A DNA stretch of 64,000 nt. It comes from Terriglobia bacterium (GTDB lineage: Bacteria > Acidobacteriota > Terriglobia > Acidiferrales > UBA7541). Location of the stretch: NCBI GenBank assembly GCA_020073605.1, contig JAIQEW010000013.1, forward strand, positions 1-64,000. The letters are read 5' to 3'. Positions 1-64,000 of this stretch are shown piece by piece (within the stretch, counting starts at the first letter, position 1; each line of letters opens with the position of its first letter). Both the position numbers and the translations under genes were made by a program. Below the pieces are notes generated by a model, which saw nothing but the letters and a program-made list of their open reading frames with translations, had not been told where the DNA came from and did not search any database.

Positions 1-71
1 ATTTACGTTGTAAACTTGAGTTCCCTTCCTCGGTGGCACTTCTGCCGCCGGTTCCCTTTGGAGAGATTTGC

Positions 72-1631
72 GTGAAGAATCGCATGTGGAACGTATGTGT
101 CCATGTCGCCGTCGTGTTTTCTGCCATGGCTGTCGCATCTTGCGCCCTGGTATCTAAAGATCCGTCTCCGGGCAGCGACCCGGGCGCACTCCAGCCGGGG
201 ACTGTCTCGCTCACCAACAATCCCCTGGTCGCGCAATACTCGATTTCCGCGCCTCCATCGTCGGATGTCGAAATCGAGTTCGGCCCCGACAAAACGTACG
301 GCCAAAAGACATGGCTGCAACCCGCTCCAGCCGGAGGCGGCACCGTAAGTATTCTCGTCGCGGGCATGCGCGCGGCGACGACCTATCACATGCGCGCCCG
401 TGTTCGCGTTGCTTTTGGACGCGAGTTCGTCGACTCCGATCACACGTTTACAACCGGCGCGATCGCACCCGGCCGGCTACCTCAGGTGACGGTGACGCAG
501 CCGATTAGTCTCGCGACCAGCTCCGGCATCGAGCTGGTGGACCTCTTCGCCGGCGGCACGGACCAGCTTCGCGCAGTCGCATTGGATGAGGCTGGAAATG
601 TCATCTGGTATTACGATTTTGGTCCAGCCGGCGCTGCGGATTCGCCATTCCCCATGAAATTGCTGCCGAATGGCCATCTTCTGATGAACGTGTTTGGCCC
701 GGACTTTCAGGGCTACCGCGAAATCGATCTCGCCGGAAACACCGTCCAGGAATACTCGGTCCAGACCCTCAATCAGAAACTCGCGGCCTCTGGATTCTCG
801 CTCGTTGCAGGCGGCATGCACCACGACATTCTTCCCCTTGCCAACGGACACGTCATCGCGCTCGTCTACGAAAGCAGGACGTTCACCGATCTCCCGGGGT
901 ACCCGGGGCAGACGCAGGTGCAAGGGGATGCCCTTGTAGACATCGATCCGCAAGGGAACCCCGTGTGGACCTGGTCGACTTTCGATCACCTCGACGTCAA
1001 CCGCCATCCCATGAATTTTCCCGACTGGACGCATTCCAATGCTGTCATTTACTCACCCGACGACGGCAATCTGATTCTTTCCTCACGCCACCAACACTGG
1101 GTTATGAAAATCCTCTACCGCGATGGGCACGGCACGGGAGACATCCTGTGGCGATTGGGCCCGGGCGGTGATTTCTCCCTGACGAACGGCGGGCCATCGG
1201 ATTGGAACTACGGACAGCACTATCCGTTTCTGATGTCGCCGCAGAGCTCTGGAACCTTCCCCCTGGCCCTCTTTGACAACGGGAACGATCGTGTAGTGGA
1301 CGCGAACGGTAACGTGTGTGGCGGCTCAACCACTCCTGCCTGCTACAGCCGTCCCGTCGTTTTCGAACTCGACGAATTTTCGAAGACGGCAACCATCCTT
1401 TGGCAGGACAAACTTCCGGTGTTTTCCCCTTGCTGCGGCAGTATCGATTTGTTGCCCAACGGTGATATGGAGTTCGACATCGCCTCGGCGTCCTCATCGC
1501 CTCAAGTCACCAGAGTCGAGGAGGTGACGCATACGGATAATTCGCAGCTCGTGTGGCAAATGAATGTCACTGGCCAGCTTGCCTACCGGGCGACGCGGCT
1601 CCCAAGCCTTTATCCGGGCGTGCAGTGGTGA
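72..1631 (+). CDS. Arylsulfotransferase (ASST)-like lipoprotein
   Basis: Predicted exported lipoprotein of the aryl-sulfate sulfotransferase family, beta-propeller enzymes that move sulfate between phenolic compounds. I chose the GTG at 72 because GGAGAG (60-65) sits just upstream and the product then opens with a typical lipoprotein signal (hydrophobic stretch, then AVASC with the lipid-accepting Cys near residue 24). The GTG at 33 would bury that signal. Family-like motifs appear in order: GGMHHDILPLANG, HSNAVIY, SSRHQHWVMKI (with the His expected at the active site), WRLGPGGDF and LFDNGNDR. At about 519 residues it is near family length. The next gene is 175 bp away and encodes an ABC permease, so no operon is implied. 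Substrate is unknown; it may only share the propeller fold. Confidence 0.8.
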   Translation: MKNRMWNVCVHVAVVFSAMAVASCALVSKDPSPGSDPGALQPGTVSLTNNPLVAQYSISAPPSSDVEIEFGPDKTYGQKTWLQPAPAGGGTVSILVAGMRAATTYHMRARVRVAFGREFVDSDHTFTTGAIAPGRLPQVTVTQPISLATSSGIELVDLFAGGTDQLRAVALDEAGNVIWYYDFGPAGAADSPFPMKLLPNGHLLMNVFGPDFQGYREIDLAGNTVQEYSVQTLNQKLAASGFSLVAGGMHHDILPLANGHVIALVYESRTFTDLPGYPGQTQVQGDALVDIDPQGNPVWTWSTFDHLDVNRHPMNFPDWTHSNAVIYSPDDGNLILSSRHQHWVMKILYRDGHGTGDILWRLGPGGDFSLTNGGPSDWNYGQHYPFLMSPQSSGTFPLALFDNGNDRVVDANGNVCGGSTTPACYSRPVVFELDEFSKTATILWQDKLPVFSPCCGSIDLLPNGDMEFDIASASSSPQVTRVEEVTHTDNSQLVWQMNVTGQLAYRATRLPSLYPGVQW

Positions 1632-1806
1632 CCCGGTGAACTCCGCCGAAGGAATAGTCCACAGAACCTCACGCTTGCATTCTGCGCTGCGTTTTCTAAG
1701 ATCGTTGCGTGAAGCTGGCTCTAAAGATCGGCGTCCTGCCTAACCGGTGCATTTCTCGGAAGTGGCGGGACTCCCGGGCCAGCGAGGTCGCAGCCCTGTG
1801 AGCGCG

Positions 1807-2610
1807 ATGGCGGAAGCGCTGGCGCCCTACGCAGAATTCGCGCGCGTGGGCTTCGTCAACATCCTGGCGTTCCGCCTGCGCTATTTCACGGGCATCATCA
1901 CCTATTCGCTGAACGTCACCATCTACTATTTCATCTGGAGCGCCGTGTTCCGCTCCGCGCAATCGTTTGCCGGCTACAACCTCGCCCAAATGATCACCTA
2001 CGTCTGCGTCGGCTGGATCATCCGCTCGTTCTACTGGAACACGATCGACCAGGAAATGGCCTACGAAGTGATCGAAGGCAAGATCGCGATGGACCTGATC
2101 AAGCCGGTTTCCGTGCAATGGATGTGGCTCTGCCGCGCGATGGGCGAGTCCGCTTTTCGCCTGGGGCTGCTGACGCTGCCGACGGCGCTGGTCGTTGCAT
2201 TTGTATTTCCGCTGGAGAGGCCGTCGTCGCGCGAGAATTTCCTGATCTTTCTGGCTTCCGTTCTGGGCAGCTTTTTCCTGATGGGCGCGATCAACTTCAT
2301 GATCGGCACGTGCGCGATTCCGCTGAAGTCCATCCTGGCGCTGATCCGCGCGAAACAGTGGCTTGTCGAATTGCTCTCGGGGCTGCTGCTCCCGATGTCA
2401 TTTTTCCCCGATAGACTTCAGAGAGTGCTGGCGTGGCTCCCGTTCGAGCACATCGCTTACACGCCGCTGCAGATTTATCTCGGCAAGCTCGACCGCGCGC
2501 ATGCGCTGCGCGCGCTGGCCACGGAATGGTTTTGGGTTTTCGCGCTGCTCGCACTCGCGCACTTCTGGTGGAAGCGGACGCTCCGCACGATCACGATTCA
2601 GGGAGGCTGA
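1807..2610 (+). CDS. ABC-2 type permease (ABC2_membrane_6 / COG4587-like)
   Basis: Integral membrane subunit of an ABC-2 type exporter, about 267 residues with roughly six hydrophobic segments. Motifs such as RLRYFTGI near the N-terminus and a YTPLQIYLGK stretch near the C-terminus are typical of the COG4587/COG3694 permease pairs that normally work with a COG4586-type ATPase. Upstream in-frame starts exist at 1747 but the extra N-terminal residues look non-conserved, so the ATG at 1807 is preferred. The gene ends 2 bp before the next permease, so the two are co-translated. No ATP-binding subunit lies on either side. Substrate is unknown. Confidence 0.85.
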   Translation: MAEALAPYAEFARVGFVNILAFRLRYFTGIITYSLNVTIYYFIWSAVFRSAQSFAGYNLAQMITYVCVGWIIRSFYWNTIDQEMAYEVIEGKIAMDLIKPVSVQWMWLCRAMGESAFRLGLLTLPTALVVAFVFPLERPSSRENFLIFLASVLGSFFLMGAINFMIGTCAIPLKSILALIRAKQWLVELLSGLLLPMSFFPDRLQRVLAWLPFEHIAYTPLQIYLGKLDRAHALRALATEWFWVFALLALAHFWWKRTLRTITIQGG

Positions 2611-2612
2611 CA

Positions 2613-3446
2613 ATGCAATCGTCAAGGACCGGCCTCCCGGGCATTGTGGCGGGGGCGCAGCGCCACGCGATGCTTTTCTGGGGCTACTTCACGCAGTACG
2701 CGAAGGTGCAGATCGGGTATCGCGGCGATTTCCTGATCAGCCTGGGGACGAGCTTCGCCGCGACGCTGTTTCAATTGGGCTTCGTCGTCGTCCTATTCCG
2801 GAGAGTGCCGCAGCTCGCCGGATGGAGCTTTCCGGAGGTGCTGTTTCTCTACGGATTCTCACTGATTCCCTACGGGCTGTTCAACGTGGTCAGCTTGAAT
2901 CTCTACAATTTCGGCAACAACTACATCATCGAAGGGAAATTCGACCGCGTGCTCCTGCGCCCGGTCTCGTCGCTCTTCCAGGTGATGTTCGAGGCCTTCC
3001 GGATCGAATCGCTTCAGGAAGTGGCGACGGGCGTGTTCTGCATCGTGTGGGCGTCGAGACAGCTCCATGTGGCGTGGACGCCGGGCAAGCTGGCGATGCT
3101 GTTGTTCTTTGGAATCTGCGCCGGAGTGATTTACCTCGCGGTGTTCCTGCTGCTGACAACAGTGTCGTTCTGGTTCGAGGACCGCATCGGCATTCATCCG
3201 CCGGTTTGGAACGTGATCGCCTTCGGCCGCTATCCGCTCTCGATTTACAGCGCCTTCGTGCAGTTTGTCCTTTGCTGGATTATCCCGTTCGGGCTGGCTT
3301 CGTTCTATCCGAGCGTGCGGATGTTGGGCCGCGCCGTAACGCCCGAGTACGCGTCGCTCGTGCCGGTCGTCGCCGTCATGTTCCTCACAGTCGCGATCTC
3401 GCTGTGGAATTTCGGCACGCGGCACTACGCCTCGACAGGCTCGTAG
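2613..3446 (+). CDS. ABC-2 type permease (COG3694-like)
   Basis: Second membrane subunit of the exporter begun at 1807; about 277 residues, hydrophobic, with the pattern of six transmembrane segments. A stretch reading NLYNFGNNYIIEGKFDRVLLRP in outline (residues about 90-115) matches the cytoplasmic loop typical of these permeases. The ATG at 2613 follows a strong GGGAGG (2601-2606) that overlaps the end of the previous gene, so the pair is translationally linked. The partner ATPase is not in the window; it may be encoded elsewhere or borrowed from another system. Confidence 0.85.
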   Translation: MQSSRTGLPGIVAGAQRHAMLFWGYFTQYAKVQIGYRGDFLISLGTSFAATLFQLGFVVVLFRRVPQLAGWSFPEVLFLYGFSLIPYGLFNVVSLNLYNFGNNYIIEGKFDRVLLRPVSSLFQVMFEAFRIESLQEVATGVFCIVWASRQLHVAWTPGKLAMLLFFGICAGVIYLAVFLLLTTVSFWFEDRIGIHPPVWNVIAFGRYPLSIYSAFVQFVLCWIIPFGLASFYPSVRMLGRAVTPEYASLVPVVAVMFLTVAISLWNFGTRHYASTGS

Positions 3447-3471
3447 CGTGCACATCGGGAAGAAAGGCTCT

Positions 3472-4008
3472 ATGAAGACTTTCGGCCGCAGGTACCCGAT
3501 CAACATGTTGAGGGCCTCGGTAACTCTTCTCGGTGGTTGGCTTCTGCTCGCCGCCGCGTACCTCGCGGTGTCTTCTTTCCCCGTTTGTGCCGGCCAGACC
3601 GGCACGCAAGCGGCAGAGACTCCGCCCAACCTGAAAGCGTTCGTCGGCACATGGAGGGGCAGCTTTCAGGGAGAAGTCTTCGCGATCCTGGTTTTGAAGG
3701 AGCAGGACGGCAATCTCAAAGGCACGTTGAACGATTTCGATCTCGCGTTTGACAAGGATGGAAATCTCGCGGATGGCACGCACACCGATTTCGGAGACGC
3801 GCCGCTGCTGAACGTCCACTTCAAGTCCGGCGCGCTATTCTTTACGGCCATCGAGAAGGATCAGTACCGCCCCGCAACCGAATGGAAGTTCGTTCCACTG
3901 AATCCGCAAGAAGGCGAGCTGACGCCTTTGCTCGACAACCAGCTCGATAAGCCCAAGGACATGGTCGTAAAGCCAATTCGCATGGTCCGTGGGCGCAGCA
4001 AACCCTGA
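3472..4008 (+). CDS. Secreted protein of unknown function
   Basis: About 178 residues. The chosen ATG (3472) follows AAAGG. An N-terminal hydrophobic segment (residues about 12-35, ending near PVCAGQ) looks like a signal peptide or anchor. The mature part contains VGTWRGSF and alternating beta-like strands (AILVLKEQDGNLKGTL, NVHFKSGALFFTA), a pattern often seen in small extracytoplasmic beta-barrel or lipocalin-like domains. I do not recognise the family and assign no function. It lies 25 bp after the permease pair and 43 bp before a hydrolase gene on the same strand, so these may form one transcription unit. Confidence 0.65.
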   Translation: MKTFGRRYPINMLRASVTLLGGWLLLAAAYLAVSSFPVCAGQTGTQAAETPPNLKAFVGTWRGSFQGEVFAILVLKEQDGNLKGTLNDFDLAFDKDGNLADGTHTDFGDAPLLNVHFKSGALFFTAIEKDQYRPATEWKFVPLNPQEGELTPLLDNQLDKPKDMVVKPIRMVRGRSKP

Positions 4009-4051
4009 AACATCTGCCATCCTAATCTCGTAACATAAATCAGAGGCTCGC

Positions 4052-4957
4052 ATGCGCCGAGTCCCCCGCATTTTCATCGTTCTGATTGTCCTCGCTCCGC
4101 TGGCCGCCGCGTTCCTGGGCCACGCCATCGGTCCAGGGCTTCTCCATCCCATGAACTTGAATCCAGATCGCGTGGAGCAGACGGCGCAAATGCTCGCCCG
4201 TACTGGAGCCGTTAAGGAAGATTTCGTCGTTCGCGCAACTGACGGTGTCGATCTACGGGGCTGGAAAGTCCGGCCTCCCAAGCCGAACGGCGATTGGGTG
4301 CTGCTCTATCATGGCGTTTCGGACAATCGCACGGGAGTTCTCGGGCACGCCGAATTCCTACTGCGCCACGGCTACAGCGTTGTGATGATGGACGCGCGCG
4401 CACACGGGGCGAGCGGCGGTGACATGGCAACGTATGGCTGGAAGGAACGCTACGACACGGTCGCAATTACGAACGCGCTCTATTCGAGCGAACACGTTGG
4501 GCATCTTTACGCGCTGGGTGTCTCGATGGGCGGGGCCATTGCCATTCAATCCGCTCCCGTAGAACCACGCATCGAGCGCGTCGTCGCTGAGGACCCGTTT
4601 GCCGACCTCCGCGAAGTCAGCTATGACTACGCGGGATTACACTTCAGCCCACTTTTGGGTAAGACGGTTTTTCTTCCCGCGACCACTTTTGCGCTGCGCG
4701 GCGCTGCAAGAGAAGGCGGGTTCGATCCTGATGACGTCTCGCCGGAACGGGCTGTCGCCGCGCGTCCCTTCCCAGTGCTATTGATCTGTGGCACTCGGGA
4801 CCACACGATCCCGTGCCGACACGCGGAGCGAATCTACCGCGCGGCGAACGGGCCGAAGGAATTGTGGATTGTTCAGGGCGCAGCGCACGCAGCGGCTCTT
4901 GGCCATTCGCCTGCAGAATACGAGGAACGTGTCATCCGCTTCCTGGGTAGTCGTTAG
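4052..4957 (+). CDS. Alpha/beta hydrolase, membrane-anchored
   Basis: Serine hydrolase of the alpha/beta fold, 301 residues. An N-terminal hydrophobic segment (residues 7-23) suggests a signal anchor with the catalytic part outside the cytoplasm. The nucleophile elbow is GVSMGG (Ser near residue 158). The likely acid is the Asp in GTRDHTIP (about residue 250) and the likely base the His in GAAHAAALG (about residue 278). YHGVSDNR near residue 88 corresponds to the oxyanion-hole region. Architecture resembles the YqkD/FrsA-like hydrolases, but the substrate cannot be told. The stop codon overlaps that of the convergent GAF-ANTAR gene by 4 bp. Confidence 0.85.
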   Translation: MRRVPRIFIVLIVLAPLAAAFLGHAIGPGLLHPMNLNPDRVEQTAQMLARTGAVKEDFVVRATDGVDLRGWKVRPPKPNGDWVLLYHGVSDNRTGVLGHAEFLLRHGYSVVMMDARAHGASGGDMATYGWKERYDTVAITNALYSSEHVGHLYALGVSMGGAIAIQSAPVEPRIERVVAEDPFADLREVSYDYAGLHFSPLLGKTVFLPATTFALRGAAREGGFDPDDVSPERAVAARPFPVLLICGTRDHTIPCRHAERIYRAANGPKELWIVQGAAHAAALGHSPAEYEERVIRFLGSR

Positions 4958-5682
4958 AGGGTCCCCTGCCGGTCTTGGGGGCCCGTGATTTCGTCGGCAA
5001 GCAGAATGGCTTCGGCAATTTCCTTCATCGACTTGCGGCGCTGCCGGCTCTCCTTTTGCATCACGAGATAGGCATCTTCTTCGTTGATCTGTAGGATTCG
5101 CGCCAGGACTCCCTGCGCTTTTTCGACCAGCTGCCGGGCCGCGGCCAGCTCGGAGAACTTCGTGCTCTCGGTCTCCATGCGTGCCAGCTCGATTTCGGGA
5201 CCCACCAGAAAGCCGATGGTCGAAATCAGGTGGATCTCCCGCTGGCTGTGGACGTGCGGCTCGCGGTGCTGGAGATTGATCACGCCGACGAGCTTGTCGC
5301 GGCACAGGATGGGCACTGACAGAAACGCCTCGAACCGGTCCTCGGGCAGTTCGTGAAAGGTCTGGAAGCGCGGATCGAGCGCCGCGTGGCTTGCGATCAC
5401 CACGGGCTTCTTGTGTTCGGCCACCCAGCCTGTGATCCCCTGGCCCATTCGAAGCTTGAGCCGGTCAACAACTTCGGCATGGGGATTCTGGGAGGCGCGC
5501 AGGATGAGCTCGTTTTCCTCGAGCACGTACACGAAGCAGGAATCGCACTTCACGACGCTCGAAGCAAACTCGACGACGAGTTTCAAAACGGTGGAAAGAG
5601 GGTCGGCGGCGGCGATCCGCTCGCCGATCCGGTGCAGGACCTCGATGTACTGATGCTGCTCGGACGCAGAGTATACGTTCAT
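4954..5682 (-). CDS. GAF-ANTAR RNA-binding antitermination regulator
   Basis: Cytoplasmic regulator of 242 residues. Residues about 15-160 form a GAF sensor domain (WVAEHKKPVV, FLSVPIL and GVINLQH motifs). Residues about 175-235 form an ANTAR domain, with the conserved helix LVEKAQGVLAR and the NEEDAYLVMQKESR / EIAEAI pattern. ANTAR proteins bind paired hairpins in leader RNAs and block termination, and the GAF domain would supply the signal. It lies 92 bp downstream of an MFS carrier gene on the same strand. The RNA target cannot be named. Confidence 0.88.
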   Translation of the reverse strand: MNVYSASEQHQYIEVLHRIGERIAAADPLSTVLKLVVEFASSVVKCDSCFVYVLEENELILRASQNPHAEVVDRLKLRMGQGITGWVAEHKKPVVIASHAALDPRFQTFHELPEDRFEAFLSVPILCRDKLVGVINLQHREPHVHSQREIHLISTIGFLVGPEIELARMETESTKFSELAAARQLVEKAQGVLARILQINEEDAYLVMQKESRQRRKSMKEIAEAILLADEITGPQDRQGTL

Positions 5683-5774
5683 ACTCCACTTTAGGAAGCC
5701 CTCGCCTAAACACGCAAATCCAAATTCGGAGTGAGTGTCATCAGGATTTAAGATAGCGGCGCAAACTGCGCGCG

Positions 5775-7052
5775 CTAAGTGGTGCGGATTCTTCGCACGG
5801 GAGGCTTGGCAAACAAATAGAGGACGGCGCTGGCGAAACAGATCGCGGCGACGCCGGAGAATACATAGCTGTACGTGCCGTAGCGGTCATAGACATATCC
5901 CGCGGTCACTGGGCCGATCGCCCCGAGAATCGTGCCGAAAGGAGTGGTGACTCCGAGAAGCGCAGGATAGATCTTCGTTCCATAGTAGTTGCTCAGAGTC
6001 GTCTGGAGGCAAGTGAAGGCCGCGGCGAATCCGGTTCCCATCAGGATCGCGTAGGAGTACATCGCGACAGGCTCCACAGCCCGGATCGCGAGCAGCGTTC
6101 CCGCGCCGTACAGGCAGACGGCCACGGCCGATAGGAAACGCGGTTCGACGCGATCACCCAGAGCCGCCACCGCAAACTGCCCGATCAGCGAAGAAATCAT
6201 GACTATGGAGATCGACTTGGCAGCCGCGCCCGGCGCATATCCCAACCCTTCGAGATGCGAGACGCCATGAGCAATGTAGATGAAGAAACCCATGAAGAAT
6301 CCCAAATAGCTCGCGATCAGCAGCCACACGGCACGCGTCCTGAGCGCCTCGCCGAGTGTCCAATCCTCGGTTGTCTTATAGACTCCGCTGGTCTTCTTGG
6401 AATCGCGCGCGGCCGGAGATGCGGGGACATCTGTTGCGGTCTCGCCATCTGGCAATTGCCCCATCTGGGCCGGGCTTTCCCTGACGAAAAACCCGGCAAT
6501 GATTGCAGCCACCAGCGACATCACCCCCATGCACCACCATGCGGCGCGCCAATTCCCGTCAAACCGAGTGATGACTCCGTTCAGCGACGGAACAGCAATA
6601 AATCCGCCGATGCCCGAGGCCGTCAGCACCAGGGACATTGCTCGCGCGCGCTTCTTGTGGAACCACCGCGCCATGCCGACCTGCGGCGCAATCGTGCCTG
6701 ACATTGCGGCGCCAGCGCCGACTACTATTCCAAAAACCACGACCGCTTGAAATATGGTGTGCACAAAAAGCGCCATCAGGAAAGACCCGGTCGAGGCCAG
6801 CAGCGATCCCACGACGAGCGTGAAGCGAATGCCGAACCTGTAGATTGACTTGGCCACGAGCGGGCCGGGCAGCCCCGCCATCAGGCTGAAAACGGAGAAC
6901 GCCAGCCCGAGCTCCTTGCGATTCAGGTGCATCGCCTTCGCCATGTAGGTGTTGACCACGCTGGTGCCGAATGTGGGGAACGCGAACGTCAGGATGATGA
7001 TCGCCCAGAAAACAAACAGGAGCTTCCAGCCGTAGAAGCGGTTCTGTGCCAT
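5775..7052 (-). CDS. MFS transporter (monocarboxylate / oxalate-formate-like)
   Basis: Twelve-segment major facilitator permease of about 425 residues. The ATG at 7052 is preferred over the upstream starts (7067, 7145) because a GGGGGA motif precedes it and the protein then begins MAQNRFYGWKLL, the usual start for this family. The motif MARWFHKKRARAMSL in the loop after helix 4, a central hydrophilic loop of about 30 residues, and a second half beginning near SYLGFFMGFFIYI fit the OFA/MCT branch that moves small carboxylates. The substrate is inferred only. A carboxylate carrier would suit the acetate-forming enzymes encoded divergently from 7316. Confidence 0.8.
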   Translation of the reverse strand: MAQNRFYGWKLLFVFWAIIILTFAFPTFGTSVVNTYMAKAMHLNRKELGLAFSVFSLMAGLPGPLVAKSIYRFGIRFTLVVGSLLASTGSFLMALFVHTIFQAVVVFGIVVGAGAAMSGTIAPQVGMARWFHKKRARAMSLVLTASGIGGFIAVPSLNGVITRFDGNWRAAWWCMGVMSLVAAIIAGFFVRESPAQMGQLPDGETATDVPASPAARDSKKTSGVYKTTEDWTLGEALRTRAVWLLIASYLGFFMGFFIYIAHGVSHLEGLGYAPGAAAKSISIVMISSLIGQFAVAALGDRVEPRFLSAVAVCLYGAGTLLAIRAVEPVAMYSYAILMGTGFAAAFTCLQTTLSNYYGTKIYPALLGVTTPFGTILGAIGPVTAGYVYDRYGTYSYVFSGVAAICFASAVLYLFAKPPVRRIRTT

Positions 7053-7315
7053 CGCGTGTTCCCCCATGCGCGGAGACTCCTGCACTGTGCGGCGTGCCGA
7101 TGCAGGACTTAGTGGCTCCCCTGAGCGCGGGAATAATCGCCCCATTGAGGATGTGTGTCAACCGCTCGCATCCGGTGCAACTAGCGGCGTAGTGGCGCCG
7201 CGATGAGCGTTAATGGAAGTTCGTCTCAGTGGTCTGGTAAGCTGAATTCCGCCTGCGGCGGTATCGGCCGCGACGTGCAGGTAACCAAGTGGGCATTTTC
7301 GGTGAACGGAAGCCC

Positions 7316-8515
7316 ATGAGAAACGTGCAGCCCAGAAGCATTTTGACGATGAATAGAGGGTCGGGAACTTTGAAGGCCGCCCTCTACGAAGTGAGCGAAG
7401 CGCCCCGCCTCGCTTTGACCATCTACGTGGAACGCACCGGCACGCCCGACGCTCGCCTCAGAATCAAGAATGCGGAGTCGGCGACGTTGCTGGACGCGGC
7501 CATCGGAAACAGCGAAACGAATGCCGATCTAGAAGCCATCTTCACGTGGCTCTCGGAACAAGGGCACGCATCGGAATTGATGGCGGCCGGGCACAGGCTG
7601 GTCCATGGAGGGCCCAGGTACACCGCACCGCAGCGGATCACGGAAGAACTTCTGGCGGAACTCCACAAGCTCGCGCCGCTCGATCCGGATCACACGCCGG
7701 AAGCGATTCGTGGGATTCGTTTCCTGACACAGCTGTTTCCGGAGCTCCCACAAGTAGCTTGCTTCGACACGGCATTTCACGGGTCTCTTCCCACAGTGGC
7801 GCGCATGTACGCCCTGCCCCGGAAGTTTTATGAAGAAGGCGTCCGGCGCTACGGTTTCCACGGCCTTTCGTGCGAGTACATCGTCCGGGAACTGCAAGCG
7901 ACGGAAGGCGATCTGGCAGGTGGGCGCGTGATCGTCCTGCATCTCGGAAGCGGCAGCAGCATGACGGCGATCCGGAATGGCAAGAGTGTGGACACGTCGA
8001 TGGGTTTTACACCTCTGGAGGGGCTCGTAATGGGCACGCGATCCGGCGACGTCGATCCGGGAGCGATCCTCTACCTTCAGGGACACGGCCACGCCTCGCC
8101 CGAAGGCATGGATACGTTGCTCAATAAGCAGTCCGGACTGCTAGGTGTTTCCGGCATCAGCGCGGACGTGCGCGACCTTTTGCAAAAGGAAGCCAGCGAC
8201 AGCCGCGCGGCCGAAGCAATCGAGCTCTTCTGTTACCGAGCCAGAAAGTATGTGGGCGCGTATGCCGCAGCGCTCGGCGGACTGGACATGCTCGTTTTCT
8301 CCGCGGGAATCGGAGAGAACTCTCCCGTGATCCGCGAGCGAATCTGCGAGGGATTGCAGTTCCTGGGCGTCAAACTCGACCATTCGCTCAACCACAAGAA
8401 TGCAGCTTCGATATCGGACCCGCACAGCCGGGTGAAAGTGCGGGTCATTCACACGGACGAGGATTCGGTGATCGTGCAACACGTCCTCGCGGTCCTCGGC
8501 GGGGAAAAAGCATAG
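7316..8515 (+). CDS. ackA: Acetate kinase
   Basis: Converts acetyl phosphate and ADP to acetate and ATP. About 399 residues, family size. The N-terminal phosphate loop reads MNRGSGTLK, a variant of the usual NAGSSSLK. Other family elements are clear: GHRLVHGG, FDTAFH (catalytic Asp), YGFHGLS (His), HLGSGSS, GFTPLEGLVMGTRSGDVDPG, FSAGIGENSPVIRE and a Glu in HTDEDSV near the end. The ATG at 7316 has CGGAAG upstream; the GTG at 7289 would add nine poorly conserved residues. The gene lies 9 bp before phosphoketolase, so its substrate is made by the next gene product. No copy of the island operator was seen upstream. Confidence 0.93.
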   Translation: MRNVQPRSILTMNRGSGTLKAALYEVSEAPRLALTIYVERTGTPDARLRIKNAESATLLDAAIGNSETNADLEAIFTWLSEQGHASELMAAGHRLVHGGPRYTAPQRITEELLAELHKLAPLDPDHTPEAIRGIRFLTQLFPELPQVACFDTAFHGSLPTVARMYALPRKFYEEGVRRYGFHGLSCEYIVRELQATEGDLAGGRVIVLHLGSGSSMTAIRNGKSVDTSMGFTPLEGLVMGTRSGDVDPGAILYLQGHGHASPEGMDTLLNKQSGLLGVSGISADVRDLLQKEASDSRAAEAIELFCYRARKYVGAYAAALGGLDMLVFSAGIGENSPVIRERICEGLQFLGVKLDHSLNHKNAASISDPHSRVKVRVIHTDEDSVIVQHVLAVLGGEKA

Positions 8516-8524
8516 GGGGCGCGC

Positions 8525-10978
8525 ATGTTTGTATTCGACTCGAAGCTGTCCACGGCGGTCGAGAGTCTGACCGCAGGCCGCGACACGCCCCCGCCCGCTC
8601 CATCAGGTCCTCTCTCCGCCGAGTTGCTGGCGAAGATGCATCGCTACTGGCAAGCGGCGAACTATCTGACCGTTGGACAGATCTATCTGCAAGAGAACCC
8701 GCTGCTCCGGGAGGAGCTTCGGCCGGAGCACATCAAGCCGCGCCTGCTCGGGCACTGGGGCACATCGCCGGGGCTGAGTTTCATCTACGTCCATCTGAAC
8801 CGTCTCATCAACGAAAAAGACGCGGAGATGCTCTACATCGCCGGGCCGGGGCACGGTGGTCCGGCATTGAATGCGAATGCCTACCTGGAGGGAACGTACT
8901 CCAGTGTCCGGCCGGAGATCACCGAGGACGCCGCCGGGATGCGCCTCTTTTTCCGCGAGTTCTCAATGCCCGGAGGCGTCCCCAGCCATTGCGGGCCGCA
9001 CGTGCCAAACTCAATCCACGAGGGCGGCGAGCTCGGTTACGCGCTTCTGCATGCGTTCGGCGCGGCGTTCGACAATCCCGACCTTATCGTGGCGTGCGTG
9101 ATCGGGGACGGAGAAGCGGAGACATGCCCCCTTGAGGGAAGCTGGAAAGGAAACCGTTTCTTGAATCCGGTAACCGATGGAGCGGTGCTGCCGATCCTGC
9201 ACTTGAACGGCTACAAGATTTCTGGTCCCACGGTGGAGGCGAGGACAAGCGACGAAGAGATCGGGAAGCTCTACGAGGGCCGCGGTTACAAGGCCTATTT
9301 CGTGGAGGGAGACGACCCGCCCCGGATCCATCAGGAATTCGCGCGCGTGCTGGACCAGTGCTACGACGAAATCCGCGAGATTCAGAAAGGCGCCCGGGAG
9401 CGCGGATTCTCGCACCGGCCGTGCTGGCCGATGATCGTCCTGCGCACGCCCAAGGGATGGACCGGCCCGAAGGAAGTGGACGGACTGCCGGTCGAGGGCA
9501 CGTTTCGGGCGCATCAAGTCCCCGTTGCAGGGGTGCGCGAAAATCCCGACCATCTGCGTCTGCTGGAATCGTGGCTGAAAAGTTACAAGCCCGAGGAACT
9601 GTTTGACGCAAGCGGGCGCTTCGTCAGCGAGCTGCGGGAATTGGCCCCGGCGGGAAATCGCCGGATGGGGGCAACCCCGCATGCCAACGGAGGGCGGCTG
9701 CTCACGCCGCTGGCGCTCCCGAATTTCGTGGATTACGCCCTGGAGGTGCCGGCGCCGGGCCGCGTGATGGCCGAGGCGCCGCGAAAGCCCGGAGAATTTC
9801 TGCGCGACATCATCGCGCGGAACCCCAAGACGTTCCGCTTCTTCTGCCCGGATGAGACAAATTCAAACCGTTTGAACGCGATGTTCGAGGTCACGGACCG
9901 GTGCAGCGTCGGCGAAACGGTTTCCATCGACGATCACGTGAGCGCACGCGGGCGCGTGGTGGAAGTTTTAAGCGAGCATTGCTGCCAGGGCTGGCTCGAG
10001 GGCTACCTGCTGACGGGCAGGCACGGTCTCTGGGCGTCGTACGAAGCGTTCGCGCAGGTGGTCGATTCGATGCTGACGCAGCATGCCAAGTGGCTCGAGG
10101 AAAGCGAAAGGCTGCCGTGGCGAAAGCCGCTCGCTTCACTCAACGTATTTCTCACCAGCCACGCCTGGCGGAACGACCACAACGGCTTCAGCCATCAGGC
10201 GCCTGGTTTCGTGGACAACGCGCTGGCCCGCCGGAGCGCGGTGATACGCATTTACTATCCGCCGGATGCCAATTGCCTGCTCAGCACGATGGACCACTGC
10301 TTGCGCAGCCGGAATTACGTCAACATCATCACGTGCGGCAAGCAGGAGCAGCTTCAATGGCTCACGATGGAGCAAGCGATCGCGCACTGCTCGCGGGGAG
10401 CGTCCACCTGGGAATTCGCCAGCAACGATGGAGGCAATCCGGATATCGTGCTCGCGTGCGTCGGGGATGTGCCCACTCTCGAGACGATCGCGGCTTCGTG
10501 GCTGCTGCAGAAGTACGTTCCGGAAATCAAGGTTCGGGTGGTGAATATCGTGGACCTGGCTGTTCTCATGAGCGCCGAAGAGCATCCGCACGGGATGGAC
10601 AATCTCTCGTTCTGCGAACTCTTCACTGAATCGGCGCCCGTGCTGTTCGCCCACCACGGATACCGGTGGAGCATCCACAGCATGATCCATGGGCGTCCCA
10701 ACGAGGCGCGCTTTCACGTGCGAGGGTTTATCGATGAAGGAAGCACCACCACTCCGTTCGACATGGTCGTGAGAAACAAGATCAGCCGGCTGCACCTCGC
10801 GCTGGATGCGTTGAAATATGTCCCCCGGCTTCGCTCGAAGTCGACGGATGTAACCGAGTTGCTCCGGCGCAAGCTCTTCGACCACAACGCCTATATTCGA
10901 GAGCACTTCGAGGACATGCCTGAGATCGCGCAATGGCGGTGGACCGACGATTTTCCAGGGCCCCGGGACGCCGCCTAG
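8525..10978 (+). CDS. xfp: Xylulose-5-phosphate/fructose-6-phosphate phosphoketolase
   Basis: Thiamine-diphosphate enzyme that splits xylulose-5-P or fructose-6-P with phosphate to give acetyl phosphate plus glyceraldehyde-3-P or erythrose-4-P. It has 817 residues, the normal phosphoketolase length. Diagnostic stretches are GPGHGGPALNANAYLEG, FSMPGGVPSHCGPH, the ThDP motif GDGEAETCPLEGSW with NGYKISGPT after it, TNSNRLNAMFE, and NDHNGFSHQAPGFVDN. The pair with ackA gives a route from sugar phosphate to acetate plus ATP without redox steps. A hairpin (11000-11016) follows the stop codon. Confidence 0.96.
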   Translation: MFVFDSKLSTAVESLTAGRDTPPPAPSGPLSAELLAKMHRYWQAANYLTVGQIYLQENPLLREELRPEHIKPRLLGHWGTSPGLSFIYVHLNRLINEKDAEMLYIAGPGHGGPALNANAYLEGTYSSVRPEITEDAAGMRLFFREFSMPGGVPSHCGPHVPNSIHEGGELGYALLHAFGAAFDNPDLIVACVIGDGEAETCPLEGSWKGNRFLNPVTDGAVLPILHLNGYKISGPTVEARTSDEEIGKLYEGRGYKAYFVEGDDPPRIHQEFARVLDQCYDEIREIQKGARERGFSHRPCWPMIVLRTPKGWTGPKEVDGLPVEGTFRAHQVPVAGVRENPDHLRLLESWLKSYKPEELFDASGRFVSELRELAPAGNRRMGATPHANGGRLLTPLALPNFVDYALEVPAPGRVMAEAPRKPGEFLRDIIARNPKTFRFFCPDETNSNRLNAMFEVTDRCSVGETVSIDDHVSARGRVVEVLSEHCCQGWLEGYLLTGRHGLWASYEAFAQVVDSMLTQHAKWLEESERLPWRKPLASLNVFLTSHAWRNDHNGFSHQAPGFVDNALARRSAVIRIYYPPDANCLLSTMDHCLRSRNYVNIITCGKQEQLQWLTMEQAIAHCSRGASTWEFASNDGGNPDIVLACVGDVPTLETIAASWLLQKYVPEIKVRVVNIVDLAVLMSAEEHPHGMDNLSFCELFTESAPVLFAHHGYRWSIHSMIHGRPNEARFHVRGFIDEGSTTTPFDMVVRNKISRLHLALDALKYVPRLRSKSTDVTELLRRKLFDHNAYIREHFEDMPEIAQWRWTDDFPGPRDAA

Positions 10979-10999
10979 CTACAGTCAGCCTGCCCCCAA

Positions 11000-11016
11000 T
11001 ACCGGGTCGCCCGGTA
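11000..11016 (+). terminator. Hairpin after xfp
   Basis: TACCGGG-TCG-CCCGGTA is a perfect 7 bp stem with a 3-base loop, 22 bp after the xfp stop codon. There is no clear T-run after it, so it may slow decay or terminate only weakly. Confidence 0.4.
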
Positions 11017-11094
11017 CTACGAGTTTCCTACCGGCTTATCACGGCCAACCCGCCCGATTCCCCGCTCAAGATGGCCTGGTAGGCCTCTCCCCGT

Positions 11095-11130
11095 GTGACA
11101 AGTACCACGTAGGAAAGTGACGCGGGTCAC
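11095..11130 (+). promoter_or_regulatory. Tandem CRP-type operator upstream of usp operon
   Basis: Two palindromes of form GTGA-N6-TCAC. Site 1 is GTGACAAGTACCAC (11095-11108, one mismatch), preceded by T to give TGTGA. Site 2 is GTGACGCGGGTCAC (11117-11130, perfect). The starts are 22 bp apart. The element ends 47 bp before the ATG of the first universal stress gene. No strong -10 hexamer is obvious. The same two-site layout occurs at 16868, 22748 and 31513. Confidence 0.75.
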
Positions 11131-11177
11131 AGTCAGGAGCCGCGCCGATGGTCCACCATGCACTGCGGAGGTGGGAA

Positions 11178-12068
11178 ATGAGAACCGCCAAAGCAGGGGC
11201 GCGCATCACGCTAAAAACCATCCTATTTGCTACGGACTTTTCCCCCGCTGCCAACAGCGCCCTGCCCTATGCGACGGACCTCGCCTCGCGATTCGGGGCC
11301 AAGCTGGTCGTGGTCCACGCGAAGGAGCCGCCAAACTACGCGCTTCCTCCCGACGCGTGGCGGACTCCCGATGACGCCAGCGAAGCCGGGATTCAAGAGT
11401 TGAAGACATCGCTTGCGAAGTCATCCCCGAAAATCGAAAGCGAGTTTCGAATCGGCGAAGGCCGGGCATGGCAGGTTATCGAAGCGGTGGTTGAGCAGGG
11501 CGATATCGATCTCATTGTCGCGGGCACAAGAGGGCGAACCGGAGCCGGAAGGCTTCTGCTGGGATCGCAGGCGGAGGAAATCGTTCGCCGCGCCTCGCGG
11601 CCGGTCTTGACCGTGGGGCCGCGCTCGCAAGCCCAGGGGGCGCGAGACGGCAAATTGACGAATGTCCTCTACGCGACGGACTTCAGTCCGGAAGCGCTGG
11701 CGGCGGCTCCTTATGCCATATCGTTCGCCGAAGAGCACGAGGCGCAACTGACGCTCGTTCACATCATCGAGAAGCCGCGGGTGGGCGAACTGGTGCAGCC
11801 GGGAGAACTGGTGTCGTCCTCGGCGCATCTTCTGCGCGATCTTGTACCGGAAGAAGCCAAGTTTTGGTGCGAGCCGCAATGCGTGGTTGAAGAGGGAGAA
11901 CCGGCCGAAAAGATTCTGGAGATTGCCGGACGCGTGGGCGCGAGCCTGATTGTGCTCGGCGTGCGCAAACCTCTGGGGATTCCAGGGGCTGCAACGCATC
12001 TGCCGATCGCGACCGTGCACAAAGTGATCTCGCAGGCCGCGTGCCCGGTGCTGACTGTACGGCGTTAA
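11178..12068 (+). CDS. Universal stress protein, two UspA domains
   Basis: About 296 residues with two UspA-type domains (about 15-155 and 165-295). The first ends with the ATP-binding signature G-x2-G-x9-G-S (GTRGRTGAGRLLLGS). The second ends with GVRKPLGIPGAATHL and lacks the glycine pattern, so it probably does not bind ATP in the standard way. Start 11178 is chosen because GGAGGTGGGAA directly precedes it; the ATG at 11148 lacks such a site. It is the first gene after the tandem CRP-type operator and is followed by a paralogue (12136) and an acyl-CoA synthetase gene on the same strand. Confidence 0.92.
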   Translation: MRTAKAGARITLKTILFATDFSPAANSALPYATDLASRFGAKLVVVHAKEPPNYALPPDAWRTPDDASEAGIQELKTSLAKSSPKIESEFRIGEGRAWQVIEAVVEQGDIDLIVAGTRGRTGAGRLLLGSQAEEIVRRASRPVLTVGPRSQAQGARDGKLTNVLYATDFSPEALAAAPYAISFAEEHEAQLTLVHIIEKPRVGELVQPGELVSSSAHLLRDLVPEEAKFWCEPQCVVEEGEPAEKILEIAGRVGASLIVLGVRKPLGIPGAATHLPIATVHKVISQAACPVLTVRR

Positions 12069-12135
12069 TTTCTTGCGGGCCTTGCGCCCAGTGCGACCGA
12101 TGGCGCGGCACCGCACACATCATGAGGGGTGAGTC

Positions 12136-13035
12136 ATGGGAATCACCGAAGCAGGCACACGAATCACGTTGAAAAACATTCTCTACCTGACGGACTTTTC
12201 AGAGCCATCCGAAGCCGCGCTGCCGTTTGCCGCGGCGATTGCCCGCGAGTATGAGGCCAAAGTGCATGCCTATCACGTCCTGATTCCGGCGGTGTACGCC
12301 TACACGACGCCTGAGCTGGCCACGGCCGGCGTGGAGGTTCAGGAGGAAAAAGCGGAAGCCGACATGGAGCGGGTGAAAGCGCAATTGTCGGGCCTGTCCA
12401 GCAACACGATCGTGGAGCGCGGAGTCGCCATCTGGCCGTCGCTCGAGCGAGCCATCGGGGAGTACGCGATCGACTTGATCGTATTGGGAACTCATGGGCG
12501 AACCGGCGCGCAGAAGCTGCTGCTGGGTTCGGTAGCCGAGGAGGTCTTCCGGCGATCTCACGTTCCGGTGCTCACGATCGGTCCATGGGCGCGCGGGGGC
12601 GTACACAAGGGAGCGAAATTCCACCGCGTGCTTTTTGCGACCGACTTCACGAATGAATCCATGGCCGCCGCGCCCTATGCGATTTCGATGGCGCAGGAGA
12701 ATCAGGCCCGGCTCATCGTGCTGCACGTGATGAAACAGCCGGAGACCGGCACGCCCAAGAAAGCCATTGAAGACGCCGAATCGAGCGCCATGTTCCAGCT
12801 CCACGAGATCGTGCCGCCAAGCGCCGAACTCTGGTGCCGGCCGGAGGGGATCGTGCAATACGGCGATGCGGCCGACAAGATTCTCGAAATCGCGAAGGCG
12901 CAGGGAGCGGACCTGATCGTTCTCGGGGTGCGCGACGCGAGGGGCCATATCGGCGCCGCCACGCACCTGGAGCGGACGACGGCCCACAGGGTGGTCGCAC
13001 ACGCCCCCTGCCCGGTCCTGACCGTGCGGGGCTGA
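12136..13035 (+). CDS. Universal stress protein, two UspA domains
   Basis: Paralogue of the preceding gene: 299 residues, two UspA domains. Domain 1 has an intact ATP signature (GTHGRTGAQKLLLGS) and domain 2 has the same degenerate form as its neighbour (GVRDARGHIGAATHL). Both proteins start their first domain with the shared pattern AGxRITLKxIL, so they arose by duplication of the whole two-domain gene. GAGGGGTGAGTC precedes the ATG. The 67 bp gap contains no operator copy, so it is probably read from the promoter at 11095-11130. Confidence 0.92.
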   Translation: MGITEAGTRITLKNILYLTDFSEPSEAALPFAAAIAREYEAKVHAYHVLIPAVYAYTTPELATAGVEVQEEKAEADMERVKAQLSGLSSNTIVERGVAIWPSLERAIGEYAIDLIVLGTHGRTGAQKLLLGSVAEEVFRRSHVPVLTIGPWARGGVHKGAKFHRVLFATDFTNESMAAAPYAISMAQENQARLIVLHVMKQPETGTPKKAIEDAESSAMFQLHEIVPPSAELWCRPEGIVQYGDAADKILEIAKAQGADLIVLGVRDARGHIGAATHLERTTAHRVVAHAPCPVLTVRG

Positions 13036-13091
13036 TGCGGCGAGTGTAAGCGGGACTTGAAAAATGCCTCGCTCCTGCCGATAGTGTGAGC

Positions 13092-15842
13092 ATGAGCCGG
13101 GAGGCACCCCCGCCGGACGTGCAGGCCCGCCCGCGTTACATCCGCGGAGTCGGTCCACGAACTCTCAGTGCATTCTTCCAGCCGCGCTCCGTGGCCGTCA
13201 TCGGAGCCACGGAACGCGAAGGCACCGTAGGCCGCACGACCTTCGCAAACCTCATCAACTCCCCTTTCCGCGGGAACGTCTATCCGGTCAATCCAAAGCA
13301 TCCCGTCGTTCTCGGGCACGCCTCGCACGCCACGATCGGCCAGGTGCCTGGGAAGGTCGATCTCGCGATCATCGTGACGCCGGCGGCGACTGTGCCGGGC
13401 ATCGTCGGCGAATGCATCGATGCGGGCGTGAAAGCGGCGGTCGTCATTTCCGCGGGATTCCGGGAGCTTGGCGCCGAAGGCCAGGCGCTCGAACGCAAAA
13501 TATCGGAACAGCTTGAGCACAACCGATTGCGGCTGATCGGTCCCAACTGCTTGGGGATCATGAACCCGCTGATCGGCCTGAATGCGACATTTGCCCAGAC
13601 GATCGCGCGACAGGGAAACGTGGCGTTCCTGAGCCAGAGCGGAGCGCTGCTGACCGCGATCCTGGACTGGAGCCTGCGCGAGAAGGTCGGCTTCAGCTCG
13701 TTCGTTTCGACCGGCTCAATGCTCGACGTCGGCTGGGGCGACCTGATCGATTACTTCGGCTCGGACCCCGAGACGCACAGCATTTTGATCTACATGGAAT
13801 CGATCGGTGATGCGCGCTCGTTCATGTCCGCGGCGCGCGCCGTGGCGATGACAAAGCCCATCATCTTGATCAAGGCGGGGCGATCGGAGGCGGCGTCGAA
13901 GGCGGCAGCGTCGCACACCGGCGCGTTGACCGGGAGCGACGAGGTATTCGACGCGGCCTTGCGCCGGTGCGGCGTCCTCCGCGTGCAGAGCATCTCCGAA
14001 GTCTTCGACATGGCCGAGGTCCTGAGCAAACAGCCGCGCCCGCGCGGACCGCGGCTCATGATTCTGACCAACGCCGGAGGCCCGGCGGTGCTCGCGACCG
14101 ACGCTCTGATCGCGTGTGGCGGAGAGCTTGCGACACTCTCCGAAGAGTCGCGTCGCGGCTTCGACAATCTTCTGCCGCCGCATTGGAGCCATGGAAATCC
14201 GGTCGACATTCTGGGGGATGCCGATCCCGAGCGGTATGCGCGCGCCCTCGAAATCGCGATTCAGGATCCCGGGAGTGACGGCCTGCTCGCGATCCTGGCA
14301 CCGCAAGGCATGACGGACCCGGCCAGCGTGGCGGAACGCCTGAGCCATTACGCCAAAGGGCACGGCAAGCCCGTATTGGCAAGCTGGATGGGCGCGACGG
14401 CGATTGAAAAAGGCCGGGCGATCTTGAACGCCGCCGGGATTCCGACATTCGACTATCCGGACACGGCCGTGCGGGCGTTCGAGTACATGTGGCAGTACAC
14501 CTACCATCTTCGGGGGCTCTACGAGACACCCGCCATTGCGGACGATCCAGCCGTAGCGCAGGAACGGGCACGCAAGGCCCGAGAAATGCTTGCTTCGATT
14601 TCCGCCCAGGGGCGCACGATTCTCACGGAGCTCGAATCGAAGCAGATTCTTTCTCTCTACGACATTCCCACGACGCCAACGAAGCTCGCAAGGAGCGCCG
14701 AAGAGGCGGTCGCGGCTGCGCGCGAAATCGGATTCCCTGTCGTTTTGAAGCTCCACTCTTACAAGATCACGCACAAGACCGATGTCGGCGGGGTGAAGCT
14801 CGATCTCCAAACTCCCGATGCGGTGCGCGAAGCGTACGGAGCTATCGAATCCGCGGTAACGGCGAAAGCCGGCACGGAGAGTTTTCAGGGCGTAACCGTG
14901 CAACCGATGGTGCGGTTCGATGGATACGAACTGATTCTCGGGAGCAGCGTCGATCCCGAGTTCGGTCCCGTGCTGCTCTTCGGCTCCGGCGGACAGCTCG
15001 TGGAGGTGTACCGCGACCGGGCGCTTGGCTTGCCGCCGCTTAATACCACGCTCGCGCAGCGACTGATGGAGCAGACGAAAATATACAAGGCGCTGCAAGG
15101 CGTTCGAGGGCGGAAGCCTGTGGATTTGCAGCGCCTGGAAAGTCTGCTGGTCCGTTTCAGCTACATTCCCGTCGAATTGCCGCGAATCAAGGAAATCGAC
15201 ATCAATCCGATTCTTGCTTCGCCCGATGGATTGCTGGCTCTCGACGCCCGGATCGTGTTGTTCGATCAGGCCCTGGCGGACAGTGCCCTGCCTCGGGCGG
15301 CAATCCGGCCGTATCCCGCGCAGTATGTTTCGCACTGGCAGATGGAGAATGGTCCCGGGATATTGATCCGGCCGATTCGGCCCGAGGACGAGCCGCTGCT
15401 CGCACGCCTCCACGAATCGCTTTCGGATCAGACGGTCTATCTTCGCTACTTCCACATGGAGAACTTGAGTTCACGCGTCGCGCACGAGCGCCTGCTGCGA
15501 AAATGCTTTATCGATTACGACCGCGAAATGGCCCTGGTAGCCGAGGGGACGGATGCAGCGACAGGCGCGCGAGAAATACTGGCTGTCGGGCGGCTGACCC
15601 GCGATCGCAACGTTCGCCGGGGCGAACTGGCCGTGCTTGTGGCGGACCGCGTGCAACATCGCGGGTTGGGAACGGAACTGGTGCGGCGCCTGATCGATGT
15701 GGCGCGCGACGAGAAATTCGAATCCATCGTCGCCCACATTCTTCCCGATAACGCCGGCATGCGGGGGCTGGCAAACCGTTTCGGCTTCGTCGTGCAAACG
15801 AGCGCCGATCCGGAGGAAATCACTGCGGTTCTCAGGCTTTGA
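13092..15842 (+). CDS. ADP-forming acyl-CoA synthetase fused to GNAT acetyltransferase
   Basis: About 916 residues. Order of domains: CoA-binding Rossmann domain (about 25-120, [16 protein letters not shown]), succinyl-CoA-ligase-like domain (about 150-460), ATP-grasp domain (about 490-720, FPVVLKLHS and KTDVGGVKL), and a C-terminal GNAT domain (about 750-910, [11 protein letters not shown] then [12 protein letters not shown] for acetyl-CoA). The motif [11 protein letters not shown] near residue 275 keeps the His that carries phosphate in active ADP-forming enzymes. In many Pat-type lysine acetyltransferases the ligase half is thought to be inactive, so this copy could both make ATP from acetyl-CoA and acetylate proteins. 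GTG at 13086 is an alternative start. It is probably the last gene of the usp operon. Confidence 0.88.
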
Positions 15843-15923
15843 CGCGCGGACGCCTCGCTCGGGACGTCTCTCGAATTCCGAGCGAACATGGCGGTTCAGT
15901 TCAGCTGATGTGAGGAAACAGAT

Positions 15924-16433
15924 TTACGCGGGACCGGATTCGACTTGCCCGCCGTAGGCGGGGGCGAGCCGGGTGGCTTTCGGAACGCGAATCTGCAAGA
16001 CATGCCCTCTCAGAACCGATTCGATCTTGGTCGCGTCAACCGCGGTCGGAAGATTCACGGTTCGAAAGATCTCCGGCAGCGGTCCCTTCTTCGCGCGTAT
16101 CTTGCCGTGCTCGTCCTGATTCGATCCGAAGCCGCAAAGGACCAACCGATGCGGCTCGGCCACAATTTCGATGCCGCGCCGGACGTCGAACCCCACCAAG
16201 TCCACCGCCACTTCAACTCCATGCTGGGTCTCCAGCACGCCGCAGGATAGCGGCCTGACAATCTCCGACTCGGCAAGGGTCCAATCCTGTTGCTCCTGGC
16301 CCGCGCTACCGCCGCGGGCTTCGAAAATTTGAAAGGCTCGCTGGGACACGGCTTCCCGCATCCTCTGGTCCACTCTCGCAGGGTCGCTATTGGGAACGAT
16401 CTTGATGTGCGCCCCGGCCACGTTTTCGCTCAT
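15924..16433 (-). CDS. DUF2934-Hsp20 fusion small heat-shock-like protein
   Basis: 169 residues. Residues about 22-60 match a DUF2934-like segment (VSQRAFQIFEARGG then DWTLAESEIV). Residues about 70-160 resemble an alpha-crystallin fold (VEVAVDLVGF, FRTVNLPTAVDATKIES, LRGHVLQIRVPK). It should act as a cytoplasmic ATP-independent holdase. It is less canonical than the paralogue at 22925: the usual G-x-L-x-I/V C-terminal motif is only approximated by GHVLQIRVP. It lies 101 bp after the zinc-ribbon gene (16535-16693) on the same strand and could be read with it. Confidence 0.75.
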   Translation of the reverse strand: MSENVAGAHIKIVPNSDPARVDQRMREAVSQRAFQIFEARGGSAGQEQQDWTLAESEIVRPLSCGVLETQHGVEVAVDLVGFDVRRGIEIVAEPHRLVLCGFGSNQDEHGKIRAKKGPLPEIFRTVNLPTAVDATKIESVLRGHVLQIRVPKATRLAPAYGGQVESGPA

Positions 16434-16534
16434 ATTCGTGTCCCCTCCCTTTCCGCGCCGTCAGTGCGCGGTTTGTATCCGGGTCCGCCGCGCCGCGCAG
16501 GTCTTGGTCCTGAGTCCGGCCTCTGAAATGCAGG

Positions 16535-16693
16535 TTACGCCTTTCCCTTGTCTTCCCACTTCTTCTTGTTCATCGCCTCGGCACGCACCTTGTCGGAGCA
16601 TGCCTCGCAAATATAGCTCTCCGATTCCTTGCCACAAATGTGGCACAGCTGCTTGCCTTCCTTCTGTGCCGTGTTGGTCTTCGTGGTCGACAT
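16535..16693 (-). CDS. Small zinc-ribbon protein
   Basis: 52-residue protein with CxxC-x8-CxxC (Cys17, 20, 29, 32; CHICGKESESYICEACSD), a compact treble-clef or ribbon metal site, followed by a Lys-rich tail (NKKKWEDKGK). The ATG at 16693 has GGAGAAG upstream; the longer frame up to 16777 has no such support. The 260 bp upstream of the gene holds the tandem CRP-type operator (16868-16903), which may serve both directions. Function is unknown; a nucleic-acid or chaperone adaptor role would be a guess. Confidence 0.75.
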   Translation of the reverse strand: MSTTKTNTAQKEGKQLCHICGKESESYICEACSDKVRAEAMNKKKWEDKGKA

Positions 16694-16867
16694 AAGCGCT
16701 TCTCCTTCAGGCACGGCAAACGCGGCGCGGACGTGCCTACGCCTGCGTTTCGCTTGCCACGCCTTCGTAATCCTCAACCATTAGAACACTCTTCGCGTCC
16801 AGCTCACCGTTCCTGCCAACCCGCCTGTTTCCCTCATAAAGAATCGGCCAAATCCGATCTAATCACA

Positions 16868-16903
16868 GTGATAATCATTACGGAGACTTGTGACACAGAT
16901 CAC
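16868..16903. promoter_or_regulatory. Tandem CRP-type operator in divergent promoter region
   Basis: Site 1 GTGATAATCATTAC (16868-16881, one mismatch) and site 2 GTGACACAGATCAC (16890-16903, perfect, in context TGTGA), starts 22 bp apart. A TAATCT hexamer at 16928-16933 lies about 34 bp centre-to-centre after the perfect site, close to the spacing of a class II CRP promoter. The plus-strand gene begins at 16954; the minus-strand zinc-ribbon gene begins at 16693. Confidence 0.8.
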
Positions 16904-16953
16904 TGTGCCAAATTGCAACCCGGGGCCTAATCTACGCTGAGGGACCCTAAGAA

Positions 16954-17370
16954 ATGGCTCAAGACGACCGAAACCTCGTCGATGTTCTCAAGGGCGAACT
17001 CAAGTTCTTGAAGGAGGGCGGTTATCGAAGGGCTTCGGGGTCTTCCTGGCGGCCCCAGTTCGTGTTCGAGGATTCCCCTTCGTGCCTGAACCAGAACCTG
17101 AGTACAGATCGGCGCCCATGCTTGGAGTGCGTGCTGATGCAGCTGGTCCCGGAGGATCGCCGCGAGGAACAAGCGCCATGCAGGCACATCCGGCTAAGCG
17201 AGAGCGGCGAGACACTTGATTCGCTGTATCGCACGGCGACCCGGGAAGATATCGAAGCCATTGTGGGCAAATGGCTCATGGCCAAAATACAGGAACTCGA
17301 ACAACAGCCGGTCGAGAAGTCCCGGCTTTCCAAGACTCCGGCAACCAAGTCCGGGGAACGCCACATCTGA
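16954..17370 (+). CDS. Unknown cytoplasmic protein with four-Cys motif
   Basis: 138 residues, no signal peptide or membrane segment. Cysteines at 44, 56, 59 and 76 (SCLN, PCLECV, PCRHI) form C-x11-C-x2-C-x16-C, which could hold zinc or an iron-sulfur cluster. The C-terminal part is helical and charged (EAIVGKWLMAKIQELEQQ). I do not recognise the family. It starts 51 bp after the tandem CRP-type operator, so it is one of the closest predicted regulon targets. The gene at 17401 follows 30 bp later and also has a four-Cys motif. Confidence 0.7.
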   Translation: MAQDDRNLVDVLKGELKFLKEGGYRRASGSSWRPQFVFEDSPSCLNQNLSTDRRPCLECVLMQLVPEDRREEQAPCRHIRLSESGETLDSLYRTATREDIEAIVGKWLMAKIQELEQQPVEKSRLSKTPATKSGERHI

Positions 17371-17400
17371 TGTGATGTTCCCGGCTGAGGGACGGGACGC

Positions 17401-17655
17401 ATGATCTTCGAGTGCGCCAATCCAGACTGCTCGGCGGTGTTCGACCATCGCAACGGAGTCCTCCTGCGATTTCCCAAGCGCGCCTCCGACGGGCAAAACC
17501 CCGCTAGCACACCCGCCGTCCAGCATTTCTGGCTCTGCGCGGTGTGCTCGCAGACGTTTGTCTTGGAGTACAAGGATGATCAGGGCGTGGTCCTGAGTCT
17601 CCGCTGGGAAAAGCCGCCGCTTGCCAAGCAGCGCCGCGTTATCGCAGCAGCCTGA
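17401..17655 (+). CDS. Small zinc-ribbon-like protein
   Basis: 84 residues with Cys5 and Cys10 (CANPDC) and Cys46 and Cys49 (CAVC), a split zinc-ribbon pattern of the kind used for protein or nucleic-acid contact. No signal peptide. It is co-directional with and 30 bp downstream of the four-Cys protein at 16954 and most likely in the same operon. A hairpin (17657-17681) follows immediately. Function unknown. Confidence 0.7.
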   Translation: MIFECANPDCSAVFDHRNGVLLRFPKRASDGQNPASTPAVQHFWLCAVCSQTFVLEYKDDQGVVLSLRWEKPPLAKQRRVIAAA

Positions 17656-17656
17656 G

Positions 17657-17681
17657 ACCAGGCACGGCCCTGCCACCTGGT
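17657..17681. terminator. Hairpin between convergent genes
   Basis: ACCAGG (17657-17662) pairs with CCTGGT (17676-17681) around a GC-rich loop, between two convergent genes (stops at 17655 and 17745). No T-run is visible, so bidirectional termination is only a possibility. Confidence 0.3.
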
Positions 17682-17744
17682 ATTTCCTCCACCGATTTAT
17701 CCAGAATCCTTGCCGATGGAAACCAAGCCCGGAGATCGCGAATC

Positions 17745-20279
17745 CTAGATCTCGGCGCGGGAGAACAGCAAGCGTTTCGCCCATTCGACGAGCAGCAAGT
17801 ACGTGACGATCGAGATCGCAAGGAATACGAAGAACGGCCCCGGCAAAGCCGTGAATCCAAGGCGCCCGGCAAGCGGCGAATACGGAAGCCAAATCCCCAG
17901 AATCACAACCAGGATCGTGGTGACCGCGAGCGGAAAACTCGGGCGGCTCTTGAATGGGTTGCGCATGGTTCGAATCACGAAAAGAACCAGCGTTTGCGTC
18001 GCGAGGGACTCGACGAACCATCCGGTGTGAAATTCAGGCTGGCTGGCGTGGAAGTAGTGGAGCAGGACGTAGAACGTAAGGAAGTCGTAGATCGAGCTGA
18101 TCGGCCCGATGAAAAGCATGAAGTTCCTTATGAGGCGCATGTCCCAACGGCGCGGAATGCGAATATCCTGATCGTCCACGTTGTCGGAAGGAATCGTGAG
18201 CTGGGCCGCATCGTAGAGGAAATTGTTGAGCAGAATCTGCGTGGGGAGCATCGGTAGGAAGGGGAGAAACACCGACGCCGCGGCCATGCTGAACATATTG
18301 CCGAAATTCGAGCTGGTGCCCATCAGGAGGTATTTCAATACGTTCGCGGAGGCCCGGCGCCCTTCGATGATGCCCTTGTGCAGGATTTGCAGGCCCGGCT
18401 TGAGGAGAATGATATCGGCTGCTTCGCGGGCCACGTCCACCGCGGACGACACGGAAATCCCCACGTCCGCGGCGTGAAGCGAGGGAGCATCGTTGATGCC
18501 ATCGCCCATGTAGCCGACGACGTGGCCGCGATGCTTCAACGCAAGGATAATGCGATGTTTCTGCACGGGTGACACGCGCGCGAAGACGGTGGCCTGCTCC
18601 GCCAGATGTTGCAGGGCCGGATCGGTTGTGCGGTCCAGTTCATCTCCCAGAATGATCGTTGGGTTCTTCAGTCCGACCTGCTCGCAAACGTGGCGCGCGA
18701 CCAGCTCGTTGTCGCCGGTGAGGATTTTTACTTCCACGCCGTCGCGCCGCAATGCTTCGAGCGAAGCGGCCGCATCCGGGCTCGGCGGGTCCGCAAAAGC
18801 GAGGTATCCGGCGAAGATGAGTGATTTCTCGTCGCGCACGCTGTAGCTTCCTTGCACCTCCAGATCGCGATAGGCGACGCCCAGCACGCGAAACCCCTGG
18901 GCGCTCAGATCGTCGAACGTCTTCCGGCAGCGAATGTGCGTTTCCGCGTCGAATGGAATCGTCCGGTTATCCGCCTCGTACGATTCCGAAAGATCCAGGA
19001 TTCCCTCGGGCGCGCCCTTGGTAATGAGAAGCCGCTTGCCGCCCGCACCATCTTCTTTCTTCTCGACAACGATCGAAAGGCGCCGGCGATCGAAGTCGAA
19101 TGGGATTTCGTCGCACTTCGTGTAGCTGTCCGCTTCCGGCCGCGTGGTCTGGAGAATCGCGATATCGAGCGGGCTGCGGATGCCCGTCTCGAACTTGCTG
19201 TTCACGTATGCAAGCGCGATCGGGCCCTGGGAAGCCTCCCCCAGGTAATTCAGGGACGAGGCGAGCACCATCTGGCCCGTCGTGAGAGTGCCCGTTTTGT
19301 CGCTGCAAAGAATGTCCACCGTGCCGAAGTTCTGGATGGCGGGCAGATGCTTGACGACGACATTCTCCTTCGCCATGCGGGTCGCGCCGCGTGCCAGCGT
19401 AACGGAAGTGATCATGGGGAGGAATTCGGGCGTGAGCCCGACGGCGAGCGCCACGGCGAACAGGAAGGACTCGAATGGATCCTTGTGCAACGCGATGCGG
19501 AAAACGAGGATAAAAAGCACGAGCACTGAGACGGCGCGCATGATCAGCAGACCGAAGTGCTTCATGCTGTGCTCAAACTCGGTTTGCTCGGGCCGCATGG
19601 CCAAGCGTTCGGCAATCGCGCCAAAGGAGGTGTTCGGGCCGGTCGCAACGATGACGGCCGTCGCCATCCCGCTCACCACTGACGTTCCGAGGAATACCAG
19701 ATTCGGTGCTTCGGGACCTTGCGCAGCTTTACCATTCGCAAGGCGCGGGTCTTTCTCCACCGGCATGGACTCGCCGGTGAGGGCAGCCTGCTGGACATAG
19801 AGGTCGCGCGCCTCGATCAGCTCCGCGTCCGCGGGGACGAGGTCTCCGGCGGAGATCCTCACAACGTCTCCGGGCACGACCTCCCGTCGTTTGATCTCCT
19901 GCCATGTGCCGTCTCGCAGAACCGTGGCGGTCGGTGTGACGTTCTCCCGAAGCCGCGCGATCGCTTTCTGGGACCGGTACGTCTGGAAGAAGTCGATGGC
20001 GATGCTCAGCAAGACGATGATGAGAATGAGGAGGGCATCCGCGGCTTGACCCAGAAACAACGACACCACGCTGGCGACCAGGAGAATGACAACCAGGGGA
20101 TTCAGGAACAGCACGAGCAACTCGATGACGGTAGCCCCGCGCTTTGCGGGCGCCGGCTCGTTAGGCCCGTACTGGGCCAGACGCGCGGCAGCCTCAGCGG
20201 ACGAGAGTCCTCCCGGCGCCGCGGCAGCGGGTTGGACTTGGCCGCTATCTTCCGGAGCGGACGGAGTCATGCTGGCCAC
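17745..20279 (-). CDS. mgtA: MgtA-like P-type ATPase (Mg2+ transport)
   Basis: P3B-type pump of about 844 residues in the inner membrane. Family marks: DFFQTYRSQKA near residue 100, TGESMPVEK in the actuator domain, VGLTPEFLPMI in the membrane-embedded Pro motif, DKTGTLTTG with the phosphorylated Asp, and GDGINDAPSLH in the hinge. The VGLTPEMLP-like motif and the SLFLGQ loop are typical of MgtA/MgtB Mg2+ importers. I prefer the GTG at 20279 because GGGAGG lies 6 bases upstream; ATG 20270 and GTG 20297 are alternatives. It is divergent from the sigma-54 activator gene at 20433, and no operator copy was seen between them. Confidence 0.9.
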   Translation of the reverse strand: MASMTPSAPEDSGQVQPAAAAPGGLSSAEAAARLAQYGPNEPAPAKRGATVIELLVLFLNPLVVILLVASVVSLFLGQAADALLILIIVLLSIAIDFFQTYRSQKAIARLRENVTPTATVLRDGTWQEIKRREVVPGDVVRISAGDLVPADAELIEARDLYVQQAALTGESMPVEKDPRLANGKAAQGPEAPNLVFLGTSVVSGMATAVIVATGPNTSFGAIAERLAMRPEQTEFEHSMKHFGLLIMRAVSVLVLFILVFRIALHKDPFESFLFAVALAVGLTPEFLPMITSVTLARGATRMAKENVVVKHLPAIQNFGTVDILCSDKTGTLTTGQMVLASSLNYLGEASQGPIALAYVNSKFETGIRSPLDIAILQTTRPEADSYTKCDEIPFDFDRRRLSIVVEKKEDGAGGKRLLITKGAPEGILDLSESYEADNRTIPFDAETHIRCRKTFDDLSAQGFRVLGVAYRDLEVQGSYSVRDEKSLIFAGYLAFADPPSPDAAASLEALRRDGVEVKILTGDNELVARHVCEQVGLKNPTIILGDELDRTTDPALQHLAEQATVFARVSPVQKHRIILALKHRGHVVGYMGDGINDAPSLHAADVGISVSSAVDVAREAADIILLKPGLQILHKGIIEGRRASANVLKYLLMGTSSNFGNMFSMAAASVFLPFLPMLPTQILLNNFLYDAAQLTIPSDNVDDQDIRIPRRWDMRLIRNFMLFIGPISSIYDFLTFYVLLHYFHASQPEFHTGWFVESLATQTLVLFVIRTMRNPFKSRPSFPLAVTTILVVILGIWLPYSPLAGRLGFTALPGPFFVFLAISIVTYLLLVEWAKRLLFSRAEI

Positions 20280-20432
20280 GCAAAGCCTCCCTGGCACGGA
20301 GCAATTGATCTGGAAGCAATCATTGGCAGAACCCAGTAAAGCACGGTTTCGCGGGCACTAAGCCGCTCGGTTTTCGCGGCAAAGGACGCCAACCCTTGCC
20401 CGAACCGCACACAGAATGCTAAGTTTCGGGTT

Positions 20433-22730
20433 ATGAAGCAAGAGGGCGCGAGCCTCCAACCTCTCCCGTCCATTGCTCGCGACGAGAAGCGCAGGCAATT
20501 GCTCGAGTCGGTCCCCGATGCCACCGTCGTTGTGGACCAGACGGGCAGGATCATCCTGGCGAATGCCCAGACCGAGCGAATGTTTGGTTATTCTCCTCAG
20601 GAATTGGTTGGCCAGCGCGTGGAAGTCCTCATACCCGAAGATCTTCGAGATGCCCATGTGAAGCACCGCGCCGACTATGGTGCCGCGCCTCGCACGCGGG
20701 AGATGGGAGCAGGCATCGAGCTGAAGGGCAAACGCAAGGACGGAAGTACTTTCCCGGTCGAGATCAGCCTGAGTCCGTTCGAAGATCAAGACGGCCACTT
20801 CGTCGTGAGCGCGATCCGGGACGTGACGGATCGGAAGCTGGCCGAAGAGGCGATCCGATTGAGCGAGGAGCGATTTCGGCGCCTCGTGGCAGAGGTGAAA
20901 GACTACGCCATTCTCATGCTGGACCCGCAAGGCCGGGTGCAGAGCTGGAACGAGGGCGCCGAGCGGATCGAAGGCTATCAAGCCGATGAGATCATTGGGC
21001 GGCACTTCTCGTGTTTCTATCCTTCCGAGGATATCGAACGCGGAAAGCCCGAGGAGGGCTTGAGAATCGCCGCACGCGACGGCCGCTGGGAAGATGAAGG
21101 CTGGCGGATTCGCAAAGACGGGTCGCGCTACTGGGCGAGCGTGGTGGTGACGGCCCTGCACGATCCAAGCGGGAAGGTGCTCGGCTTTACCAAAGTCGCT
21201 CGGGATATTACCGAGAGACAGCGTGCTCGGGAAGCGTTTGTCCTCGAGATCACGAACGCGCTGCTCTCGAACCTGGATATCACGAAGCTGCTGTCCGCGA
21301 TCGGCGCGTGCGTGCGCCAGCTGAAAGAGTTCGACTACGCCACGCTGGCGCTGTATGACGCCGACACGAAGATGCTTCGTATGCACTTGATCGGCAGCGC
21401 GCCCGGGTTGGCTGCGTTTCCGGCCGAGAATCTGGTTCCGGTGGCCGGCTCACCTCCTGGCTGGGTCTATGTGTCCCGCAAGCCTCTCGTCCTGAAAGGC
21501 CTGCCGGGAGAGCGGCTGCCGGTCGAACTGCCTCCTTATGTGAGGAGCCAGTTCGTGAAATCCGCTTGCTGGATTCCTCTCGTGGGACGAGAAGCTTCTC
21601 TTGGGACCCTGAATCTGTTCAGCCAGCGCCAGGAAGCTTTCTCCGGTGACGACCTGGGAGTGCTTACTCAGATGGCGAACCAGGCCGCTGTTGCGTTGGA
21701 TAACGCCCTGGCTTTCCAGCGCATTTCGGACCTGAATAAACGGCTGGCGGAAGAGAAGCTGTACCTCGAAGACGAGCTGCGTCCGGAGAACAGCTTCGAA
21801 GAGATCGTCGGGCAAAGCAAAGAGTTGAAGCGCGTTCTGAAGCAGATCGAGACAGTCGCGCCGACCGACTCAACCGTATTGATCCTGGGGGAAACCGGGA
21901 CGGGCAAGGAACTTCTCGCACGGGCGGTTCATGACCTCAGCCCCCGCCGCGATGCGGCCTTTGTGAAAATGAACTGCGCCGCGGTCCCCGCCGGGCTCCT
22001 TGAAAGCGAGCTTTTCGGCCACGAGAAGGGCGCGTTCACGGGGGCGTTCGCCCAAAGGATCGGCAGATTCGAGCTCGCTCATCGCGGCACTCTTTTTCTC
22101 GACGAAGTCGGCGAAATTCCCCTGGATTTGCAGCCGAAGCTGTTGCGGGTGCTTCAGGAAAAACAGTTCGAACGAGTCGGCGGCAGCCGGACGATCATGA
22201 CGGATGTTCGCATCGTTGCCGCCACGAATCGCGACCTCGGCAAGCTCGTGGCCTCGGGCCAGTTTCGTATCGACCTCTTTTACCGGCTGAGCGTGTTCCC
22301 TGTGTCCGTACCCGCGCTGAGGGACCGGCCCGAAGACATTCCCCTGCTCGTCCAGCATTTCCTCTCTAAGTTTGCGACGCGAATGCGAAGATCCATCAAT
22401 ACAATCCCTCCGGAAACGATGGAAGCTCTCTGCCGGTATCCCTGGCCGGGAAATGTGAGGGAGCTGGAGCATCTGATCGAGCGCGCCGTAATCCTTTCTC
22501 CAGGGCCTGTGCTCAGGGTCCCGATCCTCGAGTTGTCCCAAGCCGAAGAAGTAGTTCCCAAGGGGTCATCCTCGCTCGAAAACGTGGAGCGCGAACACAT
22601 CCTCCGCGTGTTGCGCGAAACCGAGGGGAAGATCGGCGGGAAGGGCGGAGCGGCCGAACGCCTCGGAATGAATCGCACTACCTTGAACTCCCGAATGCGC
22701 AAGCTGGGAATCTCCCGAAACGACTTCTAG
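20433..22730 (+). CDS. PAS-PAS-GAF sigma-54-dependent transcriptional activator
   Basis: 765 residues. Domains in order: PAS (about 20-135), second PAS (about 145-265), GAF (about 270-420), AAA+ (about 455-690) and a Fis-type helix-turn-helix (about 720-762). The AAA+ part has Walker A GETGTGKE, the sigma-54 contact loop GAFTGA, and Walker [10 protein letters not shown]; the HTH reads [16 protein letters not shown]. It should sense a small molecule or redox state through PAS/GAF and open sigma-54 promoters, as FhlA-type activators do. No -24/-12 promoter was found convincingly in this window, so its targets are unknown. Confidence 0.93.
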
Positions 22731-22747
22731 GCTCTGCCAGATACCTC

Positions 22748-22783
22748 TCGACATACATCACGCAGGGGTGTGATTTGCGTCAC
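22748..22783 (+). promoter_or_regulatory. Tandem CRP-type operator upstream of hsp20 operon
   Basis: Site 1 TCGACATACATCAC (22748-22761, right half perfect, two mismatches on the left) and site 2 GTGATTTGCGTCAC (22770-22783, perfect, context TGTGA), starts 22 bp apart. It lies 142 bp before the Hsp20 start codon. No strong -10 hexamer was seen, so the transcript start is unclear. Confidence 0.72.
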
Positions 22784-22924
22784 TGTCGGTCATGCCTCGG
22801 TGTGCGACTGTGACTTCGCGGTTCTGGCCTTTGAGATTCCTGCCCGCCGAGTCCGCAGAACAGGGCGCAGGTGGCCAATCCACAGTGGCCAGCGCTGACA
22901 CGAGTAGAAACGGAGGTAGAAGTC

Positions 22925-23449
22925 ATGGCAGAGAAATCCACCGCGGTGCAGCCAGCCAAGGAACAGACTCTATCGAAGCCAACAACTTTCGAGAGCTTAT
23001 TCGACCGGGCGAACGACGTCTTCGACGCCATTTCCCGCCGGGCGTACGAGATCTTCGAAGGCAACGGCTTCACATCCGGGGGCGCACTTCGCGATTGGAT
23101 CCAGGCGGAGAAAGAGCTGCTTCATCCCGTGCATATCAATGTCACGGAATCAGACGACGCCCTGGACATCAAAGCGGAAGTGCCCGGTTTCAACGAGAAG
23201 GAACTCGAAATCAACGTAGAACCCCGGCGGCTGATGATCAGCGGCAAGAGGGAAACCAGCAAGGAAGAAAAGAAGGGAAAGACGGTTTACTCCGAAACCT
23301 GCGCGAACCACATCATGCGCCTGATTGATCTGCCGGCGGAAGTCGAAACGGAAAAGGTCACGGCGGCGCTTAAGAACGGCGTGCTCGAACTCAAACTGCC
23401 CAAGGCGGCCAAGCCACGCACGGTTCGCGTTCAACCGAAAGTTGCCTAA
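22925..23449 (+). CDS. DUF2934-Hsp20 fusion small heat-shock protein
   Basis: About 174 residues. A DUF2934-like segment (about 35-70: ISRRAYEIFEGNGF, then DWIQAEKELL) precedes a canonical alpha-crystallin domain (about 75-165: INVTESDDAL, KAEVPGF, RRLMISGKRE, then LKNGVLELKLPK). The G-V-L-E-L motif and following I/V-rich tail fit Hsp20 holdases. The ATG at 22925 has GGAGGT upstream; the frame from 22871 adds residues without a ribosome site. It is the first gene of a run of co-directional genes (small basic protein, baeRF, GroEL-like, Usp) that reaches 27634. Confidence 0.92.
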   Translation: MAEKSTAVQPAKEQTLSKPTTFESLFDRANDVFDAISRRAYEIFEGNGFTSGGALRDWIQAEKELLHPVHINVTESDDALDIKAEVPGFNEKELEINVEPRRLMISGKRETSKEEKKGKTVYSETCANHIMRLIDLPAEVETEKVTAALKNGVLELKLPKAAKPRTVRVQPKVA

Positions 23450-23470
23450 CATGACGATTCTTCAGTCGGA

Positions 23471-23505
23471 CGGACGAGGCTTAGGCATACGCGATGCTTC
23501 GTCCG
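23471..23505 (+). other. Intercistronic hairpin after hsp20
   Basis: CGGACGAGGC (23471-23480) pairs with GCTTCGTCCG (23496-23505), one G-T pair, loop 15. No T-run. It may stabilise the hsp20 transcript or reduce readthrough to the next gene. Confidence 0.4.
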
Positions 23506-23605
23506 CCCGGCTCCAACACTTACTGTGGCGGGGTCGGGTCCTGCCATAGACGCGAAGGGAATCCAAGCCCGCTTCGCTGAGATGATGTTGGGAGGAGAAG
23601 CAAAA

Positions 23606-23758
23606 ATGCCGAGGAGAAACCCGAGACCGAAAGCCAAGAAGGAAACGGCAGCAAGCAACAAGAAACCCAGACAACGAGCAAAGCGCAGAACGCGCATCAG
23701 CAGGAACGCCGTGATTCATCAGGGCATCGATTCCTTCGAACCGTACGCAGACGTGTGA
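23606..23758 (+). CDS. Small highly basic protein
   Basis: 50 residues, very rich in Arg and Lys in the first two thirds (PRRNPRPKAKKE, KKPRQRAKRRTR), then a mixed tail (VIHQGIDSFEPYADV). A strong GGGAGGAGAAG (23590-23600) precedes the ATG, which supports real translation. The basic tract suggests binding to nucleic acid or a ribosome, but I recognise no family. It sits between hsp20 and the baeRF gene in the same direction. Confidence 0.6.
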   Translation: MPRRNPRPKAKKETAASNKKPRQRAKRRTRISRNAVIHQGIDSFEPYADV

Positions 23759-23847
23759 CGTACGGTGCGGAAAATCGGAGCAACAGTGGGAAGCAATAGG
23801 CAACAACGCATCAAGCTCACTCGTACTTGTGCCAGGGAGACATTGCC

Positions 23848-25023
23848 ATGACAGCGAAGAGCACGCAAACGATTCAGACGAAGGCGGAAGTACAAGCGCC
23901 GGATTGGGCGGCTCTGGCGGCGGAGCGCGAGACGCCTTGCATATCGGTCTATCTCCCGCTCGGGTCAGGCGCCGCAGCGGCGAAGCCTGACTTCGCGCAA
24001 GTCAAGGCTCTGTTGGCGGCGTCAAAATCCAGTTTTGAGGGCGCGCCAGTCACAGCCGCGGAAGCCGAGGATCTACTGAGTTCGCAGTGGCATCGGGTCT
24101 TGGAAAGTCAGGCGATTCAGGGCGGCGGTGCCGCGGGATTGGTGCTGTTTCTAAACGGAGGGTTTTTCGCCTGCTACCAACTGCCGGCCTCATTTCCCGC
24201 GCGTGTAGTCGTCGGACGTGAATTCTATATTCGCCCCTTGCTTCACCTCGTGTCGGCGGACGATCAGTTTCTTGTTCTCGCCGCGAGCCAGAAGCACGTC
24301 AGATTTTTCAGGTGCTCTCGATACGGAATTCATGGACTGACGCTCGAGCGCATTCCCGAGATCCTGCGGCAGGATTTGGAAACCCACAGCATGGAGAAGC
24401 AGATTCAGTTCCACAGCGGCACGCCGTCACTGCCTGGGAAAAAGGGAGTCGTGTTCTATGGATCCGAGCCCGATCCCAAGGACAGAATTCTCCGCTTCTT
24501 TCGCGACATCGATCAGAAGGTGAAGGGGTCGTTGAAGGGCCACCACGCTCCACTGGTCGTCGCCACGGTCGACTATCTCTTCCCGATCTACAAGGCGGCG
24601 AACACGTACCCGCATCTTCTGGACACCAGCGTCTCAGGAAACCCGGATTTGACGACCCCAGAGGCGCTGCACGCGGCAGCCTGGAAAATCGTCGAGAAGC
24701 ATCTCGAGGAAGCAAAAGACCGCGCCTTCGGGGTCTACAAGGACCACATCAACACCGATAGCACGTCGAGCAGCCTGCGCAAGGTGCTCCCGGCAGCTCA
24801 AGAAGGCCGCGTCCGCTTTCTCTTCGTGCCCGAGGAAACGGAACACTGGGGTTCACTGGTTCCCCCCGAAACTGTGCACGTGCACGGCAATCGCGAGATC
24901 GGAGACCAGGAACTGTTGAATCTGGCGGCCGTCTTGACGATCCGAGGGGGCGGTCAGGTCTACATCGTCGCGCAAAATCAGCTGCCTCAGGGTGCGGAGC
25001 TGGCGGCGGCGTTTCGCTATTGA
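23848..25023 (+). CDS. baeRF-type protein (eRF1/Pelota-like, family 3)
   Basis: About 391 residues. The middle part contains HLVSADDQFLVLAASQKHVRFFR and later LVVATVDYLFPIYK, the pattern of the bacterial archaeo-eukaryotic release-factor-like families. These share the eRF1/Dom34 fold and are proposed to act on stalled or hibernating ribosomes. No signal peptide. The ATG at 23848 is chosen because GGGAGA precedes it; the frame from 23827 starts with a rare upstream codon. Its place between chaperone genes fits a role in translation arrest or ribosome rescue under stress, which is inference. Confidence 0.72.
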   Translation: MTAKSTQTIQTKAEVQAPDWAALAAERETPCISVYLPLGSGAAAAKPDFAQVKALLAASKSSFEGAPVTAAEAEDLLSSQWHRVLESQAIQGGGAAGLVLFLNGGFFACYQLPASFPARVVVGREFYIRPLLHLVSADDQFLVLAASQKHVRFFRCSRYGIHGLTLERIPEILRQDLETHSMEKQIQFHSGTPSLPGKKGVVFYGSEPDPKDRILRFFRDIDQKVKGSLKGHHAPLVVATVDYLFPIYKAANTYPHLLDTSVSGNPDLTTPEALHAAAWKIVEKHLEEAKDRAFGVYKDHINTDSTSSSLRKVLPAAQEGRVRFLFVPEETEHWGSLVPPETVHVHGNREIGDQELLNLAAVLTIRGGGQVYIVAQNQLPQGAELAAAFRY

Positions 25024-25063
25024 TTCAGGTGATCGGACGTACTTGGCCTAAAGGAGAGCTTCG

Positions 25064-26686
25064 ATGGCGGGCAAACAGCTTCTTTTCAGGTCCCAGGCGC
25101 GTGAGAAGGTGCTTAAGGGCGCCACTGCGATCACCGACGCCATACGTATCACGCTGGGCCCCAAATCGAAATGCGTCCTCATCCAGAGGAAGTGGGGAAA
25201 GCCCATCGTGTGCAACGACGGCGTGACGATCGCCAAGGAAGTTGACTTAGAGAACGCGGAGGAGAATCTCGGGGCGCAAATGATCCGTGAGGCCGCCGAG
25301 CGCACCGGCGACATCGTCGGCGATGGCACCAGCACTTCGGCGATTCTCACCTGGGCTATTTTTGCGGAGGGCCTCCACAACATTGCCGCGGGCGCGAGCG
25401 CCGTGGATTTGAAGCGCGGGCTGGATCGCGGCTTGCGCGCGGCCGTCCAACAGCTGAAGACGCTGGCGCGGCCGGTGACGAGCCGCTTGGAAAAGAGCCA
25501 GGTGGCGACGATATCGGCGCACAACGATACCTCGATCGGTGAGCTGGTTGCCGATGCCGTCGAGAAAGTGGGCGCGGAAGGCGTGATCACGGTGGAGGAA
25601 GCGAAGACGACCGAGACGGCGCTGGAGGTCGTGGAAGGCATGCAATTCGATCGCGGCTACATTTCGCCTTACTTCATTACGGATGCCGCGAAAATGGAAG
25701 CCGTTCTCCTCGATCCTGCGATCCTGATCCACGAAAAGAGGATCACCAATCTCCAGGACCTCCTGCCCCTGCTGGAAGAGATTTCCAAGGCCGGGCGTTC
25801 CCTGCTCGTCATCGCGGAAGACGTTGACGGCGAAGCGCTGGCGACTCTCGTCGTGAACAAAGTAAGGGGATCGCTGGCGTCGGCTGCGGTGAAAGCTCCT
25901 GGATTCGGCGACCGCAGAAAAGAAATGTTGCAGGACCTCGCGATTTTGACGGGGGGCACGGTGATTGCCGAAGAGCTCGGCATCAAGACGGAGAATGTGA
26001 CGCTCGACCAACTCGGCAAGGCCAAACGGGTTGTCATCGATCGCGACAAGACGACCATCGTGGAAGGCGCCGGCTCGAAAGCCGCCATTGAAGGACGCTG
26101 CGCCGAGATTCGCGACCAGATCCAGGTATGCAAGTCGGATTACGACCGTGAGAAGTTGGAGGAGAGGCTTGCGAAGCTGGCCGGCGGTGTCGCTTTGATT
26201 CGCGTGGGCGCGCCTTCCGAAGCGGAACTAAAGAACCGGAAAGAAGCCTTCGAGGACGCCATCAGCGCCACAAAGGCGGCGGTGGCGGAAGGGATCGTTC
26301 CCGGCGGCGGGCTGGCGTTTCTTCGGCTGATCGATGCGATCACGAAAGAAGAAGCGAACTGCTCGGGTGACGAACGCACGGGACTGTCGATCCTCAAGCG
26401 CGCTCTCGAAGCGCCGACGCGGCAGATTGCGGAGAACTCCGCCTGCGATGGCGGCGTTGTAGTGGATCGCATGCGGTCCGGGCAGGGCGACTATGGATTC
26501 GACGCGGCCCGCAGCGAGTACGTCGATCTGGTCAAGGCAGGGATCGTGGATCCCGTGAAAGTCGTGCGGGTAGCGTTGGAAAACGCCGTGTCTGTCGCGA
26601 GCGTCCTGCTGTTGACCGAAGCGACCCTCACGGAAATCCCGGAAGACAAAAAGGACCGCGCGGTGCATGAAATGGCGGAGGCGTAG
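25064..26686 (+). CDS. GroEL-like chaperonin, orphan paralogue
   Basis: 540 residues of the Hsp60 family: [11 protein letters not shown] near residue 30, [11 protein letters not shown] near 50, the ATP-site motif [10 protein letters not shown] (normally GDGTTTATVL), [14 protein letters not shown] near 280 and [11 protein letters not shown] near 410. It lacks the Gly-Gly-Met tail of housekeeping GroEL; the protein ends [10 protein letters not shown]. No groES lies next to it. AAAGGAGAG precedes the ATG. It follows the baeRF gene by 40 bp and is followed by a universal stress gene. It is probably a stress-specific second chaperonin using GroES encoded elsewhere, or working without it. Confidence 0.93.
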
Positions 26687-26749
26687 TCTGGGGCGCGGCG
26701 AAGTTTCCGGCGAGTCTCGCGACAAGCCGCCGTCATCGGAGAGAATGAA

Positions 26750-27634
26750 ATGAAGCTATTGATCGCCACCGATCTTTCGCCGAACTCGCGGCAGATGATG
26801 GAAACCATAGTGGCGCGCCCGTGGCCCGCCAGAAGCACGGCGTGCATCCTTCACGTCGTGGATTTCAGTCCCTACACGCTGGGCTCGGAACTATTGAAGG
26901 TGGCCAGGCGTTCGGCGGAAGACTCGCTGAAATCCGCGGTCAAAGAACTGGAATCATCCTCGCTCAAGATCCAGACAGAAGTCCTGATCGGATATCCTCG
27001 AAACGCGATCCCCAAGTACGCCAAGGATTGGGGCGCCGATTTCATCGCCGTGGGATCACACGGACGTGCCCTCGGACGTTTTCTGCTAGGGAGCGTCGCA
27101 CAGGCGGTGGTCCGCAAGGCGTCCTGTTCCGTGGAGATCGTGCGTCCGCGAGCGGAGAAGCCTGCGCGCGGGGCGCCCATGAAGATTCTCCTTGCGATCG
27201 ACGGCTCAGGTTGCTCGAAGGCGGCAATCCGGTCCGTCGCGAAGCGCCCCTGGCCACCCGGGACGAGTTTCAAGCTCCTGAGCGTTGTGCCACCGTTCAT
27301 GCCCGCTATGGATGTGGCCGCGCCCTATTTCTACATCGATCAATCGGCTCAGGCGGCCGATATCGTCGAGGGTGAGGCTCGGAAACGCGCTGTGGAGGCT
27401 ATTGCAGAGGCCCAGGGCTTGCTGAGCCGGGCCGGCATTCAAGCGCTCGCAGGTGACGTGCCGCCGCTGGGTGATCCGAGAACCGTAATCCTGGACGAGG
27501 CAAAACAATGGGGTGCTGACCTGATTGTGCTGGGTTCGCATGGTTGGCGCGGAATCGACCGCATCATGCTGGGAAGCGTCTCTGAAGCGGTCGCGATGCA
27601 CGCGTCCTGCTCGGTTGAACTCATCCGGGGCTGA
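26750..27634 (+). CDS. Universal stress protein, two UspA domains
   Basis: 294 residues with two UspA domains. Here the second domain carries the canonical ATP pattern G-x2-G-x9-G-S (GSHGWRGIDRIMLGS), while the first is one residue short (GSHGRALGRFLLGS). This is the reverse of the two paralogues at 11178 and 12136, so it belongs to a different Usp lineage. It is the last gene of the hsp20-baeRF-groEL run. The stop is followed by 331 bp without a gene. Confidence 0.92.
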   Translation: MKLLIATDLSPNSRQMMETIVARPWPARSTACILHVVDFSPYTLGSELLKVARRSAEDSLKSAVKELESSSLKIQTEVLIGYPRNAIPKYAKDWGADFIAVGSHGRALGRFLLGSVAQAVVRKASCSVEIVRPRAEKPARGAPMKILLAIDGSGCSKAAIRSVAKRPWPPGTSFKLLSVVPPFMPAMDVAAPYFYIDQSAQAADIVEGEARKRAVEAIAEAQGLLSRAGIQALAGDVPPLGDPRTVILDEAKQWGADLIVLGSHGWRGIDRIMLGSVSEAVAMHASCSVELIRG

Positions 27635-27750
27635 GAGCTCGCCTCGAATCGGACCCTGCAACGGCGGCGAGAGAGCAGGCAATCGAGCACCGCTGGGTTC
27701 CATTCGGAGCTCGATTGTGAGCCGCTGTTCATGAACTGACGATGTGGCGT

Positions 27751-27781
27751 GACGAAATGTCGTCGCCGACGACATTTCATC
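27751..27781. repeat. 31 bp near-perfect palindrome
   Basis: GACGAAATGTCGTCG (27751-27765), one central C, then CGACGACATTTCATC (27767-27781). The arms match at 14 of 15 positions. No T-run follows on either strand. It may be an operator, a cruciform site or an RNA hairpin ending the usp transcript. Confidence 0.65.
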
Positions 27782-27899
27782 TCGGGAAGGCACGTCTTAA
27801 CTTCCGAAAGAATCCCGCCGTTTCTTCCTATCTCCCTGATTAGGTGTCTCTTGCAAGGACGCCTCTAAGTGGCGGTCAATGGGCCTCGCTCGTGCAATT

Positions 27900-27935
27900 G
27901 TGATCTGTGCACGTCGATGACGTGCTGCAGATCAC
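27900..27935 (+). promoter_or_regulatory. Symmetric CRP-like element before the regulator gene
   Basis: GTGATCTG at the left edge (27900) mirrors CAGATCAC at the right edge (27935). Inside, TGCACGTC faces GACGTGC, giving a 36 bp imperfect inverted repeat. Its outer half-sites are GTGA and TCAC, and its two 14 bp windows (27900 and 27922) share the 22 bp register of the other operators, but the inner half-sites are degenerate. It ends 30 bp before the start codon. Autoregulation is the natural reading. Confidence 0.6.
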
Positions 27936-27965
27936 GTCTAAGAGGGTGAGACAAGGAGATACGAG

Positions 27966-28685
27966 ATGCGTGGACCTTACGGATTGGAACTCGTGGAAGA
28001 TTGCAAGGCGTGCCACATGCGTCAAGACGGATTCTTCTGCCAACTGCCATGCGCGGCAGTCGAGAAACTCAACAGCGCCAAATTCACGAGTGCCCATCCC
28101 GCGGGTGCCGTGCTTTTCGTCGAAGGGCAGCTTCCGAAGGGCGTGTACATGCTGTGCAAGGGGCGCGTAAAACTCACGATGAACTCCGCGGACGGCAAGA
28201 CGCTGATCGTTCGAATCGGCGAGCCGGGCGAGATCCTCGGATTGCACGCGACTCTCTCCGGTGACCCTTACGAATTGACGGCCGAGGCCCTGCAGCCGTG
28301 CCAGGTGAACTTCGTGCGGCGCGATGATTTTCTGAGAATGCTGCGCGAGCATCCGGAGGCTTCTGCCGCGGTGGTTCGCCAGGTCAGCGACGGCTATCGC
28401 ATGGCCTGCCGGGAAATTCGTTACCTCGGTCTCTCCCGGTCCGCCAGCGAAAAAGTCGCGCAGTTCCTGCTCGAGTCGGCGACCCATGCGCAAGCAACGG
28501 GCCAGGGCAAGCGCTTCCATCTGGGCCTGACGCACGAGGAAATCTCTCAGATGGTCGGCATTTCGCGCGAGACAGTCACTCGGACACTCTCCGAGTTCAA
28601 GAACAAGATGTTGATTGCGACCAAGGGTTCGACGGTCGTCATCAGGAATGAATCAGGTCTGAGAGCTCAGGCCGCCGCGGCGTAA
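27966..28685 (+). CDS. FNR/CRP-family regulator with FNR-like cysteines and CRP-like reading helix
   Basis: 239 residues. An N-terminal cluster Cys13, 16, 25, 29 (C-x2-C-x8-C-x3-C) precedes a cyclic-nucleotide-fold domain (about 40-130). Cys112 (LQPCQVNF) aligns with the core cluster ligand of FNR. The CRP Arg-Ser pair for cAMP is absent (DPYEL instead). The helix-turn-helix (about 188-212) reads EEISQMVGISRETVTRTL with Arg201, Glu202 and Arg206, the CRP pattern that reads GTGA. FNR has Val at the first of these positions. AAGGAG precedes the ATG. I predict an Fe-S or thiol redox sensor controlling the TGTGA-N6-TCAC sites of this island. Confidence 0.92.
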   Translation: MRGPYGLELVEDCKACHMRQDGFFCQLPCAAVEKLNSAKFTSAHPAGAVLFVEGQLPKGVYMLCKGRVKLTMNSADGKTLIVRIGEPGEILGLHATLSGDPYELTAEALQPCQVNFVRRDDFLRMLREHPEASAAVVRQVSDGYRMACREIRYLGLSRSASEKVAQFLLESATHAQATGQGKRFHLGLTHEEISQMVGISRETVTRTLSEFKNKMLIATKGSTVVIRNESGLRAQAAAA

Positions 28686-28818
28686 CGGCCGCAAGAAGTG
28701 GTCTTTCGCGGTACGAAGGATCGTGGCACTAAGGCGGTACGGATGGCCCGCTGTCGTCGAGACTCGTGTGACTTCGTCGCGAGAAAACTCTAGTTGGCGG
28801 CAAACCGCATCGGGACGA

Positions 28819-29448
28819 CTAGCGACCATCCGGCAGGGCCGGGGCTTTCTCTCCACGCGGCACCAGTCGCAGCCTCTTGTGTGTGAGCAAGTGCTGCCAG
28901 TCAATTCTCGTAAATAGGTAAATAAGACAGAGGATCAGAGTCTGTGATCCGATGAAATACCAACTCAGGTAGGACAACGCATCCGTCGACCCCACTGCGA
29001 TCCGCCGGGCCACCGTCGCGGACGTGAATCCCCAGAACGTGTAGCTCACCCACCTGCCCAGAAAGAACGGGATCGCGACAAGCCGCAAATCCATCGTTGT
29101 CAATCCGTACGAAATGAACAGATAGTTCGATGGGAGCGGAGAGAATGCGTAGAAAAGAAAGATGCTGAACGTGAGCTTTCGCCGCCGCTCGAGCCGTTCG
29201 CGCAATACGTCGATGTTGCGCTTCGAAGCCTCGCTGAGAAACTTGCGCCGGACAATCCTGTCGGATAGTTTTGCGAGCACCAGCCGGCCCGAGGTCGCGG
29301 CCGCCGCGCCGATCGCTCCCAGGAGGGGCAGGTTGAGTGAGGGAGACCGGAAACCCAAATACGAAAACACCATCCACGTGGGCGGAGCGAAGGCCGGCAC
29401 GAGATTCAGAAAGAAGACAGCGAGAAAGAGCAGCAGCATCCGGCTCAT
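28819..29448 (-). CDS. VTT/DedA-like membrane protein
   Basis: 209 residues with about five hydrophobic segments. The first, LLLFLAVFFLNLVPAFAPP, includes a Pro-rich re-entrant-like region, and FSPLPSNYLFISYGL near residue 115 resembles the second re-entrant loop of VTT (SNARE-associated) proteins, which move phospholipids or affect envelope homeostasis. A basic stretch (RRKFLSEASKRN) separates the halves. It follows the P1B ATPase gene on the same strand with a 55 bp gap and is probably co-transcribed with it. It converges with the FNR/CRP gene. The family call is moderate. Confidence 0.6.
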   Translation of the reverse strand: MSRMLLLFLAVFFLNLVPAFAPPTWMVFSYLGFRSPSLNLPLLGAIGAAAATSGRLVLAKLSDRIVRRKFLSEASKRNIDVLRERLERRRKLTFSIFLFYAFSPLPSNYLFISYGLTTMDLRLVAIPFFLGRWVSYTFWGFTSATVARRIAVGSTDALSYLSWYFIGSQTLILCLIYLFTRIDWQHLLTHKRLRLVPRGEKAPALPDGR

Positions 29449-29503
29449 GGTCGGAGACAGATCCTTTCCGGCGGTCTGTAAGGGTGCCGGCGCCCCAGAA
29501 TCC

Positions 29504-31426
29504 TCAGTAATCCCTCAGGTTTTTGGCGGGGAGAACGACCCGAATCGCGTTGAGAACTGCTGCCAGGTCGATCACCTCTTGTGCCACGGCGCCCGCGATC
29601 GGAGGCAAGTAGCCAAATGCGGCCGCGAACATTCCCACTAAGCTGAGGAACATGCCTCCAACCGCGCTTTGAAGGGCAATGGAGCGCATGCGCCGGCCGA
29701 TGTGAACGAGTTCGTCGATCTTCTCGATCGACGAGTCCAGGATCACGGCGTCCGCCGCTTCGGCGGTGACGTCGGTGCTCTGCCCGAAGGCGATCCCAAC
29801 GGTTGCCGCCTGCATGGCCGGGGCGTCGTTGATTCCATCTCCGATGAACACGGTCTTGCTTCGCTGCGTCTCGGCGCGAACAATCTCTACTTTTTCTTCT
29901 GGGCTCTTTGCCGCGTGCACTTCCTGAATGCCCACTTTTGAGGCCAGATATTGGACTTCGGCCAGCCGGTCGCCCGAGACGAGCATCACTCGGGTGATTC
30001 TGTGCCGGGGACCAAGATGCGTGAGGAACGCCCGAGCGCCTTCGCGGGGCGCATCGTGAAATCGCAGCACAGCGGCAAAACGGCCATCTAGAAACACAAT
30101 GCACTCCAGGCCCTCGCGCACCGGGGGCAAGTCAGATGCTCCTGGTGCCATCTGTGCTCGCCCCATAAGCTGGACCGTTCTCCCAGCCGTCACTCCCCGG
30201 AGGCCCCTGCCCGGAGGCTCATGGATTTCCGAGGCAGGCTCCAGACGAAGGCTGGCGCGATCCGCGGCGTCCAGAATTGCTTGAGCCAGCGGATGCTTGG
30301 AATAGCGCTCCACACTGGCCGCTGCGCGCAAGACTTCGGTTTCGGAGAATCCCGGCGCGCATTCGACCACCGTGAGTGACGGGCGACCGTACGTCAGCGT
30401 GCCCGTCTTGTCGAAGATGAAAGTACGGCAGGCATCGACCTGTTCGAGGACTGCGGGGTTCTTGATAATGATCGCACGGCGAGCAGAGAGAGAGATCGCA
30501 CCAATCACGGCGACAGGAATCGCCAGTAGCATGGGGCAAGGAGTTGCGATTACCAGGACGGCAAGGAAGCGGTGTGACTGCCCGGTAAGGGCCCACGCCA
30601 GTAGCGCGATCGCGACGGCCAGCGGTGTGTACCATGCGCCCAGCTCATCTCCCAGCCGACGGAGGCGCGGCCGGCGTTGCTGCGTTTCCTCCATCACGGC
30701 CATGATCCGGGCGTAGCGCGAATCTACGGGAAGCTTCTCTGCCCGGATCGTCAAGGCGGACTCCCCGTTCATCGCCCCGGAAATGACGTTCGCGCCCGGA
30801 GCCTTCCCTACTTCGAATGGCTCTCCGGTCAGGAATGCTTCGTTCATGCTTCCGTTGCCTTCGAGGACCACTCCGTCCGCTGCACAAGCCTCGTGCGGAT
30901 AGAGGACCAGCACGTCTCCGACGCGAATCTCGTCAAGCTTTACGTCCACGATCTCCGTGCCAGTCTTTCGGTGGGCACCGGCCGGCATGCGGCTGGCAAG
31001 GGCGTCGAGGGCGAAGGAAGCGCGGCGCGACGAGTAATGCTCCAGCGCCGTGCCGCCGGAAAGCATCAATACGATGATGGATCCAACGAGATACTCACCT
31101 TGCAGAGTCGCAGCAGTGATCGAGATTCCCGCGAGCAGGTCGGAGCCGAATTGGCGCGCGAGACTCTTGCGAATCAGCTCCACAATTAAAGGCAGCCCGC
31201 CGAAAGCCAGCACCACGAAGAGTGGCACCTGAGGAGCCACGCCGGGGACGCGGAATACAAAGCGCAGCACGAGATGCAAGAGAATGCCGGTTCCGGCCAG
31301 GATCGCGACCAGCGTATCGCGATGCAGCACTGGCTGCGCTGCGCGGGCGGATGCACGTTTCACGGGTGATCCTCGCGCCGCAGTGGACGAGGGTGGGAGA
31401 GGGCGCGGAATGGATGCGCGCTTCAT
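29504..31426 (-). CDS. P1B-type heavy-metal ATPase, TPC motif
   Basis: About 640 residues. Actuator TGEPFEVGK, membrane metal motif ATPCPMLLA (TPC instead of the CPC of copper pumps), phosphorylation site DKTGTLTYG, an SKHPLAQAI nucleotide-domain motif, and GDGINDAPAM. There is no N-terminal CxxC metal-binding domain. TPC/SPC variants belong to P1B subgroups that export cobalt, nickel, iron or manganese; the ion cannot be told here. A GTG at 31363 with GAGG upstream is an alternative start that would shorten the N-terminus by 21 residues. The tandem operator at 31513-31548 lies 87 bp upstream. Confidence 0.9.
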   Translation of the reverse strand: MKRASIPRPLPPSSTAARGSPVKRASARAAQPVLHRDTLVAILAGTGILLHLVLRFVFRVPGVAPQVPLFVVLAFGGLPLIVELIRKSLARQFGSDLLAGISITAATLQGEYLVGSIIVLMLSGGTALEHYSSRRASFALDALASRMPAGAHRKTGTEIVDVKLDEIRVGDVLVLYPHEACAADGVVLEGNGSMNEAFLTGEPFEVGKAPGANVISGAMNGESALTIRAEKLPVDSRYARIMAVMEETQQRRPRLRRLGDELGAWYTPLAVAIALLAWALTGQSHRFLAVLVIATPCPMLLAIPVAVIGAISLSARRAIIIKNPAVLEQVDACRTFIFDKTGTLTYGRPSLTVVECAPGFSETEVLRAAASVERYSKHPLAQAILDAADRASLRLEPASEIHEPPGRGLRGVTAGRTVQLMGRAQMAPGASDLPPVREGLECIVFLDGRFAAVLRFHDAPREGARAFLTHLGPRHRITRVMLVSGDRLAEVQYLASKVGIQEVHAAKSPEEKVEIVRAETQRSKTVFIGDGINDAPAMQAATVGIAFGQSTDVTAEAADAVILDSSIEKIDELVHIGRRMRSIALQSAVGGMFLSLVGMFAAAFGYLPPIAGAVAQEVIDLAAVLNAIRVVLPAKNLRDY

Positions 31427-31512
31427 GCTTGCTTCACACAGTACCCCGGGCGCAAACCCGAGGAAGGGTTCGTCTCCAAACCCAAGTATCTCATTCCCAA
31501 GTCCTTAGGCGT

Positions 31513-31548
31513 GTGATGCGAGTCACTCTCTGGTGTGACTCATCCCAC
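31513..31548. promoter_or_regulatory. Tandem CRP-type operator between divergent genes
   Basis: Site 1 GTGATGCGAGTCAC (31513-31526, perfect, context TGTGA) and site 2 GTGACTCATCCCAC (31535-31548, one mismatch), starts 22 bp apart. On the minus strand GATACT (31485-31490) lies 32 bp centre-to-centre after the perfect site. On the plus strand TATGCT (31573-31578) lies 34 bp after the second site. Both are at class II CRP spacing, so the element could drive the metal ATPase and the glucan phosphorylase genes. Confidence 0.8.
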
Positions 31549-31661
31549 TGTCCGCTCCCCCCTCAGACGGCGTATGCTTTCGAGTAGCTACGGGGAAGTG
31601 CGTCACACGGACCTATGCGGATGGGCCGGGGTGCCACAGTTAGCAGTATAGTGGACGCAAG

Positions 31662-33422
31662 ATGAACCCGAACTCTCACGCGCGATTCGCCGCCTATTTC
31701 TCGATGGAAATTGCCCTTGAGGCGAGCATGCCCACGTACGCAGGCGGCCTCGGGATTCTTGCCGGAGACACGCTTCGATCCGCAGCCGATATCGGCTTGC
31801 CGGGCGTGGGAGTAACGCTGCTCTATCGAAAAGGGTATCTCGAACAGCATCTGGATTCGTCCGGAAGCCAGACGCAGACACCATCGATCTGGAGCCCGGA
31901 AAAAGTCCTGGAAGAAAAGAAGGAGCGCATCACCGTCCAGATCGAAGGCCGGGACGTGCATGTCCGGGCCTGGCAGTATTCGATCCGCGGCGTCGGGGGA
32001 TACGTGATCCCGGTCTATCTGCTGGACACGGCCTTGCCCGAGAATAGTCCTTTCGACCAGTCGCTCACCGATTCGCTGTATGCAGGAGACGATCACTATC
32101 GCCTGTGCCAGGAGGTGGTGCTCGGAATCGGCGGCGTCGAGATGTTGCTCGAGCTCGGGTATCACCACATTCTGACCTATCACATGAACGAAGGGCATTC
32201 AGCCCTTCTCACGCTTGCCATTTTCAGCCATCACCTTCAGGGGCGCCCGATCGCGGAGGCGACGGCCGAGGACCGCGATTTTCTTCGCAAGAAGTGCGTT
32301 TTTACGACGCATACGCCGGTGCCGGCAGGACACGACCAGTTCCCCAAGGATCTCGTGCGCCACGTACTTGGCGAAGACCGCACCCGCGAACTCGAAACCC
32401 TCGAATGTTTCAGCAGCGACGTTCTGAACATGACCTACGTCGCTCTGCGCGGATCGCACTACATCAACGGAGTGGCGATGCACCACGGCGAAGTATCGCA
32501 AGGCATGTTCCCCGCGTATCCCGTTCACGCCATCACGAATGGCGTTCACGCCGTGACGTGGACGTCTCCTGCTTTCCAGGAGATGTACGACCGCCACATA
32601 CCGGAGTGGCGCCGCGACAACAACTATCTCCGCTACGCGATCGGCATTCCGCTCGGGGAAATTCGCGACGCGCACCTCGAATCCAAGCGGCAACTGCTCG
32701 ACGCTGTCAAAGAAAAAACTGGAGTCATGCTCGATCATTCGGTTTTCACCATAGGATTCGCGCGGCGGGCGGCGACGTACAAGAGAGCCGATCTATTATT
32801 CTCCGACGTCGAACGCCTCAAATGGATCGCCCGGCACATTGGCCCGATTCAAGTGATCTACGGCGGAAAAGCGCATCCGTATGACGATCCGGCAAAGGAT
32901 ATGATCCGGCGCGTTTTCGCAATGGCCGCGGCTCTCAAGGACGTCATCCGGATCGTCTATGTCGAGAATTATGAGATGCGCTGGGCTCAACTGCTCACCA
33001 GCGGAGTCGATCTCTGGCTCAACACGCCCCAGAGACCCTACGAGGCGTCCGGCACGAGCGGCATGAAGGCCGCGCTCAACGGGATTCCCAGCTTCAGCGT
33101 GCCGGACGGCTGGTGGATCGAAGGCCACGTCGAAGGAGCCACCGGATGGGATATCGGGCACGAGGATATTCCGGACATTGTTGCCGAAGAGATCGCCGCG
33201 ATGTACGACAAATTGGAACACCGCATTCTGCCGATGTTTTATGGCCGGAGCAGCGCGTATCTGGAAATCAGGCGCCATACGATCGCACTGAACGGATCGT
33301 TTTTCAACACGCAGAGGATGCTCGGCCAGTACGTGATGAACGCCTATTTTTTGGGGAAGCAGGAGACCTCCGTGCAGCGAGCGATCGAAGCAGTTCACGC
33401 TTCCGTGGTCGGAGAGCAATGA
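31662..33422 (+). CDS. Alpha-glucan (glycogen) phosphorylase, short form
   Basis: 586 residues of the GT35 family, shorter than the 800-residue MalP/GlgP type. YAGGLGILAGDTLRSAADIG near residue 20, HMNEGHSAL near 170, TNGVHAVTW near 290, a phosphate/PLP site GTSGMKAALNG near 465 with the PLP-binding Lys, and a C-terminal RPYEASG motif just before it. It releases glucose-1-phosphate from storage glucan. This lacks the N-terminal extension of the DUF3417-bearing phosphorylases. The upstream 235 bp contains the tandem CRP-type operator. Phosphorolysis would feed sugar phosphate to the phosphoketolase encoded at 8525. Confidence 0.9.
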   Translation: MNPNSHARFAAYFSMEIALEASMPTYAGGLGILAGDTLRSAADIGLPGVGVTLLYRKGYLEQHLDSSGSQTQTPSIWSPEKVLEEKKERITVQIEGRDVHVRAWQYSIRGVGGYVIPVYLLDTALPENSPFDQSLTDSLYAGDDHYRLCQEVVLGIGGVEMLLELGYHHILTYHMNEGHSALLTLAIFSHHLQGRPIAEATAEDRDFLRKKCVFTTHTPVPAGHDQFPKDLVRHVLGEDRTRELETLECFSSDVLNMTYVALRGSHYINGVAMHHGEVSQGMFPAYPVHAITNGVHAVTWTSPAFQEMYDRHIPEWRRDNNYLRYAIGIPLGEIRDAHLESKRQLLDAVKEKTGVMLDHSVFTIGFARRAATYKRADLLFSDVERLKWIARHIGPIQVIYGGKAHPYDDPAKDMIRRVFAMAAALKDVIRIVYVENYEMRWAQLLTSGVDLWLNTPQRPYEASGTSGMKAALNGIPSFSVPDGWWIEGHVEGATGWDIGHEDIPDIVAEEIAAMYDKLEHRILPMFYGRSSAYLEIRRHTIALNGSFFNTQRMLGQYVMNAYFLGKQETSVQRAIEAVHASVVGEQ

Positions 33423-33504
33423 TGCTTCGGCGCGCGCCAAGAACGCCGTATTCGTGTGATATAAGGAGTCAATTGCGTCATCGTCCCTCGAAAGAGTTCA
33501 GCCG

Positions 33505-35163
33505 ATGAGCCGAGAAGACGCCCGCATCATCGTCCGGCAAATGACGTCGAGTGACGTGCAGCCCGTCATCGCTCTGCAGCGCCGCACTTATCCGGAGAAA
33601 CTGTGCTGGTCCGAGACGGAGCTCAACCAGCATCTCGCAATCTTCCCTGAAGGCCAGCTCGTCGCGGTTGACGAGCACGGTCAGGTGGTGGGTTCCGCAA
33701 GTTCTCTGATCATTGATTGGGACGACTACGCGGAATCGGCTCAATGGTCCGCGATCACCGGCCGAGGCACCTTCAGCACCCATAATCCGCTTGGCAAGAC
33801 TTTGTATGGTGCGGACATGTGCGTCGACCCGACCGTGCGGAGAAAAGGCATTGGCGCGCTGCTATACGAAGCGCGCAAGCGGATGATCAGAGAGCGCGGG
33901 TTGAAGCGCCTCCTCACCGGCGGGCGCATTCCCGGATATGCGCCGGTTGCACAACAAATGACCGCATCCGAATATGTGGCCGATGTGGTCAGGGGCAAGA
34001 AGAAGGACGCCACCCTGAGTTTTCAACTTGGCAACGGGCTCGTCGTCCTCGACGTCGTCCCCGAGTATCTGGAGGATCCAGATTCGCGTGGCTTCGCCAC
34101 GCTGCTCGAGTGGCTCAATCCCGAATACGTGACGAACATCGGCCTCCGCGTCTATGAAGAGCCGCCCGCAATGCCGGCACCCAAAGAGACAGTTCGTCAG
34201 GAGCGGCGCCGCCACACTCGCATTCGTATCGCAGCGATGCAGTATCTGCTGCGTCCGATCAGCCGCTTCGAGGACTTCGCAACGCAGGTCGAGTTTTTCG
34301 TCCGCAGCGCCCAGGAATACGGAAGTAACTTCGTCTTGTTTCCCGAGTACTTCACGATGCAGCTTCTGAGTTATTTGCGCGAGGCTGCTCCGGCGCGCGC
34401 TGTCCGTCTTCTCGCCCAACTTACCCCGGAATACGAGGCGCTGTTCTTGCGCCTGGCTACGGAAAACAAGCTCTACATCATCGCGGGAACGCATCCCGTG
34501 ATCCAGCAGGGCGAGCTATTCAACGCGGCTCATCTGTTCACGCCCGACGGCAAAGTGTTCCGCCAGAAAAAGGTCCATCTCACGCAGACAGAAAAAGGCC
34601 CGTATCAAATGAGCCGCGGGCACGGCTTTTACGTGTATCACACGGACTACGGCAACATTGGGATCCTCGTGTGCTACGACGTGGAGTTTCCGGAAGCCGC
34701 GCGAGTGCTGGCGGAAGCCGGTGTCCAACTTCTCTTCGTTCCGTCCTGCACGGACGAACGCCAGGGATTCTGCCGTGTGCGCTACTGCGCGCAAGCCCGC
34801 GCCAGTGAGAACCAGATTTACGTCGCCATGGCGGGCACGGTGGGCAATCTTCCCGAAGTGCCCTGCATGGCCACTCACTACGGCCAGGCTGCGATCCTGA
34901 CGCCTTCGGATTACTTCTTCGCGCGCGACGGCATCGCAGCCGAAGGCGTGGTCAATCAGGAACAGATGGTGATTTCGGACGTGGACCTGAGCCTGCTGGA
35001 TGAGCAGCGCGTGAAAGGGACCGTCATCCCACTCAACGACATGATCAAGGATGCCTACGACCGCGTGATCCACTGCGCTGCTCAGGGCAATGGCGACGAG
35101 CCAAGCAAACCGCGCGCCGGAGATAACGGAACGAAGAAAACGCCCTCGCGCGCCGAGAAGTAG
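33505..35163 (+). CDS. GNAT acetyltransferase fused to nitrilase-superfamily amidohydrolase
   Basis: 552 residues. The N-terminal half (about 1-215) is a GNAT domain: MCVDPTVRRKGIGALLYEARK with the acetyl-CoA loop. The C-terminal half (about 230-525) is a carbon-nitrogen hydrolase with the triad Glu in LFPEYF (about 278), Lys in KKVHLTQ (about 355) and Cys in LVCYDVEFPE (about 389). The fused layout is recurrent in bacteria; its substrate is not established. It follows the phosphorylase gene by 82 bp in the same direction, so the operator at 31513 may control both. The C-terminal tail (about 530-552) is charged and looks disordered. Confidence 0.88.
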   Translation: MSREDARIIVRQMTSSDVQPVIALQRRTYPEKLCWSETELNQHLAIFPEGQLVAVDEHGQVVGSASSLIIDWDDYAESAQWSAITGRGTFSTHNPLGKTLYGADMCVDPTVRRKGIGALLYEARKRMIRERGLKRLLTGGRIPGYAPVAQQMTASEYVADVVRGKKKDATLSFQLGNGLVVLDVVPEYLEDPDSRGFATLLEWLNPEYVTNIGLRVYEEPPAMPAPKETVRQERRRHTRIRIAAMQYLLRPISRFEDFATQVEFFVRSAQEYGSNFVLFPEYFTMQLLSYLREAAPARAVRLLAQLTPEYEALFLRLATENKLYIIAGTHPVIQQGELFNAAHLFTPDGKVFRQKKVHLTQTEKGPYQMSRGHGFYVYHTDYGNIGILVCYDVEFPEAARVLAEAGVQLLFVPSCTDERQGFCRVRYCAQARASENQIYVAMAGTVGNLPEVPCMATHYGQAAILTPSDYFFARDGIAAEGVVNQEQMVISDVDLSLLDEQRVKGTVIPLNDMIKDAYDRVIHCAAQGNGDEPSKPRAGDNGTKKTPSRAEK

Positions 35164-35246
35164 CCATCCGTTGCGGGTGTGCCGCCACGCCGGCGCCACA
35201 ATTCGCGTGAGGAATCTCGGGAGTCCAGCAGGTCAGAAAAGAAGTT

Positions 35247-35816
35247 GGCGGATGAGCCTGTAAGCCGGATTCTGTCCGCTGCGCGACCGGCACTCCTATT
35301 TGCACCGGAGTGCTTGAGGCGCACGCAGCGCGGCGATCATTCCTCTAGGTCCCGGATCGCTCCGGGACTCCAGCAGCCTACCCGAGGGTCAGAGCGCCCG
35401 CTCTTGCGAGCGGAACGCATACGGGCCGGGCCGGCCCTCCCCTCCTATTTGGCCTTGCTCCACGCGGGGTTTTCCGTGCCCCGGATGTCGCCACCCGGGC
35501 GGTGGGCTCTTACCCCACCTTTTCACCCTTGCCAAATGCGCTCGACCGAAAGAGGCGGGCTCCCGGTTTTTCCGAAAGCCTGCCGCCGAGGTGCAAGCAT
35601 CACCGGCGGTTTATTTTCTGTGGCACTTTCCGTAGCCGTCGCAAGATCCTAAGAAGCTGCCAGTGGCAGCTTCGAAGGGCGTCTCACGACAACCCCCTGG
35701 CGTTACCAGGCGCGTCGCCCTGCCGTGGCCGACTCTTGCGAGCTCACCACGGCCGGAGTCCGGACTTTCCTCCCGTCCCGATGCTTTGGGACCGGCGATC
35801 ACCCGGCTCATCCGCC
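35247..35816 (-). ncRNA. rnpB: RNase P RNA, type A, enlarged
   Basis: Catalytic RNA that trims tRNA 5' ends. Read on the minus strand, it has P1 strands GGCGGATGAGCC (35816-35805) and GGCTCATCCGCC (35258-35247), perfectly paired. The conserved GAGGAAAGTCCGGACTCC core follows the 5' end, ACAGAAA and GGTAAGAGCCCACC are in the middle, and GACAGAATCCGGCTTAC is near the 3' end. At about 570 nt it is longer than the usual 350-450 nt. Extra material includes a hairpin GAAGCTGCC-ACT-GGCAGCTTC (35653-35673) and expansions between 35530 and 35640. A perfect TATAAT lies 7 bases before the inferred 5' end. Confidence 0.95.
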
Positions 35817-35822
35817 GCAATC

Positions 35823-35828
35823 ATTATA
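35823..35828 (-). promoter_or_regulatory. -10 box of rnpB
   Basis: TATAAT on the minus strand, ending 7 bases before the predicted first base of P1 (35816). No good -35 hexamer is seen at 16-17 bp. The position supports the proposed 5' end of the RNA. Confidence 0.65.
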
Positions 35829-35831
35829 CCT

Positions 35832-37253
35832 CTAAACCACAGGCTCTAGCGTCGGCCCATACTCCGTAGCGGCGTCTTCGTCAGTCGGTTCCACCGGAAA
35901 ATATCGAAACAAAATCCAGCCGCAGGCGGCCCAGAGGATCGGCATCAACCAAGGCGATGCATGCACAGGTAGCTTGAGGAAGATGTTGTAAAAGCCGTGA
36001 GCCAGCGCCGCTGGCAGAACGGACTTTGACCGTATCGTTAGCCACGCGAGCACATAGCTCAGCGCGACCATCACGCAGAGCCGATGAACGATCGTAACGA
36101 CAACCACGTCTGCCGTCATGTAAATGTGAAAATCGCCCGAAAAATGAAACGCACCCCAAACAAGCCCGACAAAGAAAATACCTCGCGTTACGCCATACCT
36201 GTATATGAACCGGGGCTGCAGAAATCCTCTCCAGGCAATCTCTTCGACCAGCGCCGGCACAAGCATCCAGAGCCCAGCCCAGATCGGGAACTCGAAGTAT
36301 TTCGCCAGCCGCGGCGCCGCGTATATTCCAATCGCATACGCAGCCCAATCAACGCGATCGTACAAATAGTTGGCAAGGGGCCATCCGGCAGCAAGCGCCG
36401 CCGGGATTGTAATCGAAATAACGACATACTTGGCCGGCGGCCAATGGAAACTTCGTCGCAGCACTCTTCTGACATTCGTTCCGATCGCCACCACAATTAA
36501 TACAAATATTGACATCGTATCGATCGCATCGACGGCCCATTCCAGATAATCCAGATGCGACTTCACGAAATCGGTGGCCGAAAACCGGAGCGCAATTGAA
36601 TAAAGGAAACCGAACAGAAAAATGGCCAGAGGAACGAAAGAGATCATTATCCAGACGAACCGCATCGTCCGGCGCTGTTCATCCTCCTCAAGCTCGCCGG
36701 CAAAGGGCGCCACGCTTCCCGCGTATAGACTAAGCGGCAACGTTGCTCGCCCCATGCGAAGCATCACGAAGAAGACGGCGACAAGAAGGAATCCGAGCGC
36801 CGCAATCCAAAATCCCACGCCGAAATCCATCACAAAGCTCTTGAGATTATCTAGATGCCAAAAATACGCCTTGTCCGTAGCCTGCGCGATGACACTTACC
36901 TGCCCGTCGGGTCCGACAATCCAGGAAGCTCCGAATACGGTTATCGTCGCGAATACAATGGCTGTAGGCAGGAAGACGACATAGAACGGAAAGTGACCGC
37001 GCCTACTCCGGCGCACGAAACAGAGGTAATAGCCTGCTGCGCCCGCCACCACGAGCAGTCTCGTTACTAGTCTCGCGCCGATCCACCACAAATTAGATTC
37101 CGCGGCGTGAGGAAGCGGGCCTGACCACCACCGAAGGTTGGCCGAGACAAAAAGCAATGTTGAACCGACCAGCATCAGCCACTGTGCGGGCTCAGCCGGC
37201 AGAACACCCCGGACGAAACCGCCAGCGCGCCTCCAGAGACTCTGTGACGACAT
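35832..37253 (-). CDS. CPBP-family intramembrane metalloprotease (CAAX-type)
   Basis: 473 residues with about ten hydrophobic segments. The C-terminal half carries the CPBP/Abi motifs: EEIAWRGFLQPR (double Glu and Arg), FVGLVWGAFHF (His) and a further His in IVHRLCV. These form an intramembrane glutamic/metallo-protease site. The N-terminal half adds extra membrane segments and a hydrophilic loop (EEDEQRR), making it longer than typical 250-300 residue members. The 3' end abuts the rnpB promoter. Base composition is slightly less GC-rich than the neighbours, with more AAT/ATA codons. Role unknown. Confidence 0.82.
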   Translation of the reverse strand: MSSQSLWRRAGGFVRGVLPAEPAQWLMLVGSTLLFVSANLRWWSGPLPHAAESNLWWIGARLVTRLLVVAGAAGYYLCFVRRSRRGHFPFYVVFLPTAIVFATITVFGASWIVGPDGQVSVIAQATDKAYFWHLDNLKSFVMDFGVGFWIAALGFLLVAVFFVMLRMGRATLPLSLYAGSVAPFAGELEEDEQRRTMRFVWIMISFVPLAIFLFGFLYSIALRFSATDFVKSHLDYLEWAVDAIDTMSIFVLIVVAIGTNVRRVLRRSFHWPPAKYVVISITIPAALAAGWPLANYLYDRVDWAAYAIGIYAAPRLAKYFEFPIWAGLWMLVPALVEEIAWRGFLQPRFIYRYGVTRGIFFVGLVWGAFHFSGDFHIYMTADVVVVTIVHRLCVMVALSYVLAWLTIRSKSVLPAALAHGFYNIFLKLPVHASPWLMPILWAACGWILFRYFPVEPTDEDAATEYGPTLEPVV

Positions 37254-37322
37254 ATTGGCGCGGATTATGTCCTAGTTAACCGAGCTAGCACTACGCCTTT
37301 TTGACGATAGCCGGGCGCACCG

Positions 37323-39356
<2,034 letters not shown>

Positions 39357-39370
39357 TCAAATGTCGCCGG

Positions 39371-39376
39371 TATTAT
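39371..39376 (+). promoter_or_regulatory. -10-like hexamer before lipid kinase gene
   Basis: TATTAT (39371-39376). Transcription would start near 39383, after the ATG at 39380, which argues for translation from the next in-frame ATG at 39410. No clear -35 box. Confidence 0.4.
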
Positions 39377-39409
39377 ACAATGGCTGTTTGTTTGGATACG
39401 CCGTCGCCC

Positions 39410-40351
39410 ATGCCACACGAAATCACGGACGCGCTTCTCATCTACAACCCCACGAGCGGGCGCAATCGCCATCGCCGCTTCTCGGAAATCGAGCGAGGTG
39501 TGCGCATTCTGAAGGACGCGGGCATCACGGCGGAGCTCGCGCCGACGACCGGGCCCGGCTCAGCGACACAGATTGCGCGGCAGGCCGTCGAACACCGCCG
39601 GGGCATGGTGATTGCCTGCGGCGGCGACGGCACGATCAATGAGGTCGTCAACGGACTGGCCGAGAGTCAGGTGCCTATGGCCGTACTGCCGGCCGGCACC
39701 GCCAACATACTCGCCAAAGAGCTTGAGATTCCGTGGGACATCCCGCACGCCGCGCGGCTGATTCCCGGCGCGACGATTCGGCGGATCGCGCTGGGCATCG
39801 CTTATCCCGTCAACGGAAACGGCGGCGGTGCAATCCCTCACAAGGGCCGCTATTTTCTTTCCGTCGCCGGCGCCGGACCCGACGGCGCTATCGTCAACGG
39901 CGTGCACGGAGGCTTGAAGAAGAGCGCGGGAATTCTCGCCTACTGGGTCGAGGGCTTTCGGCAGGTTTTCCAATACGGTTTCCCCGAAATCACCGTGAGA
40001 TCCGGCGGACAAGAGCGAAAGGCGACGCTGCTTGTCGCGGGGCGAACGGCGCACTATGGCGGTCCGTTCAAGATCACGACGGGCGCCAGTCTTTTCGAGG
40101 ACTCGTTCGAGTTCCTGACAAATTCAAAGCGCAGCCGCCTTGGGTATCTCGCGTGCCTGCCGGCGCTTTGGCTGGGCACGCTCCGCGCGATGGAAGGAAT
40201 CGACGCGTGGAAGGCGACGGAGACGATCTGCGAATCCGCTGGGCCCGATCCCGTGTTCGCGCAGGTTGATGGCGAGCCCATCGGAGCGCTGCCGATCGCG
40301 TTCCGGATCGTTTCGGACGCTCTATCGATTCTCACGCCGGCGGCGCAGTAG
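39410..40351 (+). CDS. Diacylglycerol/lipid kinase (DAGK catalytic family)
   Basis: About 313 residues. The N-terminal catalytic fold has YNPTSGRNRHRR, then the nucleotide loop CGGDGTINEVVNGL and VLPAGTANILAKEL, all typical of the YegS/DgkB/sphingosine-kinase superfamily. The C-terminal beta-sandwich (SVAGAGPDGAIVNGV, DGEPIGALP) is also typical. It phosphorylates a lipid alcohol; the exact lipid is unknown. The ATG at 39410 is preferred because the promoter-like TATTAT lies too close to the ATG at 39380. It is followed 27 bp later by a YdjM-like gene. Confidence 0.88.
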   Translation: MPHEITDALLIYNPTSGRNRHRRFSEIERGVRILKDAGITAELAPTTGPGSATQIARQAVEHRRGMVIACGGDGTINEVVNGLAESQVPMAVLPAGTANILAKELEIPWDIPHAARLIPGATIRRIALGIAYPVNGNGGGAIPHKGRYFLSVAGAGPDGAIVNGVHGGLKKSAGILAYWVEGFRQVFQYGFPEITVRSGGQERKATLLVAGRTAHYGGPFKITTGASLFEDSFEFLTNSKRSRLGYLACLPALWLGTLRAMEGIDAWKATETICESAGPDPVFAQVDGEPIGALPIAFRIVSDALSILTPAAQ

Positions 40352-40378
40352 ATCAGATTCTCGCAACAGCACAAAGCC

Positions 40379-41413
40379 GTGGAACCCTTCACGCACGCAT
40401 TTACGTCGCTCGCTCTTGCCCGCGCCGGGCAGAAGCACCTGCCGCGTTTCGGCACAGCCATGCTCGTGGTTTCCGGTATCGCGCCCGATCTCGACTACGC
40501 GAGCTATGTCGGCGGCGCGAGCGCCTTCATGCGATTTCACCGCACGGCGCTGCACTCCGTCGCCGGGTCGGCATTGATGGCCTGCGCGATTGCCGGTGCA
40601 TTCTGCGCGCTCGACAAAAGACTGCCTCAGAAAAACACGGGACGGGCAAGAGCCTCCGCGCCACTCGCGTTCGGTCCCGCATTGGCTGTATGCGCCGTCG
40701 GCGCGGCCTCCCATACTCTGCTCGACCTCGTGAGCGGCGTAGGTGTGCAACTGCTGTGGCCCTTCCGGGCGCATTGGTCTGCGGGGAACCTCGCCAACGA
40801 TTTCGACCTGTGGATTCTTCTCGTGCTTGTGGCGGGGCTTCTGCTGCCACTTCTGTTTCACTTGATCAGCGAAGAAGTAGGCGAACGCAAGAAAGGGCCG
40901 GGCGGCGCCCGCGCGGCCGTCGTCACTCTGCTGCTGCTGACCGCCTACCTGGGCGGGCGCGCCTATCTGCACAACCAGGCGATCGGCCTGCTTCTCTCGC
41001 GCGAATATCATGGCCGCGTCCCGCTTGAGGCTGGAGCGTTTCCCGAATCGTCCGCGCCGTTTGACTGGCGCGGCCTTGTGGTGACGGACAACACGATCGA
41101 AGAAGTGGAGGTTCCGCTCGGTCCGGGCGACGAATTCAGCCCCGACCGCAGCCTCACGCACTACAAGCCGGTAGACTCCCCGGCTCTGAATGTTGGCGAA
41201 AAGACGGCGGCGGCCGCGCGCTTTCTCACGTACGCCCAATTCCCTCTCGCGAGCGTGCAGCGTCTTGAAGCCGGCTACCGCATCGAAGTGAGCGACCTGC
41301 GCTTCGCGTCCGGCGACACCGAGCCGGCCAACATCTTCGTGCGCGTCGATCTCGATAGCGAGCTTCAGGTCCGGCGCGAAGCCTATCTCTTCGCGTCCTC
41401 CCCAAATCCCTAG
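40379..41413 (+). CDS. YdjM-like membrane-bound metal-dependent hydrolase
   Basis: 344 residues. The N-terminus has the signature of the inner-membrane YdjM/DUF457 family: MEPFTHAFTSLAL, SGIAPDLDYASYVGG and FHRTALHSVAGS, with His and Asp residues that could bind metal. About four or five hydrophobic segments follow to residue 190. The C-terminal 130 residues are soluble and not typical of small members. The start is GTG at 40379, 27 bp after the lipid kinase, so the two are probably co-transcribed. Substrate unknown. Confidence 0.82.
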   Translation: MEPFTHAFTSLALARAGQKHLPRFGTAMLVVSGIAPDLDYASYVGGASAFMRFHRTALHSVAGSALMACAIAGAFCALDKRLPQKNTGRARASAPLAFGPALAVCAVGAASHTLLDLVSGVGVQLLWPFRAHWSAGNLANDFDLWILLVLVAGLLLPLLFHLISEEVGERKKGPGGARAAVVTLLLLTAYLGGRAYLHNQAIGLLLSREYHGRVPLEAGAFPESSAPFDWRGLVVTDNTIEEVEVPLGPGDEFSPDRSLTHYKPVDSPALNVGEKTAAAARFLTYAQFPLASVQRLEAGYRIEVSDLRFASGDTEPANIFVRVDLDSELQVRREAYLFASSPNP

Positions 41414-41420
41414 GCGCGCC

Positions 41421-42020
41421 TCACTTATTTTCGGCAGAGCCGCCGAACAGAAGCCGGCTGATCAAGTAGATCGACAAGAGAGTCGTAAGGATCGAGAGAG
41501 CAAACCCGATCTTGTGGGCAATCAGGAAAGCTAAGACAGCCTCTCCATAGTGCACCGCGAGAATTCCTTCCACCGAATAGTGCAGCCCGCGGCCGAGAAG
41601 CAGCGCCAGGACGAACGTCCGCAGCGGAACCTGGAACACTCCCTCGGCAAGGACGAACACCTTGAACGGAAACGGCGGCGGCAGGAGGCTCGGGACAAAA
41701 GCGCTCAGGAACGCGTGCCTCTCAACCCATCGCTTCACTCGCGCGGCGCCGCCGCCTCCGTGGCGGCGCAGATACGCTTCGCCGCCCTTTTTCGCCAGCA
41801 GGTAGAGCCAGATGCAGCCCGCGAGCGAGCCGAGCGCCGCCATCGCGGCGTAGTAGGGCATCCGCGCCGGCTTTTGGATCGAGAGATCGATCACGAGCGT
41901 GTCGGGAATGAACGGGAAACTGAGCACCGAGGAATCGAGGAACGTGACGATGAAAAGCCCGCCTCCTCCCATCACCGCGACGATGGCTTGCAGCCAGTGG
42001 GGCAACTTGACGTGGTCCAT
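41421..42020 (-). CDS. DedA/VTT-family membrane protein
   Basis: 199 residues, four or five hydrophobic segments. LFIVTFLDSSVLSFPFIPDTLVI and PSLLPPPFPFKVFVLAEGVF carry the Pro-rich re-entrant segments of DedA/VTT proteins, with YLLAKKGGEAYLRR between them. Members flip or move lipid intermediates and support membrane homeostasis. The ATG at 42020 is chosen because the 62 residues upstream in frame are unlike a membrane protein. Its 3' end lies 7 bp from the convergent YdjM-like gene. Confidence 0.82.
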   Translation of the reverse strand: MDHVKLPHWLQAIVAVMGGGGLFIVTFLDSSVLSFPFIPDTLVIDLSIQKPARMPYYAAMAALGSLAGCIWLYLLAKKGGEAYLRRHGGGGAARVKRWVERHAFLSAFVPSLLPPPFPFKVFVLAEGVFQVPLRTFVLALLLGRGLHYSVEGILAVHYGEAVLAFLIAHKIGFALSILTTLLSIYLISRLLFGGSAENK

Positions 42021-42151
42021 CTCGCGCGGAGGCTCCGATGAAATCGATCGATTGTAGCAGAGTTTCCAGCGCCGCCCCGGCGCGTGTAGGCGGCAAAATT
42101 GCTCATTCGCACGCGGTCGGCTAGAATTCGTGCTTGAGCAATTCTCCCCAG

Positions 42152-44362
42152 ATGACTTCACTCCTCGACGGCTTGAACGAACGCCAACGCGAAGCCGTGC
42201 TTGCAACCGAAGGTCCGGTGCTCGTCCTGGCAGGCGCCGGGACGGGCAAGACGCGCGTGATCACGTATCGTGTGGCGCATCTCGTCGAGCAAGGCGTGCC
42301 GCCCGGCGCGATCCTCGCCGTCACGTTCACCAACAAAGCCGCCGGCGTTATGAAGGAGCGAATCCAGGATCTCCTGCGCGCCGCTGGCCGCGATTCGTCG
42401 GACGTCTGGGTTTCGACGTTTCACTCTTTCTGCGCGCGCCTGCTGCGCCGCGAAGCGCATCATCTCGGGCTTCCGCGCGACTTCGCGATCTACGATGACG
42501 ACGACCAGACCGCGGCCGTGAAGCGCGCCCTGCTGGAGCTCGGCCTTTCGACCGAGGACTACCCGCCGCGCAGCCTCCGGGCGCAGATCAGCCATGCGAA
42601 GAATCACGGCATCTCTCCGGACGAGATGGAATCCCAGGCCAAGCAGATGCGCGATCGCGGCCGAGAGGACGCGGCGAACGTCTTTCGCGCCTACGGAGAA
42701 ATTCTTCGCAAGGCCGCCGCGCTCGATTTTGACGACCTGCTGCTCCGCGCCGTCGAGCTGCTCCGCGACCATCCGGACGTGCGCTCAGCATGGAGCGCGC
42801 GCTTTCAGTATCTGATGGTCGATGAATTTCAGGACACGAATCGCGCGCAAGAAGAGCTCGTGCGGCTCCTCGCCGGCGCTCACAAAAACGTCTGCGTCGT
42901 CGGCGACGAAGACCAGTCGATCTACGGATGGCGCGGCGCGCGCGCCGGAAACCTGAAGCGCTTTACCGAGGACTTTCCCGGCGCGAAAATCATCCGCCTC
43001 GAAGAGAACTACCGCTCCACGCAAACGATTCTCGATGCGGCGGCGGCAGTGGTGAAGAACAACTCCGACCGGCTCGGCAAGAATTTGCAGGCCACGCTCG
43101 GCTCGGGCAGCCTCTTGCGCTTTTTCGAGGCGCCTGATTCCATCGCGGAGGCGGAGTTCGTCTGCGGAGAGCTTTCGTCGCTCGTGCGCGGCGATCCCAA
43201 TGCCCGCGTCGCCGTCCTGTACCGCACGGGGGCTCAGTCGCGCTCATTTGAAGAGGTCCTGCGCCGTCTCGGGATCCGCTATCGCGTAGTGGGTGGGTTC
43301 AGCTTCTACGAGCGCGCCGAGGTGCGGAACGCACTCGCCTACGTTCGACTGCTATTTCATCCCGAAGACAACGTCCGTCTGTTGCGCGTCCTGAACGTCC
43401 CGCCTCGCGGAATCGGGGCCACAACGGTCGCCGCGCTTGAGGCGCGCGCGAAAGAGGCCGGCAAATCTCTCTGGGATACGATTCGCGCGGGAGAAATCTC
43501 GACGGGAAAGAAGATTGCAGGCGCTCTGAACGGTTTCCACGAATTGATTGAAACTCTTCAAGAAGAATGCCGCGAGCTGCCGCCCGCGCAGATCATCGAG
43601 CGCGTCCTCGACAAGTCCGGTTATCTCGATTGGATCGAGCAGCAGGACAATCTCGAGCACACCTCGCGCGCGGAGAACCTGCGGGAGCTCTCCAACGCCA
43701 TGGCCGAGGCAACCGAGCAGGGCCAGACGCTGGAAGATCTGCTCGACCACGCGGCGCTGGTGAGCGACGCGGATGAATACGAAGAAGATGTCCCGGTCTC
43801 GCTGATGACGCTGCACAGCGCCAAAGGCCTGGAATTCGACGCCGTGTTCCTCGCCGGACTCGAGGAGGGCCTGCTGCCCCACGGGCGCTCGCTCGATACG
43901 CCCGCGGAGGTCGAAGAGGAACGGCGGCTTTTCTACGTCGGCATGACGCGCGCCAAGCAGTCGCTCGCCCTTTCGCGGGCGATCTACCGGCGCAGTTACG
44001 GCGAAGACCGCTTGCGCGCTTCCCTTCCCTCGCGCTTCCTGGCCGAAATTCCAAGCGATTTGATCGAGGCTGCTGCCGGTTCGCAATCCGAGCCGGGCGA
44101 AACGCGCCGCTACGAATCCGACCCGGAATTCTCTGAAGATTACGCCTACCGGCGCCGTAAAACTCCCTACGGACGCTCCGCGCCCGCGGCTCGCGCGTCG
44201 AAAGACCCTCTCGTCGGCAAGCGTGTGCGCCACTCGAAATTCGGGATCGGCACGATCATCGGCGTTGAAGGCGATGGCGAAGATCGCAGGCTCACCGTCA
44301 GCTTCCAGGATCACGGCCCCAAGAAACTGCTTGAGCGCTACGCAAATCTCCAGCTCGCCTGA
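42152..44362 (+). CDS. pcrA: UvrD/PcrA-like DNA helicase
   Basis: About 736 residues, superfamily 1A 3'-5' helicase. Motif I GAGTGKTRVITYR, Q-motif LNERQREAV, motif II VDEFQDTN, motif III GDEDQSIYGWRGA, motif IV EENYRSTQ, motif V TLHSAKGLEFDAVF and motif VI ERRLFYVGMTRA. The C-terminal segment (about 690-736, VGKRVRHSKFGIGTIIG) is the Tudor-like PcrA domain that contacts RNA polymerase. The ATG at 42152 is preferred; a TTG at 42134 is also possible. Works in repair and in clearing transcription-replication conflicts. Confidence 0.95.
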   Translation: MTSLLDGLNERQREAVLATEGPVLVLAGAGTGKTRVITYRVAHLVEQGVPPGAILAVTFTNKAAGVMKERIQDLLRAAGRDSSDVWVSTFHSFCARLLRREAHHLGLPRDFAIYDDDDQTAAVKRALLELGLSTEDYPPRSLRAQISHAKNHGISPDEMESQAKQMRDRGREDAANVFRAYGEILRKAAALDFDDLLLRAVELLRDHPDVRSAWSARFQYLMVDEFQDTNRAQEELVRLLAGAHKNVCVVGDEDQSIYGWRGARAGNLKRFTEDFPGAKIIRLEENYRSTQTILDAAAAVVKNNSDRLGKNLQATLGSGSLLRFFEAPDSIAEAEFVCGELSSLVRGDPNARVAVLYRTGAQSRSFEEVLRRLGIRYRVVGGFSFYERAEVRNALAYVRLLFHPEDNVRLLRVLNVPPRGIGATTVAALEARAKEAGKSLWDTIRAGEISTGKKIAGALNGFHELIETLQEECRELPPAQIIERVLDKSGYLDWIEQQDNLEHTSRAENLRELSNAMAEATEQGQTLEDLLDHAALVSDADEYEEDVPVSLMTLHSAKGLEFDAVFLAGLEEGLLPHGRSLDTPAEVEEERRLFYVGMTRAKQSLALSRAIYRRSYGEDRLRASLPSRFLAEIPSDLIEAAAGSQSEPGETRRYESDPEFSEDYAYRRRKTPYGRSAPAARASKDPLVGKRVRHSKFGIGTIIGVEGDGEDRRLTVSFQDHGPKKLLERYANLQLA

Positions 44363-44454
44363 GCCCGCTCAGACTCTCGCGTGTCCTTACGGACAGGTTG
44401 CGCCGAATGCGTGCGCAAGGTAGAGTTTTCCCAGCCGCACGGGGCAGGTGGCGA

Positions 44455-46014
44455 TTGGACCCACAGCTCTTCCGCACCAAGAACATCGACCAGCTCATTT
44501 CCGACGCAGATAGGCCGGAAAAGCGGCTCAGGAAATCGCTCGGCTGGTTGAGCCTGACCTCGCTCGGCATCGGCGCGGTGATCGGCTCCGGAATCTTCAC
44601 GGTGATCGGCACGGCCATTGCCGGCCAGAAGCTCCAAGTTAAGTCTGTGCTGAACGCTCCCCTGCTCGAATACCTGATCTATCATTCCGCATCGTTCGGC
44701 AGGCCGGGCGCAGGACCGGCCATTGCACTTTCGTTCGCTCTGGTGGGCGTGGTGTGCTGTTTTGCGGCGTTGTGCTATGCGGAACTCGCGGCCATGATTC
44801 CCATCGCGGGGAGCGCCTACACGTACACCTACGCCACGATGGGCGAGCTCATCGCCTGGATCATCGGCTGGGACCTGATCCTCGAATATGCCGTATCCAA
44901 CATGGCCGTGAGCGTGGGCTTCTCCGCGCACGTGGTCGATCTGTTCGATTGGTTCGGCTTTCATCCGAGCCTGCGCTGGATCACTCCCGCGTATCTACCC
45001 GGCGGGCTCAGCGATTTTGCAGGCAACACGCTGTACGATCCGGGCTGGCATTTCGGTTTTAACTGGCCCGCGTTTGTAATCGTGATGCTGCTCACCATAA
45101 TTCTCGTCCGCGGAATTAAGGAATCGGCGAACACCAACAACGTGATGGTTCTGCTCAAGATCATGGCCATCCTCATTTTCATCGGATTCGCCGCGCGCTT
45201 CATCCATCCGGCCAACTGGCACCCGTTTGCTCCGAATGGCTGGCCGGGCATCCTCACGGGCGGATCGATCATCTTCTTTACGTATATCGGCTTCGACTCG
45301 GTTTCGACCGCCGCCGAAGAGTGCCGCAATCCGCAGCGCGACCTGCCGATCGGGATCATCGCCACACTGGTGATCTGCTCGGTGCTGTATATCGGAGTCG
45401 TGGTCGTTCTGACGGGCCTCGTTCCCTGGCAATCGCTCGTGGACGATGCGGCGCCGGTGGTGAACACGATGAAGCGGCTGCATTTTGGCGATGTCCGCCT
45501 GGCAGTGCTGATAGGCGCGCTAATGGGCATGATCTCTTCGTTGCTGGTTTTTCAATTGGGGCAGGCGCGCGTGTGGTTCGCGATGTCGCGCGACGGCCTT
45601 TTGCCCGGCATTTTCAGCAGGGTCCATCACCACTACCGCACGCCTGATTTCTCCACGTGGGTCGCGGGATTCGTCGTGGCTATTCCGGCCGGCCTGCTTG
45701 ATATTGGCACTCTTGCCGACCTTTCGAATATCGGCACGCTCTTCGCCTTCGCGCTCGTGGCCGGCGGTGTGCTCATCCTCCGCTTCCGCGAGCCGGACCG
45801 TCCGCGGGCGTTCCGCGCCCCCGGGGGATTGCTTGCGCCGGTGGTGACGATCTTGACGTGCTTGCTGCTGATGGCCGGACTGCCTATCATGAACTGGATC
45901 AGGTTTTTCGTTTGGCTCGTGATCGGACTGTTCGTGTATTACTTCTATAGCCGCAAGCACAGCGAGCTCGCGACTGCGAAACTAGAGGCCGCCGCCAAGG
46001 GAGGATCCCGCTGA
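44455..46014 (+). CDS. APC-family amino acid permease
   Basis: About 519 residues, twelve or more hydrophobic segments. The first helix has the APC substrate-site motif GIGAVIGSGIF, and the sixth has FFTYIGFDSVSTAAEE, as in cationic amino acid permeases. I place the start at the TTG 44455 because the protein then begins DPQLFRTKNIDQLI, the usual N-terminus of this group. TTG 44398 or ATG 44407 would add Arg-rich residues not expected in a permease. Its stop overlaps the start of the next gene by one base. Confidence 0.85.
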   Translation: MDPQLFRTKNIDQLISDADRPEKRLRKSLGWLSLTSLGIGAVIGSGIFTVIGTAIAGQKLQVKSVLNAPLLEYLIYHSASFGRPGAGPAIALSFALVGVVCCFAALCYAELAAMIPIAGSAYTYTYATMGELIAWIIGWDLILEYAVSNMAVSVGFSAHVVDLFDWFGFHPSLRWITPAYLPGGLSDFAGNTLYDPGWHFGFNWPAFVIVMLLTIILVRGIKESANTNNVMVLLKIMAILIFIGFAARFIHPANWHPFAPNGWPGILTGGSIIFFTYIGFDSVSTAAEECRNPQRDLPIGIIATLVICSVLYIGVVVVLTGLVPWQSLVDDAAPVVNTMKRLHFGDVRLAVLIGALMGMISSLLVFQLGQARVWFAMSRDGLLPGIFSRVHHHYRTPDFSTWVAGFVVAIPAGLLDIGTLADLSNIGTLFAFALVAGGVLILRFREPDRPRAFRAPGGLLAPVVTILTCLLLMAGLPIMNWIRFFVWLVIGLFVYYFYSRKHSELATAKLEAAAKGGSR

Positions 46015-46850
46015 TGCGCCGCCGCGTTCTTGCCGGGCTTGCTCTCCTGGTGATTCTGCTCCTGGCGACCCCGTCGTCTTTCGGGTGGGGCGAAAACGGG
46101 GAGCGCATGATCGTGGACAAGGCGGTGGATACTCTCCCGGATGAAATCCGGCCGTTCTTCCAGGCCAATCGCCAGTTTCTCATCCAACACGTCACCGATC
46201 CCGTTGAGTCCGAGACGAGAAACCCGGGGGAGCAGCGCAACAGTTTCATCCAGCTCGATCGCTACGGACAGTTCCCGTTCGCGGCGCTTCCCCGCACGTA
46301 CACGGCGGCGATGACGAAATTCGGGCGGCACACCCTCGAATCGCGCGGCCTGCTTCCCTGGCAGGTCGGGCTTTACAGCAAGAAGCTCACCGACGCGCTT
46401 CGCGCGCGCAACTGGGACGACGCCAAGCTTTCGGCCGCGATTCTCGCCCACTACGTCGCCGCGGCGCACGATCCCTTCAGGTCCACGATGAACAACGACG
46501 GCGCGCTTTCGAACCAGCCGGGTGTCGACGAACGCTTCAGCTACGGCCTCGTGGAACGGTATCAACGGTTCTTTTTCCTGAAGCCGAACGAAGCCACTTT
46601 CATCCGTGATCCCACCGACCATGCGTTCGATATGTCGCTCAGCGCGCACTCCTGGCTCGAAAACATTCTCCTCGCCGACCGCCGCGCCCACGAAGGACTC
46701 TCGGGCTACAAAGACGACTATTACGACCGCTTCTACGCCCAGGCAGGTGCGGTCCTGATCCGCCAGCTCTCCGACGCCTCAACCGACCTCGGATCGTATT
46801 GGATGACCGCATGGATCAACGCGGGCCGTCCGCAGTTGCCGGCGTACTGA
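46014..46850 (+). CDS. Secreted P1-nuclease/phospholipase C-fold protein
   Basis: 278 residues with a signal peptide (residues 1-23). Cleavage after SFG would give a mature protein starting WGENGERM, matching the N-terminal Trp that binds zinc in P1 nuclease and Bacillus phospholipase C. Internal His/Asp elements follow: LAHYVAAAHDPF (two His and Asp near residue 150) and a His in SLSAHSWLENIL near 205. The start codon overlaps the stop of the permease gene. Acts in the periplasm or outside. Whether it cuts nucleic acid or phospholipid is open. Confidence 0.68.
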   Translation: MRRRVLAGLALLVILLLATPSSFGWGENGERMIVDKAVDTLPDEIRPFFQANRQFLIQHVTDPVESETRNPGEQRNSFIQLDRYGQFPFAALPRTYTAAMTKFGRHTLESRGLLPWQVGLYSKKLTDALRARNWDDAKLSAAILAHYVAAAHDPFRSTMNNDGALSNQPGVDERFSYGLVERYQRFFFLKPNEATFIRDPTDHAFDMSLSAHSWLENILLADRRAHEGLSGYKDDYYDRFYAQAGAVLIRQLSDASTDLGSYWMTAWINAGRPQLPAY

Positions 46851-46856
46851 ACGAAC

Positions 46857-47903
46857 GTGGCAACCCAAGCGACGCGACAACCGACTATCCTCGACGCTCT
46901 TCCCAAGGCGGAGCTGCACCTGCACCTGGAAGGATCGATCCGGCCGGAGACGGCTGTGGAGCTGGCGGCCCGCCATGGCGTCGATCTCACGCCGGAACAG
47001 GTCGCCGCGCGCTATCGCTACGCAGACTTCGCCGGATTCATCGAAGCCTTCAAGTGGGTCACTTCCTTCTTGCGCGATCCGGAAGACTACGCGCACATCA
47101 CGCGAAAGCTTCTCGAGGAACTGATCAACCAGAATGTTGTGTACGCCGAGATCACGATCTCAGCCGGCGTGATGCTCCGTCGAATGCAGAGTGTGGAGGC
47201 GAATTTCGCTGCCATCCGGGAAGCAGCCGAGAGCGTGGTTTTCCGGCGGATTCGAACAACGTGGCTCTTCGACGCAGTGCGGCAGTTCGGAGCGGACGCT
47301 GTGATGGAGACGGCGCGGTGGGCTTCCAAGCTGCACCGCTCGGGCGTGACCGCCTTCGGTATGGGCGGCGATGAACTGGTGTTCCCAACGGCCAATTTTC
47401 GCCCTGCGTTCGACCTGGCGCGCAGCGAGGGACTGCGCATTGTGTGTCACGCCGGCGAATTCGGCGGCCCCGAATCGGTGCGTGAAGCGGTCGAGATACT
47501 CGGCGCCGAACGAATCGGCCACGGCATCGCCCTGATGCACGATCCGCAGCTGGCCCAGTCGCTCGCGTTGCGGCGCGTTGTGCTCGAAAACTGCCCCACG
47601 AGCAATCTGGCCACCGGCGCGCTCGCGAAGCAGACGGGGAAGGCGGACGCGTCGCTCGCGGATCACCCGCTCAAGAAACTCCTCGAGCTGGGCTCGCTCG
47701 TCACGCTCTCAACCGACGACCCGGGAATGTTCCACACGGATCTGCTGACGGAATACTCCCATGCCGCGTCGCTCGGCCTCTCCAAAGAGCAGCTTTTTCA
47801 GCTTGCGGAGCAGGGTTTCAACGCCGCCTTCTTGCCGCCGATCGAAAAGCGCCAGTTGCTCGAGGACTTTCGTGCGGCAGCGAAATCGGCAGGCCTGTTA
47901 TAA
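46857..47903 (+). CDS. Adenosine / aminodeoxyfutalosine deaminase family
   Basis: 348 residues of the adenosine deaminase TIM-barrel family. Metal-binding HLHLEG near residue 20, CHAGEFGGP (His and catalytic Glu) near 200, ERIGHG near 220, and LSTDDPGMF (Asp) near 285. The segments YAEITISAGVML and TTWLFDAVRQFG resemble the branch that deaminates 6-amino-6-deoxyfutalosine in the alternative menaquinone pathway. Start is GTG at 46857, 6 bp after the P1-fold gene, so they are probably co-transcribed. The family is clear; the substrate choice is inferred. Confidence 0.88.
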   Translation: MATQATRQPTILDALPKAELHLHLEGSIRPETAVELAARHGVDLTPEQVAARYRYADFAGFIEAFKWVTSFLRDPEDYAHITRKLLEELINQNVVYAEITISAGVMLRRMQSVEANFAAIREAAESVVFRRIRTTWLFDAVRQFGADAVMETARWASKLHRSGVTAFGMGGDELVFPTANFRPAFDLARSEGLRIVCHAGEFGGPESVREAVEILGAERIGHGIALMHDPQLAQSLALRRVVLENCPTSNLATGALAKQTGKADASLADHPLKKLLELGSLVTLSTDDPGMFHTDLLTEYSHAASLGLSKEQLFQLAEQGFNAAFLPPIEKRQLLEDFRAAAKSAGLL

Positions 47904-47927
47904 TCAGTCGGCCTCACAGGGAAAAAG

Positions 47928-48170
47928 ATGAAAGCACACGTCTGGGTCATGCTGAAGTCCACCGTCCTCGATCCGCAGGGACAGACCATCGAGCGCGCGC
48001 TCGCCTCGCTTGGCTATGAGAAGGTGCAGAACGTGCGCCAAGGCAAGTTTTTCGTGCTCGATCTCGACGGCCTCAGCCGCGCCGACGCACAGACTCAAGT
48101 CGAGCGCATCGCCAAAGATGTGCTCACGAATCCCGTCATCGAAGAGTTCCGCTTCGAAATTCTCGATTGA
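47928..48170 (+). CDS. purS: Phosphoribosylformylglycinamidine synthase subunit PurS
   Basis: 80 residues. Motifs VMLKSTVLDPQGQTIERAL, GKFFVLDL and LTNPVIEEFRFEI match PurS, the small dimeric subunit that joins PurL and PurQ in purine synthesis. GGGAAAAAG precedes the ATG. purQ and purL are usually next to purS but are not in the window; here the neighbours are a deaminase gene and glmS. A terminator hairpin (48221-48239) follows. Confidence 0.92.
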   Translation: MKAHVWVMLKSTVLDPQGQTIERALASLGYEKVQNVRQGKFFVLDLDGLSRADAQTQVERIAKDVLTNPVIEEFRFEILD

Positions 48171-48220
48171 CCCGCGCAGTTAAGCAAGTAGGGGTGATGT
48201 GGCTAAGGCCTTTCACAATG

Positions 48221-48239
48221 AGCCGGTTACGGCTTTTTT
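48221..48239 (+). terminator. Rho-independent terminator after purS
   Basis: AGCCG-GTTA-CGGCT followed by a run of T. The position 50 bp after the purS stop and before glmS fits intrinsic termination. The 230 bp between purS and glmS shows nothing else I can name; no glmS ribozyme core was recognised. Confidence 0.75.
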
Positions 48240-48402
48240 GCGCCCTCGCCCCCTCCTTGGCCTCCCATCCAAGCCCTCATTCTGCCGATGATTATGCCGA
48301 AACACGGTGAAGCCTCGGCCGTCGGCGGACCAGACCGCTGTGCTAGCATATTGAGATTGCCCTCGGAAGTCGCACCGTGGCGGGGCTGGAGAGCAAGCTC
48401 AA

Positions 48403-50259
48403 ATGTGCGGAATTGTCGGATATATCGGGCCTAAGCGCGTCGTCCCCCTGATCCTCGACGGCCTGAAGCGCCTCGAGTACCGCGGCTACGATTCCGCGGG
48501 GATCGCCGTCGTGGGCGAGAACGGGAAGATCGAGATTCGCCGGGCCCCCGGCAAGTTGCGCAACCTCGAGGAATCTATCCGCGCGACACCGCTCGAGGGC
48601 GTTTACGGCATCGGCCACACGCGCTGGGCTACGCACGGGCGCCCCACCGAGGAAAACGCCCATCCGCACCGCGATTGCACCGGCGAAATCGTCGTGGTGC
48701 ACAACGGGATCATCGAAAACTACATCGAGCTCAAGAACCAGCTCATCGCCGAGGGACACAAGTTCGTCACCGAAACCGATACGGAAGTAATCGCCCACTT
48801 GATCGAGAAATTCTCGAAGAACGCGCCGCTCGAAGAAGCCGTCCGGAAGGCTGTGAAGGCGATGACCGGCTCCTATGCGCTCGTGGCGCTCTCGAGCAAG
48901 GACCCTCAAAAGATCGTAGCCGCGCGCCTGGGGCCGCCGATTGTCGTCGGCATGGGCGAACATGAATTTTTCGTCGCGAGCGACATCCCCGCGATCCTCG
49001 CGCACACGCGCAGCGTATTCTTTCTCGGTGACGGCGAAATGGCCATTCTCACGCCCCAGGGTGTGCAGTTGTGCGATTTCGAATCCCACCCGATTAATCG
49101 CGCGGCCCAGCACATCTCCTGGGACCCGATCATGGCCGAGAAGGGCGGCTTCAAGCATTTCATGCAGAAGGAAATCTTCGAGCAGCCGCGCGCTGTGCGC
49201 GACACTCTGCTCGGAAGAATCTCGCAGGAAACGGGAAAAGTCTTCCTCGACAAGATGGACATCACCGAGGAGGAGTTCCGCAATTTCCGCGACGTGAAAA
49301 TCGTCGCGTGCGGCACGAGCTGGCACGCGGGGCTGGCCGGAAAGTTCATGATCGAGCGCCTCGCGCACATCCCCGTCGAAGTGGACTACGGCAGCGAGTT
49401 CCGCTATCGCGATCCGATTCTCGACAAGAACAGCCTGATCATCGCCATCAGCCAGTCGGGTGAAACGGCGGACACGCTGGCGGCCGAGCGCGAGGGCCGG
49501 CAGAAGGGCGCGAAGGTCGTCTCCATCTGCAACGTCGTCGGCGCTATGCTGACGCGCGAATCGAGCGGCACGATCTACACGCACGCGGGCCCGGAAATTG
49601 GCGTCGCCTCGACGAAGGCGTTTACCGGCCAGCTGACCGCGCTCCTGCTCATGGCGCTGTATCTCGGCCAGATTCGCGGCAAACTGTCGAATTCCACGTC
49701 CCAGCACCTGATGCAGGAATTGACACGCGCTCCGCACAAGATCGGCTCGATTCTGGAGCATGACGCGCAGATCGAGGATCTCGCGCGCCAGTTTTTCCGC
49801 TACACGGACTTTCTGTATCTCGGCCGCGGCATCCACTATCCCATCGCTCTCGAGGGCGCGCTCAAGCTGAAGGAAGTTTCCTACATTCACGCCGAGGGCT
49901 ATCCCGCCGGCGAGATGAAGCATGGCCCGAACGCGTTAATCGATGAAAATCTGCCGGTCGTCATGATCGCCACGCGCGACGAATCCGATCACGAGTCGAT
50001 GACCCGCTACGAGAAGACGATTTCGAATTTGCAGGAAGTGAAGGCCCGCGACGGGATCGTGATCGCCGTGGTCACCGAAGGCGACCGGCTCGCGCGCGAG
50101 ACCGCCGATCACGTGATTGAAGTTCCTCCGGTGCCGGAGCTGATCGCTCCGATTCTCGAGATCGTTCCGCTGCAACTGCTCGCGTACCATATCGCCGTGC
50201 GGCGCGGTTGCGACGTGGACCAGCCCCGCAACCTCGCGAAGTCCGTCACGGTCGAATAG
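48403..50259 (+). CDS. glmS: Glucosamine-6-phosphate synthase
   Basis: 618 residues. It makes glucosamine-6-phosphate from fructose-6-phosphate and glutamine for wall and LPS synthesis. The ATG starts MCGIVGYIG, with Cys2 as the N-terminal nucleophile of the glutaminase domain (about 1-240, GHTRWATHG and HNGIIENY). Two SIS isomerase domains follow (CGTSWHAG near residue 308, [13 protein letters not shown] near 350, STKAFTGQL near 405). The end [13 protein letters not shown] is the family signature. Clean start, no overlap with neighbours. Confidence 0.97.
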
Positions 50260-50297
50260 CCTACTCAATCGGCCCCGGCGCGTATAAAATGCACGCC

Positions 50298-51614
50298 ATG
50301 CGGGTCCGCCTCTTCATCCGGCGCGCTCTCTTTGCCTTCACGTTTGTATTGCTCGCCGTGCCGTCTCCCGCGCGAAGTCAGACGGCCCTTCCCACTCAAT
50401 TCCGCTTGGCGGGCGTGAAATTTACTGGTCTGAGCCGATATTCCGAAAAGCAGGTGCTTGCTGCGGGCGGATTGCAAATCGGCGAGGCCGTCACTGCGGA
50501 CCAGCTGCAAGCGGCGGCGGATCGCTACGCCAAATCGGGCGCATTCGATCATGTCGGCTATCGGTACTCGAGTCGCGGAACCGATCTCAACGCGCAGTTC
50601 GAATTGACCGAGACCAAGACTTTGATCTCCTGCGTCTTCGACAATTTTGTGTGGTTCTCGCTGGAGGAATTGAACCAGACACTTCAGCGCCGCGTCCCCC
50701 TCTATACCGACGCCATTCCACAAGGGGGCACAACGGTCAAGGAAGTCTCCGATGCTCTGCTGGGAATTCTGAAATCCAACGGAATCAGCGGCACCATTGA
50801 ACAAACCCCCTTCTACGCCAAGATGGGCGGAACGATCAGCGGCTTTCTATTCCGCGTTGATGGAGTCTCCATGCATGTCCGCACTCTCCGCTTCCCCGGT
50901 GCTGCTGGAGTCTCTGAGAAAGACCTGGGAACCGCATCGTCTCAGGTGATCGGGCGTGATTACTCCGCACTGAACACCACGGTGTTTGCCTCGACAGCGT
51001 TGTCTGCGTTCTATCACCGCCGTGGCTATCTGGCTGTGCATTTCGATCCACCTCAAGCAACTATGATCGGGAGCGACCTTACAAGTCCATCGCTTGATAT
51101 CGCTGTAGCCATTCCCGTGGCCGAAGGGCTGCAATATCTCTGGGACAAGGCTGCTTGGACTGGAAATCGCCAGCTTTCAACCGACGACCTGACGCGATTG
51201 CTGGGGATGAGACCGGGGGAAGTCGCGAACCAGGACCAGATCGACGCGGGATTTCACTCTATCGGCGATGCCTACCAGAAGCAGGGCTACATCGACGCCA
51301 AGATTGAAGCGAAGCAAGTATTGGACGACCACACTCGGCTCGCGAGCTACGACGTGGCGATCGAAGAAAACGCTCAATTCCATATGGGCGGAGTTCGCTT
51401 CGACGGGCTTCCCGACCGCGTCGCGCAGAGTTTGGTTAAGAAATGGCGGCTCAAACCGGGCGACGTATTTGATGGAACGTATCCGCTCGAATTCATGAAG
51501 AAGGTTGCGCCGCAAGAGCTTGCCGGAGCAAAGAGCCCACCGACAAGTTCCACAATCAGTTTGCAGCGCGATCCACAGAATGCAAGTGTTGACGTCTTGA
51601 TCGCATTCCACTAG
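50298..51614 (+). CDS. Exported POTRA-repeat protein
   Basis: About 438 residues with a signal peptide (residues 1-25, ending ARSQ). Several POTRA-like units follow, the clearest near residues 30-100 (FRLAGVKFTGLSRYSEKQV, then FELTET) and near 270-420 (WTGNRQLSTDDL, AGFHSIGDAYQKQGYIDAKI, MGGVRFDGL). These occur in BamA/TamA-type envelope assembly proteins, but no C-terminal beta-barrel is present, so it must work as a soluble or tethered periplasmic piece. ATG 50298 is preferred; 50289 is close. A paralogue follows 10 bp downstream. Confidence 0.72.
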   Translation: MRVRLFIRRALFAFTFVLLAVPSPARSQTALPTQFRLAGVKFTGLSRYSEKQVLAAGGLQIGEAVTADQLQAAADRYAKSGAFDHVGYRYSSRGTDLNAQFELTETKTLISCVFDNFVWFSLEELNQTLQRRVPLYTDAIPQGGTTVKEVSDALLGILKSNGISGTIEQTPFYAKMGGTISGFLFRVDGVSMHVRTLRFPGAAGVSEKDLGTASSQVIGRDYSALNTTVFASTALSAFYHRRGYLAVHFDPPQATMIGSDLTSPSLDIAVAIPVAEGLQYLWDKAAWTGNRQLSTDDLTRLLGMRPGEVANQDQIDAGFHSIGDAYQKQGYIDAKIEAKQVLDDHTRLASYDVAIEENAQFHMGGVRFDGLPDRVAQSLVKKWRLKPGDVFDGTYPLEFMKKVAPQELAGAKSPPTSSTISLQRDPQNASVDVLIAFH

Positions 51615-51624
51615 TTTCCTGGTT

Positions 51625-52908
51625 ATGCGTACTGCACGGATGATTCTGCTGATCGGGCTGCTCCTGCCGGTTGCGCTTCGCGCGCAGGCGCCCAATGTTC
51701 CAGCCGCGGGGAAACTCGCATCCGTCAAAGTCACGGGCTCGGTCCGATTCCACTCCGATCAAATTGTACCTGCGACAGGCCTTTCTCCTGGCGCCAGCAT
51801 CACGAAGGATGATTTGCAGCGAGGCGCCGACCGTCTGGCGCAACTCGGTCCCTTTGCCACGGTGCAGTATCGCTACGCGACCGTGGACACGGGCGTGCAG
51901 GCCGAATATCAGGTCAAGGACGCGCCGGCGGTACCCGTATGGTTCGACAATTTTCCGTGGTTCACGGACGATGAGCTGACCGCCGAACTGAAGAAGACCA
52001 TCCCGCTGTTCGACGGCACAGCTCCCGAGCACGGCACCCTGTTGGACGACATATCGAGCGCGCTTGAGAAACTGCTCGAAACACGCGGCGTCCATTCGAG
52101 CGTCTCGCACGCGCTCGCAATAGCGCCTGCCACCGACGAACGCATCCAGCAGTTTCGCGTTGATAGCGGCGCATTGAACATCGCGAGCGTTGAGTTCACC
52201 GACGCGCTTGCGCAGAGCGACCGCGGGATCCACGTCCGCCTTGCCGATATCGTCGGCCAAGCCTACTCTCACACGCTCATCGAGCTTTTCGAGTTTGAGC
52301 AGGTTCGTCCCGTCTATCTCGCCCACGGCTACATCCGCGTAAAGTTCGGCGCGCCGCGCCCGCGGATCGAGGCCAGCTCCGGCAAATCCGGGATTACGGT
52401 CGTCGTCCCCGTCGAGCCAGGCCCTATGTACACATGGAACCGGGCGACCTGGACGGGGAACTCCGTGTTCGGCGTGTTGGAATTGAACACGATGTTCCCT
52501 CTCCACGAGGGCAACCCGGCTGACGGAGTGAGGATCGAAGCCGGCTGGCAGGCCGTGCGCGATGCATACGCCCGCCGCGGGTATCTGGATGTGAATCTCG
52601 CCTCGGTGCCGCACTTCGACGAGGCCACGAAGCAGGTTTCGTACGCCGTGGCCGTCACGGAAGGCCCGCAGTACCGCATGGGCAAGCTCGTGCTCACGGG
52701 CCTTTCGATCGAAGGCGAGCGCCGCATCCGCGCGGGATGGAACATCGCCGCTGGCGCGGTGTTCGACAAGGACGTTTACGAGGAATTTTACGCGAACGGA
52801 ATCAAGCAAGCGTTCACCGGGCTTCCCTTTCATTACGAGAAAATCGGCCGCTTCCTGCAAGAAGATCCAAAGGACGCGACGGTGGACGTTCTCCTCGACT
52901 TCCAGTAA
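51625..52908 (+). CDS. Exported POTRA-repeat protein (paralogue)
   Basis: 427 residues, signal peptide ending ALRAQ. It shares the layout of the gene at 50298: VKVTGSVRFHSDQIVPATGL, FDNFPWFTDDELTAELKKTIPLF (compare FDNFVWFSLEELNQTLQRRVPLY in the neighbour) and RKLVLTGLSIEGE-like third repeat. The shared ends DVLLDFQ and DVLIAFH indicate tandem duplication. No beta-barrel follows. The pair could be a two-part periplasmic scaffold; function is inferred from fold only. Confidence 0.72.
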   Translation: MRTARMILLIGLLLPVALRAQAPNVPAAGKLASVKVTGSVRFHSDQIVPATGLSPGASITKDDLQRGADRLAQLGPFATVQYRYATVDTGVQAEYQVKDAPAVPVWFDNFPWFTDDELTAELKKTIPLFDGTAPEHGTLLDDISSALEKLLETRGVHSSVSHALAIAPATDERIQQFRVDSGALNIASVEFTDALAQSDRGIHVRLADIVGQAYSHTLIELFEFEQVRPVYLAHGYIRVKFGAPRPRIEASSGKSGITVVVPVEPGPMYTWNRATWTGNSVFGVLELNTMFPLHEGNPADGVRIEAGWQAVRDAYARRGYLDVNLASVPHFDEATKQVSYAVAVTEGPQYRMGKLVLTGLSIEGERRIRAGWNIAAGAVFDKDVYEEFYANGIKQAFTGLPFHYEKIGRFLQEDPKDATVDVLLDFQ

Positions 52909-53040
52909 GAGCCGGAGCGTCCCCTCGATGTGGCGGCCCGTTTTCACGGTCCGGCCAAGGAACTTTTGGTCGCGCGGCTGCGTACAATTGTGATAGGAAC
53001 GCTGCGGGAGCCGCACCGGCGGCTTGTTCCGCAAGCACAC

Positions 53041-54030
53041 ATGATGCGATCAAATGCGCGAATCGGTTTCACAGCCGCAGCTCTTGCAGGAGCCGCACTG
53101 GCGGTCTGCCTCGCGGGCTGCGGGCCGGAATCAGGCCTCACTGGGACGTCGGACCGGACCTTCACCGTCAGCGGGCCCGTCCGCCTGGAAATCGTCAACG
53201 GCAGCGGCGATTCCCGCGTCTCCGCCGGCCCGTCCGGTGAGGTCCGCATCCACGCGCAGTTTCGAGTGTTCGCTTGGCCGTGGGAAGACGCGCAGCACAA
53301 GCTCGAGGCAGTCGAAGCAAATCCTCCGTTTTCGCAGAGCAATAATCTGATCCGTATCGGCAATCCCGGCTGGGACTGGAACGATTTCGCCGCAGACTAC
53401 ACTGTCACCGCTCCGGCGGACGCCGAAGTACGTGCCGTCGCAGGCTCGGGAAACATCGACGTCAACGGGGTCCACGGCCCTGCTAGTTTTGTGGCCGGTT
53501 CCGGGAATGTTTCGGCGAGCGCCATCTCGGATGACGTTCGCACCACCGTCGACAGCGGGCGCGTTCGATTGGCCGATGTCCAGGGTCACGTCCAGGTCAT
53601 CGCGGGCTCCGGCGATATCAACATCGATGGCGCCAAAGGGGAAGTTCGCGTTCGCTCCGGCTCGGGGAACATCCAAGTCGAGCGGCCGGGCGGCACCGTC
53701 GTCGGAGACACCGGCAGCGGCAACGTGAGCGTCACCGGCGCCACGGGAGACCTCCGGTTACACTCCGCCTCGGGCGACATCACGGTGGACGGCAATCCGA
53801 GCGCCACCAGCTACTGGGACTTTCGCGCCAGCTCCGGAGAAGTTCGGCTGAAAGTCCCTTCCGACGCTAGTCTCCGGTTTTACGCGCATAGCGGCTCCGG
53901 CGATATCGACGTCGGGATTCCCGGCGCCATTGAAGAGCAAGGCGAGAGGCACGAGGTGCATGCGCGAATAGGCGACGGCAAGGCTCGCGTCGAAGCGCAA
54001 ACGTCCTCGGGAAGCATCTCCCTGCACTAG
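53041..54030 (+). CDS. DUF4097-type beta-helix lipoprotein
   Basis: About 329 residues. A lipoprotein signal (AVCLAGC, Cys near residue 23) is followed by repeats of the form SGSGDI / AGSGNI spaced 15-20 residues apart over residues 125-290 (for example AGSGDINIDGAKG and TGSGNVSVTGATG), the pattern of DUF4097 right-handed beta-helix domains. ATG 53041 (or 53044) is chosen from the signal peptide. Its stop codon lies within the left arm of the inverted repeat at 54027-54134. Role is unknown, probably surface or envelope. Confidence 0.78.
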   Translation: MMRSNARIGFTAAALAGAALAVCLAGCGPESGLTGTSDRTFTVSGPVRLEIVNGSGDSRVSAGPSGEVRIHAQFRVFAWPWEDAQHKLEAVEANPPFSQSNNLIRIGNPGWDWNDFAADYTVTAPADAEVRAVAGSGNIDVNGVHGPASFVAGSGNVSASAISDDVRTTVDSGRVRLADVQGHVQVIAGSGDINIDGAKGEVRVRSGSGNIQVERPGGTVVGDTGSGNVSVTGATGDLRLHSASGDITVDGNPSATSYWDFRASSGEVRLKVPSDASLRFYAHSGSGDIDVGIPGAIEEQGERHEVHARIGDGKARVEAQTSSGSISLH

Positions 54031-54134
54031 TACCGTTCCAACTTTTCTGAAAAAAGGAATCTGATTTGTTCGGCACGCAAAGAGGGCACCGGGCTGGCAA
54101 CCAAACTCGTCGAAACAAGTTGGAACGGCACTAG
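54027..54134. repeat. 108 bp element with 18 bp inverted termini
   Basis: Left end CTAGTACCGTTCCAACTT (54027-54044) and right end AAGTTGGAACGGCACTAG (54117-54134) are inverted repeats matching at 17 of 18 positions. The element has CTAG at both tips. It provides the stop codons of both convergent genes (TAG 54028-54030 and, on the minus strand, TAG 54131-54133). It may be a short MITE-like repeat or a large bidirectional hairpin. No coding frame inside. Confidence 0.65.
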
Positions 54135-55057
54135 GGAGCGAAAGTCGAAGGAATCCGCGCGGCGTCGCGGGCGGCGAGGATTGTGCCCACGTGGATGCTG
54201 ATCGTATCGGTTACGTGCCGCGCGTAACCTCCTGCAAGAGTGATTGCCACCGGCACGCCGTTTCGCCGCGCGTAGTCGAAAACAAGCGCGTCACGCCGCG
54301 CCAGACCATCTATCGTGAGCGCCAGCCCGCCTAACTGATCTTCCCGGTACGGATCGGCTCCCGCCACATAAAACAAAACATCCGGCGCGAAGTCGTGGAA
54401 AGCCCGATGCAGGTGCTTTTCGAGAATCGCGAGATAGTCGGCGTCGCCGATTCCGTCCGGCAGATCGATATCGATCGTCGAAGGCGGCTTGGAGTGCGGA
54501 TAGTTGTGCACCTGATGAATCGAAAGCGTGAAGACCGTTTCGTCGCCGCCGAAGATTGCCGCCGTGCCGTTCCCCTGATGAACGTCCGTGTCCACCACCA
54601 TCGCGCGCTCGATCGCGCCGTCGAACTGGAGCCTCCGGATGGCGATGGCGACGTCGTGAATCACGCAGAATCCCTCGCCGTGATCGGGATAAGCGTGATG
54701 GAATCCGCCGCCGATGTTTGCCGCCCAGCCGTCTTGCAGTGCGCGGCGTCCGGCCAGAATTGACCCGCCCGCGGCGAGCCAGCACGCTTCAATCAGCTTG
54801 GCCGAATAGGGCACCTCGAGTTGCAAGATTTCTGCAGGGCTTAGCGAGCCGGTCTTGAGCTTGTGGACGTACTCTCGCGAATGAACCCGCAGCACGTCTT
54901 CATCGGCCGCGGGCTCGGGCGCAAGAAAGTCTTCGGGCCCGGCAATCCCGTCGGCCAGCAATCGGTCGCGTATCAATCGGTATTTCTGGGATGGGAACAC
55001 GTGTGCGCCGAGGTTCAGATCGTAGCCTTCGTGGTAGATCAGCTTGAATGGCAGCAC
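54131..55057 (-). CDS. AcuC/histone-deacetylase-family deacetylase
   Basis: 308 residues, arginase/deacetylase fold. GGFHHAYPDHGEGFCVIHD (active-site His pair), VDTDVHQGNGTAAIF (zinc ligands Asp and His) and YVAGADPYREDQLGGLAL (third zinc ligand Asp). This is the class used by bacteria to remove acetyl groups from proteins (AcuC) or from polyamines. In this genome it could oppose the GNAT domain encoded at 13092, which is inference. It is convergent with the DUF4097 gene and uses the inverted repeat end as its stop. Confidence 0.9.
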   Translation of the reverse strand: MLPFKLIYHEGYDLNLGAHVFPSQKYRLIRDRLLADGIAGPEDFLAPEPAADEDVLRVHSREYVHKLKTGSLSPAEILQLEVPYSAKLIEACWLAAGGSILAGRRALQDGWAANIGGGFHHAYPDHGEGFCVIHDVAIAIRRLQFDGAIERAMVVDTDVHQGNGTAAIFGGDETVFTLSIHQVHNYPHSKPPSTIDIDLPDGIGDADYLAILEKHLHRAFHDFAPDVLFYVAGADPYREDQLGGLALTIDGLARRDALVFDYARRNGVPVAITLAGGYARHVTDTISIHVGTILAARDAARIPSTFAP

Positions 55058-55168
55058 GATTTGCCGAGCCTATCGCGAACTTTTCGTAAACGCAAACGAG
55101 CCCGCCATGCGCGGGACTGTCAAACACCAAATGGACTTCGAGGAACTCCGTGTGCTAGCCTCGCATCG

Positions 55169-55507
55169 ATGCGACGCCTACGAGCCATCGCCGTCATTGT
55201 CGCGCTGCTCGCGACGCCCTTGGCGCTGCTCGCCCGCGGCATGGCCTGCGAAGCGTCCGCGTGCACGATGTGTTGCCCCATGCACACGTCCCATTCGCAT
55301 TCGGGCCAGCCGATGGCGTGCCACTGTTCGACGAAGTCGAGGAACAGCGCGCCCGATTTCGGATTGATCGCTCCCATCGCACCGACGATGCCAGCTCCGC
55401 TTGTCACTCTCGCCGTCCCGGACGCCGTCCGCCAACCATTCTCAACTTACACGCAGTCGGCTGTTTCGAGCTTCCTCTCTGCTCCGCTTCAGCCTCCGCG
55501 CGCCTAG
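55169..55507 (+). CDS. Small secreted Cys/His-rich protein
   Basis: 112 residues. Signal peptide (1-25), then a dense metal-ligand segment: CEASACTMCCPMHTSHSHSG and MACHCST (residues about 27-55), with six Cys, four His and three Met. The rest is hydrophobic/Pro-rich. It most likely binds copper or a similar soft metal. It is the first of three co-directional genes ending with a CusF-like/SCO lipoprotein, which supports a metal role. The start at 55169 is chosen for the signal sequence; no strong ribosome site is visible, which lowers confidence. Confidence 0.6.
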   Translation: MRRLRAIAVIVALLATPLALLARGMACEASACTMCCPMHTSHSHSGQPMACHCSTKSRNSAPDFGLIAPIAPTMPAPLVTLAVPDAVRQPFSTYTQSAVSSFLSAPLQPPRA

Positions 55508-55555
55508 CATCCTTCCATCGCAGTCCAGTAGCCCAAATCAGAAAGGGAGGAGTAC

Positions 55556-57802
55556 ATGCGGAAGGCATTCGTCTTTCTGCTCGCCGTCGCGCTCTTAGCG
55601 TGCGGAGAGCAAGCGCGAGCCACGATCTTCGGCAGCGTGCGCGGCATTGTGCACGACCCGCAGCACCGGCCGGTCGCCGGTGCCGGCGTGCGGCTGAAGT
55701 CGGCAACTTCGTCTTGGTCGCAACAAACGCAGACGGACCAGGATGGAAGCTTCGAGTTCAATGCCGTTCCCCTCGGCGAGTACCAGATCACGATCGCGGT
55801 CGCCGGTTTTCAGGACGCGACCCGCAACTTTATCGTCGAGTCCGGCAGTTCACCCATTCTGCATTTCCAGATGGAGCTCGCGACCGTCACCCAGCGCGCC
55901 GAGGTGAAATCGGAGACGGAATCGACCGATACCGGCTCATCGACCACGCAGACCCTCGTCACGCGGTCTCAGATCGAGCAAACTCCCGGAGCGGATCGCA
56001 CCAACAGCCTCCAGATGATCACCGACTTCGTGCCCGGGGCTTACATGGTCCACGACCAGCTCCACGTGCGTGGCGGTCATCAGGTGAGCTGGCTGATTGA
56101 CGGTGTGCCGGTGCCCAACACAAGCATCGCCAGCAATGTCGGTCCCCAGTTCGACCCGAAAGACATCGACTACTTGGAAGTCCAGCGCGGCGGCTATTCG
56201 GCTGACTACGGCGATCGCACCTACGGTGTGTTCAATGTCGTGCCGCGCACCGGCTTTGAATTCGATAATCAGGCCGAGCTCGTCGCCACATACGGCAACT
56301 TCAATCAGACCAACAGCCAGGTGAACTTCGGCGGCCACACGCAGCGTTTCGCCTACTACGCAAGCGCGAACGCGAATCGCTCCGACTATGGCCTCGAAAC
56401 CCCGGACGAGCCGGTCCTGCACGATCTCGGCGATGGGGTTGGCGGCTTCAGCTCTCTGGTATTCAATGCAACTCCCGACGACCAGCTTCGCCTCGTCGCC
56501 TCGCTCCGGCGCGACTTCTATCAAGTCCCGAACACGCAGGGGCAGCAGGCAGCGTGCCCGCCCGATTCGGATCCGGACGTGGACAATTGCGCTGTTCGTG
56601 ACGTGGATCGCGAGGCCGATTCCTTCGTGAACTTTTCCTGGGTCCACACGATCAACCCAGGTGCGCTGCTGACAGTCTCACCCTTTTACCACTTCAATAG
56701 CGCGAACTACGTCGGTGGCCCAAACGATTTCCCGAAGTCGTCGCAAGACCGGCGCAACTCGAATTATGTGGGGTTCCAATCGGCCATATCGCTCACCAAG
56801 GGAAGAAACAGTCTCCGGGGCGGCCTCTACGTGTATGGACAGCACGACAACTACCTCTTCGGAGTCATCGCGCAGGACCCCACTCAATCGATCCCGTTCC
56901 AAACCCTGAGCGTCTGGGGCAACCTCGAATCCGTCTTCTTGCAGGATCAGCTCAAGGTCGCATCGTGGCTGACGCTCAATGGCGGTGTACGGCTCACACA
57001 TTTCAGCGGCACCGCCGTCAGCGAAAATTCCGCCGACCCGCGAGTTGGCGCCGCAATTCAGGTTCCGGGCGTGCATTGGATCCTGCGCGGCTCTTACGGC
57101 CGCACCTACCAGGCGCCGCCGCTGGACACGATCTCGGGACCGCTGCTCGCTCAGAATCAGCAAGGCTTCCTTCCGCTGCACGGTGAGCGCGACGAACAAT
57201 ACGAAGTGGGTATCGCAATTCCCTTCCGCGGCTGGGTTTTCGATACCGGTTACTCGCACAACGCCGCGCGCAATTTTCTCGATCACGACGTGCTGGGCAA
57301 TTCGAATATCTTCTTCCCCCTCACGATCGCTCACGCGCGCATCCGCGCCTGGGAGACGACCCTCCGCTCTCCTGAAATCGCCGGCCGCGCTCGCGTCTAC
57401 GCCTCCTATTCGCATCAGTACGCACAGGGCGCGGGAGGTATCACCGGCGGGCTGACGGATTTCACGCCTCCTGAAGAAGGTCTTTTCTTTCTCGACCACG
57501 ACCAGCGCGACACCTTGAGCGCGGGCTACAACATCAAGCTCCCGCGGAAAATGTGGACCACCGGCAACCTGAATTTCGGTTCCGGATTTCTGTTCGAGGA
57601 CGGCCCGCGGCACCTGCCCTCGCATACGACCTTCGATCTTTCGCTCGGCAAGAATTTCGGCGACCGTCTGTCGCTTTCGTTCACGGCGGTGAATATCGGG
57701 AACGGGCGTTATATGCTGGATACGAGCAACACTTTCGGCGGATCGCACTTCAACGAACCGCGCCAGTTGATCGGGCAGGTCCGCTGGCGATTCCATTACT
57801 GA
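55556..57802 (+). CDS. TonB-dependent outer-membrane receptor
   Basis: 748 residues. Signal peptide (1-22), a carboxypeptidase-regulatory-like domain (about 22-105, GSVRGIVHDPQHRPVAGAGVRLK), a plug domain (about 130-240, QTPGADRTNSLQM, VRGGHQVSWLIDGVPV) and a 22-strand-type beta-barrel to a C-terminal aromatic end (WRFHY) suited to the BAM machine. GGGAGG precedes the ATG. It imports a scarce substrate using TonB energy. The neighbours suggest copper or another metal complex, but the plug alone does not prove it. Confidence 0.9.
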   Translation: MRKAFVFLLAVALLACGEQARATIFGSVRGIVHDPQHRPVAGAGVRLKSATSSWSQQTQTDQDGSFEFNAVPLGEYQITIAVAGFQDATRNFIVESGSSPILHFQMELATVTQRAEVKSETESTDTGSSTTQTLVTRSQIEQTPGADRTNSLQMITDFVPGAYMVHDQLHVRGGHQVSWLIDGVPVPNTSIASNVGPQFDPKDIDYLEVQRGGYSADYGDRTYGVFNVVPRTGFEFDNQAELVATYGNFNQTNSQVNFGGHTQRFAYYASANANRSDYGLETPDEPVLHDLGDGVGGFSSLVFNATPDDQLRLVASLRRDFYQVPNTQGQQAACPPDSDPDVDNCAVRDVDREADSFVNFSWVHTINPGALLTVSPFYHFNSANYVGGPNDFPKSSQDRRNSNYVGFQSAISLTKGRNSLRGGLYVYGQHDNYLFGVIAQDPTQSIPFQTLSVWGNLESVFLQDQLKVASWLTLNGGVRLTHFSGTAVSENSADPRVGAAIQVPGVHWILRGSYGRTYQAPPLDTISGPLLAQNQQGFLPLHGERDEQYEVGIAIPFRGWVFDTGYSHNAARNFLDHDVLGNSNIFFPLTIAHARIRAWETTLRSPEIAGRARVYASYSHQYAQGAGGITGGLTDFTPPEEGLFFLDHDQRDTLSAGYNIKLPRKMWTTGNLNFGSGFLFEDGPRHLPSHTTFDLSLGKNFGDRLSLSFTAVNIGNGRYMLDTSNTFGGSHFNEPRQLIGQVRWRFHY

Positions 57803-57851
57803 TTTCGGATTCGCACGGGTACAATTTGAAGGAAGCACACAGGGGAGATAC

Positions 57852-58814
57852 GTGCCTGCCATGCGACACAGACGACATTTTCGGATTCTGCGAGCGCGAA
57901 CTTTGTTCGCGTTCCTCCTCGCGGCCATCGCGTTGGTCCCGGCCGCGTGCAGCAAGAAGCCTGCGCCCGAACTGGCCGCGCGCCGCTACCATCTCGTCGG
58001 CAAGGTCGTCTCGATCGACGTGGAGCACAACTCTCTCAACGTCGATGGGCAGGAGATTCCCGGCTTCATGATGGCCATGACGATGCCCTATCCCGTCCGC
58101 GACGCCAAGACTCTCTCGTCCCTCGGTCCCGGAGACGAGATCACCGCCGATGTCGTCGTGACGGACGACGGCGCCTATCTCGAAAACATCGTCGTCACGA
58201 AGAAAGGCAGCGGCGGCGCGAAACCAGCAGGAGCCAGAAACACTCCGCACCCCGGTGACCAGGTTCCCGATTTTGCATTCGTCGACCAGGACGGCAAGCA
58301 AGTCCACCTCCGTTCGTATCAGGGACACGTTCTGCTCATCACGTTCATCTACACGCGATGCCCGTTTCCTGATTATTGCCCGCTCGTCTCGAGGAACTTT
58401 TCGCAGATTTACGTCGCGCTGAAAAAGGACCCGGCGCTTGGTTCCAAAGTCCGGCTGTTGAGCGTCAGCTTCGATCCTGAGCACGATACGCCTGCGGTCT
58501 TGAAGCGCTACGCTGAAAGTTTCCGCACAACGACCGGCGGCGATCCGTTCGACCGCTGGAAGTTTACCGTCGTGCCGGCAAAGGATCTGCCAAAGGTCGC
58601 GGATTTTTTCGGATTGATCTACACGCCGGAGAAGGACCAGATCTCCCACTCGATGAGCACCACGGTCATCTCACCCGAGGGCACGGTCTACAAATGGTAC
58701 GAGGAAACGGACTGGAGTCCCGCTGATCTTTTGAAAGACGCCGCGCAAGTGTTGCAGCAGGGAAACGGACGCAGCGCCGGCCCGCACCCGTCCGCCGGCG
58801 TCCCCACGGCCTGA
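57852..58814 (+). CDS. CusF-like and SCO1/SenC fusion lipoprotein
   Basis: About 320 residues. A lipoprotein signal (VPAACS) precedes a CusF-like copper-binding domain (about 40-115, VGKVVSIDVEHNSLNVDG, MMAMTMPYPV with Met-rich strand) and a SCO1/SenC thioredoxin-fold domain (about 135-300). The SCO cysteines are CPFPDYC, spaced by five residues rather than the usual CxxxC, with the third ligand His in ISHSMSTT. SCO proteins deliver copper to cytochrome oxidase. GTG 57852 has AGGGGAG upstream; ATG 57861 is an alternative. Confidence 0.87.
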   Translation: MPAMRHRRHFRILRARTLFAFLLAAIALVPAACSKKPAPELAARRYHLVGKVVSIDVEHNSLNVDGQEIPGFMMAMTMPYPVRDAKTLSSLGPGDEITADVVVTDDGAYLENIVVTKKGSGGAKPAGARNTPHPGDQVPDFAFVDQDGKQVHLRSYQGHVLLITFIYTRCPFPDYCPLVSRNFSQIYVALKKDPALGSKVRLLSVSFDPEHDTPAVLKRYAESFRTTTGGDPFDRWKFTVVPAKDLPKVADFFGLIYTPEKDQISHSMSTTVISPEGTVYKWYEETDWSPADLLKDAAQVLQQGNGRSAGPHPSAGVPTA

Positions 58815-58833
58815 AGTTTTCAAAACAAGAAAA

Positions 58834-59862
58834 TCAGTTTTTGCGTTCGAGGATGAAATCCGGCACGGCGAGTAATGCCCTGCGGTATTCGGTTTCGGGA
58901 AGCTCTTCGAGGCACGCCTTTGCACGGCTGACGTAGTCTTTGGCGAGATCCGACGCGCGCGCGAGTGCGCCCGTCTCTCCCACGAGCCTGGTAATCTGCT
59001 CCGGACGCACGCTCAGGAATCCGCGCTCTTCGAGAACTTTCGCCACCAGCCGGCGCCCCTCCGGCGAATGCCCGTTGGAATTTCCGTCGGCCGTCTGCGG
59101 CGCGGCTCCGTTCTCCAGCGCAAAGATCAGCGGCAGCGTGACCTTCCCTTCCTTCAAATCGCTCAGCACCGGCTTCCCGAGCTGTTCGGGCGACGCCGTA
59201 AAATCGAGCAGATCGTCCACGAGCTGAAACGCGAGCCCGGCGTTGCGGCCGTATTCGGCGAGCGCTTCCTCCACGTGCTTCGGCTGGCGTCCGAGCACGG
59301 CTCCCAAGCGCGCGCATCCGCTGAAGAGGCACGCCGTCTTGCGATAGGCGAGTTCGGTCGCGTCCGCCTGAGTCAGATCGATTCGCCCCAGCCGCGTGAG
59401 CTGCAGCAATTCGCCCTCGACCATATTCTGCGTCAGGTTGATCAGGATGTCGAGGATCGCGAAGTTCCGCTCTCTCAGCGCCATCTCGAACGACTGCATG
59501 TAGAGCCAGTCGCCCGCGAGAACGCTCATGTGATTTCCCCAGCGCGCGTTTGTGCTCGGGCGCCCGCGCCGCGTCTGCGCCCCGTCGATCACATCGTCGT
59601 GGACCAGCGTCGCGCTGTGAATCATTTCCACTATCGCGCCCATCCGGATCGCGCTCGGCCCGCGGTATCCCGCTGCTCCCGCCGCGAGCAAGAGCAGCGC
59701 CGGGCGCAGCCGCTTGCCGCCGCCCTCGCGCAGATAGCCCGCGATCTCGGCGACCGGCTCGATCGCCGCGCCGCTCTGCGCGGCAATCTCCTGTTCGACG
59801 AGCGCCAGATCGTCGCGAACGAGTTCAAAAATTCCCTTTGCGATTTGGACAGCGAAGGCCAT
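58834..59862 (-). CDS. Polyprenyl diphosphate synthase (IspB-like)
   Basis: 342 residues of the trans-isoprenyl synthase family. The first Asp-rich motif is LVHDDVIDGAQTRRG and the second LVDDLLDFTAS; GGGKRLRPALLLL near residue 50 binds diphosphate. It makes the long isoprenoid tail of quinones. Chain length cannot be read with certainty. It lies 22 bp after the tatD gene on the same strand. Confidence 0.9.
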   Translation of the reverse strand: MAFAVQIAKGIFELVRDDLALVEQEIAAQSGAAIEPVAEIAGYLREGGGKRLRPALLLLAAGAAGYRGPSAIRMGAIVEMIHSATLVHDDVIDGAQTRRGRPSTNARWGNHMSVLAGDWLYMQSFEMALRERNFAILDILINLTQNMVEGELLQLTRLGRIDLTQADATELAYRKTACLFSGCARLGAVLGRQPKHVEEALAEYGRNAGLAFQLVDDLLDFTASPEQLGKPVLSDLKEGKVTLPLIFALENGAAPQTADGNSNGHSPEGRRLVAKVLEERGFLSVRPEQITRLVGETGALARASDLAKDYVSRAKACLEELPETEYRRALLAVPDFILERKN

Positions 59863-59883
59863 GCGCTCTGCGTGCCCCGCCCT

Positions 59884-60693
59884 TTATCGAGTTTCGCCCG
59901 TAGCGTGCCGGGCGTCGAGCCGGAAAAGCTTCCTGAAGTTTGCGGCCGTCCTCGCCGCGACCTCTTCGGGGGCTAAGTCTCTCACATTCCCCAACGCTTT
60001 CGCCACCTCAACCACAAACGCAGGCTCGTTCCGCTTGCCCCGCCGTCCTTGCGGAGCCAGAAACGGCGAATCCGTTTCCGTGAGCATTTTTTCAAGCGGA
60101 AGTTCCCGCGCCACGTCGCGTAGGCTCTGGTTTTTTGGATACGTCACGTTCCCCGCGAACGAAATCAGGAAGCCCATATCCAGCCCGCGCCGCGCCTCTT
60201 CCAGCGTTCCCGTGAAGCAGTGGAAAATTCCGCCGAGGCCCGTCGGCCCCCAGTCCTGTTCGAGAATCGCGAGGCAATCGTCCCACGCATCGCGGCAGTG
60301 GATGATCACCGGCAGCTTCGCGGCGTGTGCCTGCACGAGCTGCCGCCGGAACACTTGCTGCTGCACATCGCGCGGGGAATGATCGTAGAAGTAGTCGAGG
60401 CCCATTTCGCCCCAGCCGATCACGCGCGGATGCCGCGCGAGTTCGTCCAGCCGCGCGAAATGTTCTCCGGTCGCCACGCTCGCGTCATGCGGATGGATGC
60501 CGACCGTCGCGTAGATCCAGTCGTGCTGCTCGGCAAACGGAATCGCCGCGTCGAGGCGTTCCGCAGGGCTGGTGCCGCTGCCGATCGCCAGCAGCGTCTG
60601 CACCCCGGCAGCGCGCGCGCGTTCGAGCATCGCCGCGCGGTCCCCGTCAAACTGTGCGACTTCCAGATGCGCGTGTGAGTCGATGATTTCCAT
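59884..60693 (-). CDS. tatD: TatD-family metal-dependent DNase
   Basis: About 269 residues, TIM-barrel metallohydrolase. N-terminal IDSHAHLE metal site, GEMGLDYFYDHSP, VIIHCRDAWDD, HCFTGTLEEA and TETDSPFLAP give the five metal-binding positions. Acts as a nuclease in DNA quality control. The ATG at 60693 is preferred because the protein then begins MEIIDSHAHL, the family start; the frame from 60729 adds 12 unmatched residues. Confidence 0.92.
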   Translation of the reverse strand: MEIIDSHAHLEVAQFDGDRAAMLERARAAGVQTLLAIGSGTSPAERLDAAIPFAEQHDWIYATVGIHPHDASVATGEHFARLDELARHPRVIGWGEMGLDYFYDHSPRDVQQQVFRRQLVQAHAAKLPVIIHCRDAWDDCLAILEQDWGPTGLGGIFHCFTGTLEEARRGLDMGFLISFAGNVTYPKNQSLRDVARELPLEKMLTETDSPFLAPQGRRGKRNEPAFVVEVAKALGNVRDLAPEEVAARTAANFRKLFRLDARHATGETR

Positions 60694-60743
60694 CGGGTTT
60701 GACTTGTCCTCGCAGGGGCGCGGCAACATGCAGTCAGCGAAGC

Positions 60744-61331
60744 CTATTTCTTGGGCTTTGCCTTTTCAAATACTGGAAGATTGACGTCAATGTCCCAGCC
60801 GAAGTTCTGATTCGGAATGCCCATGAACTTCATGTCGCAAACATACGACCCTTTGCTTTTCAGCTTCAGATTCTTCCCGTCGAACTGGTAGGTCTGCAAG
60901 AAGCCTTTAACATCCTGCTCGAAGGGTGCGATGGTGCACGCATGGCCGGGGACGGACATATCGACCTGCCAAACCTTATACTTCGCATCCACGGAGAGCT
61001 GGATCACCGCATGCGAACTATTGTAATCCTTGGGATTGTTTGCCTTTCCGCTCCATTTTCTTTCCATGGATTCGATGTTGCCGCTTGTCACGCCGGCCAC
61101 ATCATCTGGAGTTAGCGGAAAGGAATAGAAAGAAATTCGCAGCCAGGAGTACCCTGGCGCACCAAGCCGCGGTTCGATCATCGCAACCGCGCTCGATAAG
61201 GTCATTGCACTTTTGTCGACCGAAAATTTCGCGTTCGTACTGAAGGAGCCGGGATCTACAGGCGTCGGATCGGCCAACGCGGCGCCCATCATGCACAGCA
61301 TGACGGAAGTCAGAAGGCAAAACCGACGCAT
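60744..61331 (-). CDS. Secreted protein of unknown function
   Basis: 195 residues with a signal peptide (1-21, ending AALA). The mature part has no family I recognise: about eight predicted beta-strands (SWLRISFYSFPL, KVWQVDMSV, KLKSKGSYVCDMKFM) and two Cys (near 132 and 166) that could form a disulfide. It lies 51 bp upstream of tatD on the same strand and 226 bp downstream of metG; that gap holds dispersed-repeat-like sequence. No role assigned. Confidence 0.65.
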   Translation of the reverse strand: MRRFCLLTSVMLCMMGAALADPTPVDPGSFSTNAKFSVDKSAMTLSSAVAMIEPRLGAPGYSWLRISFYSFPLTPDDVAGVTSGNIESMERKWSGKANNPKDYNSSHAVIQLSVDAKYKVWQVDMSVPGHACTIAPFEQDVKGFLQTYQFDGKNLKLKSKGSYVCDMKFMGIPNQNFGWDIDVNLPVFEKAKPKK

Positions 61332-61364
61332 GAAATGCTCCTTTCTCTGTGGGTCGCAGCTGAA

Positions 61365-61560
61365 CTTGTCCCGAGCGTAGCCGAGGGAGCCGCGACATTA
61401 CCCAGTCGGCGCGGAGCGCCTTCCTATGCGCTGCTTCTATCGCAGCAAGTCTTCCCGCCGATCGCATGGACGAGGCAACATGCCCAAAACACGAAGAGAG
61501 ATCCCTCCCTCATCCGCCGCGGCGGATTCGCTCGGGATGACCATCCTGATCGGATGGTCA
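61365..61560. repeat. Inverted repeat-like segments and hairpins after metG
   Basis: Three structures lie in the gap after metG. TCCCGAGCGTAGCCGAGGGA (61372-61391 region) and a second copy-like segment ending CGCTCGGGATGA (61529-61540) are the same short motif in opposite orientation, reminiscent of dispersed repeats in environmental genomes. ATCCGCCGCGGCGGAT (61512-61527) is a perfect palindrome. GGATGGTCA/TGACCATCC (61538-61560) is a 9 bp hairpin that includes the metG stop codon. No T-run, so termination is uncertain. Confidence 0.45.
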
Positions 61561-63579
61561 CTTCACCTTCGCGCCCGCGGGAATTTCCTCAACGAATGTG
61601 CACAGCACCGGCTTGCCGTCCGCCCCGGCCGACGCCGCCAGCAGCATCCCATTCGATTCGAGTCCGCGCATCTTGCGCGGCGCAAGGTTCGTGACGACTA
61701 CCACCTTGCGTCCGACCAAATCTTCCGGCGCGTACGCCAGCGCGATTCCAGCAAGCACCTGCCGGACCTCGTCGCCAATATCGACCAGCAATTTCAGGAG
61801 CTTATCCGCACCCTGAATTCTCTCCGCCGCCTTCACCACTCCAACGCGGAGCTCCACTTTCGCAAAGTCCTCTATGCCGATCTTCGCGCTGGCGGGTGCA
61901 ACGGCTCCTTCGGCCGCGGGCGTTGCCGCAGCGGGTTGCGTGGCTCCCGGATTTCGTATTTCCTGTTCCATCGTTTCAATCCTTTCGTACGTCGGCTTGT
62001 ACTCCATGCGCGGAAATATTGCCTCCGGTTTCGAAATCCGTGTCCCGGGCTTCAATCCGCCCCAGACCAATTCATTGAGCTGAAAATCTTCCAGCCTCCC
62101 AGGCTGTCCCAGGTGGCGCCATATCTCTTGGGTAGCCTCGGGCAGCACCGGATGCGCCAGCGCCGTGATAATCCGCAATGCCTCCGCGGCGGTGTAGAGC
62201 ACCTCGCGAAGCTGGCCCCGATGAATCGGGTCGCTCGCAATCTTCCAGGGCTTCTCCTGCACCAGATACGCATCCACCTGCGAGATGAATCTCCAGATGT
62301 CCTGCACCGCGGACGAGAATCGGTATGCGTCATAGTGTTCTCGCGCGATCGATTCGATCGGGCCGGAAATGAACTTCGTGATAGCGTTGTCCGAAGTCGG
62401 CTCCGGAACGTGGCTCTCGAAGTAGCTCTCGATCATCGCCAACACGCGGCTCGCGAGATTCCCGAGTCCGTTGACCAGATCCGCTTCGTAGCGTGTGAGC
62501 AGCGCTTCGCGCGAAAAATTGCCGTCCTGGCCGAAAACCACCTCGCGCAACAGGTAGTACCGCAGCGCGTCGTTGCCCAGCACCTTCACAATCGGCTCAG
62601 GATACGCAACATTCCCCTTCGACTTGCTCATCTTCTCCTGTTCGAAGAGCAGCCAGCCGTGCGCGAAAATCTGCTTCGGCAGCGGCAGTTCCGCCGCCAT
62701 CAGAAAGGCCGGCCAATAGACCGCATGAAACCGGATGATCTCTTTCCCGATCATGTGCAGGTCAGCCGGCCAGTATTTCTGGAACTCGGCGCTGCCGTTT
62801 TCGCCCTCGCCGTATCCGATTCCGCTCATGTAGCTCGTCAGCGCGTCGTACCAGACGTAGAAAACGTGCTCGGGATCGTCCGGCCACGGAATGCCCCACT
62901 TGATCGACTTGCGGCTGATGGACACATCCTTCAGCCCGCTCTCGACGAAGCTCCTCACCTCATTCAGCCGGAAATCCGGCTGCACGAATTGCGGCTGAGC
63001 CTTATACAGCTCCAGCAGCTTGTCCTGATACGCCGAAAGCCGGAAAAAGTAGTTCTCCTCGGACACCAGCTCCGCCGGGCGGCCGCACGTGGGGCAGTTC
63101 GCCGGCTCCGGCGTGTCGCTCACGTAAAGATTGTCGTAGATGCAGTAGCGGCCTTCGTATTTCGCCTTGTAGATTGCATCGGGCGAACGCTTCATCGTCC
63201 GGCGGACCAGATGCTGCACGGCGCGCGCATGTTCGGTCGAAGTCGTGCGAATGAAATCGGTGTGCGTGATTCCCAGCAGCTTCCACAGGTCGCGAAAGAT
63301 TTTTTCGTTCCGGTCGACCAGCTGCGCGGGCGTGATCCCCTGCTTCTCGGCCGCGCGCTCGATGTTCACACCGTGCTCGTCCGTCCCGGTCAGGTAGGCG
63401 ACGTCGTATCCGCACATGCGTTTGTACCGCGCGATCACGTCGCACACGATGGTCGTGTACGCCGACCCCACGTGTGGCCGCGAATTCGCGTAGTAAATCG
63501 GCGTGGTCAGGTAGAACTTCGGCTTGCCCTGAGCGCCTGTCGCGAAGGGCTTGTCCTTTGAGGAGCTGGCTCGGTTCAT
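61558..63579 (-). CDS. metG: Methionyl-tRNA synthetase with C-terminal tRNA-binding domain
   Basis: 673 residues. Charges tRNA-Met. Class I marks: PHVGSAYT (HIGH-type motif) near residue 35, YLTGTDEHG near 60, zinc-knuckle NCPTCGRP near 155, YVWYDALTSYMSG near 250 and KMSKSKGN near 330. The C-terminal part (about 560-673) is an EMAPII-like OB domain (GIEDFAKVELRVGVV, PRKMRGLESNGMLLA). The long open frame on the opposite strand here is a shadow. Confidence 0.96.
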   Translation of the reverse strand: MNRASSSKDKPFATGAQGKPKFYLTTPIYYANSRPHVGSAYTTIVCDVIARYKRMCGYDVAYLTGTDEHGVNIERAAEKQGITPAQLVDRNEKIFRDLWKLLGITHTDFIRTTSTEHARAVQHLVRRTMKRSPDAIYKAKYEGRYCIYDNLYVSDTPEPANCPTCGRPAELVSEENYFFRLSAYQDKLLELYKAQPQFVQPDFRLNEVRSFVESGLKDVSISRKSIKWGIPWPDDPEHVFYVWYDALTSYMSGIGYGEGENGSAEFQKYWPADLHMIGKEIIRFHAVYWPAFLMAAELPLPKQIFAHGWLLFEQEKMSKSKGNVAYPEPIVKVLGNDALRYYLLREVVFGQDGNFSREALLTRYEADLVNGLGNLASRVLAMIESYFESHVPEPTSDNAITKFISGPIESIAREHYDAYRFSSAVQDIWRFISQVDAYLVQEKPWKIASDPIHRGQLREVLYTAAEALRIITALAHPVLPEATQEIWRHLGQPGRLEDFQLNELVWGGLKPGTRISKPEAIFPRMEYKPTYERIETMEQEIRNPGATQPAAATPAAEGAVAPASAKIGIEDFAKVELRVGVVKAAERIQGADKLLKLLVDIGDEVRQVLAGIALAYAPEDLVGRKVVVVTNLAPRKMRGLESNGMLLAASAGADGKPVLCTFVEEIPAGAKVK

Positions 63580-63705
63580 GAAAGATTTGTGTTTCCGCTG
63601 CGGAACTGCAAGAAAACGATACTAGTCTGGCACGCCGGACCTGTCAATTAACCCAGATTCGGGGTACTGGGATGGCCCCCGAACGAGCAGTCCGCCAGGA
63701 TCTCG

Positions 63706-64000
63706 CTATCGTGCTTTCTCTGGAACGACCGGGATCAGGAGATGCGAATCATACTTGCCTCCCGCGTAGATCACGTGGCGCCCCCGGTTTACCGTGTCTT
63801 CGTGACGATCCGCCATCGTCGGTTTGGGATATCGATATACGTCGATGCCCTGCACGACGAGCCTCAATTGTTCGCCAGCTTCAAATCGAGTGCCCGAGGG
63901 CCAGATTTCGATCTCAAGCGGCACGACGGCGCCGCTTTCGATCTTGAGCTCTCGGCGATGCGCAAGAATCGGCTGGTATGTCGTCGATTGCGTCTCATCG
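63706..64000 (-). CDS. CocE/NonD-family hydrolase, C-terminal fragment
   Basis: Partial gene running off the right edge; the start is outside the window. The visible 97 residues (including VVPLEIEIWPSGTRFEAG, LRLVVQGID and RGRHVIYAGGKYDSHLLIPV) match the C-terminal beta-sandwich of X-Pro dipeptidyl-peptidase / cocaine-esterase-type S15 hydrolases. The catalytic part is not seen, so the substrate is unknown. Confidence 0.75.
   Translation of the reverse strand, partial: DETQSTTYQPILAHRRELKIESGAVVPLEIEIWPSGTRFEAGEQLRLVVQGIDVYRYPKPTMADRHEDTVNRGRHVIYAGGKYDSHLLIPVVPEKAR

Follow-up and report, generated by a model that had tools for sequence, protein, structure and literature searches.

A CRP-fold regulator of Acidobacteriota with a candidate four-cysteine sensor site and predicted 22-bp tandem GTGA operators

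The regulator gene and its genomic island

The window, i.e. the whole stretch of 64,000 nucleotides analysed here, belongs to a 3.66 Mb Acidobacteriota genome; among its named relatives, the closest are MAGs carrying the labels Acidobacteria and Candidatus Acidiferrales. It harbors a gene for a CRP/FNR-superfamily regulator embedded in an island of stress-related and metabolic genes (Table 1). Assignment to the superfamily is based on the Pfam domains cNMP_binding (PF00027, 1.6e-18) and HTH_Crp_2 (PF13545, 2.3e-18), both above their cutoffs, and on an AF2 model combining a beta-roll with a Crp-type HTH (pLDDT 85 overall, 64–74 in the N-terminal arm). Structural comparison of this model yielded GlxR as best match (Z 25.9) and holo-FNR as an equally good one (Z 25.1–25.8), residues 12 and 239 superposing on residues 19 and 246 of the latter. 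Cysteines are located at positions 13, 16, 25, 29, 64, 112, and 148, and the RETV sequence of the recognition helix starts at residue 201. A previous sequence-only reading of this DNA had delimited the open reading frame and placed Cys13, 16, 25, 29, and 112 correctly, while overlooking Cys64. That reading also described the Arg-Ser cAMP contact of CRP as missing, and the columns of CRP R83/S84 (initiator Met counted) are indeed occupied by Y102/E103; judged by these residues, the regulator is not a cAMP-CRP.

Genes of the island recur around orthologs of the regulator. Those preceded by operators in the window are universal stress protein (USP) genes, the Hsp20 gene, the P-type ATPase/glucan phosphorylase pair and the operon starting at 16954, and their neighbours encode a GroEL-like protein, a baeRF (bacterial archaeo-eukaryotic release-factor-like) protein, the PAS-GAF sigma-54 activator, phosphoketolase and acetate kinase.

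Table 1 Features of the regulator island and of related loci. Positions refer to the window, except in the last row.
Feature	Position	Strand	Evidence or remark
Acetate kinase	7289–8515		Pfam Acetate_kinase
Phosphoketolase	8525..10978	+	Pfam XFP
Tandem operator, dyads 22 bp apart, GTGACAAGTACCAC-N8-GTGACGCGGGTCAC	11095..11130	.	1/16 mismatch; upstream of USP gene 11148+
Tandem operator	16868..16903	.	1/16 mismatch; between 16777(-) and 16954(+)
PAS-GAF sigma-54 activator	20433..22730	+	Pfam; beside orthologs in L055, L056, L059, L060, L062, L063
Tandem operator, one perfect and one weak site	22748..22783	.	2/16 mismatches; upstream of Hsp20 22871+
Hsp20-family chaperone	22871..23449	+	Pfam HSP20 1e-20
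baeRF protein	23827–25023		Island member, recurs in orthologous islands
Cpn60/GroEL-like chaperonin	25064..26686	+	Pfam
Double-domain universal stress protein, adjoins regulator	26750..27634	+	Pfam Usp
Imperfect inverted repeat TGTGATCTG...CAGATCACG	27899–27936		Just upstream of regulator start; spacing wider than normal operator
Weak site GTGCTGCAGATCAC	27922..27935	.	1 mismatch of 8; 31 bp before regulator's ATG
CRP/FNR-superfamily regulator, 239 aa	27966..28685	+	Pfam domains, AF2 model
Cys13-x2-Cys16 codons, N-terminal half of candidate four-Cys site	28002..28013	+	Conserved in 112/126 and 109/126; covary with C25, C64
Cys25 codon (FC-x-L)	28038..28040	+	109/126
Cys64 codon, beta-roll strand (VYMLCKG), candidate fourth member	28155..28157	+	109/126; FNR Arg72 column
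Cys112 codon, earlier proposed ligand, rejected	28299..28301	+	58/126; FNR S119 column
Recognition helix R201-E202-T-V-T-R206, CRP type	28566..28583	+	E. coli CRP columns; RE...R in all full-length members listed
Tandem operator	31513..31548	.	1/16 mismatch; between divergent P-type ATPase 31426- and glucan phosphorylase 31662+
HTH-less sensor ORFs, other loci	L075 from 1824; L076 from 2358; L087 from 3283; L078 from 2355; L013 2399–2791		Possible dominant-negative or heterodimer partners

GTGA operators and their tandem arrangement

R201, E202, and R206 fall into the RE...R columns of CRP, the first of which holds V208 in E. coli FNR, and alignment thereby confirms the CRP-type Arg201-Glu202-x3-Arg206 helix, with Val at its first position in FNR, that had been read from the letters before. 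An FNR-type helix (V/I/L-E-x2-S-R) is replaced by RETVTR, and the FNR-type site TTGAT-N4-ATCAA has one match only in the genome. By contrast with control patterns, GTGA-N6-TCAC is strongly enriched near genes of the family: 114 occurrences were counted within 400 bp of these genes (~99–100 kb), compared with 4 for the reversed pattern, 1 for TTGA-N6-TCAA, and 2 and 1 when the spacer was set to 5 and 7, respectively. The extended pattern WGTGAYNNNNRTCACW is present 24 times in the genome of the window versus once for its control. The island itself contains four perfect intergenic sites (11117, 16890, 22770, and 31513), in line with the GTGA-type operators reported earlier, and one further perfect site in the window is intragenic. 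Detection depended on exact half-sites and control patterns, as scans of the window with two mismatches showed no excess over shuffles for either consensus.

Occurrence of these sites follows that of the family. Within the same genus, single-site counts range from 2 to 25 (median 9) in genomes with a family member and from 0 to 2 (median 1) in those without (p=3e-4). More distant genomes (G049, G053, and G057) harbor 10–14 single sites with no family member detected, and a similar site adjoins the CRP-type paralog L003, AGTGAC-N4-GTCACT lying beside an L003-type gene in three genomes; some single sites may therefore belong to other regulators.

The sites are frequently paired. A second site exactly 22 bp away was found in 66 partner hits, mutual pairs being counted twice, versus at most 5 at any other offset between 10 and 50 bp. 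Allowing up to two mismatches, the 36-bp tandem pattern occurs 26 times in the genome, four of these in the window, and never in the control. Across the rest of the taxonomic family (36 genomes besides this one), the median number of tandem operators is 9 with a family member and 1 without (p=9e-6). Promoter geometry points in the same direction: a TANNNT box, measured at its first base, lies 29.5 bp from the proximal dyad in 16 of 178 arms (mean per position, 1.0), and at the same distance in 12 of 108 arms for single sites (mean 0.9), although the two sets partly overlap and the counts are somewhat inflated by near-identical loci. This distance would place the proximal dyad at -41.5, where class II activators bind, and the other dyad of a tandem at -63.5. 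Only two of the four operators in the window, however, display even a weak -10-like box at class II distance: CCTAAT for the 16868 operator, 29 bp away from its proximal dyad towards 16954, and GATACT for the 31513 operator, equally far from its proximal dyad on the ATPase side. In the part of the literature covered, neither this subfamily nor 22-bp tandem operators of CRP/FNR proteins were found described, which is weak evidence of absence.

Site clustering, exact spacing, genome co-occurrence, and promoter position together lend strong support to a CRP-like reading head matched to GTGA operators, and thus to the proposal of the sequence-only reading that regulator and sites match. The operators might mainly serve another CRP-like paralog, either the cysteine-free L002 or L003, leaving a minor or specialised role to the window protein: L002 shares the ARETVTR helix and has a double site less than 5 kb away, and the L003-type gene has its own adjoining site, as described above. 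Four tandem operators nevertheless lie within ~20 kb of the window gene, where 0.45 would be expected in 64 kb (p ~0.001), and the genomes G017, G006, and G013, which carry orthologs of the window protein (P0001), contain 20, 15, and 19 tandem pairs, respectively. We regard the paralog alternative as improbable and infer that the window protein is the binder of these sites. Autoregulation via the weak site upstream of the regulator is possible, the site being weak on its own. An imperfect inverted repeat also lies in this upstream region (Table 1).

Outside the window, operators of this type also occur in intergenic regions next to a haem-copper oxidase operon, a CtaG-type gene, and genes for a formate/nitrite transporter, a ribosomal S30AE-type (hibernation-type) protein, a nitroreductase, isocitrate lyase and a corrinoid protein with a URO-D-type partner. 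The predicted targets would suit a regulon for low oxygen or energy limitation, and the oxygen or redox control predicted by the sequence-only reading is compatible with the USPs, Hsp20, the oxidase operon, the formate/nitrite transporter, and the S30AE-type protein among them. At L190:7669, a tandem operator precedes genes for a corrinoid protein and a URO-D-type protein, suggestive of a demethylation pathway that shares this control.

Four covarying cysteines in the putative sensor region

Conservation of the cysteines was compared across 126 family members, all from Acidobacteriota genomes. A CxxC-x(5-10)-C motif and C64 are both present in 105 members and both absent in 16, with five exceptions (table 105/1/4/16), an association with a Fisher p of 1.1e-15, uncorrected for ancestry. 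Of 27028 column pairs separated by six or more residues, the five scored ones within the quartet C13-C16-C25-C64 rank 1, 2, 3, 4, and 6 by corrected mutual information, those involving C64 ranking 2, 3, and 6. When the cysteine columns are excluded from the maximum-likelihood tree, the four-Cys state requires about seven changes on it and the all-lost state three; independent contrasts for co-loss on well-supported branches comprise too few pairs to reach significance. The association within the quartet is clear, though it rests on a handful of events. Incomplete quartets occur in three relatives that are one cysteine short (L023, L080, and L137) and in L027, which keeps the triad and carries Leu at position 64. 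The paralogs L002, L125, L126, and L158 have lost all four cysteines and retain the fold and the RE...R helix, which indicates that the quartet is dispensable for folding and more likely a sensor.

Two other cysteines were rejected as ligands. Cys29 is found in the window protein alone (1/126), and Cys112, conserved as listed in Table 1, shows no association with the N-terminal triad over the 126 members (Fisher p=1), its pairs ranking near or below 10000 of 27028. C148 is present in 37 of 126 members. In an alignment with E. coli FNR and CRP, C13 and C16 occupy the columns of FNR C20 and C23, C25 lies at FNR column 32 and C64 at that of Arg72; C112 corresponds, with no gap intervening, to FNR Ser119 and CRP Cys93, a non-ligand. 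Cys64, on another beta-roll strand, thus replaces Cys112 as candidate fourth ligand. What remains of the earlier FNR-like sensor is a modified form built on C13-C16-C25-C64; its Cys112 component fails both alignment and covariation.

The four-Cys site probably binds an Fe-S cluster, through which it may sense O2 or redox state. The pattern of cysteines would look no different with zinc or thiol chemistry. A structural Zn ion held by the four cysteines could staple the N-terminal arm to the beta-roll, leaving a small molecule in the cNMP pocket as the effector; C-x2-C-x8-C plus one cysteine is compatible with Zn, and the cNMP_binding fold is intact. As the four paralogs without these cysteines keep fold and helix nonetheless, and the Arg-Ser contact for cAMP is missing from the pocket, we consider this arrangement unlikely. 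Redox switching through cysteines is known from CprK of the same superfamily, and a metal-free thiol/disulfide switch, in which oxidation pairs Cys64 with an N-terminal cysteine and alters DNA binding, would accommodate the relatives that are one cysteine short. Two cysteines would suffice for such a switch, yet four are kept together and the CxxC spacing equals that of FNR C20-x2-C23, so that a disulfide switch appears rather unlikely. A true FNR-type cluster on Cys13, Cys16, Cys25 (or Cys29), and Cys112, the core FNR ligand in the sequence-only reading, is very improbable: Cys112 does sit on the strand of the fourth FNR ligand, but three residues off, with Asn115 in the FNR Cys122 column, and 57 of the 106 relatives that keep the triad lack it.

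Four relatives from a plasmid collection were examined as well. One, from Bernardetia (Bacteroidota), harbors C-x2-C-x8-C and a cysteine two residues before the Cys64 column, and another, from Acetoanaerobium (Clostridia), has CxxC, a cysteine at the Cys64 column and the RE...R helix; as single proteins, these suggest that the layout may extend beyond Acidobacteriota.

Further family genes were observed at other loci. Several ORFs beside full-length family genes contain the sensor domain, frequently including its cysteines, and no HTH within the range of the hit (Table 1); they could possibly act as dominant-negative or heterodimer partners. In the window's own genome, L069:9352-10182 (contig C8) is a paralog with 43% identity that lacks the quartet cysteines, keeps the ARETVTR helix and has a double GTGA site less than 5 kb away, possibly a sensor-less paralog acting on the same operators. 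L070:9137 (C20) is an L003-type CRP paralog with AGTGAC-N4-GTCACT about 50 bp past its stop codon, and such sites also lie beside relatives in G021 and G029; we read the L003-type paralog as a probable second regulator of overlapping specificity. The only canonical FNR of the assembly is encoded by L071 on a 10 kb contig (C26), whose k-mer similarity to the window is 0.908 versus 0.947–0.967 for 10-kb window pieces. This gene shares ~70–73% DNA identity with betaproteobacterial fnr and is possibly a contaminant or a recent transfer.

Relation to known regulators and predicted mode of action

The regulator shares with FNR of E. coli and Aliivibrio fischeri the CRP fold (Z 25.1 on 5e44), the CxxC columns C20/C23 and the combination of cysteines in the N-terminal arm and the beta-roll. 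It differs in the third cysteine, spaced by x5 in FNR versus x8 here, in the fourth, located at column 122 versus the proposed column 72, and in its reading of DNA, with VE...SR and TTGAT-N4-ATCAA in FNR versus RE...R and GTGA-N6-TCAC here. Only the first two of the FNR ligand columns 20, 23, 29, and 122 are common to both, and on the evidence of ligand spacing and column, helix and sites, the regulator is not FNR proper. E. coli CRP and actinobacterial GlxR/CRP resemble it in recognition-helix residues, GTGA/TCAC half-sites, and class II geometry, GlxR also being the best fold match, whereas the regulator lacks the CRP Arg-Ser contact and has an N-terminal cysteine arm and 22-bp tandem operators. 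Bacillus subtilis Fnr likewise is a redox-sensing CRP/FNR protein, an Fe-S sensor with a CRP-like operator; its cluster cysteines are located at the C terminus, whereas those considered here comprise the N-terminal ones and Cys64, and the regulator has no cysteine after residue 148. The consensus of Bacillus subtilis Fnr, TGTGANNNNNNTCACA, equals TGTGA-N6-TCACA (Reents 2006, as quoted in PMC8151001). According to that quotation, redox sensing and TGTGA reading are joined in this protein, and the hybrid of FNR-like sensor and CRP-like reading head suggested earlier is therefore not new in principle. In Burkholderia cenocepacia, the low-oxygen-activated (lxa) locus is rich in universal stress proteins, and a CRP/FNR-type regulator has been proposed as its oxygen sensor (PMC6127331). 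This analogy concerns gene content only, the betaproteobacterial match found here being a canonical-looking FNR.

We propose that the regulator activates transcription as a dimer of CRP fold and belongs to a subfamily rich in Acidobacteriota members. Its HTH would read GTGA-N6-TCAC, as judged from site statistics, with a dimer at the class II position (dyad ~-41.5) and often a second dimer exactly 22 bp upstream (~-63.5) on the same face of the DNA, and the two tandem dimers may cooperate. Cys13, Cys16, and Cys25 of the N-terminal arm, together with Cys64 of the beta-roll strand, would form a four-cysteine site governing activity. The most likely occupant of this site is an Fe-S cluster that O2, NO, or oxidation would remove or modify. 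With the cluster intact, a low-oxygen/energy-stress regulon would be switched on, including universal stress proteins, Hsp20, the P-type ATPase, glucan phosphorylase, the haem-copper oxidase, the formate/nitrite transporter, and the hibernation-type factor. To this reading as a whole, a class II activator of CRP fold with tandem GTGA operators, a four-Cys, probably Fe-S site and a low-oxygen/energy-stress regulon, we assign a probability of about 0.58. More tentatively, and with the balance of our judgement against it, a second, FNR-independent cluster-site layout of three N-terminal cysteines and one on the FNR-Arg72 strand could rule the main low-oxygen/energy-stress regulon of many Acidobacteriota by acting as pairs of dimers at the 22-bp tandem operators, with paralogs that lack the cysteines and sensor copies that lack the HTH modulating the same sites.

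As far as the partial literature coverage shows, the C13-C16-C25-C64 layout is new, and so is the pervasive use of 22-bp tandem operators. The layout suggests that a cysteine sensor within the CRP fold can have its fourth ligand at a position unlike that of FNR, and FNR searches that rely on Cys122 would overlook such proteins. Acidobacteriota belong to the commonest bacteria of soils, and in some of them transcription responds to a drop in oxygen. In Acidobacterium capsulatum, for example, uspA transcripts increase with decreasing O2 (PMC11636273); the passages covered name no regulator. The protein described here would offer a concrete candidate regulator for this oxygen response, along with an operator, a promoter geometry, and a list of targets.
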